From: Halobacterium litoreum
GTDB lineage: Archaea > Halobacteriota > Halobacteria > Halobacteriales > Halobacteriaceae
DNA length: 64,000 nt
Direction of reading: 5' to 3'
Assembly (NCBI RefSeq): GCF_021233415.1
Contig: NZ_CP089466.1
Location: 1,922,001 to 1,986,000, forward strand
The number at the start of each line of letters is the position of its first letter. The first letter of the stretch is position 1. Of this stretch, positions 1 to 64,000 are shown in pieces. Made by a program: the position numbers and the translations under genes. The notes below the pieces were generated by a model that worked only from the letters and a program-made list of their open reading frames with translations, did not search any database and was not told the origin of the DNA.

Positions 1-1
1 G

Positions 2-784
2 CTCGCGGGCTGCATGGGCGGACAGGACGACGGCGACGAGTCCTCCACCACGACCGACGAACCGACCGACACCACCGAATCGACCGACACGACGACCACG
101 GACGACGGCCCGCTGGCGTTCGGCGACGAGGTCAGCCTCTCCGGCGACCGCGCGCTGTCCGTCGAGAACGCGGACTCGACCGCGTTCGTCGTCTCCGCCG
201 ACGGCAGCGGCCGCACCGTCCACTCCGGGAACACCACCCGGTACACGCTCGTCACGTTCCAGGTCGACGCCATCGACGACTACGAGACGTTCGTCGGCGA
301 GAACGTCACGCTCACCGTCAACGACCAGACGTACGACAGCCCGGTCTTCCCGCTCGGCGGCGGCTTCAACCAGTTCACCGCCGCGTACCCCGTCCCGAAC
401 GACGTGACGCCGTACACCGCCTCGGTCGACCTCGACACCGGCGACACCACGGCGACCTGGGAGTTCTCCGCGCGCGACGTCGAAACCATCACGCAGGACG
501 TCGAGTACAGCGTCACCGACGTCGCCGCGCCCGACGCCGTCGCGAGCGAGGGGAGTTTCTCCGTCGACGTCACCGTCGACAACGCCGGCGACGCCATGAC
601 GTTCGTCACGAAAGTCCTCGGCACCGCGGGCGCACCCACGCGCACCTCCTTCGATATCGCCGCCGGCACCGAGAAGACAGTCACCGTCGACGCCACCGCG
701 CCCGCCGCCGGCGACGCCAGCGAGTTCGAGATGGAACTCGACTGGGGCGCCGACGCCGCGACGCGCACCATCGCCTTCGAGTAG
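2..784 (+). CDS. Secreted lipoprotein, 5'-truncated at window edge
   Basis: The first in-frame codons read L-A-G-C-M-G-G, a lipobox with the acylated Cys encoded at 11-13, so the signal peptide and true start lie before the window. A Ser/Thr/Asp-rich linker of about 25 residues follows, typical of haloarchaeal surface lipoproteins. The mature part is a beta-rich extracellular region of about 220 residues with a second half (from about the VTDVAAPDAV segment) that looks like a CARDB-type Ig-like fold. No enzymatic motif is visible. The ATG at 14 is internal and is not the start. Family assignment is uncertain; surface anchoring is well supported. Confidence 0.75.
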   Translation, partial: LAGCMGGQDDGDESSTTTDEPTDTTESTDTTTTDDGPLAFGDEVSLSGDRALSVENADSTAFVVSADGSGRTVHSGNTTRYTLVTFQVDAIDDYETFVGENVTLTVNDQTYDSPVFPLGGGFNQFTAAYPVPNDVTPYTASVDLDTGDTTATWEFSARDVETITQDVEYSVTDVAAPDAVASEGSFSVDVTVDNAGDAMTFVTKVLGTAGAPTRTSFDIAAGTEKTVTVDATAPAAGDASEFEMELDWGADAATRTIAFE

Positions 785-795
785 CCCGGATACCT

Positions 796-809
796 CAAAC
801 GGCCGTTTG
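796..809. repeat. 14-bp perfect palindrome
   Basis: CAAACGGCCGTTTG is its own reverse complement. It lies 11 bp after the lipoprotein stop and just before a TATA-like box. It could be an operator for the promoter at 821 or part of a terminator; there is no loop, so a dyad protein site is somewhat more natural than a hairpin. Confidence 0.4.
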
Positions 810-850
810 TCCTTACCGCGTTTATTTGATACTACGAACACTCACACCGA

Positions 851-997
851 GTGGAGCGCGCCCGACCACCCGCTGACGCGACGGCCAAAGACGCTGTCAT
901 TCACTTCTGCGCTCCGGCCTCCACTTCGATTCCTACGCCCTCGACAGACGCCTCGCGGCCTTTAGACTCTCCTTCGCTGGCGCTCAGTCGTGTCTAA
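851..997 (+). CDS. Possible 48-residue leaderless ORF, unknown
   Basis: A GTG at 851 opens 48 codons that end at TAA 995-997. The TATA-like TTTATTT at 821-827 is centred about 27 nt upstream, the spacing expected for a leaderless haloarchaeal mRNA. The peptide ends in SLALSRV, and its stop codon is supplied by the repeated sequence that is also the antisense of the purNH tail. I recognise no domain. It may equally be noise in a GC-rich intergenic region, or a non-coding transcript facing purNH. Confidence 0.18.
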   Translation: MERARPPADATAKDAVIHFCAPASTSIPTPSTDASRPLDSPSLALSRV

Positions 998-1004
998 AGC
1001 ACCG
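981..1004. repeat. 24-bp direct repeat, copy outside purNH
   Basis: The 24 bases at 981-1004 are identical to 1051-1074, a 70-bp period. The second copy encodes, on the minus strand, the last residues R-C-F-R-H-D and the stop of purNH. This copy is therefore a duplicated purH tail lying just downstream of the gene. Flanking bases (CTCCTTCRCT) are also similar. Confidence 0.7.
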
Positions 1005-1053
1005 CGTCGCTCACACGCTCGCGCCGCGAGCTTCCGGCACTCCTTCACTTCGC

Positions 1054-2664
1054 TCAGTCGTGTCTAAAGCACCGATGCCCGGTGAACACCATCGCCATCC
1101 CGTGCTCGTCGGCGGCGTCAATGACCTTGTCGTCGTTCTTCGACCCGCCGGGCTGGACGATTGCCTCGACGCCGGCGTCGGCGGCCTCCTCGACGGCGTC
1201 CGGGAACGGGAAGAAGGCGTCCGAGGCCATCACGGCGCCGTCGGCGTCCTTCCCCTCGGCGTCGCGTTCGGCCTTCGTCGCCGCGATTTCCACGGCGTCC
1301 ACGCGAGAGACCTGCCCGACGCCGAGACCCACGGTTTCGGTGCCGTCCGCGAACAGGATGCCGTTGGACTTCACGTGCTTGAGGACGCGCCACGCGAACA
1401 GCATGGTCTCGATTTCCTCCTCGGTCGGGTCGCGCTCGGTGACGACTTCGAAGTCCTCGGTGCTCGGCGCCCAGAGGTCCCGTTCCTGCACGAGGCGCCC
1501 GCCGACGAGCGCCTTCTCGGTCTGGAGTTCGGTCGGTTCGCCGAGTTCACCGACAGACAGGATGCGCAGGTTCGACTTCTCGCGGAGCGCGTCGAGCGCG
1601 GCGTCCGTGTAGCCGGGCGCGACGACGACTTCCTTGAACGAGTCCGCGACGCGCTCGGCCGTCTCCGCGTCGCAGACTCGGTTCAGCGCGACGATGCCGC
1701 CGAACGCGGACTTGGCGTCGGTGGCGAGCGCGTCCGAGTACGCGTCGGCGAGCGTGTCGGCGGTCGCACAGCCCGCGGGGTTGGTGTGCTTGATGACGGC
1801 GGCCGCCGGGTCGTCGAACTCCTTGACGAGGTTCAGCGCGGCGTCGGCGTCGTTGTAGTTGTTGTACGAGAGCGCCTTCGCGCCCTCGTTCAGTTGGTCG
1901 GCGTGGACGACGCTCGCCTCCTCGCAGGTGTCGTCGCGGTAGACGGCGGCGTCCTGATGGGGGTTCTCGCCGTACCGGAGCGAGTCCGCGCGGTCGGCGC
2001 TCGCGAGGCGGCGCGCCGGGAAGTCGCCGCCGTCGTCGGCGTCGACGGTGACGCCGTCCGCGCTCGCGTCGAGGTCGCCGTTCGCGAACCACCGAATCGC
2101 GCGCGGGTACGCCTCGAACTCGGCGTCGTACAGCACGCGCTCTTTCAGGTCGGCCCGGTCGTCGTCGGCGTACACGGGCACCGGCTCCTGTGTCACGATG
2201 GGGCCGGCGTCCACGTCCTCGTCGCGAACCGCGCCGTCGTCGCCGACGGCGTCCGTGACGACGTGGACGGTACAGCCCGTGACGGAGACGTTCGCGTCGA
2301 GGACTTGCTCGTGGGCGTCCATCCCCGGGAACGCGGGGAGGAGACTCGGGTGGACGTTCAGCGTGAGCGGCACCGAGTCGAGGAACGTCTCGGAGAGCAC
2401 GCGCATGTAGCCGTCGAGGCAGACGAAGTCCACGTCGTAGTCCGCGAGCGCCTCGACGACGCGCTTCTCGTGGTCGCGGCGGCTCTCGTCCTCGCCCTGC
2501 TCGACGACCTCCGTGGGAATGTCGCGGTCCTCGGCGGCGTCGAGGACGGGCGCATCGGCGTGGTTCGACAGCACGACGGCGAGGTCGGCGCCGCCCGGTT
2601 CGAGGTCGTCCACGTGCAGGAGGTTCCGGCCGCGGTTGCTGGCGAGCCCAGCGATGCGAGTCAT
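1054..2664 (-). CDS. purNH: PurN-PurH fusion: GAR formyltransferase / AICAR formyltransferase
   Basis: A 536-residue bifunctional enzyme for two formyl transfers of IMP synthesis. Residues 1 to about 200 are a PurN-type formyltransferase with the catalytic triad visible (N103, H105 in NVHPSLLP, and D152). From about residue 235 the AICAR transformylase domain of PurH follows (SLRYGENPHQ, YNNYNDADAA, catalytic KHTNPAG) to the conserved GHRCFRH C-terminus. The N-terminal IMP cyclohydrolase domain of bacterial PurH is absent; in haloarchaea PurO is known to supply that step. The chosen start, MTRIAGLASNRG, matches PurN N-termini; the open frame extends further upstream without homology. purB is divergent next door. 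Confidence 0.92.
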   Translation of the reverse strand: MTRIAGLASNRGRNLLHVDDLEPGGADLAVVLSNHADAPVLDAAEDRDIPTEVVEQGEDESRRDHEKRVVEALADYDVDFVCLDGYMRVLSETFLDSVPLTLNVHPSLLPAFPGMDAHEQVLDANVSVTGCTVHVVTDAVGDDGAVRDEDVDAGPIVTQEPVPVYADDDRADLKERVLYDAEFEAYPRAIRWFANGDLDASADGVTVDADDGGDFPARRLASADRADSLRYGENPHQDAAVYRDDTCEEASVVHADQLNEGAKALSYNNYNDADAALNLVKEFDDPAAAVIKHTNPAGCATADTLADAYSDALATDAKSAFGGIVALNRVCDAETAERVADSFKEVVVAPGYTDAALDALREKSNLRILSVGELGEPTELQTEKALVGGRLVQERDLWAPSTEDFEVVTERDPTEEEIETMLFAWRVLKHVKSNGILFADGTETVGLGVGQVSRVDAVEIAATKAERDAEGKDADGAVMASDAFFPFPDAVEEAADAGVEAIVQPGGSKNDDKVIDAADEHGMAMVFTGHRCFRHD

Positions 2665-2833
2665 GTTTCGAAGACGGACCGCGACCCGCAAAGTGGTTGC
2701 GGTTCCGAACCGGTGGGTATACACGAACGAGTATAGAAACCCGCGCACTTGCCGATTCTATCGCACTTTGTATGCACGAGCGTGGCCCGAATCGACCGGC
2801 AGGCTTTTGCCCCGAGCGCCGCCACTCGTCCCC

Positions 2834-4210
2834 ATGACCGACGAGAGCCCGCTATACGCCGTCACGCCCCTCGACGGCCGGTACGCCGGTCGAACCTCTC
2901 CGCTGGCCGCGTACGCGAGCGAAGCCGCGCTGATGCGCGCTCGCGTGCAGGTCGAAGTGGAGTACCTGCTCGCGCTCGCCGACCTCGACACCGTCCCGCT
3001 GGAACTCACCGACGACGAGACCGAGCGTCTGCGGGCCGCCTACGAGGCCTTCGAGGCCGACGACGCCGACCTCGTGAAGCGCATCGAGACCGAGGGCGCC
3101 CGCGGTTACGACGCCACCAACCACGACGTAAAGGCCGTCGAGTACTTCGTGCGGGAGGCCGCGCCGGAGCGCGCGCACTCGTGGATTCACTTCGGCCTGA
3201 CGAGCGAGGACGTGAACAACCTCGCGCACCGCCTGCTCGCCAAGCCCGCCGTCACGGACGTGCTCGTGCCGGAACTGCGCGCGCGCCGCGACGAACTCGT
3301 GGAGTTCGCCCACGACTACGCCGACCTGCCGATGCTCGCGCGCACCCACGGCCAGCCCGCGACGCCGACGACGTTCGGGAAGGAGATGGCCGTCTACGCC
3401 GCCCGCCTCGGGCGCGCCATCGCTCGCGTCGAGGACGCCGCCGAGTCGCTCTCCGGGAAGCTCGCGGGCGCGTCGGGCACGTGGGCCGCCCACCACGCCG
3501 CCTTCCCGGACGTGGACTGGCGCACGTTCTCCGAGGAGTTCGTGCAGTCCCTCGAACTGGAGTACGTCGAACCGACGACGCAGGTCAACCCCTGTGACGA
3601 CCTCGCGGCGCTGTTCGACGCGCTCCGCGGCGCGAACAACGTCTGCCGAGACCTCTCCCTGGACGTGTGGCTGTACGTCTCCCAGCGCTACCTCGGGCAG
3701 GACGCCGCGAAGACCGAGACCGGGTCGTCGACGATGCCCCACAAGGTCAACCCCATCGACTTCGAGAACAGCGAGGGCAACCTCTCGAAGGCGAACGCGG
3801 ACTTGGAGTTCCTCTCGGAGTACCTCACCACGAGTCGCCTCCAGCGGGACCTCTCGGACTCGACGGTCAAGCGCAACATCGGCGGCGCACTGGCGTACTG
3901 CCTGCTCGCGTACACGAAACTCGGCGACGGTCTCGGGAAGGTCGTGCCCAACGAGGCCGTGATGCGCGAGGACCTGCGCGCGAACCCCGAAATCATCGGC
4001 GAAGCCGTCCAGACGATTCTCCGGCGCGAGGGCCACGACGACGCCTACGAGCGCGTGAAAGCCCTCACGCGGGGCGAACGCGTCTCGCTGGAGGACTTCC
4101 ACGAACTGTTCGCGTCGATGGACCTCCCCGAGGACGTGCGCGACGAACTGCTCGCGCTCACGCCCGAGTCCTACACCGGCCTCGGCGCCGACATCGCGCG
4201 GGACGCCTGA
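2834..4210 (+). CDS. purB: Adenylosuccinate lyase
   Basis: This 458-residue enzyme cleaves SAICAR to AICAR plus fumarate and adenylosuccinate to AMP plus fumarate, acting just before and just after the neighbouring PurNH. The fumarase/aspartase superfamily signature GSSTMPHKVNP is visible near residue 297 and carries the mobile catalytic Ser loop. TSEDVNN and RTHGQPATPTTFGKE are the other conserved blocks. Length is normal for the family. The ATG at 2834 gives MTDESPLYAVTPLDGRY, the standard N-terminus; the open frame further upstream overlaps purNH and is rejected. Divergent organisation with purNH suggests shared control from the 2665-2833 interval. Confidence 0.95.
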   Translation: MTDESPLYAVTPLDGRYAGRTSPLAAYASEAALMRARVQVEVEYLLALADLDTVPLELTDDETERLRAAYEAFEADDADLVKRIETEGARGYDATNHDVKAVEYFVREAAPERAHSWIHFGLTSEDVNNLAHRLLAKPAVTDVLVPELRARRDELVEFAHDYADLPMLARTHGQPATPTTFGKEMAVYAARLGRAIARVEDAAESLSGKLAGASGTWAAHHAAFPDVDWRTFSEEFVQSLELEYVEPTTQVNPCDDLAALFDALRGANNVCRDLSLDVWLYVSQRYLGQDAAKTETGSSTMPHKVNPIDFENSEGNLSKANADLEFLSEYLTTSRLQRDLSDSTVKRNIGGALAYCLLAYTKLGDGLGKVVPNEAVMREDLRANPEIIGEAVQTILRREGHDDAYERVKALTRGERVSLEDFHELFASMDLPEDVRDELLALTPESYTGLGADIARDA

Positions 4211-4225
4211 CCGTCCCCTGAAGGC

Positions 4226-4231
4226 TTTTAC
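4226..4231 (+). promoter_or_regulatory. TATA-like box for zinc-ribbon gene
   Basis: TTTTAC lies about 27 nt upstream of the ATG at 4255, the spacing that places transcription initiation at or next to the start codon. It separates this gene from purB, which ends only 16 bp earlier. Confidence 0.5.
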
Positions 4232-4254
4232 CGGACCGCGCCGCACGTCCGACC

Positions 4255-4458
4255 ATGCAGGACGAAGGCTGCCCGAAATGTGGTCACGACGAGGTGGACG
4301 TGGGGAGCATCTCCACGACCGGCTCGGGGCTCTCCAAGATGTTCGACATCCAGACGAACAACTTCCAGACGGTGACCTGCACCTCCTGCGGGTACACCGA
4401 ACTGTACGCGGACGTGGACTCGCGGGGCGCCGACCTCGCGGACATCTTCTTCGGCTAG
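4255..4458 (+). CDS. Small zinc-ribbon nucleic-acid-binding protein
   Basis: A 67-residue protein with two CxxC knuckles, CPKCGHDEV near the N-terminus and CTSCGYTEL near residue 43. Between them is a conserved stretch, GLSKMFDIQTNNFQTVTC. This matches the small archaeal and bacterial predicted nucleic-acid-binding zinc-ribbon family (COG3478-like). The ribbon architecture is clear; the target and the process are unknown. It is close behind purB but has its own TATA-like box. Confidence 0.8.
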   Translation: MQDEGCPKCGHDEVDVGSISTTGSGLSKMFDIQTNNFQTVTCTSCGYTELYADVDSRGADLADIFFG

Positions 4459-4488
4459 AGTTATCGGGTCGCGGACCGTTTTCCCGGT

Positions 4489-5925
4489 GTGACTCGGCGC
4501 ACCCCCGCGCTCGCGCTCGCCACCGTCGGCGCCGCCGCCGTCGTCGCCGCGCCGACCCCGGAGGGACTGACGCCGGCGGGCGTCGGCGCGCTCGCGACCG
4601 GGTGGTTCGCCGCCGTCTGCTGGGTGACGGGCGCGCTCCCGCTCTCGATTACCGCGCTCCTCGTCCCCGTCTGGCTGGTGGCCCTCGGCGTCTACCCCCG
4701 CGTCGACCCGGCGTTCTCGGGGTTCGCCGACCCCGTCGTCGCGCTCTTCCTCGCCACCTTTCTGCTGGCCGCGGCGCTCCAGTCGGTCGGCCTCGACCGC
4801 CGGGTGGCGCTCCGCCTCGTCGCCGCCGTCGGCACCGCGCCGCGCCGCCTCGTCCTCGGCCTGATGGTGGCCGCCGCCGCGCTCTCGATGGTCGTCTCGA
4901 ACACCGCGACGGCGGCGATGCTGATGCCCGTCGCGGCGGGGGTCGTGCGCGCCGTCCGGCCGGACGCACCCGCGGACTCGAACCTCCACGTCGCCGCGCT
5001 CCTGGGCACCGCGTACGGCGCGAGCGTCGGCGGCATCGGGACGCTCGTCGGCACGCCCGCGAACGCCATCGTCGCCACCCAGATAGAACAGGGCTTGGGC
5101 GTCGAGGTGTCGTTCCTCGACTGGATGACCGTCGGCGTCCCCGTCGTCGTCGCCTCCCTCCCCATCGTCTGGGTGGTGTTGCTCCGTCTCTACCCGCCCG
5201 AGACCGGCGAGCGCACGGTCGACGACGCCCCCGACCTGCTCGCCGACTTCGACCCGCTCACCGGGATGCAACGCCGGGTCGGCGCGGTGTTCCTCGCCAC
5301 CGCGACGCTCTGGGTGGTCGGCGGCCTCGACTTTTTGTTCCGGTGGCTGCCCGCGAGCGTCCACGCGCGCCTGTTCGGCGGCGGCGCGGCGGACGGGGTG
5401 CTGTCCTTCGCCGTCGTCGGCGTCCTCGGCGTCGTCGCGCTCGTGCTCGCCGGCGCGATAGACGAGGACGACGTGCGCGGCATCGACTGGCCGACCCTGC
5501 TGTTGTTCGGCGGCGGCCTCTCGCTCGCGGACGCGCTCACCGACACCGGCGCGACGACGTGGCTCGCGCGCACCCTGCTCGACCCCGTGGTCAGCGCGCC
5601 GATTCTCGCCGCCGTCGCCGCCGTCGTCGCGCTCACCGTCCTGCTCTCCGAACTCGCGTCGAACACCGCGACGGCCGCCATCCTCGCGCCCGTCCTCGTC
5701 GAACTCGGGCGCGCCGAGGGCACCGGCGTCACGCTCGCGGTGGCGTGTGCCGTCGCTGCGAGTTTCGGCTTCGCGCTCCCCGTCGCCACGCCCCCGAACG
5801 CAATCGCGTACGGCACCGGGGCGGTCACGCGCTCCCAGATGCTGCGCGCCGGCGTCGCCCTCGACGTGCTGATGGGAATCGCGGCGTCCCTGCTCGTCAT
5901 CGTCGTCGCGCCCCTCCTGCTCTAG
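4489..5925 (+). CDS. DASS/SLC13-type sodium:anion symporter
   Basis: A 478-residue polytopic membrane protein of the divalent anion/Na+ symporter (DASS, ArsB/NhaD superfamily) type. The two inverted repeats each carry the signature SNT motif that shapes the Na+ and substrate sites: VSNTATAAM in the first half, followed by [11 protein letters not shown], and ASNTATAAI in the second half, followed by [11 protein letters not shown]. About 11-12 hydrophobic segments are visible. Substrate (dicarboxylate, sulfate or other anion) cannot be told. The GTG at 4489 is the only plausible start. The stop shares the tetranucleotide CTAG with the convergent VIT-like gene. Confidence 0.85.
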
Positions 5926-6452
5926 GCGACGCCGCGCAGGAGTTCGCCGACGGCGAACGCGACGCCCGCCGCGAGCATCCCGACGACGAACATCTCGACG
6001 CCCGCGAACCACCACCGGCGCTCGGTGACGAGACTCCGGCCCGCACCCACGACGAAGAACGCGACGCCCGCCGCCGCCACCGAAACCGGGAACGACGCCG
6101 CCATCCCGAGGACGTACGGCAGCAGGGGCGTCCACCCGGCGACGACGAACGCGAGGAACGTCACGAACGCGGTGACCGCCGGCGGCTTCCCGCCGTCGTC
6201 GCCGGCTTCGCCCTCGGCGCGCTGGTAGTCGAGTTCCGAGCGCCGCGAGAGGTAGTTGCTCATCCCCATCGAGAAGCCGTCCGCGAAGAGGTTCGCGACG
6301 CCGAGGATGACGACGACGCGGGGTTCCAGCACCGCGCCCGCCGCGCCCGCGACAACCGCGAACGTCGTCACGATGCCGTCGTTCGCGCCGTAGACGACCT
6401 CGGCGAGGTACTCGCCGCTCGGCCGGCGCCCGTCGATGGCCTCTGTCAACAT
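5922..6452 (-). CDS. VIT/CCC1-family membrane protein
   Basis: This 176-residue membrane protein resembles VIT1/CCC1 ferrous iron or manganese transporters. It has the N-terminal motif [16 protein letters not shown], followed by [20 protein letters not shown], both hallmark sequences of VIT transmembrane helices 1 and 2. The cytosolic metal-binding domain of eukaryotic VIT proteins is reduced to a short acidic linker (EGEAGDDGG). Length is shorter than the roughly 230 residues of many bacterial members. Three further hydrophobic segments follow. Metal specificity cannot be inferred. It is convergent with the DASS gene and shares its stop bases. Confidence 0.8.
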
Positions 6453-6484
6453 ACCACGAACTGTCGCCCGCGAGCGAGAAAAAC

Positions 6485-7552
6485 CTACACCAGCGAGTCG
6501 AGCGCGTCGGTCGCGATTTCCGCGGCGCGTTCCACGTCCGACCGGCGCACGTACTCGCGTTGGGCGTGCGCGACCGGCCCCTCGTCGTCGGCCAATACGC
6601 CCGGCCCGAAGACGACCGTCGGCGCGTCTTCGGCGAAGTAAGACGCCTCGGTCGCAGCGCCGAACGGTCGGGAGTCGCCCGCGCCGGCGTCGCGGAGCGC
6701 GCGCACGACGTCCGCGTCGTCGGGCGTGTCGAACGCTTCGAGGAACGGCGTGTCGCGCTCGACGGGGGTCACCTCGACGCCCACGTCGGCGGGCACCGCG
6801 TCGCGGACGTGGCTCTCGAAGGCCGCGAAGAACGACGCCTGCGTCTCGGGCGGAACGGTTCGCCGGTCGACGACGATGTCGCAGTCGTCGGGCACGCGGT
6901 TCGCGGCGTCCCCGCCCCGAATCCGCGTCGGCGTGAGCGTCGGCGGCCCGAGTTCCGGGTGGCGTTCGGGCCCGTGCTCGGCGTCGAACCCGCGAATCGC
7001 GGCGAGCGCCTGCTCAGCGGCGGCGACGGCGTTCACGCCCGAGGTGGGGTCGGCGGCGTGCGCCCCGACGCCGGACAGCGAGACGGTCGCCTGGAAGCGG
7101 CCGCGGGCGCTCGTACACGCCGCGAGGTCGGTGGGCTCGCCGACGACGTAGGCGTCCGCGTCGAGGGAGAGCGCCGCCGCGCCCGCCGACTCGGTCTCCT
7201 CGTCCGGCGTAATCGCGAGCGTCACTCGGCCCTCAGTGGGTTCGACCGCGAGGAACGCCGCGAGGAGCGCGGCCAGCGGCCCCTTCGCGTCGCACGCCCC
7301 CCGCCCCCGAACCACGTCGCCGTCCCGCGAGTACTCGACGTGTGGCGGCACGGTGTCGATGTGCGTGTTCAGGACGACGTGCGGTCGCCCCTCGCCCCGG
7401 GACGCGAGGACGTTGCCGGCGTCGTCCACCTCGGGCGGGTGGCCGTGCTCGCGCAGGGTGTCGACGAGCAACGCGCGCATCTCGGTCACGTCCTCGTGGG
7501 AGGGCGTGCGGACGGCGCGCTCGTGGAACGCGAGGGGGTCGAACTCAGGCAT
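6485..7552 (-). CDS. dapE: M20 peptidase, probable succinyl-diaminopimelate desuccinylase
   Basis: A 355-residue M20 metallohydrolase and last gene of the lysine operon. Metal-site motifs are visible in order: LNTHIDTVP (His, Asp), CDAKGPLAA (bridging Asp), TPDEETES (catalytic Glu) and GEPTD. Context argues for N-succinyl-L,L-diaminopimelate desuccinylase, the only missing hydrolase of the dapD-type pathway, although ArgE and acetyl-lysine deacetylases share the fold. The chosen ATG at 7552 ([14 protein letters not shown]) overlaps the dapF stop by 8 bp; the longer open frame upstream is an artefact of dapF. Confidence 0.85.
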
Positions 7553-8363
7553 CGACGCGTCGGACGGGCTCCGCTTCGGCTTCGCCCTCGCCCTCGTGTT
7601 CGGTCGGGCCGCGGAGCGTCGCGCGTCCCCCGGACAGGTCGACGTGGAGTTCGCCGCCCGGCGGCCGTACTGACACCTGCTCGCCGCAGCGTCCCTCGCG
7701 GTGCGCGACGGCGGCGATGGCGACGGCGCCCGTGCCACAGGACTGGGTCTCCCCCTCGACGCCGCGCTCGAACGTGCGCTGGCGGAAGCCGTCCTCGCCG
7801 TCGGGCGACGCGAACGTGACGTTCGCGCCGTCTGGGAACGCCTCGTGGTGGCGGATGTCGGGGGCGTCGGCGTCGATGTCCACGTCGTCGACGTCGTCGA
7901 CGAAGACGACCGCGTGCGGGACGCCCGTGTTCACGGCCGTCACCTCGTAGCCCGCGAGTTCGTCGCGCTCCATCGGGTCGTCGCTGACGACCGGGACGGC
8001 GCCGGGGTCGAATTCGGGAGCGCCCATCTCCACGGTCACCGTCTCGCCGTCCACGTCGGCGCGCCGCGTGCCCGCCTGCGTGTCCAGCATCACGGCGTCG
8101 GCGCCGGTCTGCTCGGCGACCCAGCGGGCGGCACAGCGCGCGCCGTTCCCGCACATGTCCGCCGTCGAGCCGTCGGGCTGGACGAGTGTCATCACCGCGC
8201 GGGGCGGCGTGTACCGCGTTTCGAGCGCGAGGAAGAGCACGCCGTCCACGCCGAGGCGCGCGCAGACGGCCTGCGCGAACGCGCCGCGGTCGGGGACGTG
8301 GTTGGTCGCGTCGACGATTGCGAAGTCGTTGCCGGTGCCGTGGTATCGGTCGTAGGGAATCAT
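7545..8363 (-). CDS. dapF: Diaminopimelate epimerase
   Basis: A 272-residue epimerase that converts L,L- to meso-diaminopimelate using two active-site cysteines. Both are visible: C71 in MCGNGARC and C209 in ETQSCGTGA. The N-terminus YDRYHGTGNDFAIVD is the standard family start. The ATG at 8363 overlaps the lysA stop in an ATGA arrangement, which implies translational coupling. Size is normal. Confidence 0.95.
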   Translation of the reverse strand: MIPYDRYHGTGNDFAIVDATNHVPDRGAFAQAVCARLGVDGVLFLALETRYTPPRAVMTLVQPDGSTADMCGNGARCAARWVAEQTGADAVMLDTQAGTRRADVDGETVTVEMGAPEFDPGAVPVVSDDPMERDELAGYEVTAVNTGVPHAVVFVDDVDDVDIDADAPDIRHHEAFPDGANVTFASPDGEDGFRQRTFERGVEGETQSCGTGAVAIAAVAHREGRCGEQVSVRPPGGELHVDLSGGRATLRGPTEHEGEGEAEAEPVRRVDA

Positions 8364-9586
8364 CGTTCTGGTGCAGTCAGGGAGTCGAAGCCGTCGCGCT
8401 CGCGGGCGAGAGAGTCCTCGCCGCCGTCGAGTGCGACGACCGCCGGTCGCTGTCGGGAGTTGTACTGGAAGGACATCTCGACGCCGTACGCGCCCGCGTT
8501 CCCGACGGCGAGCAGGTCGCCGCGTTCGGGCGCGGGGAGGCGTCGGTCTTCGGCGAGCACGTCGGTGCTCTCGCAGATTGGGCCCACCACGTCCACCGCG
8601 TCGGTGTCGCGGTCGGCGGCGTCCGGCGCGAGCGACCGGACCTCGTGGTGGGCGCCGTAGAGTGCGGGCCGGAGGAGCGTCGTCATGCCAGCGTCGACGC
8701 CCGCGAGCGTCGCGCCGTCGGTCGGCTTCACCGTGTTCACTTCGGTCAGCAGGACGCCCGCGTCGGCCACGAAGTAGCGTCCCGGTTCGAGCACGAGGTC
8801 GGCGTCCACGTCGGCCAGCGCGGTCCGGGTGGCGTCGGCGACCGAACCGAGGTCGAGCGGTTCCTCGTCGGGGCGGTAGGGGACGCCGAACCCGCCGCCG
8901 GCGTCCACGAACTCTAGGTCCGCGGGCGCGTTCCGTGCGACCGCGGCGAGGCGTTCGACGACTTCGCGGTGGGCGGCCACGTCGTCGTCGGTGAGCATCC
9001 CGCTTCCGACGTGGGCGTGGACGCCGACCACGTCGAACCCCCGGTCTACGGCGTCCCCGATGACGGCCGCGGCCTCGTCGTGGGGGACGCCGAACTTCGC
9101 ATCCGCGCCGGTCGCCACGGCCTCGCTGTGGCCGGCACCGACGCCCGGGTGGACACGGACGGCGAGTCGTCCCGCGAATCCGCGCTCGGCGAGTCGGTCG
9201 ACGGTGTCGCGCGCGCCGACCACGAACGTCGCGTCGGGCGCCGCGTCGAGCACGTAGTCGAGGTCGCGGGCCGGCGGATTGACCGCCGTGTAGTGAATCT
9301 CGCTCGGTTCGAAGCCGGCGTCGAGCGCGCGGTACACCTCGCCGGCAGACGCGCACTCCGCGCCGGCGCCCGCCTCGCGGAGCGCCCGGAGGACGGCTCG
9401 CCCGGCGTTGGCCTTCACGGCGTAGTGGATGCGGGCGTCGGGGAACGCCGCCGCGACGCGCTCGTAGTTCTCCCGCACGCGGTCGAGGTCCTGGACGTAC
9501 AGCGGCGTGCCGTACTCCGCGGCGAGGTCCCGCAGGTCGCCGGGCGACCAGTCCGCCAGCCGACGAACCGCGGGGTTCCGGGTCAC
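8360..9586 (-). CDS. lysA: Diaminopimelate decarboxylase
   Basis: A 408-residue PLP enzyme of fold type III that decarboxylates meso-DAP to lysine. The PLP Lys is K58 in YAVKANA. A glycine-rich phosphate-binding segment (DAGGGFGVPY) and the C-terminal ICESTDVL motif with the catalytic Cys are present. It starts with GTG at 9586 in a GTGA overlap with the dapD stop. The order places the final enzyme of the pathway before dapF and dapE, so the operon is not arranged in reaction order. Confidence 0.95.
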   Translation of the reverse strand: MTRNPAVRRLADWSPGDLRDLAAEYGTPLYVQDLDRVRENYERVAAAFPDARIHYAVKANAGRAVLRALREAGAGAECASAGEVYRALDAGFEPSEIHYTAVNPPARDLDYVLDAAPDATFVVGARDTVDRLAERGFAGRLAVRVHPGVGAGHSEAVATGADAKFGVPHDEAAAVIGDAVDRGFDVVGVHAHVGSGMLTDDDVAAHREVVERLAAVARNAPADLEFVDAGGGFGVPYRPDEEPLDLGSVADATRTALADVDADLVLEPGRYFVADAGVLLTEVNTVKPTDGATLAGVDAGMTTLLRPALYGAHHEVRSLAPDAADRDTDAVDVVGPICESTDVLAEDRRLPAPERGDLLAVGNAGAYGVEMSFQYNSRQRPAVVALDGGEDSLARERDGFDSLTAPER

Positions 9587-10416
9587 GACCGCAGTACCTC
9601 CTCGCGCTGGGTGGCGTCGAGCGTCTCGGCTTCGAGGTCCATCGCCACCACCGCGGGCTTGTACGCGCCGCCGTCGAACAGGTCGTGGTCGCCCACCGAG
9701 GACTCCACGAATCGGGTGAAGGCGCGGCGCTCCGGCGGCAGTTCGCCGTACAGAATTTCCTCCTCGACGAGGTCGTAGACCGGAATTCGGGGCGTCAGGA
9801 GGGTGTTCTCGCCGACGACCGAGTTCTCGCCGACGACGAACCCCGACGTGACCCGGCAGCCGGCACCCAGCGACACGCCGTCTTCCACGACGACGGGCGC
9901 GTCCTCCACGGGTTCGAGGACGCCGCCAATCAGGGTGTTCGCGCCGAGTTTCACGTCCGCGCCGATTTGCGCACAGGAGCCGACGGTGTCACAGGAGTCC
10001 ACGAGCGTGCCGTCCCCGACGTAGGCGCCGACGTTCACGAACGCGGGCGACATCACGATGCAGTCGTCGCCGAGGTGCGACCCGCGCCGGAGGGTCGTGC
10101 CGTCGGGCGTGTTCCGCGTGCCGCGTTCGAGCAGGTCGGCGGTGTCCCGGAGCGGGAGCACGTCGTGGTACGCCACGTCGCCGTACTCGCGGCGCTCCGT
10201 CTCGCGGAGCGCGAAGTTCAGGAGGACGCCGCGCTTCACCCACTCGACGGCCTCCCAGTCGCCGTCCCGCTTCTCTGCGGCCCGAATCTCGCCGGCTTCG
10301 AGCGCGTCGAGGAACGCGTCGAGGCTGTCGGCGTCGCCCGCCGTCGCGGTGTCGGCCGACAGGTCGCCCGCCTCGTGGCGCGCCCACAGGTCGCGAATCT
10401 CGCGTTCGAGGGTCAT
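9583..10416 (-). CDS. dapD: Tetrahydrodipicolinate N-succinyltransferase
   Basis: A 277-residue left-handed beta-helix acyltransferase. Hexapeptide repeats are evident across the middle (for example GAYVGDGTLVDSCDTVGSC, GADVKLGANTLIGG, GAGCRVTSGFVVGENSVVGEN). The size and N-terminal helical domain match DapD of the succinylase branch of lysine synthesis. An acetyltransferase variant cannot be excluded without structure-based comparison. The ATG at 10416 overlaps the dapB stop by 4 bp, and its own stop overlaps lysA by 4 bp. Confidence 0.92.
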   Translation of the reverse strand: MTLEREIRDLWARHEAGDLSADTATAGDADSLDAFLDALEAGEIRAAEKRDGDWEAVEWVKRGVLLNFALRETERREYGDVAYHDVLPLRDTADLLERGTRNTPDGTTLRRGSHLGDDCIVMSPAFVNVGAYVGDGTLVDSCDTVGSCAQIGADVKLGANTLIGGVLEPVEDAPVVVEDGVSLGAGCRVTSGFVVGENSVVGENTLLTPRIPVYDLVEEEILYGELPPERRAFTRFVESSVGDHDLFDGGAYKPAVVAMDLEAETLDATQREEVLRS

Positions 10417-11153
10417 ACTGCCGCCGACACCTCCGAGAACCGGTAGAAGCCGGCGGGCTGGTCGGCGAGCCACCCCGCCGCGTCCAGCGCGCCCGCCGCG
10501 AACACGTCCCGCGAGCCCGCACGGTGGGTCAGTTCGAGGACTTCGCCGTTCCCCGCGAGCAGGGCCTCGTGCTCGCCCGTGACACTTCCGGCTCGCCGCG
10601 CGTGGACGCCGATTTCGCCCTCTTCTCGGGGCTGGTCGCCGACGCGTCCGTGGACGCGCTCCGAGTCGCCACGCGTCTCGTCGATTCGTTCGAGGACGAG
10701 ATTCGCGGTGCCGCTCGGGGCGTCGCGCTTCCCGCTGTGGTGGGTCTCGGTGACCTCCACGTCGTACTCGGGGAGCGCTCCGACGGCGGCCTCGACGGCG
10801 TCGAGCAGGGCCTGCACGCCCCGTGAGAAGTTCGCGCCGAGCATGACGGGCGTCTCCTCGCCGGCCGCCCGCAGCGAGACGCGCTGGTCGTCGGCGAACC
10901 CAGTGGTGCCGACGACGATTGGGACGCCGGCGTCTGCGCAGGCCGCGGCGTACTCGACGCTCGCCTCGGGCGCGGTGAAGTCCACGACTGCGTCGGGTTC
11001 GTGTTCCGAGAGGAGGCTCTCGAAGTCGCTCGCGTCGGCGAACTCGTCCTCGGCTCGGGTCGTCGCGAACGCGATTTCGTCGCCGCGCTCCGCGGCGACC
11101 GAACGGACGGTTCGACCCATCCGTCCGTCGGCGCCGGTGACGGCGACTCTCAT
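10413..11153 (-). CDS. dapB: 4-hydroxy-tetrahydrodipicolinate reductase
   Basis: A 246-residue NAD(P)H-dependent reductase. The Rossmann motif VTGADGRMGRT lies at residues 5-15. The family signature with the catalytic His and Lys is seen in ETHHSGKRDAPSGTA. The ATG at 11153 (MRVAVTGADGRMG) is the canonical start, overlapping the dapA stop by 4 bp; the longer frame upstream is dapA shadow. It is the second gene of the operon. Confidence 0.95.
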   Translation of the reverse strand: MRVAVTGADGRMGRTVRSVAAERGDEIAFATTRAEDEFADASDFESLLSEHEPDAVVDFTAPEASVEYAAACADAGVPIVVGTTGFADDQRVSLRAAGEETPVMLGANFSRGVQALLDAVEAAVGALPEYDVEVTETHHSGKRDAPSGTANLVLERIDETRGDSERVHGRVGDQPREEGEIGVHARRAGSVTGEHEALLAGNGEVLELTHRAGSRDVFAAGALDAAGWLADQPAGFYRFSEVSAAV

Positions 11154-12055
11154 GCGGTCACCTCGCGTTCCGGGAGCGCGTCCAGCGCGCGCTCCAGTCG
11201 CTCGCGGGTCGCGTCGGTCGCGTCCGACAGCGGCGACCGATAGTTCGCGGGCCCCTGCCCGCTGAGTTCCTGTGCGGCCTTCACCGGAATCGGGTTCGTC
11301 TCCGCGAACAGCGCGCGGTTCAGGTCCGCGAGTTCGTGGTGGCGCTCGCGGGCTGTCTCGTCGTCTCCCTCCAGAGCCGCCCACACGAGGTCGCTCACGC
11401 GCTCGGGTTCGACGTTCGCGGTGACGCTGATTGCGCCCCGGCCGCCGACCGAGAGAATCGGGAGCGTCAGGCCGTCGTCGCCCGAGAGCACCGAAAACTC
11501 CTCGTCGCGGGTGCGCTCGATTACCTCGCTGACGCGGCCCACGTCGCCGCTCGCGGCCTTGTATCCCACGACGTTCTCGTGGCTGGCGAGCGAGACGGCG
11601 GTGTCCACGGCGATGTTGCGCCCGGTCCGCGACGGCACGTTGTAGACGATTTGGGGCGCGTCGACGCGGTCGGCAATCTCCCGGTAGTGAGCCTCCATCC
11701 CCGCGGGCTCGGGCTTGTTGTAGTACGGAGAGATGAGGAGCAGGGCGTCCGCGCCGGCGTCCACGGAGCGCGCCGCGAGGCCGACCGCCTCGTGGGTGGA
11801 GTTGCTGCCCGCGCCGGCGATAATCGGCACGTCGTCGCCGGCCGCGTCGGCGACCGCTTCGACGACCTCGACGTGTTCGTCGTGGGTGAGCGTCGCGCTC
11901 TCGCCGGTCGTCCCCACGGGGACGAGGCCGTCCACGCCGCGGTCCACGAGGCGGCGCGCGTCGTCGCGGAGTCGGTCGAAATCGATACTGCCGTCGGCTG
12001 TCAGCGGCGTCGTCATCGCGGGGTAGACGCCGTCGATTGGTGTACTGAGTTGCAT
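11150..12055 (-). CDS. dapA: 4-hydroxy-tetrahydrodipicolinate synthase
   Basis: A 301-residue (beta/alpha)8 aldolase that condenses pyruvate with aspartate semialdehyde. Active-site residues are visible: the TT pair of PVGTTGES (T49/T50), Y138 and R143 in VYNVPSRTG, and the Schiff-base Lys K166. The usual K-E-A-T/S after the Lys appears here as KAAS. It is the first enzyme gene of the operon. The ATG at 12055 gives MQLSTPIDGVYPAM. There is no TATA box at leaderless distance, whereas one exists at 12246-12251, so the mRNA probably carries a leader of about 165 nt. Confidence 0.93.
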   Translation of the reverse strand: MQLSTPIDGVYPAMTTPLTADGSIDFDRLRDDARRLVDRGVDGLVPVGTTGESATLTHDEHVEVVEAVADAAGDDVPIIAGAGSNSTHEAVGLAARSVDAGADALLLISPYYNKPEPAGMEAHYREIADRVDAPQIVYNVPSRTGRNIAVDTAVSLASHENVVGYKAASGDVGRVSEVIERTRDEEFSVLSGDDGLTLPILSVGGRGAISVTANVEPERVSDLVWAALEGDDETARERHHELADLNRALFAETNPIPVKAAQELSGQGPANYRSPLSDATDATRERLERALDALPEREVTA

Positions 12056-12133
12056 GGTGTGTCGGGAAACGCTGGTCGGCGAACAGTGCCTGCCACGAGA
12101 ACCCGGCACGGGGGCGCTACGCCCGCGGCGAGT

Positions 12134-12223
12134 CTATCGAGTGGGTGTACGGCGTTTGCGTTTCCCGAAGAAGGAGGTGGCACTCCCGGAGACCGCTGTC
12201 GCGTCGGCGGGAGCGCCAGTCAT
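12134..12223 (-). CDS. Candidate leader peptide of the lysine operon
   Basis: A 29-codon ORF begins with ATG at 12223 and stops with TAG at 12134-12136, 78 bp before dapA. The C-terminal part, FFGKRKRRTPTR, is rich in Lys and Arg. A TATA-like TTTACT centred about 26 nt upstream of its ATG suggests it would be the first ORF of the dap transcript. Hairpins lie between its stop and dapA. A lysine- or arginine-sensing leader is an inference; only two of its codons are Lys. It could also be fortuitous. Confidence 0.35.
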   Translation of the reverse strand: MTGAPADATAVSGSATSFFGKRKRRTPTR

Positions 12224-12245
12224 ACTCCTTTCTGTGGCGGCCACC

Positions 12246-12251
12246 AGTAAA
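12246..12251 (-). promoter_or_regulatory. TATA-like box of the lysine operon
   Basis: TTTACT on the minus strand is centred about 26 nt from the ATG of the candidate leader ORF at 12223. No comparable box is seen at the leaderless distance from dapA itself. Confidence 0.4.
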
Positions 12252-12341
12252 GGCCTGTCGCCGCGGACAACGTCTGCCGGAGCCGCGTTCGCCGTCCCGC
12301 CATCGGGGGTTTTTTGGCGTCTCTGACCCGACTACTGGTGA

Positions 12342-12983
12342 ATGCTGGTCCTCGGCGACGCCCACGCCACGACGCCCGACCGACGCCGCGCCCTCTTCGC
12401 CGCGTACCGCGCCGCGGACGCCGACGTGGCGCTCCAAGCCGGAGACCTGATGTACTACGACCTCCCGTACCCGACCTACTTCATCGGCGGGAACAACGAG
12501 GACTTCGACGTCATCGACGCGCTCCGACACGGTCGCGTCCGGAGCGACGACGTGGCCAACGCGACGCTCCTCCACAGCACCGTCGAAGACGTCCAGGGAC
12601 TTCGGGTCGCGGGCCTCTCGGGGAACTACGCGCCGACCCAGTTCGAGAAGCCGCGCGCGATGCTCCACGGCGACCGGCGGCGGCACTTCGTGCGCGACGA
12701 CGTCGAACGCGCGAAAGCGCTCTCGGACGTGGACGTGTTCCTCGCGCACGAAGCCCCTCACGGCCTCCCCGTCACCGAGGAGTACGAGGTCGGCTGCCAG
12801 TACATCGACGAGATTCTGGACGCCCTCGACCCGGACCTCTGTCTGGTCGGCCACCACCACGAACACGCCGAGAGCACGTACGGCGACACGCGCGTCGTCG
12901 GCCTCGAACCAACGTGGAAGTCGTACTACGAACTCGACCCCGAGACGCTCGCGGTCACGCGACGCGACACGCCGTCGGCCTGA
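12342..12983 (+). CDS. Calcineurin-like metallophosphoesterase
   Basis: A 213-residue single-domain phosphoesterase. The dinuclear metal motifs are present in order: GDAH (residues 5-8), AGDLMY, GNNE (a variant of the usual GNHE), LAHEAPH and GHHHEH. Substrate is unknown; similar small archaeal proteins are predicted phosphodiesterases or nucleases. It is divergent from the lysine operon, with the ATG at 12342. The Asn in GNNE replaces the His usually found in this family. Confidence 0.82.
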   Translation: MLVLGDAHATTPDRRRALFAAYRAADADVALQAGDLMYYDLPYPTYFIGGNNEDFDVIDALRHGRVRSDDVANATLLHSTVEDVQGLRVAGLSGNYAPTQFEKPRAMLHGDRRRHFVRDDVERAKALSDVDVFLAHEAPHGLPVTEEYEVGCQYIDEILDALDPDLCLVGHHHEHAESTYGDTRVVGLEPTWKSYYELDPETLAVTRRDTPSA

Positions 12984-13029
12984 CGGCGGGGCGCGTACTT
13001 TCATTACGGGTGAACCCGGACACCGAGGT

Positions 13030-13527
13030 ATGCCGCCGATTCACGCCGGGCAACGCGTCGCGGTTCTCGCCGACGCGCAGAATCTCTATCACTCCGCCCA
13101 GAGCGTCTACTCCCAGAACATCGACTACTCGTCGCTCCTCGAGAAGGCCGTCCAGGGCCGCGAACTCACGCGCGCCATCGCGTACGTCATCCGCGCGCAG
13201 GCAGAAGACGAGGACACGTTCTTCGACGCGCTCCACGACATCGGCTTCGAGACGAAGATAAAGGACATCAAGACGTTCGGCGACGGGTCGAAGAAGGCCG
13301 ACTGGGACGTCGGGATGAGTCTCGACGCCGTCGCGCTCGCCGACCACGTCGATACGGTCGTACTCTGCACGGGCGACGGCGACTTCTCCCGGCTCTGTCA
13401 CCACCTCCGCCACGAGGGCGTACGCGTGGAAGTGATGGCGTTCGGCGCGTCCGCGGCCGACGAACTCATCGAAGCCGCGGACTCGTTTGTCGACCTCAGC
13501 GACCGAGAAGAGACGTTCCTGCTCTAA
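13030..13527 (+). CDS. NYN-domain (LabA/DUF88-type) predicted ribonuclease
   Basis: A 165-residue protein of the NYN/PIN-like family. Acidic residues expected at the metal site are visible in LADAQNLYHS, near the N-terminus, KADWDVGMSLDAV, in the middle, and CTGDGDFSRL, towards the C-terminus. It likely binds or cleaves RNA, as inferred for the family. It stands between the phosphoesterase and a small membrane protein encoded on the other strand, with which its stop overlaps by 4 bp. Confidence 0.85.
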   Translation: MPPIHAGQRVAVLADAQNLYHSAQSVYSQNIDYSSLLEKAVQGRELTRAIAYVIRAQAEDEDTFFDALHDIGFETKIKDIKTFGDGSKKADWDVGMSLDAVALADHVDTVVLCTGDGDFSRLCHHLRHEGVRVEVMAFGASAADELIEAADSFVDLSDREETFLL

Positions 13528-13712
13528 ACCATCCGGCCGTCGGTGCCCGTACTCCCCATCAGGAGCGAGCCGACCGCCAGCCCGGTCGTCGCGACGCCCG
13601 CGATGCCGAGCAGCGTCGTCGTCGCCGTCGGGTCCAGCCCCGAGAAGAACAGCAGCGCCGAGCTCACCACGAGCAGGACGCCCGCTACGCCGATTTTCGT
13701 CGTGTCGTTCAT
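13524..13712 (-). CDS. Small two-helix membrane protein
   Basis: A 62-residue protein with two hydrophobic segments, about residues 7-24 and 33-51, separated by a short polar turn with the DPTATTT sequence. It has no enzymatic motif and I do not recognise the family. Its stop overlaps the stop of the convergent NYN gene within CTAA. Its upstream region is a short interval shared with the PUA gene on the other strand. Confidence 0.6.
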   Translation of the reverse strand: MNDTTKIGVAGVLLVVSSALLFFSGLDPTATTTLLGIAGVATTGLAVGSLLMGSTGTDGRMV

Positions 13713-13816
13713 GGACGGCCGTTACACCTGGGGTCACATAAGCGCATCCACTTTCCCACGACCGTCCACTTCGCCGACCCGAAGCGGCTTTACGCGCTGA
13801 CTGCCGACGGCGAGGC

Positions 13817-14290
13817 ATGCAGGACGCGGACCTCGCGGCGCTCCGAACGGTCGCCGACTACCAGTTCGGCGCCGGAGCGAGCGCGGCGCTGTTCCCCGAG
13901 GACGCCGACTTCCGAATCCAGCGCTCGAGCACCGGACGCCCACAGCAGGTCGCTCGCGGCGACGGCGAACGCCTCGTCTCCGTGGGCCTCGACGGCCGCC
14001 TGACCCTCGGCACCGCAGGCGGCCAGCGTCTCGCCGACGGCCTCGACTACCCGAGCGCTCGCGTCGTCGTCGGCGACGACAGCGAACCGTTCGTGCGCGA
14101 CGGCAAGAACGTCTTCGCGAAGTTCGTACAGGACGTGGACGCCGACGTCCGCGCCGGTGACGAGGTCGCAATCGTCCACGAGGACGGCCATCTCCTCGCC
14201 GTCGGGCGCGCCGAACTCGACGCGCAGGCGATGCGCGACTTCGATACGGGGATGGCGGTGATGGTGCGGGACGGCGTCGAAGCCGAATAA
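13817..14290 (+). CDS. PUA-domain RNA-binding protein
   Basis: A 157-residue protein with a C-terminal PUA domain (about residues 75-150), seen in the pattern SARVVVGDDSEPFVRDGKNVFAKFV followed by GDEVAIVHEDGHLLAVGRA. This resembles the C-terminal PUA of archaeosine tRNA-guanine transglycosylase and the short stand-alone haloarchaeal relatives. RNA binding is expected; the target is not known. A nearly exact 16-bp copy of its 3' end, including a stop codon, follows at 14301-14316. Confidence 0.8.
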   Translation: MQDADLAALRTVADYQFGAGASAALFPEDADFRIQRSSTGRPQQVARGDGERLVSVGLDGRLTLGTAGGQRLADGLDYPSARVVVGDDSEPFVRDGKNVFAKFVQDVDADVRAGDEVAIVHEDGHLLAVGRAELDAQAMRDFDTGMAVMVRDGVEAE

Positions 14291-14316
14291 TGCAGAACAC
14301 CGTCGAAGCCGAGTAA
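14275..14316. repeat. Duplicated 3' end of the PUA gene
   Basis: The 16 bases at 14275-14290 (V-E-A-E codons plus TAA) recur with one difference at 14301-14316, a 26-bp period. The second copy is in another frame relative to the gene, so it does not extend the protein. It looks like a small tandem duplication that added a second stop-bearing tail. Confidence 0.6.
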
Positions 14317-14396
14317 CGCCCACATAGCGCCCCTCGCGTCCGGTCGCGCTGCTCGGGTTCGCCATCCTTTTCTTGTCGCACCGCGAGCGTTCGCGT

Positions 14397-14777
14397 ATGT
14401 TTGGAGGCGGCGGCATGAATCCGCGGAAGATGAAGCAGATGATGGAACAGATGGGCATCGACGTCGACGAACTCGACGCCACGGAGGTCGTCATCAAGCA
14501 GGGCGACGGCACCGAACTGGTGTTCTCCGACCCGGACGTCACGAAGATGGACGCCCGCGGGCAGGAGACCTACCAGATTATCGGCGAGCCGAGCGAGCGC
14601 GAGAGCGCGGCGGCGGCCGTCGAGGGCGGCGAGGAGAGCGAGAGCGATGACGGCGGGATTCCCGAGGGCGACGTGGAAATCGTGGCCCAGCGCACGGGCG
14701 CGAGCGAGGACGAAGCGCGGGAGGCGCTGGCGGACACCGACGGCGACCTCGCGGCGGCCATCGAGCGACTGGAGTGA
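14397..14777 (+). CDS. nac: Archaeal nascent polypeptide-associated complex protein
   Basis: A 126-residue homologue of alpha-NAC. It has the Gly-rich start (MFGGGGMNPRKMKQMMEQMGID), a NAC beta-barrel segment (EVVIKQGDGTELVFSDPDVTKMDARGQETYQI is the core region, positions about 24-56), an acidic linker and a C-terminal UBA domain (about residues 85-126). It binds nascent chains at the ribosome exit. The ATG at 14397 is chosen because the family starts M-F-G/P-G. It overlaps the downstream trmI gene, suggesting co-translation. Confidence 0.93.
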   Translation: MFGGGGMNPRKMKQMMEQMGIDVDELDATEVVIKQGDGTELVFSDPDVTKMDARGQETYQIIGEPSERESAAAAVEGGEESESDDGGIPEGDVEIVAQRTGASEDEAREALADTDGDLAAAIERLE

Positions 14778-15493
14778 TGTTGCTCGTTCGGGGCGACCGC
14801 GAGTTCCTCGTCGCCCCCGGAGAGGAGTTACACACCGACCTCGGCGTCGTGGAGGCGCCCGAGGACCCCGAACCCGGGCAGGTCGTGGAGACGCACCTCG
14901 GGGAGCCGTTCACGGTGCGGAAACTCCGCGGCCCGGACCTGTTCAACCACTTCGAGCGCACCGGCGCGCCGATGATGCCCAAGGACATCGGGCTCATCGT
15001 CGGCCACACGGGCGCGTGTCGCGAGGACCGCGTGCTCGACGCCGGAACGGGGACGGGCGTGCTCGCGGCGTACCTCGGCCGCCTCGGCGCGAGCGTGGTG
15101 ACCTACGAGCAGAAGTCGGAGTTCGCCGAGGTCGCACGCGAGAACATGGAACTCGCGGAAGTCGCGGACAGCGTCGAGGTCCGGGCGGGCGACGTGACCG
15201 AGGACCTCGACTCCCTCGGCGAGTTCGACCTGCTGACGCTGGACACGCAGGACGCTCCGGACGTGGTCGCGCGCGCCGACGACCTGCTCGTCTCCGGCGG
15301 CTACGTCGCGGTGTACTCGCCGTTCGTGGAGAACGCCCGCGACGCCGCGCAGGCCGCCCGCGACGCCGGCCTCGCGAACGTCGAGTCGATGGAGACCATC
15401 CAGCGCGAGATGGACTTCGACGACCGCGGCAGCAGGCCGTCGACGGCGGGCGTCGGGCACACCGGCTACCTGCTGTTCGCGCGGAAGCCGTAG
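14777..15493 (+). CDS. trmI: tRNA (adenine-N1)-methyltransferase, TrmI type
   Basis: A SAM-dependent methyltransferase of about 238 residues. The SAM motif I is DAGTGTGVLAAYLG (near residue 90), the acidic motif II TYEQKSEFAE, and motif IV LDTQDAPDV. The N-terminal small beta-domain and the sequence GAPMMPKDIGLIV match archaeal TrmI, which makes m1A57/58 in the T-loop of tRNA. The start could be GTG 14774 or ATG 14777; both overlap the nac stop. The coupling with NAC places it in a translation-related pair. Confidence 0.9.
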   Translation: MLLVRGDREFLVAPGEELHTDLGVVEAPEDPEPGQVVETHLGEPFTVRKLRGPDLFNHFERTGAPMMPKDIGLIVGHTGACREDRVLDAGTGTGVLAAYLGRLGASVVTYEQKSEFAEVARENMELAEVADSVEVRAGDVTEDLDSLGEFDLLTLDTQDAPDVVARADDLLVSGGYVAVYSPFVENARDAAQAARDAGLANVESMETIQREMDFDDRGSRPSTAGVGHTGYLLFARKP

Positions 15494-15615
15494 CTGTCCG
15501 GCGGTTACTTCCGGGGGACGGCTCGCCGCCTCGCTGCTGTGACCGTCCCACTCCGTGTCAGTTCACGGGTGCGGTTGGTCGCGTGCTCGTATTTGAACGT
15601 TCGCGGCGAGTGTGC

Positions 15616-15697
15616 AGTTATGAGGGAGCATCCGCGAGCGGAGCGAGCGGTTCACTGCCGGAGCGGGGCGGAGCCCCGCGGAGGCAGGTATTTTTTA
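15616..15697 (+). ncRNA. Candidate small transcript with hairpin and T-tract
   Basis: A TATA-like TATTTG near 15590 would place initiation near 15616. A perfect 7-bp stem GCGGGGC-GGA-GCCCCGC at 15663-15679 and a TTTTTT run at 15691-15696 would end a transcript of about 80 nt. A 27-codon ORF (ATG at 15620) lies inside; because its sequence derives from a recurrent intergenic motif I consider coding unlikely. Evidence is structural only. Confidence 0.22.
15663..15696 (+). terminator. Hairpin followed by T-run
   Basis: The perfect stem GCGGGGC/GCCCCGC with GGA loop spans 15663-15679, and TTTTTT follows 11 bp later. It could terminate transcription on the plus strand coming from nac-trmI or from the nearby TATA-like element. 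Confidence 0.4.
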
Positions 15698-15773
15698 GCG
15701 TAGATTTTTGCGCCGAGAGGTGCCCGCAGCGACCAGCGGGAGCGAGGACACCCGAGGCGGAAAAAGGTACGTC

Positions 15774-16088
15774 TTAGTTGTCGTCTTCGCGCCAGCGGTG
15801 TTCGCACTCCGTGCAGATGAAGAACCGCGTCTCGGACTCGTCGGCGGACCGAATCTGTTGCATGTACCAGTGGGCTTCGTCGTTCTCGCACTTCGGGCAG
15901 ACGACTTCCGTGGTCGGGAGGCCCTTGTCCTGGGCGTCGCTCACGTCGACGATTTCGGTGTCTTCCTGGCCTTCGGTGACGACGTAGGAGGCGTCGGGGT
16001 CTTTCGGCTGTTTGTTCCCGCAACTCCCGCAGACCCAGAGTTCGTCTTCGGCCTTCATCATCGAACCGCACTCGTCGCAGAATTCCAT
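15774..16088 (-). CDS. tfs: Transcription factor S (TFIIS/RPB9-like)
   Basis: A 104-residue cleavage-stimulating factor for archaeal RNA polymerase. It has two zinc ribbons: C4, C7, C20, C23 at the N-terminus and C64, C67, C92, C95 at the C-terminus. The catalytic acidic pair D83-E84 in SADESETRFF inserts into the RNA polymerase active site in the family. A TATA-like GTTTAACT at 16112-16119 is centred 27 nt upstream of its ATG, so it is likely expressed leaderless and separately from its neighbours. Confidence 0.95.
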   Translation of the reverse strand: MEFCDECGSMMKAEDELWVCGSCGNKQPKDPDASYVVTEGQEDTEIVDVSDAQDKGLPTTEVVCPKCENDEAHWYMQQIRSADESETRFFICTECEHRWREDDN

Positions 16089-16111
16089 GCCCTGCAGTTG
16101 CTCGCCGCGGC

Positions 16112-16119
16112 AGTTAAAC
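16112..16119 (-). promoter_or_regulatory. TATA-like box of tfs
   Basis: GTTTAACT on the minus strand lies about 27 nt from the TFS start codon, at the expected distance for a leaderless transcript. It sits just before the end of the DUF5789-like gene at 16128. Confidence 0.5.
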
Positions 16120-16127
16120 GCCCTGTT

Positions 16128-16385
16128 TCACCCCTCTCCCTCGGACTGGCCGGGTTCGCCGACGGCCTCCGTGGGGAGCAGAGAGAACACTTCGGATTCG
16201 AGGTCGTCGCGGCTCACGAAGACGTCCTCGTTCGACCGGTCGAGGACGTCGACGAATCGCTCCTCGCCGTCCGCGTACAGGAGGACGACGTCCGACAGTT
16301 CGGTGCTGGCGTCCGCGTGGGTCGCCGGGTAACTCAGCGCGTCGAGTTCGGCGGCGAGCTCGTTCAGTTTGACCTCGCGTGTCAT
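16128..16385 (-). CDS. DUF5789-like small haloarchaeal protein
   Basis: An 85-residue acidic protein with the core motif LAAELDALSYPATHAD, near the N-terminus, and a DGEERFVDVLDRSNEDVF segment. This matches the ELDxLxYPAT core of haloarchaeal proteins annotated DUF5789 and of the gene at 44328. It lacks the MGDTK-type basic N-terminal helix of that paralogue. Function is unknown. The start at 16385 (MTREVKLNEL) is chosen because the upstream open frame overlaps the MFS gene promoter region without similarity. Confidence 0.65.
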   Translation of the reverse strand: MTREVKLNELAAELDALSYPATHADASTELSDVVLLYADGEERFVDVLDRSNEDVFVSRDDLESEVFSLLPTEAVGEPGQSEGEG

Positions 16386-16479
16386 GCCGAGACGTACCAC
16401 GCCGACGTCCCTAACTGTTTCCCGGACGGTTCCGCCGCGCCCAGAACCGTCAAGCCGCGGGCCGCCGTCCGTCCGGGCG

Positions 16480-17745
16480 ATGGGCATCCTCGACACCGAC
16501 CGCCGCGTGCTCGCGCTCGCGATGGCGCGGATGGCCGACGCGCTCGGGAACTCCTTTCTCATCGTCGTCCTCCCCGCCTACATCGGCGCGGAGGGCCGGG
16601 TCGCCGTCGAGTCGTTCACCGGCCCGCTCGCCGTCGCCGGCGTCGACCTGCTGACGGTCACGCCCGCGCTGCTCGTCGGGCTCGTGCTCTCCATGTTCGG
16701 CTTCCTGAACAGCTTCCTCCAGCCGTTCACCGGCCGGCTCTCCGACCGCGCGGGCGTCCGCAAGCCGTTCATCCTCGGCGGCCTCGTCCTGCTCGCCGTC
16801 GCCTCGGCGGCCTACTCGGTCGTCTCCGACTACCGGCTCGTGTTGGTGTTGCGCGCGCTCCAGGGCATCGGCGCGGCGCTCACCGTCCCCGCGACCGTCG
16901 CGCTCGTGAACGAACTCGGCACCACCGACACCCGCGGCAGCAACTTCGGCGTGTTCAACACGTTCCGCCTCATCGGGTTCGGGTTCGGCCCCATCGTCGC
17001 CGGGGTCGTCCTCACGCAGTTCGGGTTCGACGCCGCGTTCGCCGTCGCCGTCGTCGGCGCGCTCACCAGTTTCGCGCTCGTCGAAGTGCTCGTCGACGAA
17101 CCCGACAGGCAGGCCGCCGACGCGGCCGACGACCTCTCTGTCGCCGTGCGCGGCGACCGCGGCCTGCTCGACCCCGTGTTCGCGCTCGGCGTCGCCACCG
17201 TCTGCATGGGCATCTGCATCGCGATGTTCGCGACGCTGGAGGCCACCATCAACGAACGCCTCCAGCAGTCCTCCGTGCTGTTCGGCCTGCAGTTCGGCGC
17301 GGTGACGCTCGCGAACGTCCTCCTGCAGGTGCCGGTCGGGAACGCCAGCGACACGTACGGCCGCCGCCCGTTCATCGTCGCCGGGTTCGTGTTGCTCGTG
17401 CCGTCGACGCTCGCGCAGGGGTACGCGCCCACGCCGCTGACGATGACGCTCGCGCGGTTCGTGCAGGGCGTCGCCGTCGCCGCCGTGTTCGCGCCGTCGC
17501 TCGCGGTCGCCGGCGACCTCGCCCGCGAGGGTGAGTCCGGCAGCACGCTCTCCGTGCTCACGATGGGGTTCGGCCTCGGCACCGCCATCGGCCCGCTCGC
17601 CTCCGGGTTCCTCGTTCGGTACGGGTTCGCCGTGCCGTTCGCCGTCGGCAGCGCGCTCGCGGCGCTCGCGCTGGTCGTCGTCTACACGCAGGTGCGGGAG
17701 ACCGTCGAGAACGCGGCGCCGCTGCGGCCGACGCCCGGCGACTGA
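16480..17745 (+). CDS. Major facilitator superfamily transporter
   Basis: A 421-residue polytopic protein with about 12 hydrophobic segments. The MFS loop 2-3 signature appears as GRLSDRAGVRKPFILGG, and the symmetric cytoplasmic motif as GNASDTYGRRPFIVAG in the second half. The hydrophilic central loop after six segments (VDEPDRQAADAADD) is normal. It resembles drug or small-molecule exporters of haloarchaea, but substrate is not inferable. The ATG at 16480 (MGILDTDRRVLALAMARM) is chosen; the upstream open frame is poor. Its stop abuts the convergent enoyl-CoA hydratase stop with no gap. Confidence 0.85.
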   Translation: MGILDTDRRVLALAMARMADALGNSFLIVVLPAYIGAEGRVAVESFTGPLAVAGVDLLTVTPALLVGLVLSMFGFLNSFLQPFTGRLSDRAGVRKPFILGGLVLLAVASAAYSVVSDYRLVLVLRALQGIGAALTVPATVALVNELGTTDTRGSNFGVFNTFRLIGFGFGPIVAGVVLTQFGFDAAFAVAVVGALTSFALVEVLVDEPDRQAADAADDLSVAVRGDRGLLDPVFALGVATVCMGICIAMFATLEATINERLQQSSVLFGLQFGAVTLANVLLQVPVGNASDTYGRRPFIVAGFVLLVPSTLAQGYAPTPLTMTLARFVQGVAVAAVFAPSLAVAGDLAREGESGSTLSVLTMGFGLGTAIGPLASGFLVRYGFAVPFAVGSALAALALVVVYTQVRETVENAAPLRPTPGD

Positions 17746-18516
17746 CTACTCGAAGTCCGGGTCGCGGTCCTCGACGAACGCTCGCATCCCCTCGCGCTGG
17801 TCGTGGCTCCCGAACAGCCCCGCCCACGTCCGGCGCTCGAAGGCCAGGCCGCCCGCGAGCGTGGTCTCGTGGCTCTGATTCAGGGCCTCCTTCGCGGCGC
17901 GCATCGCGGTCGCCGGCTGCGCCGCGAGTTCGGCAGCGAGGTCCTGGACGTGGTCGTCGAGTTCGTCGTGTGCGACGACCTCGCCGACGAGTCCCTCCTC
18001 GTGGGCGTCGGTCGCGTCGAGGCGGTCGCCGAAGAAGACGAGGCGGCGCGCCGTCTCGTCGTCCACGAGGCGCGGGAGGCGCTGGGTCGCGCCCCACCCG
18101 GGGATGATGCCGAGGTCGATTTCGGTCTGGCCGAGGAGCGCGCGCTCGGAGGCGACGCGGAGGTCGCAGGCGAGCGCCATCTCCATCCCGCCGCCGAACG
18201 CGTAGCCGTTGATGGCCGCGATGGCGGGAGCCGGGAACTGTTCGATGGCGTTGGCCACGTCGTGCCCGAGGTCGGCGTACGCCTGGGCTTCGGCGGTATC
18301 CATCTCCGACATCGCGGCGATGTCGGCGCCCGCGATGAACGCCTTCTCGCCGGCGCCCGTCAGGACGAGCGCGCGCGCGTCGGCGTCCTCGGCCTCCGCG
18401 AGCGCGTCCCGGAGCGCTCCGAGCGTGTCCACGTTCAGCGCGTTCAGCGCGTCCGGGCGGTCGATGGTCACGGTCGCGACGCCGTCGGTCACGTCCAGTC
18501 GAACGGTGTCTGCCAT
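17746..18516 (-). CDS. Enoyl-CoA hydratase/crotonase family protein
   Basis: A 256-residue crotonase-fold enzyme. The oxyanion-hole segments are AGADIAAM and GYAFGGGMEMALACD. Both catalytic Glu positions of true hydratases appear to be present, in GGGMEMALACD and QTEIDLGIIPGWGATQRL. The sequence is typical of short-chain enoyl-CoA hydratases of fatty acid or amino acid catabolism. Start is ATG 18516 (MADTVRLDVTDGVAT). No beta-oxidation partners lie beside it. Confidence 0.9.
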   Translation of the reverse strand: MADTVRLDVTDGVATVTIDRPDALNALNVDTLGALRDALAEAEDADARALVLTGAGEKAFIAGADIAAMSEMDTAEAQAYADLGHDVANAIEQFPAPAIAAINGYAFGGGMEMALACDLRVASERALLGQTEIDLGIIPGWGATQRLPRLVDDETARRLVFFGDRLDATDAHEEGLVGEVVAHDELDDHVQDLAAELAAQPATAMRAAKEALNQSHETTLAGGLAFERRTWAGLFGSHDQREGMRAFVEDRDPDFE

Positions 18517-18603
18517 GTGCGAGGGCACGGCGACCGGCGGCATAAGGCCCCCGGGTACGGTGCCTTCGCAAACCCGAAATACCGTCCCGCTGAACGAACT
18601 GGT

Positions 18604-19095
18604 ATGACCCTCTCCGAGGAGGACCGCGAGCGGCTGGCGGACGTGGTGGAACTCCAGCCGACGAAAAACAGCGACCTGCAGGACCGCTGGGGCATGGAAA
18701 GCGGGAGCGACGTCCACCAGTACCTCGAGGACACCCTGCGGGACTACTACTACCGGGACGAGAACAGCATGATTCGCGCGACGACGGAGGCCGCCGCACT
18801 CGTCGGCGAAGCGCCCGAGGACGGCGAGGCGCCCGCCGTCCACATGTCCGACACCGAGCGGAAGGTGTTCGCGGTCCTCGCCGGGCCCGACGAGCGCGCC
18901 GAGAGCGTCGTCTCCGTGCTCCACGCCGTCCGGGACGAATACTCGGACGCCGCCGACCTCGAATCCGGGGACGTGCGGCGCGCGCTCCAGACGCTCAAGC
19001 GCAAGGGCGTCGTGGAGGTCGAACACCGCACCGTCCCGACGTACAAACTCGCGGTGCCCCGCGAGGACGTGAACGTCGACACCGACGACGAGTAG
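18604..19095 (+). CDS. DUF5797-type haloarchaeal protein, probable wHTH
   Basis: A 163-residue protein starting MTLSEEDRERLADVVELQPTK, which I recognise as the start of the haloarchaeal family annotated DUF5797. The N-terminal half (NSDLQDRWGM...VHQYLEDTLRDYYYRDENS, residues about 22-57) and the C-terminal half (DVRRALQTLKRKGVVEVEHR) look like two small helical DNA-binding modules. Regulator function is an inference. It is convergent with the DUF5787 gene; the stops abut at 19095/19096. Confidence 0.75.
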   Translation: MTLSEEDRERLADVVELQPTKNSDLQDRWGMESGSDVHQYLEDTLRDYYYRDENSMIRATTEAAALVGEAPEDGEAPAVHMSDTERKVFAVLAGPDERAESVVSVLHAVRDEYSDAADLESGDVRRALQTLKRKGVVEVEHRTVPTYKLAVPREDVNVDTDDE

Positions 19096-20106
19096 TCAGC
19101 GCTCGCGCGACCGCCGGGCGTCTAGCACGCGCCGAATCGCCGCGCCCGGCCCGCCCTCGATGGGCCACTCCTTCTGTCGCCACGCCGGCGGCTCCGGCTC
19201 GTACTCGGGACACGACCCGGAGCACTCGGCGGCCGTCTGTTCGCGGTTCTTCGCCCGACAGCGCGGGAGGTAGCCGTGTTCGCCGCGTTCCACGTCGAAG
19301 TGCCGGCAGTCCGGGCGCATCGTGTCGAGGTACGACCGCCAGCCGCGCTCGTAGGCGCGTTCGGCGATTTCGAGGCGCTTCTCGCGTTTCCAGTCGGCGT
19401 CCACGTACTCGAAGCGCGCCGCCGACTGGTCGTACTCGCCGCCGGACGGGCGCTCGGTGATTCGCGTCCCCGCCGCCTCCGCGGCGAGCGTCCGCGGGTG
19501 CCACTCGACGGACGCCTCGCCGCCGTCGAACGCGAGAATCCCGGCCTCGACGGGCATCTCGGTGAGAAGCGCGCGCTCCACGCCGTCGCCGTCGCTCTCG
19601 GTCGCCAGCCACACCTCGTCGGCGAGGCCGAGCGCCACGTCGCGTTCGAGTTGGTCCGCGAGCGCGTCCGCCGCCGACGCGTCCAAGTCCGGCTTGTTCT
19701 CGATGGCGACGATGCGCTCGACCCAGTCGGGGTACGCCCACTTCCGGCGGAGTTGAATCTTGTTCCCGTCTCTCCTGGTCTCGACCACGTCACGGTCGCT
19801 CGCCCGGTGGACGGCCTCGCGGACGTACCGCCACGGGTAGCCCGGGTGCGGGAGGGCGTCCCGGTAGAACTGCCAGTCGTCGGGTGCGTGCCGGACGACG
19901 TGCAGGAGGTCGGAATCGAGGCGCTCCGCGCCGAAGTCCGCGCGCCGCCGGAGGGCGTCGGGGTCGACTTCGATTACGAGCGTGTCCCAGCGCCGGTTCC
20001 GGGTGCCGAGTTGGCGCGCGACGAAACTCGCCGCGTCGCCGTCGGGCGGCCACTGCTCCGCCCACGCGCACACCCGCAACTCGAATCCGAACTCGGAGTC
20101 GGCCAC
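19096..20106 (-). CDS. DUF5787-type protein, possible PD-(D/E)XK nuclease with Cys cluster
   Basis: A 336-residue haloarchaeal protein annotated DUF5787 in relatives. The N-terminal half has a helix with an acidic residue (FGFELRVCAWAE), D41 in DTLVIEV and the segment VAIENKPD with E136 and K138. That order (Glu, Asp, E-x-K) is the metal-site pattern of restriction-endonuclease-fold nucleases. The C-terminal part has four Cys, C267, C283, C295 and C299, that may bind zinc or an Fe-S cluster. No characterised homologue is known to me. Nuclease activity is an inference from the motif order. Confidence 0.7.
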   Translation of the reverse strand: MADSEFGFELRVCAWAEQWPPDGDAASFVARQLGTRNRRWDTLVIEVDPDALRRRADFGAERLDSDLLHVVRHAPDDWQFYRDALPHPGYPWRYVREAVHRASDRDVVETRRDGNKIQLRRKWAYPDWVERIVAIENKPDLDASAADALADQLERDVALGLADEVWLATESDGDGVERALLTEMPVEAGILAFDGGEASVEWHPRTLAAEAAGTRITERPSGGEYDQSAARFEYVDADWKREKRLEIAERAYERGWRSYLDTMRPDCRHFDVERGEHGYLPRCRAKNREQTAAECSGSCPEYEPEPPAWRQKEWPIEGGPGAAIRRVLDARRSRER

Positions 20107-20184
20107 GAGAAACAGTCCCGAGGGCAGCGCCCTACGTCTTTCGCTGTGGCGGTCGCTCGGCGGCGACCCCCGCCGAGAGGCGGG

Positions 20185-20613
20185 TCAGGCTTCGATTTCC
20201 TCGTCGAGGAAGTCGTGGGCGTCCCGGAGGATGTCGCGGGGCCCGTCCTGCGTGATGGTGTTGATGGCTTGCTCGTAGTCCCGCCACTGGAGGTCCGAGT
20301 GCTCGTTGGACAACTCCGCGCTCGCCTCGAAAGACCTCGCGATGAACAGGTGGACCGTCTTGTGGATGCGGTCGCCGTTCGCCTCGAACACGTAGTCGTA
20401 GTCGTCGCGGAAGCCGTCGATGAGGCGGAAATCCTCGATGCCGGCCTCCTCCTGTACCTCTCTGATTGCCGTCTGTTGGAGCTCTTCGTCCCCCTCCACG
20501 CCGCCCTTCGGGAACTCCCAGTCCCCGGGCCGGCTCTTCAGGAGGAGGTATTCGCGCCGGTCCCGCGTGTCGCGGAACAGAATCGCTCCGGCGCTGGTCG
20601 CTTCGACCGTCAT
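20185..20613 (-). CDS. Nudix hydrolase, bis(5'-nucleosyl)-tetraphosphatase-like
   Basis: A 142-residue Nudix protein. The complete Nudix box reads G-x5-E-x7-REV-x-EE-x-GI over GGVEGDEELQQTAIREVQEE. The N-terminal SAGAILFRD, and WEFPKGGVEGDE, match the archaeal and eukaryotic Ap4A hydrolase subgroup (NUDT2-like). It likely hydrolyses diadenosine tetraphosphate or related dinucleotides. It is followed by a 78-bp gap to the DUF5787 gene on the same strand. Confidence 0.85.
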   Translation of the reverse strand: MTVEATSAGAILFRDTRDRREYLLLKSRPGDWEFPKGGVEGDEELQQTAIREVQEEAGIEDFRLIDGFRDDYDYVFEANGDRIHKTVHLFIARSFEASAELSNEHSDLQWRDYEQAINTITQDGPRDILRDAHDFLDEEIEA

Positions 20614-20736
20614 TACCCGTACATAACCGGGCGTCGGTTAAGAGAATGTCGGAGTGGTGGACGGGCGCACGCTCGGCGGGCAAGCACACGCTTTTTCACG
20701 GTGGAACACATCATAGCGTATCAGCACCCCCCAGCC

Positions 20737-21069
20737 ATGACCTTCGTCACGAAACTATCCCTCAAGAGCGGGGACCGAGCGGCGCTCGACGGCGTCGTCT
20801 CCGACATCAAGGAGACGTGCCGTCGCAAGGGCGCCGAGATGAAAGGCCCCCACTCCGACGCACCGAGCGAAATCAACGTCCCGCTGTACGCGAAACTCGG
20901 CGGCGACCGCTCCGAGAAGACCGGCGACTGGCATTACACCGTCTACCGTCGCCGCATCGAACTCCACGGCCACGACGACCTCGCGCGCTCCATCATGGAG
21001 CGAGACTTCCCGTCGAGCGTCCACGTCGAAGCCGAACTCGAACAGGTCAAGCCGCTGGGCTCCGCGTAA
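20737..21069 (+). CDS. uS10-family ribosomal protein paralogue
   Basis: A 110-residue protein with the uS10 fold pattern. The helix VVSDIKETCRRKG is followed by the loop segment GPHSDAPSEINVPLYAK, which corresponds to the S10 nucleic-acid-facing loop, then WHYTVYRRRIELHG matches the S10 WE-MR-HKRLI block, and a C-terminal strand VHVEAELEQVK. It is about 8 residues longer than haloarchaeal rpsJ and divergent from it, and it is not in a ribosomal protein operon. A second S10-like protein in addition to canonical rpsJ is therefore likely. Its role, ribosomal, NusE-like or other, is open. Confidence 0.78.
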   Translation: MTFVTKLSLKSGDRAALDGVVSDIKETCRRKGAEMKGPHSDAPSEINVPLYAKLGGDRSEKTGDWHYTVYRRRIELHGHDDLARSIMERDFPSSVHVEAELEQVKPLGSA

Positions 21070-21112
21070 TCTCTCCGTTCTCTCTCCGTCGAAAAACGGC
21101 GTAGCGGCGCGT

Positions 21113-21379
21113 CTAGAACGCGCTCTCGCCGACCGTCTCCAGGTACTCGGCTTCCCCGGTGTGGTCGTTCTCGTCGAACGCGGTGACGCGGAGGCGCACG
21201 CGCTTGTCCACGAGGTCCTCAGGGGCGTCGGGCAGGCGCAGTTTCGAGTCGCCGATGCGCGCGATAGCGACGCCGTCCTCGGTGCCCGTGACGAACACCG
21301 AGAGTTCGTCGCCCTCGTCGAAACCGGGCTTGTTCGTGCGGAACGACCAGCCCTTCGTGTACTTCTTCAGGAGGCTCAT
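21113..21379 (-). CDS. Small OB/TRAM-like protein, function unknown
   Basis: An 88-residue protein, MSLLKKYTKGWSFRTNKPGF at its start, then a beta-rich region (DELSVFVTGTEDGVAIARIGDSKLRL, about residues 24-49, and KRVRLRVTAFDENDH) with the spacing of an OB or TRAM fold. RNA binding is possible. The ATG overlaps the stop of the upstream NhaC gene by 4 bp, so the two are translationally coupled. It is short and conserved-looking but not one I can name. Confidence 0.6.
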   Translation of the reverse strand: MSLLKKYTKGWSFRTNKPGFDEGDELSVFVTGTEDGVAIARIGDSKLRLPDAPEDLVDKRVRLRVTAFDENDHTGEAEYLETVGESAF

Positions 21380-22959
21380 AGGCGAGCCACCTCCTCGGAC
21401 TCGCGGTCACTGGTGTACTCCAGCCCGAACCCGGTGAGCGCCGCGACCACGAAGATGCCCACGAGGAACCAGCCGTGGAAGACGTACGGCACGACCTCCA
21501 CGGGGTTGACCACCATCGACTGGCTGAACCAGTCGTACTGGTCGGGCAAGCCCTGAATCACCGAGTAGCCGACGAGCACGCCGCCCGACCACGGGAAGAT
21601 GTAGCCGAGCGCGCTGGTGTTCGCGTCGAGGATGTTCGCGCGCCGGTAGCCGTTGATGTTGAACCGTTCGCCGAGGCGCGCGATGTACGGCGCGATGGCG
21701 ATTTCCGCGGCGGTGTTGATGGTGATCATGGAGTTGACGAACGCGGTGCCGAGCACCATCGTCGCCTCCGCGCGGCGCACCGTCGTCGCGACGGAGTCCA
21801 GCAGCCAGTCCTGAATCGCGCGGAAGCCGCCGCCGCGAATCATGATTTGGGCGGCCGCGACGATGAGCAACACGAGCACGATGAGCGGGAAGAAGCCCTG
21901 TGCGCCCGCGTAGAGGCTCCCGCCGACGCCCGTGCTCACGCCCTCCTGCGTGGTGTCGACGAGTTCGACGAACGGCAGGAACGCGAAGTCCTGGGCGATG
22001 CCGAGCGTCTCGTCCGCCCGGAAGACGACCATCTCGGAGATGGGGGCGAGGCCGGTCGCGACGTTGAAGACGAACGCGACGACGATGCCCCACGAGATGG
22101 CTTCGACGATGTGCCGCCCGGCGACCGCGGTGCCGATGACGACGAACATCGAGACGAGGTGGAGGAGACCGGCGGGGTCGGCGCTCGCGACGAGCAGGTC
22201 GCCCGCGTCTCCCGCGACGTCGACGCCGTTCGTCGACGTCCCCGCGACGATGTAGCCGGCGAACGCGAGGACGGCGGCGACGATGGCGTACTTGAACCGC
22301 GACGCGACGACGCCGCCGATGTCGGCGTCCTGCGTGACCGCGCTGACGATGGTGGTGTCGCTGACGGGCGCGAGGTTGTCACCGAAGACGGCGCCGGAGA
22401 GGATGGCGCCGAACAGCACCACGGGGTTCGCGCCGAGCAGGACGCCCGCCGGGAAGAACAGCGCGGTGAACGCGACGGTCGTGCCGTAGCCGGTGCCGAT
22501 ACCGGTGGCGAGCAGCCCCGCGAGGATGAACGTAATCGCGGGGAAGAGGCCGGCGCCGACGCCGGCCGCGTCGGCGGCCCACACGAGGCCGGAGACGAAC
22601 CCGCCGACCTGGATGGTCTCCGCGAACATGCCGGCCCACAGCCACGCCACGACGGCGGTGGCGGCGACGCGCCGGGTCATGCCCTCGAAGATGGTGTTCG
22701 CGTACCCCTTCCAGGAGCCCTTCACGAAGAAGAGTCCGAGGATGAGGCCGACGAGCATCCCGGCGACGAGGCCGGTGGTGTCGCCGATTCTGAGGATGCC
22801 ACTCTGTACGATTGCCCATATGACGAAGAAGACCAGGGGGAACGCGCTCATCGCTTCGCCGCCGTAGAAGTCGATGCGCGGCCCCTCGCCGGCGGCCGCG
22901 GCTTCGGCGTCCGCGAGCTCCTCCGAGAGGTCGTCTTCGTACTCGTCGTCACCACTCAT
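21376..22959 (-). CDS. nhaC: NhaC-family Na+/H+ antiporter
   Basis: A 527-residue membrane protein with about 12 hydrophobic segments. The NhaC hallmark is visible as FGDNLAPVSDTTIVSAVTQDADIGGVV in the first half (near residue 200). TGIGTGYGTTVAFTALFFPAG and the C-terminal EIAIAPYIARLGERF are also family-typical. The N-terminus is a soluble acidic stretch of about 30 residues. Two starts are possible, 22974 and 22959. The AAATAT at 22994-22999 would start transcription near 22971, which excludes 22974 and supports 22959 (MSGDDEYEDD). Confidence 0.85.
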   Translation of the reverse strand: MSGDDEYEDDLSEELADAEAAAAGEGPRIDFYGGEAMSAFPLVFFVIWAIVQSGILRIGDTTGLVAGMLVGLILGLFFVKGSWKGYANTIFEGMTRRVAATAVVAWLWAGMFAETIQVGGFVSGLVWAADAAGVGAGLFPAITFILAGLLATGIGTGYGTTVAFTALFFPAGVLLGANPVVLFGAILSGAVFGDNLAPVSDTTIVSAVTQDADIGGVVASRFKYAIVAAVLAFAGYIVAGTSTNGVDVAGDAGDLLVASADPAGLLHLVSMFVVIGTAVAGRHIVEAISWGIVVAFVFNVATGLAPISEMVVFRADETLGIAQDFAFLPFVELVDTTQEGVSTGVGGSLYAGAQGFFPLIVLVLLIVAAAQIMIRGGGFRAIQDWLLDSVATTVRRAEATMVLGTAFVNSMITINTAAEIAIAPYIARLGERFNINGYRRANILDANTSALGYIFPWSGGVLVGYSVIQGLPDQYDWFSQSMVVNPVEVVPYVFHGWFLVGIFVVAALTGFGLEYTSDRESEEVARL

Positions 22960-22993
22960 GATACCACGTACCATGCAACAACGGTCGGCTTAC

Positions 22994-22999
22994 AAATAT
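22994..22999 (-). promoter_or_regulatory. TATA-like box of nhaC
   Basis: ATATTT on the minus strand places initiation near 22971, about 12 nt upstream of the ATG at 22959 and downstream of the alternative ATG at 22974. It is followed 30 bp away by the divergent TATA-like box of the amidohydrolase. Confidence 0.5.
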
Positions 23000-23028
23000 C
23001 TTGCCGCGCCGTGGCACGTTCTGACACC

Positions 23029-23034
23029 TTTATG
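23029..23034 (+). promoter_or_regulatory. TATA-like box of the AbgA-like gene
   Basis: TTTATG is centred 27 nt upstream of the ATG at 23059, matching a leaderless transcript. This argues against the in-frame ATG at 23032, which overlaps the box itself. Confidence 0.5.
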
Positions 23035-23058
23035 GTCGCCGGCACCGCCTCTCCGAGC

Positions 23059-24330
23059 ATGGACAGAGATTCGCTGGTCTCGCTGCGCAGAGACCTCCAC
23101 CGACACCCGGAGCCGGCGTGGTGTGAGTTCTACACGACGGCCCGAATCGCCGAGGCGTGCCGCCGGGTCGGCGTCGACGACCTCCTCGTCGGCCCCGAGG
23201 TCGTGGACGCCGAGAGCCGGATGGCGGTGCCCGACGGCGACACGCTCGCGGAGTGGCAGGAGCGCGCAGTCGAGGACGGCGCCGACGCCGAGTTGGTCGA
23301 CCGGATGGCGGGCGGACACACGGGCGCAATCGCCACTCTCGAACGCGGCGACGGCCCGACGGTCGGCCTGCGCGTGGACATCGACGCACTCCACATCACC
23401 GAGTCCGAGAGCGGCGACCACCACCCCGCCAGCGAGGGCTTTCGCTCCGAACACGAGGGGTACATGCACGCCTGCGGGCACGACGGCCACGCCACCATCG
23501 GCGTCGGCGTCCTCGAAGCCGTAGCGGACAGCGACTTCGAGGGGACGCTGAAGGTCGTCTTCCAGCCCGCCGAGGAGCGCGTCGGCGGCGGGAAGGCCAT
23601 CGCGGAGAGCGGCCACCTCGACGACGTGGACTACCTGTACGCGGTTCACCTCGGTCTCGACCACCCGAGCGGCGAGGTGGTCGCGGGCGTCGACGGCTTC
23701 CTCGCGGTGAGCCACCTGCTCGCGGAGTTCGAGGGCGAACCCGCCCACGCCGGCGCCCACCCCGAGGAAGGGCGGAACGCGGTGCAGGCGATGGCGACGG
23801 CGATTCAGAACCTCTACGCGATTCCGCGCCACGACGGCGGCGCGACGCGCGTGAACGCCGGGCGCGCGGGCGGCGGCACCGCGACGAACATCGTCCCCGA
23901 GGAGGCGTTCGTGGAGGGCGAGGTCCGGGGCGAGACCACCGACCTGATGCACTACATGAAGAGGAAGGCCGAGCGCGTCCTGCACTCGGCGGCGGACATG
24001 CACGAGTGCGAGGTCGAACTCTCCACGGAGGGCGAGGCGCCGAGCGCGGAGAGCGATCAGGCGCTCGTGGACGCGTTCGCCGCCGAGGCCGGCGGCCACC
24101 CGGACGTGGATTCGGTCGTCGAGCGCGACTCGCTGGGCGGGAGCGAGGACGCCACCTACCTGATGCAACGCGTCCAGCAGACCGGCGGCCTGGCGTGTTA
24201 CGTCTGCGTCGGCACCGACCACCCCGGCGGCCACCACACGTCGACGTTCGACGTGGACGAGGGGTCGCTGTGGCCGGCCGTCGACGCGCTCTCGGGCGCG
24301 ATCCGGTCCGTGGCCACCGACCGGCCGTAA
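23059..24330 (+). CDS. M20D amidohydrolase resembling AbgA (p-aminobenzoyl-glutamate hydrolase)
   Basis: A 423-residue M20D amidohydrolase. The metal-site motif is MHACGHDGHATIG, with QPAEERVGGGKA following and HHTSTFDVDE at the C-terminus. Compared with simple hippurate hydrolases, it carries the AbgA-type N-terminal insertion (SRMAVPDGDTLAEWQERAVEDGADAELVDRMAGG is the region, residues about 55-88) and the AbgA-like ending. The nearest functional match known to me is E. coli AbgA. The substrate in this organism is not established. It is divergent from nhaC. Confidence 0.82.
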   Translation: MDRDSLVSLRRDLHRHPEPAWCEFYTTARIAEACRRVGVDDLLVGPEVVDAESRMAVPDGDTLAEWQERAVEDGADAELVDRMAGGHTGAIATLERGDGPTVGLRVDIDALHITESESGDHHPASEGFRSEHEGYMHACGHDGHATIGVGVLEAVADSDFEGTLKVVFQPAEERVGGGKAIAESGHLDDVDYLYAVHLGLDHPSGEVVAGVDGFLAVSHLLAEFEGEPAHAGAHPEEGRNAVQAMATAIQNLYAIPRHDGGATRVNAGRAGGGTATNIVPEEAFVEGEVRGETTDLMHYMKRKAERVLHSAADMHECEVELSTEGEAPSAESDQALVDAFAAEAGGHPDVDSVVERDSLGGSEDATYLMQRVQQTGGLACYVCVGTDHPGGHHTSTFDVDEGSLWPAVDALSGAIRSVATDRP

Positions 24331-24373
24331 TCTGGTAACAACCACCTTCTAGTCGGTCGACCTACACGTTTCC

Positions 24374-24946
24374 ATGGGTTCGCAGGTCACTCGCCGCGGC
24401 TTCCTCGCCACACTCGGCGGTGTTGCCGGCGTCGCCGCCGCGACGGAACCGGCTGACGCACAGCAGGAAGGCCAGACGCAGCGCGTGAACATGACCGACT
24501 CGCTGGTGTTCAACCCCGACGAGATATTCGTCGAACCGGGCACCACGGTCATCTGGCAGAACGTCGGCGCCGTCGGCCACTCGGTCACCGCCTACGAGGA
24601 CGAGATTCCCGACGCGGCCGAGTTCTTCGCGTCCGGCGGCTTCGACGAGGAAGCGGCGGCCCGGCGGGGCTACCCGGACCGCGGCGACATCGCCGGCGAG
24701 GAGAACTACCGGCACACCTTCGAAGTGGAGGGGACCTACGAGTACTTCTGTATCCCCCACGAGTCCGTCGGGATGCTCGGCACCGTCGAGGTGACGACGG
24801 ACCCGCCCGCACAGGAGGGGTTCGTCTCCATCCTCACGAATCGCTCGCGGGACATCGCCATCTACCTCGTCACGGGGCTCGTGGCCGTCCTCGCGTTCGC
24901 GTGGGCCGTCCTGAAGTACGGCGGCGAGTACGGGGAGGAGAACTAG
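24374..24946 (+). CDS. Halocyanin-like blue copper protein, Tat-exported
   Basis: A 190-residue protein. The N-terminus has a Tat motif (TRRGFLATLGG). A plastocyanin-type domain carries the type-1 copper ligands H69 (AVGHSVTAYED), C126 and H129 (YFCIPHESVGM) and M134. A loop of about 30 residues between strand and C-terminal ligands is long and charged. The last 30 residues form a transmembrane segment, so the cupredoxin is probably membrane anchored at the outer face. It is likely a small electron carrier. Its stop shares CTAG with the convergent reductase. Confidence 0.88.
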   Translation: MGSQVTRRGFLATLGGVAGVAAATEPADAQQEGQTQRVNMTDSLVFNPDEIFVEPGTTVIWQNVGAVGHSVTAYEDEIPDAAEFFASGGFDEEAAARRGYPDRGDIAGEENYRHTFEVEGTYEYFCIPHESVGMLGTVEVTTDPPAQEGFVSILTNRSRDIAIYLVTGLVAVLAFAWAVLKYGGEYGEEN

Positions 24947-26313
24947 TACTTCGCGTCCGCGCCGGTGACGGCGTACACGTCGTCCATGATGTCGTCGCGC
25001 CGGGACTGCCAGGCGGCCATTCCCTCCGGCGAACTCGGGTAGTCGCCGTAGTGGTCGATGAGGCGGTCGGCCTGCTGTTTCGTCTTGTAGAAGTTCCAGA
25101 TTTCGCCCCAGTAGCCGTAGGACTTCAGGGCCGTCACGACCTTCAGGCGGAGGCTGAAGTCCGTGCTCCCGGCGTACAGCGCTTCGGCGAGTTTCTGGCC
25201 GGGGAGCGCCGCGAGCAGCCCCATCAGGTCGTCCACGTCGACGGCCGTCGAGAGGATGTTGTACACGTCGAGGCCGGCGTACCGCGCGCCGAAGTGGTCC
25301 ATCACGCGCTCGTTGTACTCCCAGAGCATCGCCTCGGAGACGTCGCCGGCTTCCAGGGCCTCGATGGCCTGCTCGCCGGCGTACTTCCCGGCGTACGCCG
25401 CGCCCGCGATGCCGCCGCCAGTCGTCGGGTTGACGTGGCCGGCGGCGTCACCCACCGCGAGGAACCCGGGTGCGGTCGCGGAGTCGTAGGGGCGCCGGGT
25501 CGGGAGCGCCGCGCCGAGTTTGTCCTTCACTTCCGCGCCCTCGAACTCGGGACGTCGACGCAGGTCCCGTTTCAGGTCGTCCACGAGTTGCATCGGCTCC
25601 TCGTTCATCTGGAAGCCGAGGCCGGCGTTGATTTCGGTGTCGGTGCGCGGGAAGTACCAGAGGTAGCCCGCGGCGCGCTCGGTCGGCTTGAACACGAGCG
25701 CGTCGTCCCACTCCACCGGCTCCGGGACTTCCACGATTTCGCGGTACGCCGAGCAGAACTGCGAGTACGAGACGTTCGTGTCGAACGTGGCGTCGGCCAC
25801 GTCGACCTTGTCCTGCAACACGGAGAGCGCGCCCGCGGCGTCCACGACGATGTCGGCGTCGAACTGGACGGCGTCGCCGCGCCGCGTCCCCTTCACGCCG
25901 GTCACGGTGCCCGAGCGGTCCTGGAGCACGTCCTGGACGACCACGTCGTAGTGGAAGTCAGCGCCCGCCTCGTCGGCGCCGTCGATGACACAGCGACCGT
26001 ACTCCCAGCGGTCGATGACCGCGAGTTCGCCCGGCACCGGGATGTCGAGGACGGTGTCCTCCTGGGGAATCTCGAAGCGCCCGTGGTCGACTCCCGTGTT
26101 CGTGAACGCCGGTTCGAGTTTCGACTTCGGAATCGCCTCCGGGAAGGAGTCCGCGCCCTTCAGCGCGTCCCCACACGCGATGTGCCCCGCCTCCTCGGCG
26201 GACTTTCGCTCGACGACGGCGACGTCGTACCCCGCGTTCGAGACCGTCGCGGCCGTGTAACAGCCCGAGGTGCCGGCCCCGACGACCACGACGTCGTACT
26301 CGTGGGTAGTCAT
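24943..26313 (-). CDS. Geranylgeranyl reductase family flavoprotein
   Basis: A 456-residue FAD oxidoreductase of the geranylgeranyl reductase family. The FAD-binding motif VVVGAGTSGCYTA lies at residues 9-21 and the second FAD contact at FLAVGDAAGHVNPTTGGGI. Archaeal members saturate the isoprenoid chains of membrane lipids such as digeranylgeranylglyceryl phosphate. The 2Fe-2S ferredoxin encoded divergently 144 bp away is a plausible reductant, since family members in other archaea need ferredoxin. Whether this copy is the main lipid reductase is not certain, because haloarchaea often have more than one. Start is ATG 26313. Confidence 0.85.
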   Translation of the reverse strand: MTTHEYDVVVVGAGTSGCYTAATVSNAGYDVAVVERKSAEEAGHIACGDALKGADSFPEAIPKSKLEPAFTNTGVDHGRFEIPQEDTVLDIPVPGELAVIDRWEYGRCVIDGADEAGADFHYDVVVQDVLQDRSGTVTGVKGTRRGDAVQFDADIVVDAAGALSVLQDKVDVADATFDTNVSYSQFCSAYREIVEVPEPVEWDDALVFKPTERAAGYLWYFPRTDTEINAGLGFQMNEEPMQLVDDLKRDLRRRPEFEGAEVKDKLGAALPTRRPYDSATAPGFLAVGDAAGHVNPTTGGGIAGAAYAGKYAGEQAIEALEAGDVSEAMLWEYNERVMDHFGARYAGLDVYNILSTAVDVDDLMGLLAALPGQKLAEALYAGSTDFSLRLKVVTALKSYGYWGEIWNFYKTKQQADRLIDHYGDYPSSPEGMAAWQSRRDDIMDDVYAVTGADAKY

Positions 26314-26426
26314 ACACCGGTTTCGTCGGCGCTCCGAGAAAACTCTTGTCACACGGTCTCCGGCTCACTCCCCCGGTCCTGTCGCCATCGAAACGACGGG
26401 ACGGCCGGGACGCGGCTTCGGCAAGA

Positions 26427-26432
26427 ATTATC
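26427..26432 (+). promoter_or_regulatory. TATA-like box of the ferredoxin gene
   Basis: AATTAT is centred about 28 nt upstream of the ATG at 26458, as expected for a leaderless transcript. Confidence 0.45.
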
Positions 26433-26457
26433 CCCCGGGTCCGTCTACTCCGAGCAC

Positions 26458-26787
26458 ATGACCGACTACACCGTGGAGTTCGTCGGGACCGGCGAGGAGA
26501 TTCAGGTCTCCGACACGGAGACCATCCTGAAGGCCTGCCTGCGGGAGGGCATCGCCCAGGAGTACTCCTGTCGCGTCGGGATGTGTCTCGCGTGCTCCGC
26601 GAAGATAGAGGACGGCGACGTGGTGCAGCCGGCGGCCCGCGGCCTCACCGACGAGGAGGCCGATGAGTACGCGCTGACGTGCATGGCGCGCCCGCAGTCC
26701 GACCTCGTGTTGGACCGCGGGAAGTACCCGCCGAGCATCGAGCAGGACGCCGCGACCGCCGCGGACGCCGCCGCCGACGACGACTGA
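26458..26787 (+). CDS. 2Fe-2S ferredoxin
   Basis: A 109-residue plant-type ferredoxin. The four cluster Cys are C38, C43 and C46 in YSCRVGMCLACS and C75 in ALTCMARP, the C-x4-C-x2-C spacing of the family. It lacks the acidic N-terminal domain of the major haloarchaeal ferredoxin (about 129 residues), so it is probably a secondary ferredoxin. It is divergent from the geranylgeranyl reductase and convergent with the rhodanese-MBL gene. The C-terminus is Ala/Asp rich. Confidence 0.9.
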   Translation: MTDYTVEFVGTGEEIQVSDTETILKACLREGIAQEYSCRVGMCLACSAKIEDGDVVQPAARGLTDEEADEYALTCMARPQSDLVLDRGKYPPSIEQDAATAADAAADDD

Positions 26788-27912
26788 TTACTTCGCTGCC
26801 GACACCGCGCAGTTGTTCGGGCCGCGTTCCAGTTCCAGGGCCGCCTCGTCCAGTTCGCGCTCGCCGAGGTTCGTCGCGACGATAGTTTCGAAGTTCGCGG
26901 GCCGCGGCGGCAGGTCGGTGGTGACGCGCTCGACGAACGCCTCGCGGTCGAGTTCCAGGAGGTCGATTCGCTCGCGCACGTCTCCGAGCGACGCGGCGAA
27001 CCCGACCTCCCCCGGTTCCGTCGAGGCGTCGACGTGACCCGGGAGGACGCGGGTGTCGTCGTCGTGCGAGAGCACGACGTCCCGGAGCGTGTCGTGCTGG
27101 CGGCCCGCGAGGGCGCGGGCGCGGTCCTCGTCTTCGAGGTCCGGGCGCCCGACGCTGTCGAGGAACAGGCAGTCCGCCGTCAGCAGGTCGTCGCCCCAGT
27201 CGAGCACGACCAGTTCGGTGGTGTGGCCGGGCGCGTGTTCGACCGCGAGTTCTCGGCCCCCGACCGCGAGGCTGTCGCCGTCGCCGGCGAGCGTCGCGTC
27301 GTACGCGAGGCCGCGGTCGGTCGCGCCCGCGGGTAGCACGCGCTCGGCGCCGGTCGCGTCGGCGAGCGCGCGCACGCCGCTGAGGTGGTCGGCGTGGACG
27401 TGCGTGTCGACGGCGTACTCGATTGACAGTCCGCGCTCCGCGGCGTCGGCCTCGTAGCGGTTTGCGGCGGCCGCGAGTGGGTCGATTACGGCGGCCTCGC
27501 CGCCGTCCGCGAGGAGATAGGAGAGACAGCCACTCGACGGGCGCTCGTACTGCACGACGCCGTTCCCGAGGTCGCGGGCGACGACGAGGTCGCCCCACGC
27601 ATCCATGCCACCTTCGAGGTTCACGGCGTCGACACCGGCCTCGCGGAGGTCGCCGGCGACCTCGTCGCTGGACCGCCCGACGGCACAGACCACGACGATG
27701 GGCTCGGCGAGCGCGTCGGGCACGAGGTCGGCGGGGTCGCCGGCGACGCCCGCGGACACGAACTCCATGTAGGGGACGTGTTCGGCGGTGACGCCGGGGC
27801 CGTCGACGTGCCACGCCTCGAACTCGTCGCGGTCCCTGATGTCGAGGACGCTCGCGCCGCCCGAGCGCGCTCGGTCGTACAGTTCGCGGGGGGTGACGGA
27901 CGGAGAACCCAT
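26788..27912 (-). CDS. Rhodanese-MBL fusion, probable persulfide dioxygenase-like enzyme
   Basis: A 374-residue two-domain protein. The N-terminal rhodanese domain (about residues 1-105) has the catalytic Cys loop C-A-V-G-R-S-S. The metallo-beta-lactamase domain (from about residue 115) carries THVHADHLSG, the motif of ETHE1-type persulfide dioxygenases, followed by GHTTELVV and TADCLFLDS. The order rhodanese then MBL is the reverse of well-known MBL-rhodanese fusions. It probably handles persulfide or thiosulfate sulfur. The start ATG 27912 is chosen because the upstream frame overlaps the ferritin-like gene. Confidence 0.82.
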   Translation of the reverse strand: MGSPSVTPRELYDRARSGGASVLDIRDRDEFEAWHVDGPGVTAEHVPYMEFVSAGVAGDPADLVPDALAEPIVVVCAVGRSSDEVAGDLREAGVDAVNLEGGMDAWGDLVVARDLGNGVVQYERPSSGCLSYLLADGGEAAVIDPLAAAANRYEADAAERGLSIEYAVDTHVHADHLSGVRALADATGAERVLPAGATDRGLAYDATLAGDGDSLAVGGRELAVEHAPGHTTELVVLDWGDDLLTADCLFLDSVGRPDLEDEDRARALAGRQHDTLRDVVLSHDDDTRVLPGHVDASTEPGEVGFAASLGDVRERIDLLELDREAFVERVTTDLPPRPANFETIVATNLGERELDEAALELERGPNNCAVSAAK

Positions 27913-27972
27913 AGTCGGGTGTACGCGCTCCCGTGGCAAAAACTCACGTCCGGGGACGCCCAAGTCGGGAGT

Positions 27973-28596
27973 ATGGACGCCGCCGACTTCCGGGCCGCCG
28001 CCGAAGCCGCGAAACAGACCGAACTCGACCGCCTCGGCTCCTCGAAGCGCCTCGTCGCCGTGACCGGCGCCGACCTCTCGACGGACACCGTCCTCGAACG
28101 CGCCGCCGCGAGCGAGGCCGCCGCCAGCGAGGTGTTCGCCGGCTGGGCCGGGGACAGCGACGGGGACGCGGCGGACGCCTTCGAGGACTGGGCGGCGACC
28201 GAGCGCGAGCACTACGAGCGCGTCCGGGACGAACTCGGCGAGGACGTGGCCGCCGAACCGGGCGCAGTCCACGACTTCCTCCGCGAGCAGACCGACCCGA
28301 TTTCGCGGGCCGGCGCGACCGTCGGCCGCGGCCTCGTCGCCGAGCGCACGCTCACGCAGTTCGTCGGCTACTTCGTGAACGACGCCGACGAACCGCGCGC
28401 CGACCTGTTCCGAGAGTTGAAGGCCGACACGTCCGAGGACACCGAACGCGCAATCGAGTTGCTCGATAGGGTCTGCGAGAGCGAATCGGACTGGGAGCGC
28501 GCCGAGGCCGCGGCCCTCGGGGCCATCGACGCGGCCTACGAGGAGTACGTCGACGCGCTGGAGTCGATGGGCGTGGACGCGAAGTCGGTGTGTTGA
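27973..28596 (+). CDS. Ferritin-like (rubrerythrin-like) helical protein
   Basis: A 207-residue all-helical, acidic protein. It contains the pattern of a ferritin-like bundle, for example ASEAAASEVFAGWA in the first half and DWAATEREHYERVRDE around residue 75, with the E-x-x-H motif. A second pair of helices follows (AERTLTQFVGYFV, SESDWERAEAAALGAIDAAYEEY). Relatives are often annotated rubrerythrin family, but no rubredoxin Cys are present. A metal site is likely but not proven. It is divergent from the rhodanese-MBL gene, separated by 60 bp. Confidence 0.6.
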   Translation: MDAADFRAAAEAAKQTELDRLGSSKRLVAVTGADLSTDTVLERAAASEAAASEVFAGWAGDSDGDAADAFEDWAATEREHYERVRDELGEDVAAEPGAVHDFLREQTDPISRAGATVGRGLVAERTLTQFVGYFVNDADEPRADLFRELKADTSEDTERAIELLDRVCESESDWERAEAAALGAIDAAYEEYVDALESMGVDAKSVC

Positions 28597-28695
28597 GACG
28601 GGAGCCATCGACCGCCACCGACGGGTGACGACGCACAGAGACAGCACCGGGGCTCGTCGAATTGGGTTTCGAGTCGGAGAGGCGACGGTTCGGTT

Positions 28696-29121
28696 TTAGG
28701 GAGCCGTGAAGAATGCGATTTGGTCGTCGTCTTCGATTGATACTTCGAGACGGAGTTCGGTGGCGCGGTCGTCCGAGAGCGTAGCGGTTCTATAATTCCC
28801 GGAATCCACGTTCAACGCGTTGACCGTCCACACGCTCGGCTCGTCTGACAGTTCGTCGACTGGAAGGTCAGTCGAACCCAATCCGTTGTCGTTTGCGCCG
28901 TTCGCTTCGACGTCGAATTGACGCCAGTAGACGAGGTCGCCGTCGCGCTCGAACGAAATTGAGAGTTCGCGAGGTTCGGGATACCAGTTGCTAATCGAGG
29001 CGTCGATGATGGTTTTCAACTCTGGCTTCGAAGATGATTGAAACTGACTACAGCCAGTCACGCCGACGAGTCCGGCCGCCGCAACACCGAGGAATTGGCG
29101 ACGGGATGGCTTTCGGGACAT
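28696..29121 (-). CDS. Tat lipoprotein of unknown function
   Basis: A 141-residue protein with a Tat signal and lipobox: RRQFLGVAAAGLVGVTGC, so the mature protein starts at Cys24 and is anchored to the membrane. The mature part is a small beta-rich domain without recognised motifs. The gene and its flanks are visibly more AT-rich than neighbours and use codons ending in A or T more often, a sign of relatively recent gain. A TATA-like ATAAAG on the minus strand lies about 35 nt upstream of the ATG. Confidence 0.65.
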   Translation of the reverse strand: MSRKPSRRQFLGVAAAGLVGVTGCSQFQSSSKPELKTIIDASISNWYPEPRELSISFERDGDLVYWRQFDVEANGANDNGLGSTDLPVDELSDEPSVWTVNALNVDSGNYRTATLSDDRATELRLEVSIEDDDQIAFFTAP

Positions 29122-29245
29122 GTTCTGAGGTTTGCACGACAGACGAAAGTCTTTATGCTTGATTTCTATCTCTGCAATTATCCACCCTCGTATCGAGTGA
29201 CGGTTCCGCGCCGAACCTCGAACAGAGAATCCGTTTCGGCTACGG

Positions 29246-29818
29246 TCAGTCCGGGCGCTCCAGCGAGAACCGCTCGCGCGTGTAGGCGTACTCGCTGCCC
29301 GCCATCCGCCCGACGGCGTCGAGTTTGTTCGTGTCGAGTTTGCCGTCCGTGGTCACGTCGTCGTCGGCGTGGACCCAGACGACTTCCCCGAGAACGAGCA
29401 CCGACGAGCCGACTTCGACGGTGTCCGCGAGGCGGCACTCGAAGTTCACCGGGGACTCCGCGACGCGCGGCGCGTCGATTTTCCGGGAGTCGGCGCGCTC
29501 GACGCCTGCGTGGTCGAACTCGCTCACGTCGGGTGGGCAGGTCGCGCTCGTCTCGTTCATCGCCTCGACCACGTCCTCGGTGACGACGTTCACGACGAAC
29601 TCGCCGGTCTCGCGGACGTTCCGGGGCGTGTCCTTCTCGAGGTCGGTCGGCGCGAACAGCAGCGTCGGCGGGTCGATGGCGGCGACCGTCGAGAAACTGA
29701 ACGGCGCGAGGTTGTCGTGGCCGTCCTCGCTCACCGAGGACACCCACGCGATTGGGCGGGGCACCATCGCGCCCGAGAGCGTCCGGTACATCCCGGTTTC
29801 GGCGGGGTCGAGTTCCAT
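29246..29818 (-). CDS. Flavin reductase-like domain protein
   Basis: A 190-residue FMN-binding split-barrel protein. The N-terminal MVPRPIAWVSSVSEDGHDNLAPFS, residues about 18-41, and GEFVVNVVTEDVVEAMNETS match the flavin reductase (FMN-binding) family. It may reduce FMN for a monooxygenase or act as an oxidoreductase on its own. The downstream partner on the same strand is the lipoprotein, which is not obviously related. The acetamidase gene lies 72 bp upstream on the same strand. Confidence 0.85.
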   Translation of the reverse strand: MELDPAETGMYRTLSGAMVPRPIAWVSSVSEDGHDNLAPFSFSTVAAIDPPTLLFAPTDLEKDTPRNVRETGEFVVNVVTEDVVEAMNETSATCPPDVSEFDHAGVERADSRKIDAPRVAESPVNFECRLADTVEVGSSVLVLGEVVWVHADDDVTTDGKLDTNKLDAVGRMAGSEYAYTRERFSLERPD

Positions 29819-29890
29819 ACGCGTCGGTGGCGCGGGACGCCCGTGGTGGTTTCGGTGGCGGCACGCGCCGCCACGAGGGCCGGTGGGCGC

Positions 29891-30841
29891 TCAGTTCGGG
29901 AAGATGCTCTCCGGGAGGTACGCCGTCACCGTCCAGTTCGGCGCGTCGACCACCTCGCTGACCTTGAGGTCGACGGCCGCCGAGCAGAGGATGTACGCCT
30001 CGCCGCGCGTGAGCCCGCGCTCCTCGTGGAGGTGGGAAATCATGTGGCGGACGGCCTCCTTCGTGGCGTCCATCAGGTCGGGCGCGATACCGGTGGTGCC
30101 GTACATCGGCTCGTCCGCGCCCGTGGGCGTGTACGGGTGGTCGGACTCGAACTCCGGTTGCTCGATGTCCTTGTCCGTCCGCACGTCGAAGCGCGCGGTG
30201 ACGAACATCGGCGCCTCGACGCCCGTCACGCAGACCTCGCCGTCGCCCTGCGCGGCGTGGCAGTCGCCCGTGGAGAACAGCGCGCCCTCGCACTCGACTG
30301 GGAGGTAGACGGTCGCGCCCCCCGTGAGGTGTTTCACGTCCATGTTCCCGCCCACGTCGCGGGGCGGGAGCGTGTCGTGTTCGCCGGGTTCGGCGGGCGC
30401 GTTCCCGATGGTGCCGGGGAACGGGTCGGCGGGCACCTCGATGCCGTCGACGAACTCGCAGACGCCGTCCTCGATGTTCCACGCGTGGTAGCCGGGGTCC
30501 TCGAAGTCCTCGGGGAGCAGGCCGAGGCCCATGTCGCCGGGCATGAAGCCGGTGTACCCCCAGCCCCTGTGTTCGAGGTCGAGCAGTTCGACTTCGAGCA
30601 CGTCGCCGGGTTCGGCGCCCTCCACGTAGACGGGGCCGGTGAGGGGGTGGACGGGGTCGAAGCTGACGTTTCCGAAGTCCTCGGCGGTGGAGTCGGGGCC
30701 GACCTGTCCGTCCACGGCGTCCCGGCACTCGAAGCGCACCACGTCGCCGGGTTCGACGGTGACCGCGGGGTCGAGGGAGTTGTCCCAGACGTGGTGGACG
30801 TTCGCGTCGTCGTCGCTCAGTTCGTAATCGGCGTCTGGCAT
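29891..30841 (-). CDS. Acetamidase/formamidase family protein
   Basis: A 316-residue amidase of the FmdA/AmdA family, all-beta. Motifs include HHVWDNSLDPAVTVEPGD near the N-terminus, GDVLEVELLDL, and FSTGDCHAAQGDGEVCVTG, the conserved core around the catalytic His and Glu. It probably hydrolyses formamide or acetamide to ammonia, a nitrogen-salvage role. It is followed by the flavin reductase gene on the same strand and is divergent from the S9 peptidase. Confidence 0.88.
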   Translation of the reverse strand: MPDADYELSDDDANVHHVWDNSLDPAVTVEPGDVVRFECRDAVDGQVGPDSTAEDFGNVSFDPVHPLTGPVYVEGAEPGDVLEVELLDLEHRGWGYTGFMPGDMGLGLLPEDFEDPGYHAWNIEDGVCEFVDGIEVPADPFPGTIGNAPAEPGEHDTLPPRDVGGNMDVKHLTGGATVYLPVECEGALFSTGDCHAAQGDGEVCVTGVEAPMFVTARFDVRTDKDIEQPEFESDHPYTPTGADEPMYGTTGIAPDLMDATKEAVRHMISHLHEERGLTRGEAYILCSAAVDLKVSEVVDAPNWTVTAYLPESIFPN

Positions 30842-30931
30842 GTGTCCTCACGTACCACGCCGGAGGAAATAAAACCGGTCCCGCGGTTCCGCGACCCGAA
30901 CGGCTATTCCCGGTCCCGCCCGACTCCCGGC

Positions 30932-32725
30932 ATGGCCTACGACATCGAGCGGTACCTCAATATCCGCAGCGCGGGCGGGCCGACGGTCGGCCCGGACGGG
31001 TCGGTGGCGTTCCTCCTCGACACCACCGGGTCGAATCAGGTGTGGCGACTCGACGAACCGGGGGCGTGGCCCGAGCAGTTGACGTTCCACGACGAGCGCG
31101 TCGCGTGGGCGTCGTTCTCGCCGACGCGGGACGAACTCGTCTACGGGAAAGACGCCGGCGGCGACGAGTTCCACCAACTCCACTTGCTCTCGGGCGACGG
31201 GAGCGAGGACGTCGAACTCACCGACTTCCCGGACGCGAAACACAACTTCGGCGGGTGGAGTCACGGCGGCGACCGGTTCGCGTACGTCGCCAACCGCCGG
31301 AGTCAGGCGACCTTCGACGTGTACGTCCAGGGCCGCGAGGAGACCGGCGAGGACGCCGACCTCGTACTGGAGGGCGACCGCTTCGACCGCGTGTCGGCCG
31401 CGGGCTGGAGCCCGAGCGACGACCGCCTCCTCCTCCACGACAGCCACTCGAACTTCAGTCAGGACGTGTACGTCCTCGACCTCGAATCCGGCGACGTCAC
31501 GCACGCCACGCCGTTCGAGGCAGACACGCGGTTCTCGTCGGTCGCGTGGGCGCCCGACGGCGACGGCGTCTACGTCGCCACCGACCACGAGTCCGACACG
31601 CGATACCTCGGCCTGCTCGACCCCGAGACGGGCGACATCGAGCGCGTCGCGGACGGCGGCGACTGGTCCATCGAAGCCGTCACCACCCACCACGACTCGG
31701 GCCGCCTCGCGTACGTCCGGAACGCCGACGGCTACAGCGAACTCACCGTCGCCGACACCGACGGCGCGACCCTCGACGAGTACCCCGCGCCCGAGATTCC
31801 GGACGGCGTCGTCTTCGGGCTATCGTGGGGCCCCGACGGCGACGAGATGGCGGTCGCGATTTCGGCCGCCACGGACAACACCAACGTCCACGTCGTGGAC
31901 GTCGCGTCGGGCGCGAGCGAGCGCTGGACGGACGCCTCGACGGCCGGCATCCCTCGGGAGACGTTCCGGGACCCCGAACTCGTCCACTACGAGACGTTCG
32001 ACGGCCGCGAGATTCCCGCGTTCCTCACGCTCCCCGACGGCGACGGCCCGCACCCAGTGGTCGTTGACTTCCACGGCGGCCCAGAGGCCCAGCGCCGGCC
32101 GTGGTTCCACAGCCTCCGCCAGTACTTCGTGGACAACGGCTACGCCGTCTTCGAGCCGAACGTCCGCGGCTCCTCGGGCTACGGGAAGGCGTACATGAAC
32201 CTCGACAACGTCCGCAACCGGATGGACTCGGTGAAAGACGGGAAGGCGGGCGTCGACTGGCTCACCGCCCGCGACGACGTCGACCCCGACCGCATCGTCG
32301 CGTACGGCGGCTCCTACGGCGGTTTCATGACGCTCGCGTCGCTCACCGAGTACCCCGACGCGTGGGCCGCCGGCGTCGACATCGTCGGCATCGCGAACTT
32401 CGTCACGTTCCTCGAGAACACGGGCGACTGGCGGCGCGAGCACCGCGAGGCCGAGTACGGCAGCCTCGCCGAGGACCGCGAGTTCCTCGAATCCATCAGC
32501 CCCATCAACAACGCCGACCGGATTCGCGCACCCCTGCTCGTGCTCCACGGCGCGAACGACCCCCGCGTCCCCGTCGGCGAAGCCGAACAGATTGCGGAGG
32601 TGGCGAGCGAGCACGTCCCCGTCGAGAAACTGATTTTCGAGGACGAAGGCCACGGCTTCGTGAAGCGCGAGAACCGCATCGAAGCGTACACGAAAGTCGT
32701 CGAGTTCCTCGACGAGCACGTCTGA
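30932..32725 (+). CDS. S9 family prolyl oligopeptidase-like serine peptidase
   Basis: A 597-residue cytosolic peptidase. Residues 1 to about 340 form a TolB/WD40-like beta-propeller (repeats such as DDRLLLHDSHSNFSQDVYVLD, then AWAPDGDGVYVATDHE). The C-terminal alpha/beta-hydrolase domain has the catalytic triad: Ser near 459 in YGGSYGGF, Asp near 539 in GANDPRVP and His near 573 in EGHGFVK. The family cleaves short peptides behind Pro, Ala or other residues. The ATG at 30932 gives MAYDIERYLNIRSAG, the normal start; the upstream frame is antisense to the amidase. Confidence 0.92.
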   Translation: MAYDIERYLNIRSAGGPTVGPDGSVAFLLDTTGSNQVWRLDEPGAWPEQLTFHDERVAWASFSPTRDELVYGKDAGGDEFHQLHLLSGDGSEDVELTDFPDAKHNFGGWSHGGDRFAYVANRRSQATFDVYVQGREETGEDADLVLEGDRFDRVSAAGWSPSDDRLLLHDSHSNFSQDVYVLDLESGDVTHATPFEADTRFSSVAWAPDGDGVYVATDHESDTRYLGLLDPETGDIERVADGGDWSIEAVTTHHDSGRLAYVRNADGYSELTVADTDGATLDEYPAPEIPDGVVFGLSWGPDGDEMAVAISAATDNTNVHVVDVASGASERWTDASTAGIPRETFRDPELVHYETFDGREIPAFLTLPDGDGPHPVVVDFHGGPEAQRRPWFHSLRQYFVDNGYAVFEPNVRGSSGYGKAYMNLDNVRNRMDSVKDGKAGVDWLTARDDVDPDRIVAYGGSYGGFMTLASLTEYPDAWAAGVDIVGIANFVTFLENTGDWRREHREAEYGSLAEDREFLESISPINNADRIRAPLLVLHGANDPRVPVGEAEQIAEVASEHVPVEKLIFEDEGHGFVKRENRIEAYTKVVEFLDEHV

Positions 32726-32764
32726 CCGCCGCGGCTTAGTGGCAGGCCCGCGAACCGTGTCCTG

Positions 32765-33832
32765 ATGCACGCGGTCGCCCTCCTCGTCGCCCCCCTGCTC
32801 GCGTACCTCGCGAGTCGCGCCGTCACCGCGGCCGCCGTCCGCGGCGCCGACCGCGTCACCGCGGCGACGCGACTGCGGCGCGCGAACCGGCTCCTGCAGG
32901 TCGCGGCGGGCCTCGGCGGCATCGCGCTCGCCACCGACTCGCTTCTCGACGACGCCGTCGTCGCCGCCGTCCCCGGCCCCGACACCGCCGGCTTGCTCGT
33001 CGCGCTCGCCGGCACCGTCGCCGTCGGCGGCGTCCTCCCCGCGCTCTCGGTCCACCTCGGCTCCCGGCCGGCGTGGGCGACCGTCGCCGGTCGCGAGCCG
33101 GACTACCCGAGTGTCGTCCGGCGCTACGTCGTCGTCGCCGGCCTCCTCACCGTCCCCGCGTTCGTCGTCGTCGCGGCGTGGCTCGCCGCCCCCGCCGGCG
33201 TCAGCGGCCTCCCGGTCGTCGCCGGCGCCGCGCTCGCCGTCGTCGCCGGTCTCCCCGTCGCGGCCGCCGCGCTCGGTGCGGTTCGCCGTCCGACGCCCGC
33301 CGAACGCGCCGTCGTCCCGGAGTGCGCGCGAGACCTCCGGGTGCGCGTCGTCGCCACCGACCGCAACCCCGTCGCGAACGCCGTCGCCGCCGGCGTCGTC
33401 CCCGGCCTCCGGTACGTGTTCGTCACGGACGCGCTGTTCGAGACGCTCGACGACGCCGCCGTCGCCGCCGTGCTCGCGCACGAAGCCGGCCACCACCGCC
33501 GCCACCACGTCCTCGCGCGATTCCTCGCCACCGGGCTCGCGCTCGCGCCGCTGTTCCTCACGGCGAGCGGCGTGTTCGACGCGCTCCTCCCGGCAACCGC
33601 CGCCTCCGTCGGTCTCCTGTTGCTCGTCGGGCCGGCGGTGCGCTGGACCGAGTACGACGCCGACGCGTACGCCGCCGACCGCGTCGGCGCGGCGTCGATG
33701 GAGCGCGCGCTCGCCACGCTCGCCGACCGCGGCCTGCTTCCCACCGACCGCCCGCCGCTCGTCGGCCTCGTGTCGCTGCACCCCGCCGTCGCCGACCGGC
33801 TCTCGCGCCTGCGCGACCACAACCGTTTTTGA
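32765..33832 (+). CDS. M48-type membrane zinc metalloprotease
   Basis: A 355-residue integral membrane protease with HEAGH (zinc-binding HExxH) near residue 239 and WTEYDADAYAADR, giving the third ligand downstream. Hydrophobic segments are seen before and after the catalytic region. It resembles HtpX/Ste24-like quality-control proteases, but the domain order (at least four TM segments before HExxH) is specific to a haloarchaeal branch. It is followed closely by the flippase-like gene. Confidence 0.85.
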   Translation: MHAVALLVAPLLAYLASRAVTAAAVRGADRVTAATRLRRANRLLQVAAGLGGIALATDSLLDDAVVAAVPGPDTAGLLVALAGTVAVGGVLPALSVHLGSRPAWATVAGREPDYPSVVRRYVVVAGLLTVPAFVVVAAWLAAPAGVSGLPVVAGAALAVVAGLPVAAAALGAVRRPTPAERAVVPECARDLRVRVVATDRNPVANAVAAGVVPGLRYVFVTDALFETLDDAAVAAVLAHEAGHHRRHHVLARFLATGLALAPLFLTASGVFDALLPATAASVGLLLLVGPAVRWTEYDADAYAADRVGAASMERALATLADRGLLPTDRPPLVGLVSLHPAVADRLSRLRDHNRF

Positions 33833-33853
33833 CCGGTCCGGCGAGTTCGAGGT

Positions 33854-34873
33854 GTGGACGCCGACCGCCGCACCGTCGCGTTCCGGTTCGTCGTCGCGGG
33901 CGCCGTCGCCGCCGCGCTCCTCTACGGCGTCGGCTGGGAGCGCGTCGTCCGGAACCTCCGGGCCGCCGACCTCGCCGCGTTCGCGCCCGCCGTCGCCGTC
34001 TCCCTCGTCGGGATGGTCGTCGCGAGCGAGGGGATGCGCGTCCTCCTCGACGTGCCGCCACTGAGTTCCGGCGCGTGGGTCGCCCGGCGCGCCGGGCTCG
34101 CGTCGATGTTCGTGCGGAACGTCGTCCCCGTCGGGAACGTCGGCGGCGGCGCGTTCGTCGCGTACACCGTCAGCCGCCGCGAGAACAGAGACATCAGCGA
34201 GTGCGTCGCCGCCATGGCCAGTTGGGAGTTCCTGAACATGGTGGCGTCCGCCGTCGTCGCCACCGTCGGCGTCGTCGGGCTCGCCGCGGCCGGCGGAAAC
34301 GTCGGCGCCGTCCCGGTGGTCGTCGCGGCGTTCGCGGGACTGCTCGGCCTGACGCTCGCCGCCGGCACCCTGCTGTCGGCGCGCCGCGACAGCGTCGCCG
34401 CGTTCGTCGTGTGGGCGTCGGCGCTGGCGAACCGCACGCTCGGCCACGTCGTCCCGGGACTCGCGAGCCGACTGGACCCGGAGCGCGTGCGCGACGGCAT
34501 CGACCACTTCTTCGCGTCGGTCTCCCGGCTGGGGCGTGACCGCCGCAGACTCGCGCTCGCCGTCGTCGCCGCGCACGTCTCGTGGGTACTCGGGCCGCTC
34601 GCGCTCTACTTCTGTCTGGAAGCCGTCGGGCTGTCGTCGCCGCTGTACGTCGCGCTCCTCACCATTCCGCTAGCCGGGTTCGTGCTCGCCGTCCCCGTCC
34701 CCGGCGGCATCGGGCCGCTGGACGCCGCCATCGGCGGCCTGGTCGCGTTCTTCACGGGCCACCCGCTCGGCGTGCTGGCGTCGGCGGTCGTGCTGTTCAG
34801 GGTGGCGACGTACTGCGTGCGCATCGTCGTCGGCGGCCTCGCGCTGTGGACGCTCGACGAGGCCGTCAGATGA
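33854..34873 (+). CDS. Flippase-like / LPG-synthase-TM domain protein
   Basis: A 339-residue membrane protein with about 8 hydrophobic segments, of the UPF0104/YbhN/AglD-TM family. Conserved pieces include RNVVPVGNVGGGAFVAY and the C-terminal VPVPGGIGPLDAAIGGLVAFF. Related domains function in lipid or lipid-linked sugar transfer across the membrane. It starts with GTG at 33854, 21 bp after the protease stop, and overlaps the convergent egsA gene by 8 bp. Substrate is not known. Confidence 0.8.
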   Translation: MDADRRTVAFRFVVAGAVAAALLYGVGWERVVRNLRAADLAAFAPAVAVSLVGMVVASEGMRVLLDVPPLSSGAWVARRAGLASMFVRNVVPVGNVGGGAFVAYTVSRRENRDISECVAAMASWEFLNMVASAVVATVGVVGLAAAGGNVGAVPVVVAAFAGLLGLTLAAGTLLSARRDSVAAFVVWASALANRTLGHVVPGLASRLDPERVRDGIDHFFASVSRLGRDRRRLALAVVAAHVSWVLGPLALYFCLEAVGLSSPLYVALLTIPLAGFVLAVPVPGGIGPLDAAIGGLVAFFTGHPLGVLASAVVLFRVATYCVRIVVGGLALWTLDEAVR

Positions 34874-35924
34874 CGCCCGTGGTGCGCGCGACCTCGCGGG
34901 CCGCCGGTTCGCTGATGCCGCTCCCCAGAATCGTGTAGCGGTCGCGAATCTCGTGGGCGGACGTGAGCGCCTCGAGAACCTCGTCCTCCGTGACGCCGAG
35001 TTCGTCCGCCGTCGTCGGCGCGTCCAGGCTCTCGAGGGCCTGCTTGACGGCGCGCCACTCGCCCTGCTCGCCGGAGTGGAGGTACTCCGCGAGGATGGAG
35101 CCGACGCCGACCTGGTGGCCGTGGAGCGCCTTCCCGGGCGCGATGCGGTCGAGTTGGTGGCTGAAGAGGTGTTCGCTCCCGGACGCCGGGCGCGAGGAGC
35201 CGGCGATGGACATCGCGACGCCGGAGGAGACGAGGGCCTTCACGACGACCCACGCCGACTCCTCCAGTTCGGGCTTGATGGAGTCCGCGTTGTCCACGAG
35301 CATCTCCGCGGTCATCTGGCTGAGCGCGCCCGCGTACTCGCTGTACGGGACGTTCTGGAGGCGGTTCGCGAGCCGCCAGTCCTTCACCGCGGTGTAGTTC
35401 GAGATGATGTCCGCGCAGCCAGCAGTCGTGAGGTCCCACGGCGCGTCCGCGATGATTTCGGTGTCCGCGACGACGGCGACGGGCGGCGCCGCGGCGACTG
35501 AGTGTCTGGTGTCGCCCTCGGGAACGGACCCGCGTCCGGAGACGATGCCGTCGTGGCTCGCCGCCGTCGGCACGCTCACGAACGCCGACCCGAGGTGGTC
35601 GCTCGCCATCTTCGCGATGTCGATTGGCTTCCCGCCGCCGACGCCCACGAGGAAGTCGGCGTCCACCTCGCGAGCCGTCGCCAGCACGTCCTCGACGGCG
35701 TCGAAGGACGCCTCGTCGACGACCACGAGCGCCGGGTCGTCGCCCGCGTCCTCGAACTGCGCGACGATGCGGTCGGCCGCGACCGCCTTCGGCGTCGCGC
35801 TCGTCACCACGAGCGGCGTCCCCGTCAAGTGGGTGTCCGCGACGACCTCCCGCGTCTGAGACAGGACGTCGTGGCCCAACACGACGTTCCGCGGGAGGCT
35901 GATCCACTTCGACTTCTCGAACAT
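34866..35924 (-). CDS. egsA: sn-glycerol-1-phosphate dehydrogenase
   Basis: A 352-residue NAD(P)H-dependent dehydrogenase that makes the glycerol backbone of archaeal lipids from dihydroxyacetone phosphate. Motifs: GGGKPIDIAKM (nucleotide binding) near residue 96, SHDGIVSGRGS, and metal-ligand regions CADIISNYTAVKDW and LHGHQVGVGS. Length is normal. A TATA-like box at 35948-35954 is centred 27 nt upstream of the ATG at 35924, inside the end of the acetyltransferase gene. Confidence 0.97.
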   Translation of the reverse strand: MFEKSKWISLPRNVVLGHDVLSQTREVVADTHLTGTPLVVTSATPKAVAADRIVAQFEDAGDDPALVVVDEASFDAVEDVLATAREVDADFLVGVGGGKPIDIAKMASDHLGSAFVSVPTAASHDGIVSGRGSVPEGDTRHSVAAAPPVAVVADTEIIADAPWDLTTAGCADIISNYTAVKDWRLANRLQNVPYSEYAGALSQMTAEMLVDNADSIKPELEESAWVVVKALVSSGVAMSIAGSSRPASGSEHLFSHQLDRIAPGKALHGHQVGVGSILAEYLHSGEQGEWRAVKQALESLDAPTTADELGVTEDEVLEALTSAHEIRDRYTILGSGISEPAAREVARTTGVI

Positions 35925-35947
35925 GGGGGAACGTCGCCGGGCGGCGA

Positions 35948-35954
35948 GTAAAAG
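35948..35954 (-). promoter_or_regulatory. TATA-like box of egsA
   Basis: TTTTACT on the minus strand, centred 27 nt upstream of the egsA ATG, supports independent leaderless transcription of egsA although the acetyltransferase gene ends just 31 bp upstream. Confidence 0.5.
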
Positions 35955-35955
35955 T

Positions 35956-36426
35956 CTACTCGTCGCCGAGTCGCCGCCGGTAACTCACGTACGTCCGCTC
36001 GAAGGCGTCGTCGTACATCTCCACGGCGGCGTCGTTGTCGACGTGCGCGCTGACGCCGAGGAACTCACAGCCCTCCGCGCGCGCCCAGTCGGCGATGCGG
36101 TCGAACAGCGCGGACGCCACGCCCTCCCGTCGGTGTTCCTCGACGACGTAGAGGCCGTCGACGTGCGTCCGGGCGCCGCGGGCGTAGATGTCGGGGCTCT
36201 CGGACCTGACGCCCGCGATGTAGCCGACGAGTTCGTCGTCGCGCTCCGCGACGAACGCGACGCGGTCGTCGCAGTCGAGCCAGCGGTCGAGGCCCGCCTC
36301 GGACACGCCGACCTCGTCGAGTTCGTTGTAGTCGGGCGCCTTCGCGGCGGAGTCCCGGAATCCCGGCACGAGCAGGTCGGTGGTCACGGCGGGTTCGTCG
36401 GCGCGAGTCGCTTCCCGAATCTCCAT
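35956..36426 (-). CDS. GNAT family N-acetyltransferase
   Basis: A 156-residue acetyltransferase. The acetyl-CoA-binding motif A is VVEEHRREGVASALFDRIADWA, residues about 93-114, with the R-x-x-G-x-A pattern. Strand motifs HVDGLYV, and NDAAVEMYDDAFE near the C-terminus, are standard. Substrate is unknown. It lies between egsA and the epimerase gene on the same strand, with 75 bp to the latter. Confidence 0.85.
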   Translation of the reverse strand: MEIREATRADEPAVTTDLLVPGFRDSAAKAPDYNELDEVGVSEAGLDRWLDCDDRVAFVAERDDELVGYIAGVRSESPDIYARGARTHVDGLYVVEEHRREGVASALFDRIADWARAEGCEFLGVSAHVDNDAAVEMYDDAFERTYVSYRRRLGDE

Positions 36427-36501
36427 CGTGGGCGTCGCCTCGCCGGGAGTTCGCGCAGTCGCCGGAAAAGTAGTCGGTCGCTTCGCCGTCGAACGCGCGC
36501 C

Positions 36502-37491
36502 CTAGACCGTCCCCAGCACGTCCAGCAGTCGCTCCTCGGTCTCCCTGTCGGGGGCGTCGTCGGCGGCGGTGCGGTCGTGCTCGCGGTGGGCGTCGACGGT
36601 TCGCTCCATCGCCTCGGCGAGCGGCGTCGACTCGTAGCCGAGTTCGGCGACCTTCGTCGTGTCCAGCAGGTGGGGATGCTCGCGGTACAGCGGGAAATCA
36701 GAGGGGTCGAGGTCGACGATGGAGAGTTCGCGCGGACTCGTGTACTCGCGCTCGACGGTGGTGCCGAGCGCGTCCGCAATCAGGTCGAGCATCCGGTCGA
36801 GCGTGACGGCGTTCCGGTCGCCGACGTTGTACGCCTCGCCCGGCGTCCCCTCCTCGGCGACGAGGCGGAGGCCGCGGGCCACGTCCTCGACGTAGACGCG
36901 CTGCCAGAGGTTCGTGCCGTCGCCCGGCACCACGATTTCGTCGTGCTCGGCGACGCGCTCGACCCAGTACGCCATCCGGTCCGTGTAGTCGTGGGGGCCG
37001 TAGACGACCGGCGGGCGGACGGCCATCGCGTTCACGCCCCGCTCGGCCGCCTCGAAGACGATGCGGTCGCCGGCCGCCTTCCGCGCGCCGTACGTCGCCG
37101 GCGAGTCGTCGGTCGCCTCCTCGGCCGAACACGACTCCAGTTTCGTCGCACCCTCGCGCTTGGGCACGTCCTCGGCGCCGTAGGACGCGCCGCTGGAGAC
37201 GTAGACGTAGGCGTCGACGTTCGCGAACACGTCGGTCGCGGCGTCCACGTCCCGCGGCTGGTACGCCACGCAGTCGAAGACGGCGTCCGGGTCGGCCTCG
37301 CGTTTCGCGTCCAGGAGCGCCTTCGGGTCGGTGCGGTCGCCCTCCACGTGGCTCACCCGGTCGTCCTCCGCGAACGGGTCGTCGTGGTTGCCGCGCGTGA
37401 ACGTCGTCACGCGGTAGTCGTGGTCGAGCAGTTCCGTCACGAGGTGGCGGCCGATGAACCGCGTGCCGCCGACGACGAGCGCCGTGTCCAT
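36502..37491 (-). CDS. NAD-dependent epimerase/dehydratase (extended SDR)
   Basis: A 329-residue extended short-chain dehydrogenase. The Rossmann motif GGTRFIGRH is at residues 8-16, the catalytic YxxxK at TYGARKAAGD, and the Ser of the triad at VYVSSGASYG. N-terminus MDTALVVGGTRFIG is a standard start, at ATG 37491. Family members act on nucleotide sugars, RNA-binding proteins or quinones. It is not beside other sugar genes, so function is unresolved. Confidence 0.85.
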   Translation of the reverse strand: MDTALVVGGTRFIGRHLVTELLDHDYRVTTFTRGNHDDPFAEDDRVSHVEGDRTDPKALLDAKREADPDAVFDCVAYQPRDVDAATDVFANVDAYVYVSSGASYGAEDVPKREGATKLESCSAEEATDDSPATYGARKAAGDRIVFEAAERGVNAMAVRPPVVYGPHDYTDRMAYWVERVAEHDEIVVPGDGTNLWQRVYVEDVARGLRLVAEEGTPGEAYNVGDRNAVTLDRMLDLIADALGTTVEREYTSPRELSIVDLDPSDFPLYREHPHLLDTTKVAELGYESTPLAEAMERTVDAHREHDRTAADDAPDRETEERLLDVLGTV

Positions 37492-37544
37492 GCGAGACGA
37501 GTGGACTGGACGGCGGAAAACGGTGGTCATTCCGGCGACCCGGC

Positions 37545-38045
37545 CTACTCGGTGACGTCGAAGCGCGCCGCCGCCGTCACCGAACTGCCGCCGCGCTCCG
37601 CCTCGACGACGAACGCGTATGACCCGGGCTGGAGGGACACCGGGCCGACGTACCGCGTCGTCGTCGCCACCGTCGTCATCGAACCGCTGCCGTCGCCGCC
37701 GAGCAACAACACCCACGCCGTCTGCTCTCCGGGCGCGAGCGACACCGTCCCGCTGGCGGCGTTCGCGGCGACGCGCTCCCAGCCGCCCTCTCGGCGGTAC
37801 ACCGCCCAGTGGCCGGTGCGCACGTCGACGCGCTCGTCGCCGTCGTTGGTCACGGCGAACCGCGCGTTCGACCGACCCGGCGGGACCGACTCCGGGCCGT
37901 CGAGGGACAGCGACTCGCCGCAGTCGGCGCTCGCGGAACCGGTGATAGTGGCGCAATCCGAGGGGCGAGCGGCGGCGCCGGTGAGCGCCGCCAGTCCGGT
38001 CCCGACGACGGCGAGGAAGCCGCGTCGGTGGGACGACGGAGACAC
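37545..38045 (-). CDS. Tat-exported small secreted protein
   Basis: A 166-residue protein with a Tat-like signal (SSHRRGFLAVVGTGLAALTGAAA) and a mature beta-rich domain of about 135 residues with a DUF-like Ig fold appearance (PGRSNARFAVTNDGDERVDV, PGEQTAWVLLL). Several Cys near the mature N-terminus (DCATITGSASADC) could form a disulfide. The GTG at 38045 is preferred over the TTG at 38072 because only the former lies directly before the twin-arginine. Function unknown. Confidence 0.6.
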   Translation of the reverse strand: MSPSSHRRGFLAVVGTGLAALTGAAARPSDCATITGSASADCGESLSLDGPESVPPGRSNARFAVTNDGDERVDVRTGHWAVYRREGGWERVAANAASGTVSLAPGEQTAWVLLLGGDGSGSMTTVATTTRYVGPVSLQPGSYAFVVEAERGGSSVTAAARFDVTE

Positions 38046-38113
38046 GAATACCGATAGTACGTGGGGGCACAAAGCACTTACCGGGACTCAAATCGGTATT
38101 TTAGCGGCCGGTG

Positions 38114-41100
38114 TCAGTCAGCGCTCCCGACGACCGGCGACTCCTCGGCGGCGCTCTCGGGGAGCGACCGGCGCGCGTCTGCCTCCGGGCGCTCGTCGAT
38201 GGCGTCCCGGTAGGCCTCGGGCATCACGACGGCGAACTCGGAGACGGCGGCCTCCCAGTCCGCGAGCAGTTCGGCCGCGCGGTCGCTGTCGGTGCGCGCG
38301 GCGTGGTTCTCCACGAGGCGCCGGACGGCCGACTCGTCGCGCGCCGAGAGGTCGCGGGAGACGCGCACCATCCCCGTGTTGCAGTCGTCCTCGAAGTTGC
38401 CGCCGGGGTCGTGGACGTACGCCACACCGCCGGACATCCCCGCGGCGAAGTTCCGGCCCACGTCGCCGAGCACGACGACGATGCCGCCGGTCATGTACTC
38501 GCAGCCGTGGTCGCCGACGCCCTCCACGACGGCGTTCGCGCCGGAGTTCCGCACCGCGAAGCGCTCGCCAGCGACGCCGTTGACGTAGCACTCGCCGTCC
38601 GTCGCGCCGTAGAGAGCGACGTTCCCGACGAGCGTGTTCTCGGTCGGTTCGAAGCCCGCGTCCGCGGGCGTTCTGACGGCGACCGTCCCGCCCGAGAGCC
38701 CCTTCCCGACGTAGTCGTTGGCGGCGCCCGTCAGCGAGAGCGTGGCGCCCGGTGCGAGGAACGCGCCGAAGGACTGCCCGGCGCTCCCCGACAGCGAGAC
38801 GTGGACGCTGTCCTCCGAGAGGCCGTCGCCGCCGTGCCGCCGGCTGATTTCGTACGAGAGGCGCGCGCCCACGGACCGGTCGCTCGTGGAGATGTCGCGG
38901 GCGAGCGTTGCCTCGCCGTCGCCCGCGAGCGCGTCACCGGCCACCTCGACGATGCTCTCGTCGAGGCCCACGTCCGGGGCGTCCTGCCCGCGGGTGCGAA
39001 TCCGGTCGTCGCCCGAGGGCTCCGCGAGCACCCGGGAGAGGTCGACGTGCCGCCCCTTCGGGTGGTCGGAGTCGGGTTGGGAGAGGTGTTCGACGCGGCC
39101 CACCATCTCGTCCACGCTGGTGTAGCCGAGTTCGGCGACGAGTTCGCGGAGTTCCCGCGCGACGAACCCGAGGTAGTTCGCGACGCGCTGTGGCGTGCCG
39201 CGGTAGCGCTCCCGCATCTCCTCGTCCTGGGTCGCGACGCCGACGGGACAGTTGTTCGTCTGGCAGATGCGCGCCATCACGCAGCCCGCGGAGACCAGCG
39301 ACGCGGTGCCGAACGCGAACTCCTCGGCGCCGAGCAGCGCGCCGACGGCCACGTCCCGGCCCGTCTTCAGACCGCCGTCCACCCGGAGCGTCACGCGCGA
39401 GCGCAGGCCCGTCTCGCGGAGCAGTTGGTTCGCCTCCGCGAGGCCGAGTTCCCACGGCAGGCCCGCGTGCTTGATGCTCGTCTTCGGGCTCGCGCCGGTG
39501 CCGCCGGAGTGCCCGGAGATGTGGATGCAGTCCGCGCCCGCCTTCGCACAGCCCGCCGCGACGGTGCCGATGCCCGCCTCCGAGACGAGTTTCACGTGGA
39601 CGCGGGCGTCCGGGTTCGCGGCGCGTAGGTCCGCGATGAGTTGCTTCAGGTCCTCGATGCTGTAGATGTCGTGCTGGGGCGGCGGGCTGATGAGGCCGAC
39701 GCCCGGCGTCGAACACCGCACGTCCGCTATCATCTCGTTGACCTTCGACCCCGGGAGGTGGCCGCCCTCGCCGGGCTTCGACCCCTGTGCCATCTTGATT
39801 TGGAGGTCGTCGGCCGCGCCGAGGTACGCCGACGTGACGCCGAAACGCCCCGACGCCACCTGCTTGATGGCGCACTCGCGGTCCGTGCCGAAGCGCTCGG
39901 GCGGCTCGCCGCCCTCGCCCGTGTTCGCCCGCGCGCCGAGCGCGTTCGCGGCCTCGGCGTTCGTCTCGTGGGCCTCCGGGCTGATGCTCCCGAGACTCAT
40001 CGCCGCCGTCGAGAAGCGCTGAACGATGTCCTCCGGCGGTTCGACTTCCTCGACGGGCACGGACTCGCGGTCCTCGGTGTCGATGTCGAGCAGGCCGCGG
40101 AGCGTCTGGAGTTGCTCGCTCTGGTCGTTCACTTGCGCGGCGTACTCCCGGAAGGCGTCGTAGTCGCCTCCTTCGACGGCCTCCTGGAGGCTGTGGACGG
40201 TGCCGGGGTTCCACTGGTGGAAGCGCCCCGACGTGCGGTTCGCGAACTCCCCGGTGCGTTCGAGGTCGTCGCCCGCGTCCGCGCCGAACGCCGCCGCGTG
40301 GCGCTCCCGCAGGTCGGCTTCGAGCCCCGGCAGACCGACGCCCTCGGTGCGGTTCGGCGTCCCCGCGAAGAAGCGGTCCACGACCGACGAGTCCAGCCCC
40401 ACCGCCTCGAAGATTTGGGCGCCCTGGTAGGACGCGACCGTGGAGATGCCCATCTTCGACATCACCTTCAGCAGGCCGTCTTCGAGCGCGCCGAGGTAGG
40501 CCTCGACGGCGTCCGCACCGCCGGCCGCGCCCGCCTCGTCCGCGAGGTCGCGCGCGGACTGCACCGCGAGGTAGGGGTTCACCGCGCCGGCGCCGTAGCC
40601 GACCGTCGCCGCGAGTTGGTGGACGGTGCGCACGTCGCCCGCCTCGACGACGATGCCGACGCGCGCCCGCAGGCCCTCGCGCACGAGGTGGTGGTGGACG
40701 GCGCCCGTCGCGAGCAGAGAGGGCACCGGGAGCGCGTCCGCGCCGGCCTCGCGGTCCGAGAGGACGAGCAGTTCCGCGCCGTCCGCCACCGCCTCGGCGG
40801 CCTCGCGCTGGACGCGCTCGACGGCGGTTTCGAGGTCCGCGTCGGGCGAGAACGCGAGGTCGACGGTCGCCGAGGCGAGGCCGGTGTCCCGGAGTTCCGC
40901 GAGGTCGGCGTCGGCCAGCACGGGGCTGTCGAGGACGGCCTGTCGCGCGTGTTCGGGCGTCTCGCCGAGGAGGTTGCGCTGGCGGCCGAGACGGGTCTCC
41001 AGACTCGTCACGCAGTCCTCCCGGCGGTAGTCGAGTGGGGGGTTCGTCACCTGCGCGAACAGTTGGCGGAAGTACGACGCCAGCGGGTGATTGAACTCCG

Positions 41101-42577
41101 AGATGCCGGCGAGAGGCGCGTCGTCGCCCATCGACCCGACGGGGTCCTTGCCGTCGGCGACCATCGGTTCGACGAGTTCGTCGAGTTCGTCGCGCGTGTA
41201 GCCGAACAGCGCCTGCGCGTCCCGCAGGTCACTCACGGGGTCTCGGGGGAGCGGGTCGCTCGCGGCGTCGGGCCGAATCTGCTCTCTCGCGAGCCACTCG
41301 GCGTAGCGCTCGTCGGTGATATCCTCGAACGCCTCGGCGTCCGACAGCACGCCCTCGCCCGGTTCCGCGAGGAAGAGTTGACCGGGCTTCAGACGGCCGC
41401 GCTCGGTCACCTCGCTCGCGTCGGATTCGAGCGCGCCCTGCTCGGAGGCCATCACGAGCGTGTCGTCCCCCCGCACCTCGTACCGACAGGGACGCAGGCC
41501 GTTCCGGTCGAGGACGCCGCCCACGCGGTCGCCGTCCGTCCCGACGACGAGCGCCGGCCCGTCCCACGGTTCGACGAGGCTCGCGTGGTAGTCGTAGAAC
41601 GCACGCCGGGCGTCGCTCAGGTCGTCGTTGTCCCGCCACGCCTCGGGCACGAGCATCCGGAGCGCGTGGGGGAGCGAGCGCCCGGACTGCATCAGGAGTT
41701 CGAGCGAATTGTCCACGCTCGCGGTGTCGGACTGCTCGGGGTCGTCGATGACCGGCAGGACGGTCTCCAGTTCGTCGTCGGTGAAGCCCGCCGCGTCGAG
41801 GTCGGCCTCGCGGGCGCGCATCCAGTTCACGTTCCCCCGGATGGTGTTGAACTCGCCGTTGTGGATAATGGTGCGGTAGGGGTGGGCGAGGTGCCACGCG
41901 CCGAGCGTGTTCGTGGAGAAGCGAGCGTGGACGAGCGCGAAGCCCGTCTCGACGCGCTCGTCGGTGAGGTCCGGGTAGTAGTCGGTGACCTGCGTCCCCT
42001 TCAGCAGGCCCTTGTAGACGAGCGTGTCCGAGTCCAGCGAGCAGACGTAGAACCGGTCGTGGTCGACGGCTTCCTCGGCGGCCTGCCGACCGACGTACAG
42101 CGCCTTCTCGAAGTCGTCGCAGCCGGCCGGTCGGACGACGCACTGCGCGACGTGCGGTTCCGACTCGACGGCGGTCGCGCCGAGGTCGTCGTTGTTCGTC
42201 GGCACCGCGCGCCAGTCATCGACCGCGAGGCCGTGGTCAGCCAGCGCGTCCGCGAAGGCGGCTTTCGCGGCGTCGCGTTCGTCGGCGTCTCGGGGCAGGA
42301 ACAGCGACCCGACCGCGTACGTCTCGGGGAGGCCGCCGAACTCGTCGGCGAGGAAGTCGTGGGGGGTCTGGATGAGCGCGCCCGCGCCGTCGCCGGTGTT
42401 CTCCTCGGCGCCGGTCGTGCCGCGGTGTTCGAGGTTGTCGAGGACGGTGAGTGCGTCCGCGAGAACGCCGTGGGACGCGCCGCCGTCGAGGTCGACGACC
42501 ACCCCTACCCCGCAGTTCGCGCGCGCGTCGCCGGGGTCGGCGAGCAACTGGTCGTTCGAGGCGTCAGACTGGTGCAT
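38114..42577 (-). CDS. gltB: Glutamate synthase large subunit
   Basis: A 1487-residue flavoenzyme of ammonia assimilation: glutamine plus 2-oxoglutarate to two glutamates. A 21-residue propeptide precedes the nucleophile Cys22 (ANCGVGVVV) of the class-II amidotransferase domain (about 22-430). The central domain, the FMN domain (about 800-1180) with the 3Fe-4S Cys motif CVMARICQTNNCPVG, and the C-terminal GXGXG beta-helix follow. No small subunit gltD is adjacent, which is normal for ferredoxin-type enzymes. The TATA-like GTATAA (42601-42606) is about 27 nt upstream. Confidence 0.96.
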   Translation of the reverse strand: MHQSDASNDQLLADPGDARANCGVGVVVDLDGGASHGVLADALTVLDNLEHRGTTGAEENTGDGAGALIQTPHDFLADEFGGLPETYAVGSLFLPRDADERDAAKAAFADALADHGLAVDDWRAVPTNNDDLGATAVESEPHVAQCVVRPAGCDDFEKALYVGRQAAEEAVDHDRFYVCSLDSDTLVYKGLLKGTQVTDYYPDLTDERVETGFALVHARFSTNTLGAWHLAHPYRTIIHNGEFNTIRGNVNWMRAREADLDAAGFTDDELETVLPVIDDPEQSDTASVDNSLELLMQSGRSLPHALRMLVPEAWRDNDDLSDARRAFYDYHASLVEPWDGPALVVGTDGDRVGGVLDRNGLRPCRYEVRGDDTLVMASEQGALESDASEVTERGRLKPGQLFLAEPGEGVLSDAEAFEDITDERYAEWLAREQIRPDAASDPLPRDPVSDLRDAQALFGYTRDELDELVEPMVADGKDPVGSMGDDAPLAGISEFNHPLASYFRQLFAQVTNPPLDYRREDCVTSLETRLGRQRNLLGETPEHARQAVLDSPVLADADLAELRDTGLASATVDLAFSPDADLETAVERVQREAAEAVADGAELLVLSDREAGADALPVPSLLATGAVHHHLVREGLRARVGIVVEAGDVRTVHQLAATVGYGAGAVNPYLAVQSARDLADEAGAAGGADAVEAYLGALEDGLLKVMSKMGISTVASYQGAQIFEAVGLDSSVVDRFFAGTPNRTEGVGLPGLEADLRERHAAAFGADAGDDLERTGEFANRTSGRFHQWNPGTVHSLQEAVEGGDYDAFREYAAQVNDQSEQLQTLRGLLDIDTEDRESVPVEEVEPPEDIVQRFSTAAMSLGSISPEAHETNAEAANALGARANTGEGGEPPERFGTDRECAIKQVASGRFGVTSAYLGAADDLQIKMAQGSKPGEGGHLPGSKVNEMIADVRCSTPGVGLISPPPQHDIYSIEDLKQLIADLRAANPDARVHVKLVSEAGIGTVAAGCAKAGADCIHISGHSGGTGASPKTSIKHAGLPWELGLAEANQLLRETGLRSRVTLRVDGGLKTGRDVAVGALLGAEEFAFGTASLVSAGCVMARICQTNNCPVGVATQDEEMRERYRGTPQRVANYLGFVARELRELVAELGYTSVDEMVGRVEHLSQPDSDHPKGRHVDLSRVLAEPSGDDRIRTRGQDAPDVGLDESIVEVAGDALAGDGEATLARDISTSDRSVGARLSYEISRRHGGDGLSEDSVHVSLSGSAGQSFGAFLAPGATLSLTGAANDYVGKGLSGGTVAVRTPADAGFEPTENTLVGNVALYGATDGECYVNGVAGERFAVRNSGANAVVEGVGDHGCEYMTGGIVVVLGDVGRNFAAGMSGGVAYVHDPGGNFEDDCNTGMVRVSRDLSARDESAVRRLVENHAARTDSDRAAELLADWEAAVSEFAVVMPEAYRDAIDERPEADARRSLPESAAEESPVVGSAD

Positions 42578-42600
42578 GTGCCAACCGGTGGCACAGTCGC

Positions 42601-42606
42601 GTATAA
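42601..42606 (-). promoter_or_regulatory. TATA-like box of gltB
   Basis: TTATAC on the minus strand lies about 27 nt upstream of the gltB ATG, consistent with a leaderless mRNA. Further upstream on this strand there is a GTAC-n9-GTAC arrangement around 42622-42638 and two TCCCTTA copies near 42645-42660 that could be regulator sites. Confidence 0.5.
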
Positions 42607-42661
42607 CGCTACTCCTGAATGAGTACCCGAAATCAGTACGGCAATAAGGGAAACTAAGGGA

Positions 42662-44167
42662 CTAGTAAGACTTCGCGAAGTACGCCGTCTGCTCGGCGTC
42701 GTCGCCGCAGACAGCGCAGTCTTTCCCCTCGTGGTCGGGTTCGGGGACGCGGTCGCCCTCGAACTCGGAGGCCGCGCGCGCCGCCGACTCCTCGCCCAGC
42801 GGCACCATCACGATCTCCGCGTGAATCTGCTCTTTGACCTCCGCCTCGCAGTCCTCGTCGCCACACCACGGCGCCTTCACGTAGCCGCCGTGCTGGCCGA
42901 TGGTGCCCAGCATCTCGTTCCGGGAGTCGGCCTCGCGGACGTTCTCGTCGAGGCGCTCGGCCGCGCGGTCGAACAGTTTGTCGTACACCGCGTCCATGTG
43001 CTCGAAGATGGCCGCCGTGATGTCCTCACGAGACTCGACGGCGTTCTCGCCGTCCGGCCGGTGGGCCACGGTGACCTCCTCGTCCTCGACCTCGTTCGGG
43101 CCGACTTCGAGGCGAACGGGGACGCCCTTCAACTCCCACTCGTTGAACTTGAAGCCGGGATTCTTCTCGTCCCGGTCGTCGAGGTGGACGCGCACGCCCG
43201 AGGCCTCCAGTTCCGCGGCGAGTTCGCTGCTGTACTGGAGTACCTCGTCTTTCGTGTCCTCCTGCCAGATGGGGACGATGACGACCTGCTTGGGCGCCAC
43301 GGTCGGCGGCAACACGAGCCCCTGGTCGTCGCTGTGAGACATGATGAGCGCGCCAATCGAACGCCACGACAGCCCCCACGACGTCGTGTACGCCGTCTTC
43401 TCGTCCTCGTCCTCGTCGCTGAACGTGATGTCGAACGCGTCGGCGAAGGACTGCCCGAGGTGGTGGCTGGTGCCACCCTGCACGGACTTCCCGTCGGGCA
43501 TCAGCGCCTCGACGGTCGTCGTCGTGTCCGCGCCCGGGAACTTGTCGTGGTCGGGCTTCCGCCCCCGGAGCACCGGGATGCCCAGCACGTCCTCGTAGAG
43601 GCGCTGGTACTGGTCGAGGCGCATCGTGGTCTCCGCCCACGCGCCCTCGTCGGTCGCGTGGGCCGTGTGGCCCTCCTGCCAGAGGAACTCCTTCGTGCGG
43701 AAGAACGGCTTCGTCTCGGTGGCCTCCCACCGAACCACGGAGTTCCACTGGTTCAGTCGAAGCGGGAGGTCGCGGTGCGAGCGCACCCACTGAGCCATGT
43801 ACGGCGCGATAATGGACTCGGAAGTCGGGCGCACGGCGAGGCGCTCTTCGAGTTCGTCGTGGCCGCCCTGGGTCACCCACGCCACCTCGGGGTCGAACCC
43901 CTCCACGATGTCCTTCTCCCGTTCGAGGTAGGACTCGGGGATGAACATCGGGAAGTACGCGTTGTCCACGCCGGTCTGCTTGAACCACGCGTCGAGGTTG
44001 TCCTGAATCGCCTCCCAGAGCGCGTACCCCCGCGGTCGCGTCACGATGAACCCGCCCATCGGCGCGTAGTCCGCGAGTTCCGCCTTCTGCACGACCTCGG
44101 CGTACCACTCGCCGGGGTTGTGCTCCTTGGACTCGGTGATGCCGAGTTCCTGTTCGTCGTCGCTCAT
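42662..44167 (-). CDS. proS: Prolyl-tRNA synthetase, archaeal type
   Basis: A 501-residue class II aminoacyl-tRNA synthetase without the bacterial editing insertion. Motif 2 is visible as RWEATETKPFFRTKEFLWQEGH, residues about 152-173, and motif 3 as SWGLSWRSIGALIMSHSDDQGLVLPP, near residue 263. The C-terminal domain holds four Cys in two pairs (CGDEDC and CAVC) that bind zinc, and ends in Tyr as in archaeal and eukaryotic enzymes. A TATA-like box CTTAAAT at 44193-44199 is about 29 nt upstream. Confidence 0.97.
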   Translation of the reverse strand: MSDDEQELGITESKEHNPGEWYAEVVQKAELADYAPMGGFIVTRPRGYALWEAIQDNLDAWFKQTGVDNAYFPMFIPESYLEREKDIVEGFDPEVAWVTQGGHDELEERLAVRPTSESIIAPYMAQWVRSHRDLPLRLNQWNSVVRWEATETKPFFRTKEFLWQEGHTAHATDEGAWAETTMRLDQYQRLYEDVLGIPVLRGRKPDHDKFPGADTTTTVEALMPDGKSVQGGTSHHLGQSFADAFDITFSDEDEDEKTAYTTSWGLSWRSIGALIMSHSDDQGLVLPPTVAPKQVVIVPIWQEDTKDEVLQYSSELAAELEASGVRVHLDDRDEKNPGFKFNEWELKGVPVRLEVGPNEVEDEEVTVAHRPDGENAVESREDITAAIFEHMDAVYDKLFDRAAERLDENVREADSRNEMLGTIGQHGGYVKAPWCGDEDCEAEVKEQIHAEIVMVPLGEESAARAASEFEGDRVPEPDHEGKDCAVCGDDAEQTAYFAKSY

Positions 44168-44192
44168 TAGCAGTACAACCGCCCGACGCGCT

Positions 44193-44199
44193 CTTAAAT
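44193..44199 (-). promoter_or_regulatory. TATA-like box of proS
   Basis: ATTTAAG on the minus strand is centred about 29 nt upstream of the proS ATG, as expected for a near-leaderless transcript. Confidence 0.5.
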
Positions 44200-44327
44200 C
44201 CCGTGAAGCGTCCGCCGGGCGCGTCGGGTCGCGTCAACAGCGTGCCGCAAGCCGGCCAGCTCTCGACTGCATTCCTGTCGGTTCCGGAGACGGAGAGGTA
44301 TCCGGCTGGCTCGCGTCGAAGCCGAGT

Positions 44328-44909
44328 ATGGGCGACACGAAAGAGGGCAGAGAGAATCAGGCGAGAGCCGAGGAGCGGCGACAGCGGGAGCGCGCGCTCC
44401 GCGAGGAACTCGACCGCTGGCACGAGACGGAGCCGCCGAGGGCACTCGCGAACGAACTCGACGAACTCGACTACCCCGCGACGACCGACGCGGTGGTCGC
44501 GGCGGTGGGCGACCACGAGGTGGCCGTCGCGGACGAACAGATACCCGTCGCGGAAGTCGTCGAGCGGTCCGGTCGTGACCGCTTCGACTCGGCGGCCGAC
44601 GCGAGACAGCAAATCGGTCGGCCGACTGTCGCCGCGGCGCTCCGCCGCATCCGAGCGGCGAGCGACGAGGCGGGACGCCGCGCGCAGTTCCGCGCGAAAG
44701 AGGAGGCCTTCGAGCGGACACTCCAGTCCCTCGAATCGCTCAGCGAGGACGACGAAGACGAGGGCATCGCGGTAGTGACCGCTTGGATTCTCGACTCCCT
44801 CGACGCGAACGGGAAACTCCCGGAGTCCCGTCGCGTCCGGAAGCAAGCCGTGGCCTTCTGTCGCGCCAACGGCTACGAGGTCCGGAACGACTCGTGGCTG
44901 GGCGCGTGA
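44328..44909 (+). CDS. DUF5789-type haloarchaeal protein
   Basis: A 193-residue acidic protein. The N-terminal helix MGDTKEGRENQARAEERR is strongly charged, followed by the DUF5789-type core LDELDYPATTDAVVAAVGDHEV, around residue 43. The C-terminal half adds an all-helical extension ending in GYEVRNDSWLGA. The core is shared with the gene at 16128-16385 and the MGDTK N-terminus with the small gene at 45447. Function is unknown. It overlaps the convergent Nudix gene by 37 bp. Confidence 0.68.
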   Translation: MGDTKEGRENQARAEERRQRERALREELDRWHETEPPRALANELDELDYPATTDAVVAAVGDHEVAVADEQIPVAEVVERSGRDRFDSAADARQQIGRPTVAAALRRIRAASDEAGRRAQFRAKEEAFERTLQSLESLSEDDEDEGIAVVTAWILDSLDANGKLPESRRVRKQAVAFCRANGYEVRNDSWLGA

Positions 44910-45370
44910 CCGTCGAGTTCCACGTCGGTTTCTAGGTCCCACTCCAGCAGTTCGTCGCCGTCCTCGTCGAAGACGGCGTCGCCGCGGAACTGCGTGCCCT
45001 CCAGCAGGTGGGGCACCCAGTAGCGGTCGTCCTCCCACATCCGGTCGTAGGGAATGTCGTCGACGGGACACCAGAACGGGTCGGCCTCCTCGGAGGGCTC
45101 GGGGTCGCCGGTGGGGTCGTCAGCCCGGAAGACGTGGACGAACATGAACGGGTCGTCCCCGAACGTGAAGTGGAGTTCGCCCATCTTCTCGGGGTCGACG
45201 CGCACGGCGACCTCTTCCCTAACCTCGCGCACGACGCACTCGCGGGGCGTCTCGCCGGGTTCGAGTTTCCCGCCGGGGCCGTTGACGTTGCCGGCGCCGA
45301 CGCCGCGGCGCTTCTCGATGAGGAGGACTTCGTCGTCGACCACGGGGTAGCAGAGCGTGGCTTCGCGCAT
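44873..45370 (-). CDS. Nudix hydrolase, MTH1-like
   Basis: A 165-residue Nudix protein beginning MREATLCYPVVDDEVLLIEKRRG and carrying a Nudix box GKLEPGETPRECVVREVREE that matches except that the final Gly is Ala (EEVAV). The pattern GGKLEPGET resembles MTH1-like 8-oxo-dGTPases. Substrate prediction is tentative. It overlaps the DUF5789 gene by 37 bp tail to tail. It starts 76 bp from the small MGDTK gene on the other strand. Confidence 0.8.
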   Translation of the reverse strand: MREATLCYPVVDDEVLLIEKRRGVGAGNVNGPGGKLEPGETPRECVVREVREEVAVRVDPEKMGELHFTFGDDPFMFVHVFRADDPTGDPEPSEEADPFWCPVDDIPYDRMWEDDRYWVPHLLEGTQFRGDAVFDEDGDELLEWDLETDVELDGHAPSHESFRTS

Positions 45371-45446
45371 TCGGGGGTGGTGCGCAGGCCCGGCAGATAA
45401 CGCTATCGGCGAGAGAACTAAGTGGCGTGGGAGCATGCCCCACGGT

Positions 45447-45599
45447 ATGGGTGACACGAAGCGTGGCCGCGAGCGGAAAGGCCAGAAGAAACGCGAACAA
45501 CTGCGCGAACACGAAGTCGAGCGCACCCTCGAGGCCACAGACGAGCCGCCCGAACCCGTAGAGGAAGACATCGAGTTCGGCGAAGAAACCTCCAGTTAA
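45447..45599 (+). CDS. Small charged MGDTK-type protein
   Basis: A 50-residue, highly charged protein. Its first residues (MGDTKRGRERKGQKKREQ) match the first residues of the DUF5789 protein 1.1 kb upstream (MGDTKEGREN), and an EPPEP stretch follows. It looks like a fragment or relative that kept only the N-terminal helix. An in-frame ATG at 45435 would add MPHG; the choice of 45447 follows the similarity. Nucleic-acid binding by the basic helix is possible. Function is unknown. Confidence 0.5.
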   Translation: MGDTKRGRERKGQKKREQLREHEVERTLEATDEPPEPVEEDIEFGEETSS

Positions 45600-45662
45600 C
45601 GCCCACCCGCGCCGAAACGTCCACACTTTTTCGAGCCGCCACGCCCGACAGCGACAGCGCCG

Positions 45663-46145
45663 TCAGAACATCTCGTTGCCGCAGTCGTTGCAGACCAGTT
45701 GCATCACGCCGTCCTCGTTCGGTTTCCGGACCGAGTGGCTCGTCTCCTCGCCACACTCCGGACACGGCGCCAGGGACTCGATGTCCGCCCAGTTGTGGCG
45801 CGCACCCGGCGCACCGACCGCGACGGCGCGAACCACGTCGTCGGAGTGGTTGTGGCCGTTCTGGAACTCGCCCGGCGGGAACCGAATCACCTGTCCCTCG
45901 TCGACGGTGACCTCCTCGCGGTCCTCGCCCACCTCGAAGGTCGCGGTGCCGTCGAGCACGTAGAAAATCTCCTCCTGGTCGTGGTGGGTGTGGAGGCCGC
46001 CCGAGAACTGCTCGCCGGGTTCGAGTTCGTACTCCACGAGCGCCACGTCCTCGGTGCCGAGCGCCCGCGAAATCGGGAGGCGGACGCCGTGCACGCCGAG
46101 AGGGTTCGGTCGGTTCTCAACGTCGTCGACGGTGACTTTCTCCAT
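45663..46145 (-). CDS. Cupin protein with C-terminal zinc ribbon
   Basis: A 160-residue protein. A single cupin domain (about residues 30-115) has the metal-binding motif HTHHDQEEIFYVLDG and the second motif FPPGEFQNGHNH. The C-terminal 40 residues form a zinc ribbon (CPECGEETS ... CNDCGNEMF). Cupin plus ribbon is a recurrent haloarchaeal arrangement. Substrate is unknown. The start at 46145 (MEKVTVDDVENRPN) is chosen by similarity to the cupin N-terminus. Confidence 0.8.
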   Translation of the reverse strand: MEKVTVDDVENRPNPLGVHGVRLPISRALGTEDVALVEYELEPGEQFSGGLHTHHDQEEIFYVLDGTATFEVGEDREEVTVDEGQVIRFPPGEFQNGHNHSDDVVRAVAVGAPGARHNWADIESLAPCPECGEETSHSVRKPNEDGVMQLVCNDCGNEMF

Positions 46146-46203
46146 ACGGGCCGCGCGGACGCCGGCGCCATAGGTCTGTTCCCCGCGCCCGACCGTCGCG
46201 CCG

Positions 46204-46686
46204 TCAGTCCCTCGGAACCGAGAACGGGCTGGCCGATTCCGTCCACTCCCAGCCCGGCAGTCGGGTCTGGACGCCGGCCGCGAGCGCGGCGTCGAGGTCG
46301 TCGCGGCCCGCCGGTCCGTCTCCGTGCGTGGTGACGTCTGCGAAGTGGAACGTCGCCTCGGCGAGCAGACGACGGGGCTGGCCGCCGGCGAGCATCGCGG
46401 CGAGTTCGCGGCCGAGCAGTTCGTCCACGACGAAGCCGGGGTAGTCGCCATCGACGTCGATATCTCGGAGCAGGCCGACGAGCGCGGCGACGTTCACGGC
46501 GCGGTCCCCGTCCGCGAACACGTCGTCGACGACGTCGCGGTACTGCGCCTCGGTGACGTGCGCGACGTCCGTGTCGAAGGCGTCGCCGAGCGAGTCCCGC
46601 GTGGCGTTGACCAACGGGACGACGGTGTCGGCGCGCTCGCGCACCCACTCGTGTTCGCGGACGACGGTGGCTGGCGTCAGTTCCAT
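46204..46686 (-). CDS. Conserved-looking hypothetical protein
   Basis: A 160-residue predominantly helical acidic protein with the N-terminus MELTPATVVREHEWVRERAD. I recognise no domain or motif. Its promoter is the symmetric TTTATAA at 46729-46735, giving a leader of about 21 nt, and the same box faces FttA on the other strand. It may be regulated together with FttA, which is an inference only from the shared box. Confidence 0.6.
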   Translation of the reverse strand: MELTPATVVREHEWVRERADTVVPLVNATRDSLGDAFDTDVAHVTEAQYRDVVDDVFADGDRAVNVAALVGLLRDIDVDGDYPGFVVDELLGRELAAMLAGGQPRRLLAEATFHFADVTTHGDGPAGRDDLDAALAAGVQTRLPGWEWTESASPFSVPRD

Positions 46687-46728
46687 ACAGAGGCTGGCGT
46701 GCGCACGACTACCAACTTTGCGAAGGCT

Positions 46729-46735
46729 TTTATAA
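46729..46735. promoter_or_regulatory. Symmetric TATA-like box TTTATAA
   Basis: TTTATAA is nearly its own reverse complement and can work both ways. In the minus direction it is centred 46 nt from the ATG of the hypothetical gene, in the plus direction about 220 nt from FttA. Confidence 0.5.
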
Positions 46736-46787
46736 CGCGAGTCGCATACTTCCGCGTAAGCGGGTTCTCGTGTACTCATCCCCGCGG

Positions 46788-46808
46788 CCCGGCCGCCATC
46801 CGGCCGGG
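46788..46808. other. Perfect 8-bp hairpin in the FttA leader
   Basis: CCCGGCCG pairs with CGGCCGGG across a CCATC loop. All eight pairs are G-C. It sits about 30 nt after the predicted transcription start. Confidence 0.55.
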
Positions 46809-46829
46809 ACTGCCGCTCTCCCTACTGGT

Positions 46830-46955
46830 ATGACGACACTGTGGGCACGAACACCACGTTTTTCGAACCGCTCGTCAGCCGGCGACCGCCGGCCGGTGAG
46901 AGGTGCCAGTGGCCACGGAGACGCGGACCTGCGAGTACACACCCCACGACCATGA
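46830..46955 (+). CDS. Possible upstream ORF of FttA
   Basis: A 41-codon ORF (ATG at 46830) whose TGA stop overlaps the FttA ATG as ATGA. The peptide is Arg and Pro rich with no recognised motif. The overlap suggests translational coupling if the ORF is real. Such frames occur by chance in G+C-rich DNA, so I rate it low. Confidence 0.2.
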   Translation: MTTLWARTPRFSNRSSAGDRRPVRGASGHGDADLRVHTPRP

Positions 46956-48877
46956 GTACTGTAGACCAGCAACTCGAGGAGTTACAGGAGCAGATTGCGA
47001 ACGAAATCCCGCCGGACATCTCTGTTACCGACGTGAAATACGAGGGCCCCGAACTCGTCGTCTACACTCGGGACCCCAAGCAGTTCGCGCAGGACGGCGA
47101 CCTCATCCGACGGCTCGCAAGCCAACTCCGGAAGCGCATCACGGTGCGCCCGGACCCGGACGTGTTGTCCAGTCCGAAGCGCGCCCGCGAGAAAATCATG
47201 GACGTCATCCCGGAGGACGCCGGCGTCACCAACCTCGACTTCCACGAGGACACCGGCGAAGTCGTCATCGAGGCCGAGAAGCCCGGCATGGTCATCGGCC
47301 GCCACGGCTCCACGCTCCGAGAGATTACGGAGGCCGCCGGCTGGACGCCGGAGGTCGTTCGCACGCCCCCCATCGAATCCTCGACTGTCTCGAACGTCCG
47401 GAACTTCCTCAAGCAGGAACGCGACGAGCGCCGCGACATCCTAGAGAAGGTCGGTCGCCAGATTCACCGCGAGGAGATGCAGGACGACGAGTACGTCCGC
47501 ATCACCACGCTGGGCTGCTGTCGCGAAGTCGGGCGCGCGAGTTTCATCCTCTCCACGCCCGAGACGCGCATCCTCATCGACTGCGGGGACAAGCCCGGCA
47601 GCGAGGACGAAGTCCCCTACCTCCAGGTGCAGGAGGCGCTCGCCGGCGGCGCGAACACCATCGACGCCGTCGTGCTCACACACGCCCACCTCGACCACTC
47701 CGCGTTCATCCCGCTCCTGTTCAAGTACGGCTACGACGGCCCCATCTACTGCACCGAGCCGACCCGCGACCTGATGGGCCTGCTCACGCTGGACTACCTC
47801 GACGTCGCCGCGAAGGAGGGCCGCGCGCCCCCGTACGAGTCCGAGATGGTGCGGGAAGCCATCAAGCACTGCATCCCGCTGGAGTACGGCGACGTGACGG
47901 ACATCGCGCCGGACGTGAAACTCACGTTCCACAACGCCGGCCACATCCTCGGGTCGGCCGTCTCCCACTTCCACATCGGCGACGGCCTCTACAACGTCGC
48001 GTTCTCCGGCGACATCCACTACAAGGACACGCGCCTGTTCAACGGCGCCGTCAACGACTTCCCGCGCGTCGAGACGCTCGTCCTCGAATCGACGTACGGC
48101 GGCCGGAACGACTACCAGACCGACCAGGAGGACTCCGAGCGCAAACTCAAACGCGTCATCAACGAGACCTACGAGAAGGGCGGGAAGGTCCTCATTCCGG
48201 CGTTCGCGGTCGGTCGCTCCCAGGAGATGATGCTCGTCCTCGAGGAGGCGATGCGGAAGGGCGACATCCCCGAGATGCCCATCCACCTCGACGGCATGAT
48301 TTGGGAGGCGACGGCCATCCACACGACGTACCCCGAGTACCTCCGCGACGACCTCCGGGACCGCATCTTCCACGACGACGAGAACCCGTTCCTCGCGCCG
48401 CAGTTCAACCACATCGACGGCGGCGAGGAGGAGCGCCAGGAGGTCGCGGACGGCGACCAGTGTATCATCCTCTCCACCTCCGGCATGGTCTCCGGCGGCC
48501 CCATCATGTCGTGGCTCGAACACATCGGCCCGGACCCGGACTCCACGATGACGTTCGTCGGCTATCAGGCGCAGGGAACCCTCGGACGCCGCATCCAGTC
48601 CGGCTGGGACGAGATTCCGATGCCCGACTCCCGCGGGAACGGGCGCACCGAGCGCCTCTCGCTGAACATGGACGTCGAGACCGTCGACGGCTTCTCCGGG
48701 CACGCCGACCGGCAGGGCCTCGAAGACTTCGTGCGCACGATGAACCCCCGCCCCGAGAAGGTGCTGTGCGTCCACGGCGACGAGTCCTCCACGCAGGACC
48801 TCTCGTCGGCGCTCTACCACGAGTTCAACATGCGGACGTTCGCGCCGAAGAACCTCGAGACGTTCCGGTTCCTGTAA
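46952..48877 (+). CDS. fttA: KH/beta-CASP ribonuclease and transcription termination factor aCPSF1 (FttA)
   Basis: A 641-residue archaeal CPSF73 homologue, known as the termination factor and ribonuclease FttA/aCPSF1. Two N-terminal KH-like domains (about residues 1-145, with KPGMVIGRHGSTL) precede a metallo-beta-lactamase domain with HAHLDHSAF (about 243-251) and GDIHYKDTRLF. The beta-CASP insertion has LESTYGG, FAVGRSQEMM, and MIWEATAIHTTYPE. The final motif is FSGHADRQGLED. All catalytic residues appear intact. It has an unusually long leader. Confidence 0.96.
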   Translation: MSTVDQQLEELQEQIANEIPPDISVTDVKYEGPELVVYTRDPKQFAQDGDLIRRLASQLRKRITVRPDPDVLSSPKRAREKIMDVIPEDAGVTNLDFHEDTGEVVIEAEKPGMVIGRHGSTLREITEAAGWTPEVVRTPPIESSTVSNVRNFLKQERDERRDILEKVGRQIHREEMQDDEYVRITTLGCCREVGRASFILSTPETRILIDCGDKPGSEDEVPYLQVQEALAGGANTIDAVVLTHAHLDHSAFIPLLFKYGYDGPIYCTEPTRDLMGLLTLDYLDVAAKEGRAPPYESEMVREAIKHCIPLEYGDVTDIAPDVKLTFHNAGHILGSAVSHFHIGDGLYNVAFSGDIHYKDTRLFNGAVNDFPRVETLVLESTYGGRNDYQTDQEDSERKLKRVINETYEKGGKVLIPAFAVGRSQEMMLVLEEAMRKGDIPEMPIHLDGMIWEATAIHTTYPEYLRDDLRDRIFHDDENPFLAPQFNHIDGGEEERQEVADGDQCIILSTSGMVSGGPIMSWLEHIGPDPDSTMTFVGYQAQGTLGRRIQSGWDEIPMPDSRGNGRTERLSLNMDVETVDGFSGHADRQGLEDFVRTMNPRPEKVLCVHGDESSTQDLSSALYHEFNMRTFAPKNLETFRFL

Positions 48878-48913
48878 GGTTCGCGTTCGTCACTCGGTCA
48901 GACTCGGCGACAG

Positions 48914-48921
48914 TTCTATAC
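48914..48921 (+). promoter_or_regulatory. TATA-like box of small secreted protein gene
   Basis: TTCTATAC lies centred about 27 nt upstream of the GTG at 48945, so the gene following FttA has its own leaderless promoter. Confidence 0.5.
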
Positions 48922-48944
48922 GCTCGCTACGAGAACGACAGCGC

Positions 48945-49385
48945 GTGCGTTTCGCCCGCCTGCTCGCTGTCCTGTTCGCGGGACTGCTCGTGTTCACGTC
49001 CCTCGTTGGCGCGGCGGCCGCCGGCCCGCCCGTCGAGGGCGACGGCGGCCACCGGTTCGACATCGGCGGCGACAGCCCCCACATCACGTTCTGGGTTCAC
49101 CTCGACCTGTTCACGAACCTCGGCGACGCGGGCGACTTCGGCTTCAGCGCGGTCGGCACCGCGATGGACACGAAGGTAATCGTCATCGACATCCAGTTGC
49201 AGTTCGCGGGCGTCGGCCCGCTCTCGGAGTTCCTCTCGAACCCGTTCGCGCGATTCTCCGTGACCGCCGACTGGGAGCTGAATCTGCCGTTCCTCTCGAC
49301 GGGCGTCAACGAGGGCGACGACTTCTCGTACCGGGACAACACCACGATTTCCGGCGACCTCCCGCCGCCGACGCTGCCCGCGTAG
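48945..49385 (+). CDS. Small secreted protein of unknown function
   Basis: A 146-residue protein with a Sec-type signal peptide (about residues 1-26, RFARLLAVLFAGLLVFTSLVG and AAAA). The mature part is beta-rich (HITFWVHLDLFTNLGDAGDFGF) and ends in a Pro-rich tail. No known motif. The GTG at 48945 is chosen because a TATA-like box lies at leaderless distance. Export is well supported; role is unknown. Confidence 0.6.
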   Translation: MRFARLLAVLFAGLLVFTSLVGAAAAGPPVEGDGGHRFDIGGDSPHITFWVHLDLFTNLGDAGDFGFSAVGTAMDTKVIVIDIQLQFAGVGPLSEFLSNPFARFSVTADWELNLPFLSTGVNEGDDFSYRDNTTISGDLPPPTLPA

Positions 49386-49447
49386 ACCGGCAACAGCCCG
49401 ACGAGGGGCCGCAGTACTTTACACTGTGGGATGTGTTGTACCACGAC

Positions 49448-49813
49448 ATGGAGGGGGAGCAGCGAGACGCGCTGGTCGCGGACGTCCGGGAGACCGCCGG
49501 CGACGCGCTCCGGTGTGTCGCCGAGTACGACCAGACCGGCTACGACGTGTTCTACGAGCGGGACGGCCTCGAAACCCGTCTCGAACGCCTCGCCGAGGAC
49601 ATCCACGCCGACCTCGTCCTACAGGAGGTCGGCCGGGAACACCTCGAAGACCTCTTCGACGCCGGGTCGCTCCGGTGTTCGATGTACCGGTTCGACGACC
49701 TCACCGCCTTCCACTTCCTCGCCTCGGACTACACCGGCCTGTTCGTGAGCGTCGACTCCGACGCCGACGTCCCGCTGTGCTCGTTCGCCGACGCCTGTCG
49801 CGGGTACCTCTAG
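49448..49813 (+). CDS. Conserved haloarchaeal hypothetical protein
   Basis: A 121-residue protein. No catalytic motif is seen; a pattern of alternating charged and hydrophobic residues suggests a small alpha/beta fold (RCVAEYDQTGYDVFYERDGL, DLTAFHFLASDYTGLFVSVD). ATG 49448 is preferred to GTG 49433 because TTTACA at 49418 is at leaderless distance. Its stop shares CTAG with convergent nth. I do not know its function. Confidence 0.6.
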   Translation: MEGEQRDALVADVRETAGDALRCVAEYDQTGYDVFYERDGLETRLERLAEDIHADLVLQEVGREHLEDLFDAGSLRCSMYRFDDLTAFHFLASDYTGLFVSVDSDADVPLCSFADACRGYL

Positions 49814-50613
49814 GCGGCGTCCGCCGGGTCGACGACCGACTCCGCGAGTTCGTCCACGCCGACGCGGTCGCAGTAGTCGTACAGCGGACACGCCTCCGGT
49901 CCGTCCAGACACGCGGGCTTCCGGGCCGTGCAGTAGTCCCGCCCGAACTGAATCATCGCCGTGTGCCCGAAGCCACACGCCTCGGCGGGCACGTCGGCTT
50001 CGAGCGCCTCGCGCACGGCCTCGTGGTCGGCGTCCGGCGGCGCCAACCCCATCCGGCGCGCGATGCGGTGGACGTGCGTGTCCACGGGAAACACGCCGCC
50101 GCGTCCGCCCGCGAACAACAGCACGCAGTCGGCGGTTTTCGGGCCGACGCCCTTCATGTGGAGGAGCGCGCCACGCACTTCTTCCGGGTCGCCCTCTGCG
50201 ACGAACGCGTCGAACGCGTCCTCGCCCCCGTACTCCCCGCAGATTCGGTCCGCCAGCCGAATCAGCGTCTCCGACTTCTGGTTGTAGAGGCCGGCCGACG
50301 AGATGGTCTCCGCGAGTTCGTCCCGGTGGGCGTCGGCGAGCGCTTCGGCGAGGTCGCCGTCGGGAGCGTCGTATCGCTCCATCAGCGCGTCGTGAGCCGG
50401 CTGGCTCGCCACGTCGCTCGTGTTCTGGCTGAGGACGGTGCGCACGAGACACTCGAAGGCGTCCCGACCACCGTACGTCTTCTCCCAGTACAAATCGCCG
50501 AGTTCGGCGACGACGGCGGCGGCGCGCGTGTCCGCGTCCTCGCCGTCGAAGGCGGTGAACCGGCCGCCACCGGCGTCGCCGCCGGAGATGTTCTCGGCGG
50601 GCTCGTCGTCCAT
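49810..50613 (-). CDS. nth: Endonuclease III (DNA glycosylase/AP lyase)
   Basis: A 267-residue HhH-GPD base-excision glycosylase. The helix-hairpin-helix is LHMKGVGPKTADCVLLF, whose Lys is the AP-lyase nucleophile, and the catalytic Asp lies in VDTHVHRIAR. The C-terminal 4Fe-4S motif is C-x6-C-x6-C-x5-C; in E. coli Nth the middle spacer is x2. It removes oxidised pyrimidines. It is convergent with the hypothetical gene and divergent from none. Confidence 0.92.
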   Translation of the reverse strand: MDDEPAENISGGDAGGGRFTAFDGEDADTRAAAVVAELGDLYWEKTYGGRDAFECLVRTVLSQNTSDVASQPAHDALMERYDAPDGDLAEALADAHRDELAETISSAGLYNQKSETLIRLADRICGEYGGEDAFDAFVAEGDPEEVRGALLHMKGVGPKTADCVLLFAGGRGGVFPVDTHVHRIARRMGLAPPDADHEAVREALEADVPAEACGFGHTAMIQFGRDYCTARKPACLDGPEACPLYDYCDRVGVDELAESVVDPADAA

Positions 50614-50644
50614 GCCCCGAACTCGGTGACGAACCGCAAAAAGC

Positions 50645-51058
50645 CTACTCGACGCGGAGGGTCGCCGTGAGGTCGGCGCCGTCGGCGAGCGCGGCGACGA
50701 GGTCGCGGTCCACGTCGCCGGCGGCCTTGTCCGCGTCCACGAAGATGGTGCGGTCGTCGACGTACGTGCTCGTGCGGGCGACCATGCTGCGTTCGTTCGT
50801 GAGTTCGAGGTCGGGATGGCCGCGGCCCGTGATTTCGTCCCGGTGACCGTCGGCTTCGAGGACGAGCGTGACGGTGGCGTCGGCGTCTCGGCAGGCGTCA
50901 GCGAACGCGTCCTCGAAGTCGGCGGGCGCGCGGTCGGCCTCGATGCCGAGGATGCAGTCGCCCGCGGGCGTGAGGTAGTCGTCGGTCGTCAGTTCGAGCG
51001 TGCTGGCGTGCTCGCCGGCGACGTGTTCGTGGCCGCGAGCCCGCACGACTTCGTCCAT
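50645..51058 (-). CDS. DUF371 family protein
   Basis: A 137-residue archaeal protein with the DUF371 pattern: RARGHEHVAGEHASTLELTTDDYLTPAGDCILGIEAD, residues about 6-42, then a GRGHPDL and NERSMVARTSTYVDDRTI block. All-beta and conserved in archaea; function is unknown. The ATG at 51058 is the only sensible start. It is followed by the nth gene 31 bp downstream on the same strand. Confidence 0.8.
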   Translation of the reverse strand: MDEVVRARGHEHVAGEHASTLELTTDDYLTPAGDCILGIEADRAPADFEDAFADACRDADATVTLVLEADGHRDEITGRGHPDLELTNERSMVARTSTYVDDRTIFVDADKAAGDVDRDLVAALADGADLTATLRVE

Positions 51059-51361
51059 GTTCGCGGAGAGGCGACGGGCGCACTTGTGCCCGGCGTTCCC
51101 GGCCCCGGTTTATGTGCTCCCCCGCCGAGAGTGGGATGCGTTCCCACGCCCGTGAGACGGCCTACCAACTGTTTGCAGGGTTTTACCATACGGAAATTTT
51201 AAGTGGTGTCACGGCTTACTACCTGTCACCAGAACGCTGCGAGCGTTCACCGCACAGCCCGAGAGAGAATGACAGGATGCTCTCCTTCCGACCGGACCGT
51301 GTCACACGCCGAGCGGCGGCTGTGCGGTGTGCTCCAGCAGTATGGCATAGAGGTTTGAACA
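51059..51361. promoter_or_regulatory. 303-bp intergenic region with structured leader
   Basis: Between divergent DUF371 and the coiled-coil gene. On the plus strand: a hairpin GTGGGA-TGCGT-TCCCAC at 51131-51147, a TATA-like TTTTAA near 51197-51202, a hairpin GAACGC-TGCGA-GCGTTC at 51232-51248, and a 12-bp perfect inverted repeat at 51248-51259 and 51318-51329. The predicted start near 51225 puts the last two inside the leader, whose 3' end is 33 bp before the ATG. No ORF of note is seen. Confidence 0.5.
51248..51329. repeat. 12-bp perfect inverted repeat in the coiled-coil gene leader
   Basis: CACCGCACAGCC at 51248-51259 is the exact reverse complement of GGCTGTGCGGTG at 51318-51329, with 58 nt between. 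In RNA it closes a large loop ending 32 nt before the start codon. Confidence 0.6.
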
Positions 51362-52264
51362 ATGGCTGAGGAAGAACAAACCATCGAAGTATCGACCGCA
51401 GACGAACTCATTACTGACGAAGAACTCCAGGAGAAATCCAAGGGGCAGCTCATCAAGAACGCGGGCCAGTTCCGCGACCGACGGAACGAGCTGAACCAGC
51501 TCGCGAGCACCCGAGCCTCCGACCGAGACGACCTCAACGCGAAGACGCGCGAGAAGGTCGACGAGGCCCAGGAACACCGCGAGCAGCGCGACGAGCTCAA
51601 CGAGCGCGTCCAAGAGCACAAGGAGATCCGCAACGAGCTGAACGCGGAAGCCAACGAGCTCTTCGACGAGGTCGAGGACCGCAAACAGGACCTCGAACTC
51701 GACGAGGGCAAGGACCTCGAAGAACTCAAAGAGGAAATCGAGCAACTCGAGTTCAAACAGCAGACCGAGGTCCTCTCCACCGAGGAGGAGCGCGAACTCA
51801 TCGAGAAGATCGAGGACAAGCGCGAAGAGTACCAGGAGCGAAAGGAGACCCTCGAGGACTCCGGTAACCTCGAAGAGCTCGTCGAGGAAGCCGAGGAGGT
51901 CCGCGCGGAAGCGTCCGAGCACCACGAGAAGGTGACGGAGCTCGCGGACAAGGCCCAGGAACACCACAACCAGATGATCGAGGCCTACCGCGAGGCCGAC
52001 GACATCCGCGACGAGGCCGACGAGATGCACGAGAAGTTCGTGGAGGCCCAGGAAGCCGCCGACGCCCACCACGAGGCCTTCGTGCGCGTCCAGAAGCGCC
52101 TGCGCGAACTCGACAAGCAGGAAGAAGAAGAGCGCAAGGACGAGCGCGCCAAAGAGCAGGAGGAAGCCCGCGAGGAAGCCGAGGAAATCTACGAGCGGTT
52201 CAAGGAGGGCGAGACCCTCGACACCGAGGACCTCCGGAAGCTCCAGAAGTCCGGTCACCTGTAA
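51362..52264 (+). CDS. Archaeal coiled-coil protein (COG1340-like)
   Basis: A 300-residue acidic protein that is almost entirely coiled coil (heptads from about residue 30 to 280), of the conserved archaeal coiled-coil family COG1340. The N-terminal MAEEEQTIEVSTADELITDEELQEKSKGQLI is a short non-coil head. No enzymatic motif. Some relatives are proposed to act with tRNA or phosphoserine; I see nothing here to decide. It precedes the DUF373 gene, separated by 143 bp. Confidence 0.8.
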   Translation: MAEEEQTIEVSTADELITDEELQEKSKGQLIKNAGQFRDRRNELNQLASTRASDRDDLNAKTREKVDEAQEHREQRDELNERVQEHKEIRNELNAEANELFDEVEDRKQDLELDEGKDLEELKEEIEQLEFKQQTEVLSTEEERELIEKIEDKREEYQERKETLEDSGNLEELVEEAEEVRAEASEHHEKVTELADKAQEHHNQMIEAYREADDIRDEADEMHEKFVEAQEAADAHHEAFVRVQKRLRELDKQEEEERKDERAKEQEEAREEAEEIYERFKEGETLDTEDLRKLQKSGHL

Positions 52265-52374
52265 TCTCGACGCGATTTTCTCTCCGTTTTCCGGTCGCGT
52301 AGCCGCGGCACTCGCCGCGTGGAGCGCGAAGCAGGTCCGGGGCTGCGGCGGCGCTCGTCACACCCAGCGCGGGG

Positions 52375-52381
52375 TTTTTAT
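52375..52381 (+). promoter_or_regulatory. TATA-like box of the DUF373 gene
   Basis: TTTTTAT is centred 30 nt upstream of the ATG at 52408, consistent with a leaderless promoter separate from the coiled-coil gene. Confidence 0.5.
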
Positions 52382-52407
52382 CCCGGCGGCGTGACGGTTC
52401 GGAGTAG

Positions 52408-53559
52408 ATGCGTACGCTGGTAGTCTGTGTCGACCGGACGGGCGACATCCCCGGGAAGACGGGGATTCGGACGCCCGTCGCGGGGTGGGAGGCCGTGCAG
52501 TCCCTCGTCACCGAGATGGGGGTCGCGGACCCCGAGGACTCCAGCGTGAACTGCCTGCTCGAAGCCCTGCGGGTCACCCGTGACCTGCGGGACGAGGACG
52601 ACGACGCCGTCGTCGCGGCGGTGTCCGGGAGCGGTGACAGCGTGAGCGCGGACCGCTCGCTGGCCGAGCAACTGGACGACCTCATCGACCGCTACGAACC
52701 GGACTCGGCGGTCGTCGTCATCGACAGCGCCGAGGACGAGCGCGTCGTCCCCATCGTGGAGAGTCGCCTCCAGGTGGACGCCGTCGACCGCGTGGTCGTG
52801 CGGCAGGCCCGCGACCTCGAATCGACGTACTACCTCCTGAAGCAGTTCCTCGCCGACGAGGAACTCCGGCAGACCGTGCTCGTGCCGGTCGGCATCGTCC
52901 TGCTGGTGTTCCCGGCGTTGATGATGCTGACCGGGAGTCTCGCCGTCGCCGCCGCGAGCATCACCACTGTCATCGGGCTGTTCTTGCTGTACAAGGGCAT
53001 CGGCGTGGACGACTACCTCGCGGCGCTCCCTGGCCAGGCGCGGAACGCGCTGTACTCCGGGCGGGTGTCCATCGTGACGTACGTCGTCGCGGTCGGCCTC
53101 GCGCTCGTCGGCATGTTCGCGGGCGCGCTCGGCGTCTCGGACCTCGACATCGAGACCGTGACGCTGCTGTCTGCGATGGCGTTCACGTACTACAGCGTGC
53201 CGTGGGTGACACTCGGCGCGCTCGCGGCGAGCGCCGGCCGGCTGTTCGACGAACTCATCCAGCGCGAGGAGGTCCGGACGTCGTTCTTGAATCTGCCGTT
53301 CGGCGTGCTCGCGGTCGGTCTCGTCGTGCGCGGGTTTTCGGCGTACTTCGTGGAGCGCGCCGGACTCGTCTCCGCCATCGAGGTGCCGGCGATGGAGTTC
53401 GGCGCCATCTCCGTCGACGGGTTCGCGCTCACGCCCGAACAGCGCCTCGCGGCGTTCGTCGTCCTCGGCGTGCTCGTGAGCGTCGTCGGCATCCGCGTGG
53501 CGACGTACTTCAGCGGCGTGGAGTTCGACGACGTGGAGCGCGCGCCCGAACAGCAGTAG
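52408..53559 (+). CDS. DUF373 family membrane protein
   Basis: A 383-residue archaeal protein. The first 150 residues are soluble, starting MRTLVVCVDRTGDIPGKTGI with GSGDSVSADRS and a VVVIDSAEDE segment, suggesting a Rossmann-like or P-loop-like head. The C-terminal part has about 7 hydrophobic segments. DUF373 proteins are conserved in archaea; function is unknown. It lies between the coiled-coil gene and dph6, which follows after 30 bp. Confidence 0.88.
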   Translation: MRTLVVCVDRTGDIPGKTGIRTPVAGWEAVQSLVTEMGVADPEDSSVNCLLEALRVTRDLRDEDDDAVVAAVSGSGDSVSADRSLAEQLDDLIDRYEPDSAVVVIDSAEDERVVPIVESRLQVDAVDRVVVRQARDLESTYYLLKQFLADEELRQTVLVPVGIVLLVFPALMMLTGSLAVAAASITTVIGLFLLYKGIGVDDYLAALPGQARNALYSGRVSIVTYVVAVGLALVGMFAGALGVSDLDIETVTLLSAMAFTYYSVPWVTLGALAASAGRLFDELIQREEVRTSFLNLPFGVLAVGLVVRGFSAYFVERAGLVSAIEVPAMEFGAISVDGFALTPEQRLAAFVVLGVLVSVVGIRVATYFSGVEFDDVERAPEQQ

Positions 53560-53589
53560 GGCTTTCAACGCCAGTCGCCAAACCAACGC

Positions 53590-54312
53590 ATGAACGACGG
53601 TCAGTGGGTGAGCCTGTTCTCCGGCGGGAAGGACTCCTCGTGGGCGCTCTACCGCGCCATCGAGGAGGGCTTGGACGTGGGTCGACTGCTCACCGTCCAC
53701 CCCGAGGGCGACTCCTACATGTACCACGTGCCGGCGACCCGGCTGGCGGAACTCGCGGCCGAGAGCGTCGGGATTCCGCTCGTGGACGTGGAACCCGGCG
53801 ACTTCGACGCCGAGTCCGCGACGGACGCGAGCGCACAGGGCGACACCGAACTCGAACCGATGGAGGCCGCACTCGACTCGCTCGCCGGCGACCTCGACGG
53901 CGGCCTCGCGGGCGTCACCGCCGGCGCGGTGGAGAGCGAGTTCCAGACGAACCGCATCGAGGCGATGTGCGACCGCCTCGACTGCGAGGTGTTCGCGCCG
54001 CTCTGGCAGCGCGACCCCCGCGAACTCGCCGACGAGATGCTCGACGCCGGCTTCGAAATCCGAATCATTCAGGTCGCCGCCTACGGCCTCGACGAGTCGT
54101 GGCTCGGGCGCACGCTCGACCGCGACGCGCTCCGCGAACTCGAAGCGCTCAACGACGAGTACGGCGTCCACATCCTCGGCGAGGGCGGCGAGTTCGAGAC
54201 GCTCGTCACCGACGGCCCGCACATGGCCCGCCCGATAGAACTCGACTACGACACCGTCTGGGAGGGCGACCGCGGGCACGTCGAGATTACGGACGCGAGA
54301 CTCGGCGAGTAG
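53590..54312 (+). CDS. dph6: Diphthine-ammonia ligase (Dph6)
   Basis: A 240-residue PP-loop ATPase that amidates diphthine to diphthamide on elongation factor 2. SGGKDS is at residues 11-16, and the second conserved element is GEGGEFETLVTDGP near residue 200. Length is normal for archaeal Dph6. It follows the DUF373 gene closely. The structured intergenic element that follows it probably ends its transcript. Confidence 0.92.
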   Translation: MNDGQWVSLFSGGKDSSWALYRAIEEGLDVGRLLTVHPEGDSYMYHVPATRLAELAAESVGIPLVDVEPGDFDAESATDASAQGDTELEPMEAALDSLAGDLDGGLAGVTAGAVESEFQTNRIEAMCDRLDCEVFAPLWQRDPRELADEMLDAGFEIRIIQVAAYGLDESWLGRTLDRDALRELEALNDEYGVHILGEGGEFETLVTDGPHMARPIELDYDTVWEGDRGHVEITDARLGE

Positions 54313-54538
54313 CAGACTGAATTACCGACAGCGAGCATCAGCTGATTAGTCAGCCGACAGCGAGCATCCGCGAGCGAGCGGCTTGAAAAGCCCGAGCGAA
54401 GTGGTTCACCGAGCGCGACCACCGGGAGCGCTCGGGCGGCGAGGACTCCCGAAGTGGGGTCCGACGCCGCTTTTTCACCAAGTTTTTGCCGAGTCGGGGT
54501 GCGCGCAGCGCACCCCGACACAGAGCAAAAAGTGGGTT
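54313..54538. other. Structured intergenic element between convergent genes
   Basis: A 226-bp region rich in secondary structure. Direct repeats CCGACAGCGAGCATC at 54325-54339 and 54354-54368 flank a hairpin GCTGA-TTAG-TCAGC (54341-54354). A nested stem follows: CCCGAGCG/CGCTCGGG at 54391-54398 and 54429-54436, with GTGGT/ACCAC inside. Next come a T-run, TTTTTGCC, and a perfect 12-bp hairpin at 54493-54519. The motif GAGCATCCGCGAGCG (54362-54376) also occurs at 15626-15640. Confidence 0.6.
54493..54519. terminator. 12-bp perfect hairpin between convergent genes
   Basis: GTCGGGGTGCGC pairs with GCGCACCCCGAC around a GCA loop. A T-run precedes it (TTTTTCACCAAGTTTTTG) and CAAAAAG follows, so it could serve as a terminator for dph6 on the plus strand and for the sugar nucleotidyltransferase on the minus strand. 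Confidence 0.6.
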
Positions 54539-55507
54539 CTAGCGGCCGTTCTCGATGGTGGTGTGGGCGCCGATGAGCGCGCCGGAGAAGTCGATGTCTT
54601 CGAGTTTGGTCTGTTCGTCGATGATTGAGTCGCGGACGTCGCAGTCGTGGAGGGTGGCGTCGGGGAAGATGATGGAGTTGTCGACGCTGGAGTTGACGAG
54701 TTCGGCGTTCCCCATGACGTAGACGTTGTCGCCGAGCGTGGTGTTTTCGACGGTTGCGTCGTCGCTGACGACGTTGTCGCCGTCGAGGGTCCACGCGACG
54801 GCGTCGAGATAGGATTCGGGGGTGCCGATGTCGTACCACGCGCCTTCGAAGGTGTAGGCGTGGACCGATTGGCGGGATTGGAGCCACTGGATGAACCAGC
54901 CGGGTTCGTCGGGGTTCTCGCCTTCGTCGAGGTACGTCTGGAGGTCGGGGACGGTGTCGCGGGGGAAGGCGTAGCAGGCGATGGAGACGAGCGTGCTCTT
55001 GGGGTCGTCGGGTTTCTCCTGGAAGTCGACGACTTCGTCGCCGTCGAGGTCGACGAGGCCGTAGGACTTCGCGCGCTCGAAGCTCCCGACGTCGTAGGCG
55101 GCGATGGTCGGGGTGTCCTTGGCTTCGAAGAAGTCGACGAAGTCGGAGATGTCGAAGGAGATGAGGTTGTCGCCGGCGATGACGACGAGGTCGTCGTCGA
55201 CGTTCTCGCGGTCGACGAGCTGGGCGAGCGCGCCGACGACACCGAACTTCTCGTCTTCTTCGGTGGTGTCTTCGACGGTCAGCGTGGGTTTCTCGAAGTC
55301 GCTGTCCGCGAGGTGGTCGCGGAAGTCGTCGGCGAACCGCTCGTTCGTGGAGACGAACACCTCGTCGATGCGGTCATCGGCTTCCAGCTCGGCGAAGATG
55401 CGGTCGATGACGGTGGTGTCGCCCACGGGGAGAAACATCTTCGGGCGATGTTTCGTGATGGGCCACAGTCGCGTCGCGTACCCGCCGGCGAGGACGACGG
55501 CTTTCAT
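54539..55507 (-). CDS. Glucose-1-phosphate nucleotidyltransferase-like protein
   Basis: A 322-residue sugar nucleotidyltransferase. The N-terminal signature is KAVVLAGGYATRLWPITKHRPK, residues 2-23, with the catalytic G-G-x-x-T-R-L. The segments EKPDDPKSTLVSIACYAF and AWYDIGTPESYLDAV are typical of RmlA/AglF-like enzymes. The C-terminal region, from about residue 240, forms left-handed beta-helix repeats (ATVENTTLGDNVYVMG). It may activate glucose-1-phosphate or a uronate precursor for glycoprotein glycan synthesis. Other glycan genes are not in view. Start MKAVVLAGG at 55507. Confidence 0.88.
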   Translation of the reverse strand: MKAVVLAGGYATRLWPITKHRPKMFLPVGDTTVIDRIFAELEADDRIDEVFVSTNERFADDFRDHLADSDFEKPTLTVEDTTEEDEKFGVVGALAQLVDRENVDDDLVVIAGDNLISFDISDFVDFFEAKDTPTIAAYDVGSFERAKSYGLVDLDGDEVVDFQEKPDDPKSTLVSIACYAFPRDTVPDLQTYLDEGENPDEPGWFIQWLQSRQSVHAYTFEGAWYDIGTPESYLDAVAWTLDGDNVVSDDATVENTTLGDNVYVMGNAELVNSSVDNSIIFPDATLHDCDVRDSIIDEQTKLEDIDFSGALIGAHTTIENGR

Positions 55508-55566
55508 GGTTCGACGGTTCACCGCGTCCGATAAGTCCTTTTTCATCCGGCGACGGAGTGACAGGT

Positions 55567-55857
55567 ATGGACGACAAGACGACCCGCGAGCGAATCCTCG
55601 ACGCGCTCCGTGAGACGCCGCGGACGCCGAGCGCGCTCGCCGAGGAGTTCGGCGTCGCCCGCGGTACAGCGTTGACGCACGTCCGACACCTCTCGGAGTC
55701 GCTGGACGGCACCGACGAGACGCTGTTGGTGCGGCCGCCGGCGTGCAAGTCGTGTGGGTTCGAGGACTTCGACGACCCGGTGAACGTGCCGTCGCGGTGC
55801 CCGGAGTGCAAACACGAGGGCATCGAGGAGCCGGCGTTCGTCGTGGAGGCGGTCTGA
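55567..55857 (+). CDS. HTH plus zinc-ribbon predicted transcription regulator
   Basis: A 96-residue protein: an N-terminal helix-turn-helix (RERILDALRETPRTPSALAEEFGVARGTALTHV, residues about 6-38) followed by a C-terminal rubredoxin-like ribbon with CKSCGFEDF and CPECKHEGI. This corresponds to the archaeal HTH-ribbon family (COG3357-like). The ATG at 55567 is used rather than GTG 55558 because a TATA-like CTTTTT lies about 30 nt before it. Its target is unknown. It is divergent from the nucleotidyltransferase. Confidence 0.8.
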   Translation: MDDKTTRERILDALRETPRTPSALAEEFGVARGTALTHVRHLSESLDGTDETLLVRPPACKSCGFEDFDDPVNVPSRCPECKHEGIEEPAFVVEAV

Positions 55858-55870
55858 GGCCGTCGAAGCG

Positions 55871-56290
55871 TCAGAATCCGATTCGAGAACCGGGGGACGT
55901 GGAGAGGTCGGCGGGGTCGCCGTCGTCGACGCCAGTTCGCACGAACTCGTAGTCGGGGTCGGCGAGGTAAACGACACCGTCGCGCACGTCGACTTCCACG
56001 GGGTCGAGGCGCGCGCCCTCGCAGGGGCCGTGCGTGCAGACCCCCGAGTCCGCCTCGAAGGTGGCGGCGTGTTTCCGGCAGACGAGTTCGCCGTCCCGGA
56101 CGGCGCCGTCGCCGGTGTCGAGGTTCACGTCAGTCCAGTGCATGCAGTAGTTCAGCCAGCCGACGATTGCGCCGTCTGACAGTTCGACGAGAATCGCTTC
56201 CTTCTCGTCGCCGTCACCGTTCTCGACTGTGAATAGAAAACTGTCGTCTGCGGGCACGTCGTCGACGTCGGCGATTCGGTCGGCTCCCAT
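55871..56290 (-). CDS. Rieske 2Fe-2S ferredoxin-like protein
   Basis: A 139-residue single-domain Rieske protein. Cluster ligands are C49 and H51 in NYCMHW, and C71 and H74 in VCRKH; C85 and C90 (GVCTHGPC) follow. There is no transmembrane anchor and no oxygenase domain, so this is a soluble Rieske ferredoxin rather than the bc1-type subunit. It may serve as electron donor to an oxygenase not present in the window. Start ATG 56290. Confidence 0.88.
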   Translation of the reverse strand: MGADRIADVDDVPADDSFLFTVENGDGDEKEAILVELSDGAIVGWLNYCMHWTDVNLDTGDGAVRDGELVCRKHAATFEADSGVCTHGPCEGARLDPVEVDVRDGVVYLADPDYEFVRTGVDDGDPADLSTSPGSRIGF

Positions 56291-56367
56291 CGGCGCGGAG
56301 TACCGGCCCGTCGGCTTTGAACGCACCGAAATCGACACCGGCGACGAGACGCGGCGACGAACGCCGG

Positions 56368-57222
56368 TCAGTAGTGACGTTTCTCGACTTCGCGCGCGAA
56401 CTGGCGGGCGAGCGCGGCGCCGACCCGACACGTGGTGTAGGTGGCGTCGTCGAGTTCCGCGACCGGTCGAACCTCCCACGTGGTGTTCGTGAAAAACACC
56501 TCGTCGGCGTCGTAGAACGCCTCGGGTTCGTAGTGTCCCTCCTCGACGGGGATGCCGGCGTCGCGGGCGATTTCGAGGACCGCCCAGCGCGTGATGCCGG
56601 GGAGGACGTCGAGGTCGAGACTCGGCGTGTGGAGGACGCCGTCGTCGACGAAGAAGACGTTGCTCGTGGTGCCCTCGGTGACGTGGCCGTCGTCGTCCAC
56701 GAGCAGGGCTTCGTCGGCGTCGCCGGCGTCGATACGCGCGAGGACTCCCGGCAGGTAGTTGTGGGTCTTGGCGACCGACGGGACGCAGGTGTCCGGGACG
56801 GCCTGCACGTCGGTCGTGCGAGCCGTCGCGGGGACGTCCCAGATGCGTTCGCCGTCGACGCCGCCGCGCGGGAGCGGTTCGACCACGACGACGACCGACG
56901 GGTCGGTGTCGTCGTCGGGCGCGAGCCGGCCCGACTGGACGCCCCGCGTAATCGACAGTCGGACGTAGGCGTCCGCGAGGTCGTTGGCGGCGAGCGTCTC
57001 GTGGACGCGACTCCGGAGGTCGCGGTCCGAGAGCCCGTGGTCGATGCCGAGCGCGTCACAGGTGGCGCTCAGGCGGTTCGCGTGCGCCGGCCACGCGAAC
57101 GTCTGCCCGCCGTACGCACGGAGTGTCTCGAACGCCGCGTCGCCGTACTGGAACCCGCGGTCGCGGACGCTCACGGTGGCGTCCGACTCGTCCACGAGGT
57201 CGCCGTTTACGTGGTACTGCAT
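56368..57222 (-). CDS. pabC: Aminodeoxychorismate lyase / branched-chain aminotransferase fold protein
   Basis: A 284-residue class IV PLP enzyme. The PLP Lys is in VPSVAKTHNYLPG. The N-terminal [23 protein letters not shown], residues about 2-24, and the RAYGGQTFAW segment match aminodeoxychorismate lyase, but BCAT and D-amino acid transaminases share the fold. Context (pabA and pabB immediately upstream on the same strand) supports PabC, the step that releases p-aminobenzoate. Start ATG 57222 overlaps the pabA stop by 16 bp. Confidence 0.85.
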   Translation of the reverse strand: MQYHVNGDLVDESDATVSVRDRGFQYGDAAFETLRAYGGQTFAWPAHANRLSATCDALGIDHGLSDRDLRSRVHETLAANDLADAYVRLSITRGVQSGRLAPDDDTDPSVVVVVEPLPRGGVDGERIWDVPATARTTDVQAVPDTCVPSVAKTHNYLPGVLARIDAGDADEALLVDDDGHVTEGTTSNVFFVDDGVLHTPSLDLDVLPGITRWAVLEIARDAGIPVEEGHYEPEAFYDADEVFFTNTTWEVRPVAELDDATYTTCRVGAALARQFAREVEKRHY

Positions 57223-57779
57223 GTATCGAGGAAGCTGCGAATCATCTGTTTGCCGTGCGGTGTGAGGATGCTCTCCGGGTGGAACTGGACGCCGGCGTGC
57301 GGGCGGTCGCGGTGCCGGACCGCCATGACGACGCCGTCGTCGGTCCACGCGGTCGGTTCGAGGTCGTCCGGGAGGTCGGCTTCCGGAACTGACAGCGAGT
57401 GATAGCGACCGGTCTGCACGCGGTCGGGGAGTCCCGAGAAGACGCCGCGGCCGTCGTGGCGCACCGTCGAGGGCTTGCCGTGGACGACCGACGGCGCGTG
57501 CTCGACGGTCGCGCCGTTGGCGGCACAGAGCGCCTGGTGGCCGAGACAGACGCCGAGCGTCGGGTAGTCGAGGTCGCGGAACACCGGAACGGAGACGCCC
57601 GCGTCGTCGGGCGTGCCGGGGCCGGGCGAGACGACGACGCCGTCCGGGTCGAGTTCGCGGATTCCCTCGGCGTCGATTGCGTCGTTCCGGCGGACGGTCA
57701 CGTCGGCGTGCTCGCCGAGGTACTGGACGAGGTTGTACGCGAAGGAGTCGTAGTTGTCGACGACGAGGACGCGGGTCAC
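57207..57779 (-). CDS. pabA: Glutamine amidotransferase component (PabA/TrpG)
   Basis: A 190-residue class-I glutamine amidotransferase. The catalytic Cys is in GVCLGHQAL, and the His-Glu pair in HPESILTP. The N-terminal [18 protein letters not shown] is typical of PabA and TrpG. It starts with GTG at 57779, in a GTGA overlap with the stop of the upstream component I. The partner determines whether it acts in folate or tryptophan synthesis. Confidence 0.92.
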
Positions 57780-59251
57780 GCCTCGTCCCCCTCGACGGTG
57801 AGCGCGTCGTCGCGGTCGTCGAGCGCCGCGTCGATGGCGTTCACGAGCGCGCGGGCCTTGTCCAGCGTCTCGGCGTACTCGGCGGCGGGGTCGGAGTCGT
57901 GGACGACGCCGGCACCGACGCGGAGGTGGTACTCGTCGGCGTGCCGGACGAGCGTCCGGATGACGATGTTGAGGGTGGCGTCGCCGTCGAAGCCGACGGC
58001 GGCGACGCTCCCCGTGTAGGGGCCGCGTCGGGTCGCCTCCACCTCGTCTATCAACTCCATCGTCCGGGGCTTGGGCGCGCCGGTGATAGTTCCACCGGGA
58101 AACACGGCGCCGATGGCGTCTGCGAGGTCGCGGCCCTCGCGGAGGCGCCCGCGGACCTCGCTGACGAGGTGCATCACCTCGCTGTACCGGTCGACGCGTC
58201 GATACTCGGAGACCTCGACGCTGCCGTACTCGGCGACCTTCCCGAGGTCGTTGCGTTCGAGGTCGACGAGCATCGCGTGTTCGGCGCGCTCTTTCTCGTC
58301 GCTCGTCAGGTCGGCTTCGAGCGCCTCGTCCTCGGCCTCGGTGTCGCCCCGCGGCCGGGTGCCAGCGATGGGCTCCGTGACGAGGTCGCGGCCGCGCCGG
58401 GAGAGGAGGAGCTCCGGGCTGGCGGAGACAAGGTCGACGCCCGGGAACTCCACGAGCGAGGAGTACGGCGCGGGGTTGGCGTCGCGGAGCGCGGCGAACA
58501 CCTCGACGGGGTGGACGCTCGCGGGCGCTTCGAGGCGCTGGCTGACGTTCGCCTGGAACGTGTCGCCGTCCCGAACGTACTCCTTGATTCTGCGGACGCG
58601 GTCCTCGAAGGCGGCCTGCCCGCACGCGCTCTCGAAAGGCGCGCGTTCGTCGGTCGGCGGGTCGCCGACGCTGGGGTCGCCGTCCGCGGTGCGGTCGGCG
58701 AGCGCGAGCGCTCGGTCGCGGGCCGCGTCGAACGCCGCGTCGAAGTCGCCGTCGAGGCGCGCGCTCCCGACGAAGTACGCGTCGTCGCCGGTCTCGAATG
58801 GCTCGCGCCACGCCGCGACCGCCGGGTAGACGCCGAACTGCATCCGCGGGAGGCGGCGGTCGTCCTCGGCGTTCGCGGGCAGGTCTTCCAGTTCGCGGGC
58901 CACGTCGTAGGAGAGCCACCCGAACAGGCCGCCCGGATGTGGCACGTCGCAGTCGCCGCGCACGAGGTCGGCGCCGATGCGGTCGGCGAGCGCGTCGAGC
59001 GTGCCCGAGTCGTCGGGGCCGACGGTCAGGAAGTCCTCGGGGTCGACGCCGAAGTACCCCCAGCCGTCGCTCCCGCCGGTGGTCTCGCAGTAGAACGAGG
59101 GGCCGTCGCCGCGCGCCCGCCGGTACGCGTCGAAGGGGTCGGCGACGGACTCGCGGACCGCGACGACGACGCGGGCGTCGGCGTCCCGGTCGGCAGCGGC
59201 GGCTCGGAGCGAGGCGCGGTCGGAGACGAGCGCCGACCCGCCGTCAGACAT
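57776..59251 (-). CDS. pabB: Chorismate-utilising component I (PabB/TrpE type)
   Basis: A 491-residue chorismate-binding enzyme. The conserved core includes [46 protein letters not shown], and [13 protein letters not shown] (active-site region). The gene context (pabA, pabC) suggests aminodeoxychorismate synthase. However, the motif reads PIAGT; the E. coli PabB catalytic Lys (PIKGT) is replaced by Ala, as in anthranilate synthase TrpE. Annotation as pabB is therefore by context, and trpE activity is not excluded. Confidence 0.8.
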
Positions 59252-59266
59252 TCCTCGCGGCTGTCA

Positions 59267-59800
59267 TCAGTCGCGGTTCTGCGCGTTCTCCACCCAGCGA
59301 CCGACGCGCTTCGGGGAGAGGTCGATGGCCTCGGCGAGTTCGTCGACGTCCGCGGCGGCGAGGTCCGCGACGGTCTCGACGCCCGCGTCTTCGAGGCGGT
59401 CGGCGTACGCCGGCCCGATGCCCTTCACGACGCTGACCGACTCGCCGTCGTCGGCGTCGGTCTCCGGTTCGGCCTCCTCGATGTCGGGTTCGCCGGCCGG
59501 CGCGGACTCCTCGTCCTCGACGACGGCGGCTTCGGCGGGTTCGGCGGCGCGACTCGGGTCGTCGGCGTGGTCCTCGTCGACGAGCGACTCGGTGGAGGCG
59601 GCGGCGTCCGTGCCGGCGGCCGCGGCGTCCTCGTCCGCGTCCTCGTCGGCGGGTTCGTCCGTCTCGGCCGACGACTCCTTGACCGCGCGCTCGGAACCCG
59701 CGTCGGGTTCGCGTTCCACGGTCACGTCCACGCCGCTGCCCGCGGACTCGTCCGAGGAGTCCACGCCGAGCAGCGACTTGAGTTTCGAGAGCAGTCCCAT
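59267..59800 (-). CDS. Acidic helix-hairpin-helix protein
   Basis: A 177-residue protein. The first 120 residues are an Ala/Asp/Glu-rich low-complexity region, beginning MGLLSKLKSLLGVDSS. The C-terminal 55 residues carry a helix-hairpin-helix (VVKGIGPAYADRLEDAGVETVADLAA) of the type found in DNA-binding or ribosomal proteins, where GIGPAYADRL is the hairpin. It may bind DNA. It is located between aroE and pabB in the same orientation with short gaps. A TATA-like box overlaps the aroE stop at 59825-59832. Confidence 0.75.
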   Translation of the reverse strand: MGLLSKLKSLLGVDSSDESAGSGVDVTVEREPDAGSERAVKESSAETDEPADEDADEDAAAAGTDAAASTESLVDEDHADDPSRAAEPAEAAVVEDEESAPAGEPDIEEAEPETDADDGESVSVVKGIGPAYADRLEDAGVETVADLAAADVDELAEAIDLSPKRVGRWVENAQNRD

Positions 59801-59824
59801 TACCCGCCCATATCAACTGCCCGT

Positions 59825-59832
59825 ACTTAAAG
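59825..59832 (-). promoter_or_regulatory. TATA-like box of HhH gene
   Basis: CTTTAAGT on the minus strand overlaps the aroE stop and is centred 28 nt upstream of the HhH ATG. This suggests that the HhH-pab genes can be transcribed separately from aroE. Confidence 0.45.
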
Positions 59833-60624
59833 CCGTGCCCGGAGCGCGCGGTTCATCGCGTCAACCGGCGCGTCCCGGCCCGTCCATATTTCGAACGCCT
59901 CGACGCCCTGGAAGAGGAGCATCCACGCGCCGTCCACCGTCGTCGCGCCCGCGGCCGCGGCGTCGCGCAGGAGACGCGTCTCCAGCGGCGCGTACACCGC
60001 GTCCAAGACGGCGAGGTCGGCGTGGAGCGCGGCCGCCGGCACCGGCGACTCGTCTTCTTCCATCCCGACGCTCGTCGCGTTCACCACCACGTCGGCGTCC
60101 GCCACGAGGTCCGAGAGCGCGTCCAGTCCGTGGGCCGTCCCGCCCACGTCGGCGGCGAGGGACTCGGCCGTTTCGACGGTGCGATTGGCGACGTGGACGG
60201 CGGCGTCGCTGTCGGCGAGCGCGAACGCCGCCGCGCGGCCGGCGCCACCAGCGCCCACCACGACTGCCGTCTCTCCGGCGAGCGTCACGTCGTGGTGGGC
60301 GAACGCGCGCTGGACGCCCGCCACGTCGGTGTTGTGGCCGGTCGGCGCCGCCCCCGAGAAGTCGACGGTGTTCACCGCGCCGACGCGCGCCGCGAGGTCG
60401 TCCGCCTCGACGAGGTCGAGCGCGTCCTGCTTGAACGGAATCGTCACGTTCAGTCCACGGATTCCGAGCGCCTCGGCGCCCCGAATCGCGGCGCCGAGGG
60501 CGTCGGGGTCGGGTTCGAACGTGACGTACCGCGCGTCCATCCCCAGTTCGTCGTAGGCCGCCTCGTGCATCGGCGGCGACAGCGAGTGCCCCACCGGATT
60601 TCCGACGAGCCCGAACACGTCCAT
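59827..60624 (-). CDS. aroE: Shikimate dehydrogenase
   Basis: A 265-residue NADPH-dependent enzyme of the shikimate pathway. The shikimate-binding motif is [13 protein letters not shown], the catalytic Lys in [11 protein letters not shown], the Asp in GHNTDVAGV, and the Rossmann glycine loop in [11 protein letters not shown]. Start is ATG 60624, with TTATGAG (minus strand) at 60649-60655 about 28 nt upstream. It precedes the HhH and pab genes and may supply chorismate for them. Confidence 0.95.
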
Positions 60625-60648
60625 GCTACCACCCAGTAGCGGGGTTCT

Positions 60649-60655
60649 CATAACT
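60649..60655 (-). promoter_or_regulatory. TATA-like box of aroE
   Basis: AGTTATG on the minus strand lies about 28 nt upstream of the aroE ATG, in the 79-bp gap shared with the divergent exchanger gene. Confidence 0.5.
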
Positions 60656-60703
60656 GGTACTGACACCGAACCGCTTTTTGCCGAGAGGTGGGTTCCGGTG
60701 GGT

Positions 60704-61663
60704 ATGGCCGAATCGCTACTCGTCAGCGGCGCGATACTGCTCGCCGGTATCGTGTTGCTCTACCTCGGCGCGGAACTCCTCGTCTCCGCGGCGTCCGCGC
60801 TCGCGCTCTCCCACGGCGTCCGGGCCGCGACGGTCGGCGTCACCGTCGTGGCGTTCGCGACCACCGCACCCGAACTGTTCGTCAGTTCCATCGGCGGTCT
60901 CACGTCCGACGACAGCATCGCACTCGGCAACATCGTCGGCTCCAACATCACCAACATCGGCCTCGTCCTCGGGACGGCCGCGTTCCTCCGCCCGATGGAG
61001 GTCGACAAGGACATCCTCCGCCAGCACGGCCCGTTCATGCTCGCCGCCGCCGTCGCGCTCGTCGCGCTCGCACTCGACGGTCGCCTCGCCGCCTTCGACG
61101 GCGCCGTCCTCCTCTCGATGCTCGCCGCCTTCACCGGCTACCTCTACTACCAGTCCCAGCAGGAAGGCGACGTCAAACTCCCCGAGGACGTCGAGATGGA
61201 CGACGCCAACACGAACGCCGGCCCGCGCGAGTACGGCGTCCTCCTCGGGAGCGTCCTCCTGTTGCTCGCCGGCTCCCGAGCGCTCATCGTCGGCGGCAGC
61301 GGCGTCCTCGAATCGTACGGCTTCAGCCAGCTGTTCATCGGGCTCACCATCATCGCGTTCGGCACCTCCGTCCCGGAACTCGCCACCTCGGTCGTGAGCG
61401 CGCTCCGCGACGAGGCCGACTTCTCCATCGGGAACGTCGTCGGCTCCAACATCTACAACGTCCTCGCGGTCATCGGCGTCGTCTCCCTCATCGTCCCCAT
61501 CTCCGTGCAGTCGAGTACCGTGCGATTCGAACTCCCCGTGATGTTGGGGTTCACGTTTGTCGCGCTCGGGCTGATGGCGTTCGGCGACCGCATCACGCGA
61601 ATCGAAGGCGTCGCGCTCATCGGCGGCTACGTCGGCTTCCTCTACTTCCTCCTGCCCTCGTAA
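60704..61663 (+). CDS. CaCA-family cation/Ca2+ exchanger
   Basis: A 319-residue membrane protein with about 10 segments. The two alpha repeats are clear: [15 protein letters not shown] with [10 protein letters not shown] in the first, and [16 protein letters not shown] with [10 protein letters not shown] in the second. This is the archaeal Na+/Ca2+ exchanger type (NCX_Mj-like). It exchanges Ca2+ for Na+ or H+. A TATA-like CTTTTTG lies about 28 nt before the ATG at 60704. The unrelated-looking CaCA homologue follows. Confidence 0.93.
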
Positions 61664-61709
61664 CCCCCGAACCACAAGGGTTAGGTTCGCGATAGCGGAC
61701 TGTGTAAGC

Positions 61710-63062
61710 ATGCTATCCGAGCGGCTGAAACACCCGCTAGCCGCCCTCGCGTTCGCCCTCCTCCTCACCGCGCCGTGGGTCGGCGTCGAGTTCGCTGGCG
61801 GCCCCGACGCGCTCGGCCTCCCCCCGCTGGCGACGGTCGCCGTCAGCGGCGTCGCGGTGCTCGGCTCGTCGTTCCTGCTCGCGTGGGCGGCCGAGACCGC
61901 CGAAGAAGACGTGCCACAGGCGTTCGCCATCGCCGTGCTCGCGGTGCTCGCGGTCGCCCCCGAGTACGCCGTCGACGCGCTGTACGCGTGGACCGCCGGC
62001 GCGAACGTCGGCACCGAACGCGGCGTGGAAGCCGCGAACCTCGCGGTCGCGAACATGACGGGCGCGAACCGCATCCTCATCGGCCTCGGGTGGTCCGGCA
62101 TCGCCATCTTCACCGTCTACCGCGCGCTCTCCTCGGAAGACGCCGCCGTCGAGCGACGCGGCGGCCTCCTCGCGAGTCGCGTCCAACTCGACCGCAACAT
62201 CAGCACCGAAATCACGTTCCTGCTGGTCGCTACCGTCTTCGCCTTCTTCGTCCCTCTGAACGGCGGCATCGGCGTCCTCGACACGGTGTTCCTCGTCGGC
62301 CTCTACGTCGCGTACATCGGCATCGTCATCCGTGGCGACGTGGAACCGCCACAGGAACAGGTCGGCGTCCCCGCCTACCTCCAGGAGCGCGCGAGGAATC
62401 TCCGCATTCCCATCGTCCTCGCGCTGTTCGCGTACTCCGGCGCGATGATTTTCACGGCCGTCCACCCGTTCGCCCACGGCCTCGAAACGCTCGGCGAGGA
62501 CTTCGGCGTCCCCGCGTTCTTCATGATACAGTGGATTGCGCCGCTGGCCTCCGAGAGCCCGGAGCTCATCGTCGTCGCGTACCTCGTGAACAAAGCGCGC
62601 TCGACGGCGGGATTCAACGCCCTCATCTCCTCGAAGCTGAACCAGTGGACGCTGCTCATCGGGACGCTCGCCGTCGTCTACAGCATCGCCGCGGGTCAGG
62701 TCGGCACGCTCCCGTTCGACCACAAGCAGACCGCCGAAATCTGGATTACGGCCGCCCAGAGCGCGTTCGCGCTCGCCGTCCTCGCGAACTTCAACATCAG
62801 CCTCCGCGAGGCCGTCACCCTCCTCGTGTTGTTCGTGAGCCAGGTCGTCGCCGAGTACTACGTCATCCAGACCGTCGCCAGCGAGGCTCGCGCGACCGAA
62901 CTCAGCATCCAGATTCTGTACGCGTACACCGCCGTCTACCTCGCGCTCGCCGCCGTCCTGTTCTGGCTCCGAAGAGACTCGCTCCAGCGCCTCGTCCAGC
63001 GCACGCTCCGGAACGCCAGCGCCGCGTTCTCCTCGACGCCCGCCGCGGAAGCAGACGACTAA
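61710..63062 (+). CDS. Divergent CaCA-type exchanger
   Basis: A 450-residue membrane protein with about 11 segments. Alpha repeats are recognisable but altered: VAPEYAVDALYAWTAG with ANMTGANRILIG in the first half, ASESPELIVVAYLVNKA with NALISSKLNQWTLLIG in the second half. The GNxVGSN signature is thus degenerate (NMTGANR, LISSKLN). Ion specificity is likely to differ from the neighbour 46 bp upstream. It resembles haloarchaeal proteins annotated as sodium/calcium or sodium/proton exchangers. Confidence 0.78.
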   Translation: MLSERLKHPLAALAFALLLTAPWVGVEFAGGPDALGLPPLATVAVSGVAVLGSSFLLAWAAETAEEDVPQAFAIAVLAVLAVAPEYAVDALYAWTAGANVGTERGVEAANLAVANMTGANRILIGLGWSGIAIFTVYRALSSEDAAVERRGGLLASRVQLDRNISTEITFLLVATVFAFFVPLNGGIGVLDTVFLVGLYVAYIGIVIRGDVEPPQEQVGVPAYLQERARNLRIPIVLALFAYSGAMIFTAVHPFAHGLETLGEDFGVPAFFMIQWIAPLASESPELIVVAYLVNKARSTAGFNALISSKLNQWTLLIGTLAVVYSIAAGQVGTLPFDHKQTAEIWITAAQSAFALAVLANFNISLREAVTLLVLFVSQVVAEYYVIQTVASEARATELSIQILYAYTAVYLALAAVLFWLRRDSLQRLVQRTLRNASAAFSSTPAAEADD

Positions 63063-63099
63063 CGGCAGGCGTTTTACTCGCGGTTCCCTAGGGGCGCCC

Positions 63100-64000
63100 G
63101 TGATTGGCATCGTCGTCAGCAGGGCCGACGAAGCGTCCGTCCACATCGGCGACCACGTCCGCGACCTCGGGGAGTTCGAGCGGGTCGGGGAGGACGCGTA
63201 TCGGGCCGACGGGTTCGCGTTGCGGGAGTTCGACGACCTCCACCTCCACCTCGACGACGTCGCCGCGGCGTTCGACGACCCGGAGTTCGTGGTGTTCGTC
63301 TCGCGGCACAGCGGCGACACCGGCCCGCTGTTGAGCGCGCATTTCACGGGGAACTTCGGCGCGGCGAAGTACGGCGGCAGCGACCGAGCGGTCGCGCCGG
63401 CGTGCCCGAACGCCCACCGCGAGGTGATGGGGTCGCTGCGCGAGCACGCGCCCGACGGCTACGACGTGGCGATGGAGTGTACCCACCACGGCCCGACGAG
63501 CGTCGGCGCGCCGTCGATGTTCGTGGAACTCGGGAGCGACGAGGCCGAGTGGGAGGACCCCGAGGGCGCCCGCGCCGTCGCCCGCGCCGTCCTCGACTTG
63601 GAGGGCGTCTCGGCCACCGGCGACCGGTCGCTGGTGGCGTTCGGCGGCGGGCACTATGCCCCCCGGCCGACACGCATCCTCGAAGACACGGACTGGGGGT
63701 TCGGGCACGTCGCCGCGGACTGGTGTCTGTCGGACCTCGGCGACCCCCGCGAGCACCGCGACCAGGTGGCCGCCGTCTTCGAGGCGAGCGACGCCACGCG
63801 GGCCGTCGTGGACGGCGACAAGCCCGCACTCGAAGCCGAAATCGAGAATCTGGGCCACCGCGTCGTCAGTGAGACGTGGGTGCGGGAGACGGACGGCGTC
63901 CCGCTCTCGCTGGCCGATGACCTCGAAGCCGACGTGGCGACCGTCGACGACGGCCTGCGGTTCGGCGACGTCGCCGAAGCGTACGACAGCGGCTACCTCG
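63100..64000 (+). CDS. dtdA: D-aminoacyl-tRNA deacylase, GEK1/DtdA type, 3'-truncated
   Basis: The frame from GTG 63100 runs through the window end, about 300 codons. Conserved GEK1-type segments are present: FVSRHSGDTGPLLSAHFTGNFG, residues about 67-88, then CTHHGPTSVGAPSMFVELGS and AFGGGHYAPR. The archaeal zinc-dependent enzyme removes D-amino acids from tRNA. The start is GTG at 63100 (M-I-G-I-V-V-S-R-A-D); no nearby ATG matches. The C-terminus lies outside the window. Confidence 0.9.
   Translation, partial: MIGIVVSRADEASVHIGDHVRDLGEFERVGEDAYRADGFALREFDDLHLHLDDVAAAFDDPEFVVFVSRHSGDTGPLLSAHFTGNFGAAKYGGSDRAVAPACPNAHREVMGSLREHAPDGYDVAMECTHHGPTSVGAPSMFVELGSDEAEWEDPEGARAVARAVLDLEGVSATGDRSLVAFGGGHYAPRPTRILEDTDWGFGHVAADWCLSDLGDPREHRDQVAAVFEASDATRAVVDGDKPALEAEIENLGHRVVSETWVRETDGVPLSLADDLEADVATVDDGLRFGDVAEAYDSGYL

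Follow-up and report, generated by a model that had tools for sequence, protein, structure and literature searches.

Leader-peptide attenuation is a textbook bacterial mechanism in which the translating ribosome steers downstream expression. Systems of the trp, his, leu and pheST/pheM type combine a short leader, codons for the product amino acid, a choice of rare codons and flanking RNA hairpins, and these traits are shared by a leader found ahead of dapA in haloarchaea, as is an analogous pheS leader with Phe codons. A lysine operon may alternatively be led by an L-box lysine riboswitch, which likewise occupies lysine gene leaders and would signal how much lysine is available. In contrast to the L-box, the sensor candidate at dapA is an open reading frame (ORF) with Lys codons and not an aptamer, and an Rfam search of positions 11000..13300 found no L-box or T-box, the one match being unrelated and sub-threshold.

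A preliminary description of this DNA, made from the letters alone, held that leader-peptide attenuation is not standard in archaea, and no earlier archaeal description was found in the open-access literature that was searched. A 2021 review of archaeal transcription-translation coupling nowhere uses the word "attenuation" (PMC8116511), and a 2021 study states that control of archaeal transcription is known to act on promoter recruitment only (PMC8448881). Upstream ORFs in long 5' UTRs of Haloferax volcanii are leaderless, as is presumed of the dapA leader; they lie on transcripts with mapped starts and include two at genes treated below, pheS (26 aa, pI 5.9) and a Trp-tRNA ligase gene (23 aa), but they were published as small proteins or upstream ORFs and without a cognate-codon or attenuation reading, and dapA lies outside the table that lists them (PMC4983044 Table 2).

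The window, the whole stretch of 64,000 nucleotides analysed here, comes from Halobacterium litoreum contig NZ_CP089466.1 and carries on its minus strand a leader ORF followed by the operon dapA-dapB-dapD-lysA-dapF, all five genes of which scored above cut-off with family models (Table 1). We put at about 80% the probability that ribosome stalling at the Lys codons of this leader acts as a cis-acting lysine sensor controlling the operon, a reading built on codon choice, spacing, structure and conservation as seen by comparison among haloarchaea.

Table 1. Features of the lysine leader and operon, in window coordinates
Feature	Position	Strand	Basis
lysA, diaminopimelate decarboxylase	8360..9586	-	TIGR01048, E 7.3e-109
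dapD, start codon uncertain	9583..10473	-	NF008808, E 3.8e-80
dapB, overlapping dapA stop	10413..11153	-	TIGR00036, E 1.6e-57
dapA, 4-hydroxy-tetrahydrodipicolinate synthase, heading the lysine operon	11150..12055	-	TIGR00674, E 3e-94, over cut-off
dapA start codon ATG	12055..12053	-	
Local outer helix, 3' strand GCGTTTCCC, ending 9 nt 5' of the dapA start codon	12064..12072	-	minimum-energy fold
S2 hairpin, first base being the last base of the stop codon	12100..12134	-	covariance model R1 match 12100..12141, E 6.5e-8
Leader ORF, 29 codons, MTGAPADATAVSGSATSFFGKRKRRTPTR, presumed leaderless (ATG 12223..12221, TAG 12136..12134; peptide end GKRKR)	12134..12223	-	sequence; ORFs at homologous position
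Second leader Lys codon, AAA	12155..12157	-	AAA 171 : AAG 25 in leaders, 18 : 241 in dapA
Local outer helix, 5' strand GGGAAACGC, Gly-Lys-Arg codons	12158..12166	-	minimum-energy fold, pairs with 12064..12072
First leader Lys codon, AAA	12161..12163	-	
S1 hairpin, 3' arm CGGGAGTGCCA	12178..12188	-	fold and covariation
S1 hairpin, 5' arm TGGCGCTCCCG, within ORF	12208..12218	-	fold; arms covary, z -17.5, 97 loci
TATA-like box TTTACT, 23-28 nt 5' of leader ATG	12246..12251	-	sequence

The only TATA-like box at a leaderless distance had been assigned to the leader ORF and not to dapA, and this was borne out: no AT-rich box lies 23-28 nt upstream of the dapA ATG in the window sequence. Among 97 loci, a TATA-like motif stood at -20 to -33 of the leader start in 88, a count somewhat favoured by the partial use of AT content in choosing that start, and at the same distance from dapA in four. 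The distance of the leader motif peaked at -28 to -30 across relatives. Judged by promoter position only, the dap transcript would begin at the leader ATG and so carry the ORF. A divergent gene on the plus strand (12342-12983) resembles a metallophosphoesterase by eye, but NCBIfam gave no match for it at 1e-5.

A first set of 30 loci came from DapA searches in 59 relatives; nearly all of them had a short ORF in the same place, and a covariance model of the S2 hairpin was built from 24 hairpins of these loci. In the window's own genome the dapA leader was the single significant match to the model (E 6.5e-8; the next had 0.3). Matches were found in 258 of 292 haloarchaeal genomes, representing 71 of 77 genera, and a matching genome almost always had just one; on inspection five of the genomes that the model did not match carry a diverged copy. 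The leader was absent at six dapA loci belonging to early or reduced lineages. Another genome of the same genus has neither a dap-type DapA nor the leader; Halobacterium salinarum is described as lacking lysine synthesis (PMC8305020).

The loci compared in detail, 97 dapA loci that have the S2 hairpin, comprise mostly one or two per genus. An ORF was present at the homologous position in all 97, although this is not an unbiased count because ORF calls required a Lys codon near S2; the clustering of stop codons at S2 and the distances from Lys to S2 are less affected by that rule. The ORFs span 21-46 codons and start with ATG (77 loci) or GTG (20 loci). Conservation, the lack of which the preliminary description had named as one refutation of its proposal, is found throughout the haloarchaea in the position, frame, Lys content and flanking structure of the ORF. 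The joint recurrence of hairpin, frame, Lys codons and spacing is far beyond chance.

The basic C-terminal stretch noted earlier, with its Lys and Arg codons, is seen in the 29-codon ORF as a KRKR end, and relatives end in peptides such as SFSGKRKRST, VFSGKRGKRE, LFKKRA and LKPKKRA. Conservation of the FFGKRKRR region had been named as a check; its Lys content proved constant, while the peptide around it drifts, and nine of the 97 leaders have no KR or RK dipeptide among their last 14 residues. The share of Lys is 15.9% over the 12 C-terminal residues, compared with 0.7% in the remainder of the leader peptide. Cognate regulatory codons of the kind used in leader-peptide attenuation in general are thus present, one to three Lys codons lying near the ORF end at each of the 97 loci with a preference for the rare codon AAA, which was used for 171 of 196 Lys residues in the leaders but for only 18 of 259 in the dapA genes of these genomes (88% of leader-tail Lys codons versus 7%; p 1e-74). 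A reading of AAACGC as an RNA motif instead of codons was rejected, since there are leaders that use AAG or that have Lys but no Arg.

Compared with shuffled versions, the complete leader has the better fold (z -3.07). Two short hairpins had been described between the ORF and dapA; one of them, S2, is strongly conserved and is accompanied by weaker structure, and the ORF itself contains a long hairpin, S1, that the description did not include. S1 lies in the first half of the ORF, mostly with 8-12 pairs, and its pairing is kept while its sequence drifts. The two arms of a locus pair with each other far better than arms swapped between loci do (z -17.5, 97 loci), in a permutation test that, like those for the P0 helix described below, does not fully correct for relatedness.

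S2 has the conserved motif GGCUCG-NN-GCGGG-loop CGURGCNN-CCCGU-NN-CGGGCC, and the form SGCUCG-NN-GCGGG-loop-CCCGU-NN-CGGGCS was read across the first relatives. Both sides changed in eight of 11 pairs among 103 aligned matches, compared with 4.3 in shuffles, in an alignment that was fitted to the model and includes a few rows that are weak reverse-strand matches. Two wobble pairs are kept, U-G in 87 and G-U in 98 of the 103, as is the loop GURGC. This degree of sequence conservation exceeds what a plain hairpin needs, and a bound factor is possible. In part of the genus (nine loci) a downstream GGCCCG offers an alternative partner for CGGGCC, the outer 3' arm of S2, and thereby a possible competing hairpin.

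A third helix, P0, joins the stretch from the last Lys codon to S2 with the 20-30 nt that directly follow S2 (z -7.9). A first, wider duplex test was weak and the signal appeared after narrowing to this stretch and the 20-32 nt next to S2; the same test on upstream or more distal segments, used as controls, was null. Taken one by one, about a quarter of the loci show a convincing P0, 27 of 97 falling under 5% of shuffles. The nine-base GGGAAACGC/GCGTTTCCC helix in the window is a variant form of P0 that is otherwise readable in two relatives only.

The spacing between codons and structure is narrowly kept. In 74 of the 97 loci the distance from the start of the last Lys codon to S2 is 14-17 nt; in 76 the end of the stop codon lies 0-6 nt ahead of S2, or else the stop overlaps it, and in 87 the stops cluster from -2 to +8 nt around the S2 foot. 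By the general size of ribosome footprints, a ribosome holding the last Lys codon in its A site would extend about as far as the S2 foot and shield the P0 strand, while a ribosome at the stop codon would enter S2, and the switch that we propose follows from these two positions: P0 covaries and overlaps the expected footprint of the ribosome at Lys, and the stop codon abuts or overlaps S2. From a transcript presumed to begin at the leader ATG, the ribosome would translate through S1 up to the rare AAA codons. When charged tRNA-Lys is short it would stall there, and with the last Lys codon in the A site would cover the 15-16 nt to the S2 foot that form the 5' strand of P0, keeping P0 open so that S2 can stand. 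When lysine is sufficient, the ribosome would reach the stop codon 0-6 nt before S2 or inside it, open S2, terminate and leave, after which the closed P0 and S2 hairpin would re-form. We take it that dap expression is reduced by the closed form and permitted by the stalled state, a direction that we infer from pathway logic, in which lysine shortage should turn synthesis on. The level at which the switch acts may be factor-dependent termination (aCPSF1/FttA), a translational effect or RNA stability, since intrinsic termination is not a general feature of the loci, nor is a blocked dapA start codon.

For the intrinsic terminator, a run of at least four T after S2 was present in only 13 of 97 loci and not in the window, and terminator-like sites near the leader were found on the other strand only. 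A T-rich patch lies at nucleotides 3-6 after S2, with 38-49% T at three positions across the 97 loci and rarely four T running. A 2:3 antiterminator between S1 and S2, plausible by eye through a shared GCUC, was rejected, since the arms of S1 do not covary with those of S2 (z 0.3 and -1.4, 97 loci). The idea that S2 or P0 blocks the dapA start was likewise rejected for want of covariation with the start in the 97 loci, the exception being the local GGGAAACGC/GCGTTTCCC helix, which is confined to this genome and two relatives; pairing of the S1 3' arm with the dapA start gave a modest signal (z -3.0).

These comparisons support the view that the dapA leader works like bacterial leader-peptide attenuation, in a domain for which the open-access literature yielded no earlier report. 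What was proposed as attenuation is thus supported as a likeness of function, and the intrinsic terminator of the trp type was not seen. We do not class the leader with the trp-type attenuators, since of the two marks of that type the terminator U-run was uncommon in the 97 loci and the 2:3 pairing showed no covariation there. Unlike the bacterial systems, it has an archaeal host and a presumed leaderless start, no general U-run terminator and no covarying 1:2/2:3 alternative; its S2 is conserved in sequence, and its regulatory codons overlap one strand of the outer helix.

The preliminary description left open whether Arg, Lys or general translation is sensed. Arg does account for 17% of the last 12 residues, but it is nearly as frequent in the remaining peptide (14.2%), it is absent from the last nine residues of six of the 97 leaders, and no shift of its codons to the rarest forms, AGA and AGG, was seen among the 97. 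All six of those leaders retain Lys, and Lys codons are shifted to AAA, for which reason we regard Lys as the signal and sensing of Arg or of translation rate as very improbable. We find it just as hard to believe that the ORF encodes a small functional protein that by chance precedes dapA: its presence is conserved, yet apart from the Lys residues and the RNA structure there is little constancy, the peptide otherwise varying greatly, and neither Pfam nor NCBIfam had a match for the dapA or the pheS leaders. Arrest by the nascent peptide itself, perhaps with lysine as a co-factor and independent of charged-tRNA supply, is suggested by the basic C-terminus and the frequent Phe before the Lys residues. 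It is quite unlikely, given that no conserved arrest-inducing sequence was found in the 97 leaders, where only Lys content is constant, and that the shift to a rare synonymous codon points to decoding and not to peptide sequence.

Somewhat more weight, though still little, is due to the idea that S2, together with S1, binds lysine as a riboswitch or serves as an RNA site for a protein, the ORF being incidental or secondary. Its sequence conservation, with the GURGC loop and two wobble pairs, suggests direct recognition and is not needed by a plain ribosome switch, and a count of one to three Lys codons also weighs against a ribosome-based sensor. Such an RNA site would, however, give no role to the rare AAA codons, to the confinement of Lys enrichment to the ORF end or to the fixed spacing from Lys to S2; in addition to the lack of an L-box or T-box match in Rfam, versions of the leader with Phe, Trp and Ile/Val occur at matching genes.

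Six genes were screened by a single rule, a TATA-linked ORF with at least two of one residue near its end. Leaders with the cognate residue were found at 67% of loci for dapA (Lys), 71% for pheS (Phe), 69% for trpS (Trp) and 43% for ilvB (Ile), and at about 0 for trpC and hisG, and off-target residues reached at most 11% in this screen. The peptides are of the type MASEP..PGFGFFFA at pheS, MQSAP.GWRWRAPGADSLAAAA at trpS and ..GIVGA or ..IIVG at ilvB. The same leader design thus stands before pheS (FGFFF) and trpS (WRWR), and probably before ilvB (Ile/Val). The pheS leader of Haloferax gibbonsii (26 aa, pI 5.94) is likely the counterpart of the published H. volcanii upstream ORF, with which it agrees in length and pI and from which it differs in mass (2850 vs 2772).

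We further think it rather probable, with less assurance than for dapA, that haloarchaea possess a general leader-peptide regulon in which dapA, pheS, trpS and ilvB each stand under a separate leaderless upstream ORF whose Lys, Phe, Trp or Ile/Val codons report on tRNA charging, the switch being set by ribosome position and unlike the bacterial terminator/antiterminator. If so, a class-wide case with sister cases at other amino-acid genes would mean that archaea use ribosome position as an amino-acid sensor, and would offer a genetic handle on archaeal transcription-translation coupling and aCPSF1/FttA termination in the easily manipulated Haloferax.

The window's own genome has each of the other leaders. 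The Phe-rich ORF ending ..GFGFFFA was noted upstream of pheS in a set of 27 loci, this genome's among them, and by eye its GGGTTCGG codons find a complement further downstream in CCGAACCC, which hints at a separate switch for this leader. The WRWR ORF was noted before the main trpS copy in a set of 16 loci including that of this genome; the Trp codons lie in the loop of a strong hairpin, the 3' arm of which is also able to pair downstream. The ilvB ORF, ending GIVGA or IIVG, was noted in a set of 21 loci, again with this genome represented, and has a strong hairpin, GTAGGGGCGTAAGCTCCCCTAC, across its stop codon.
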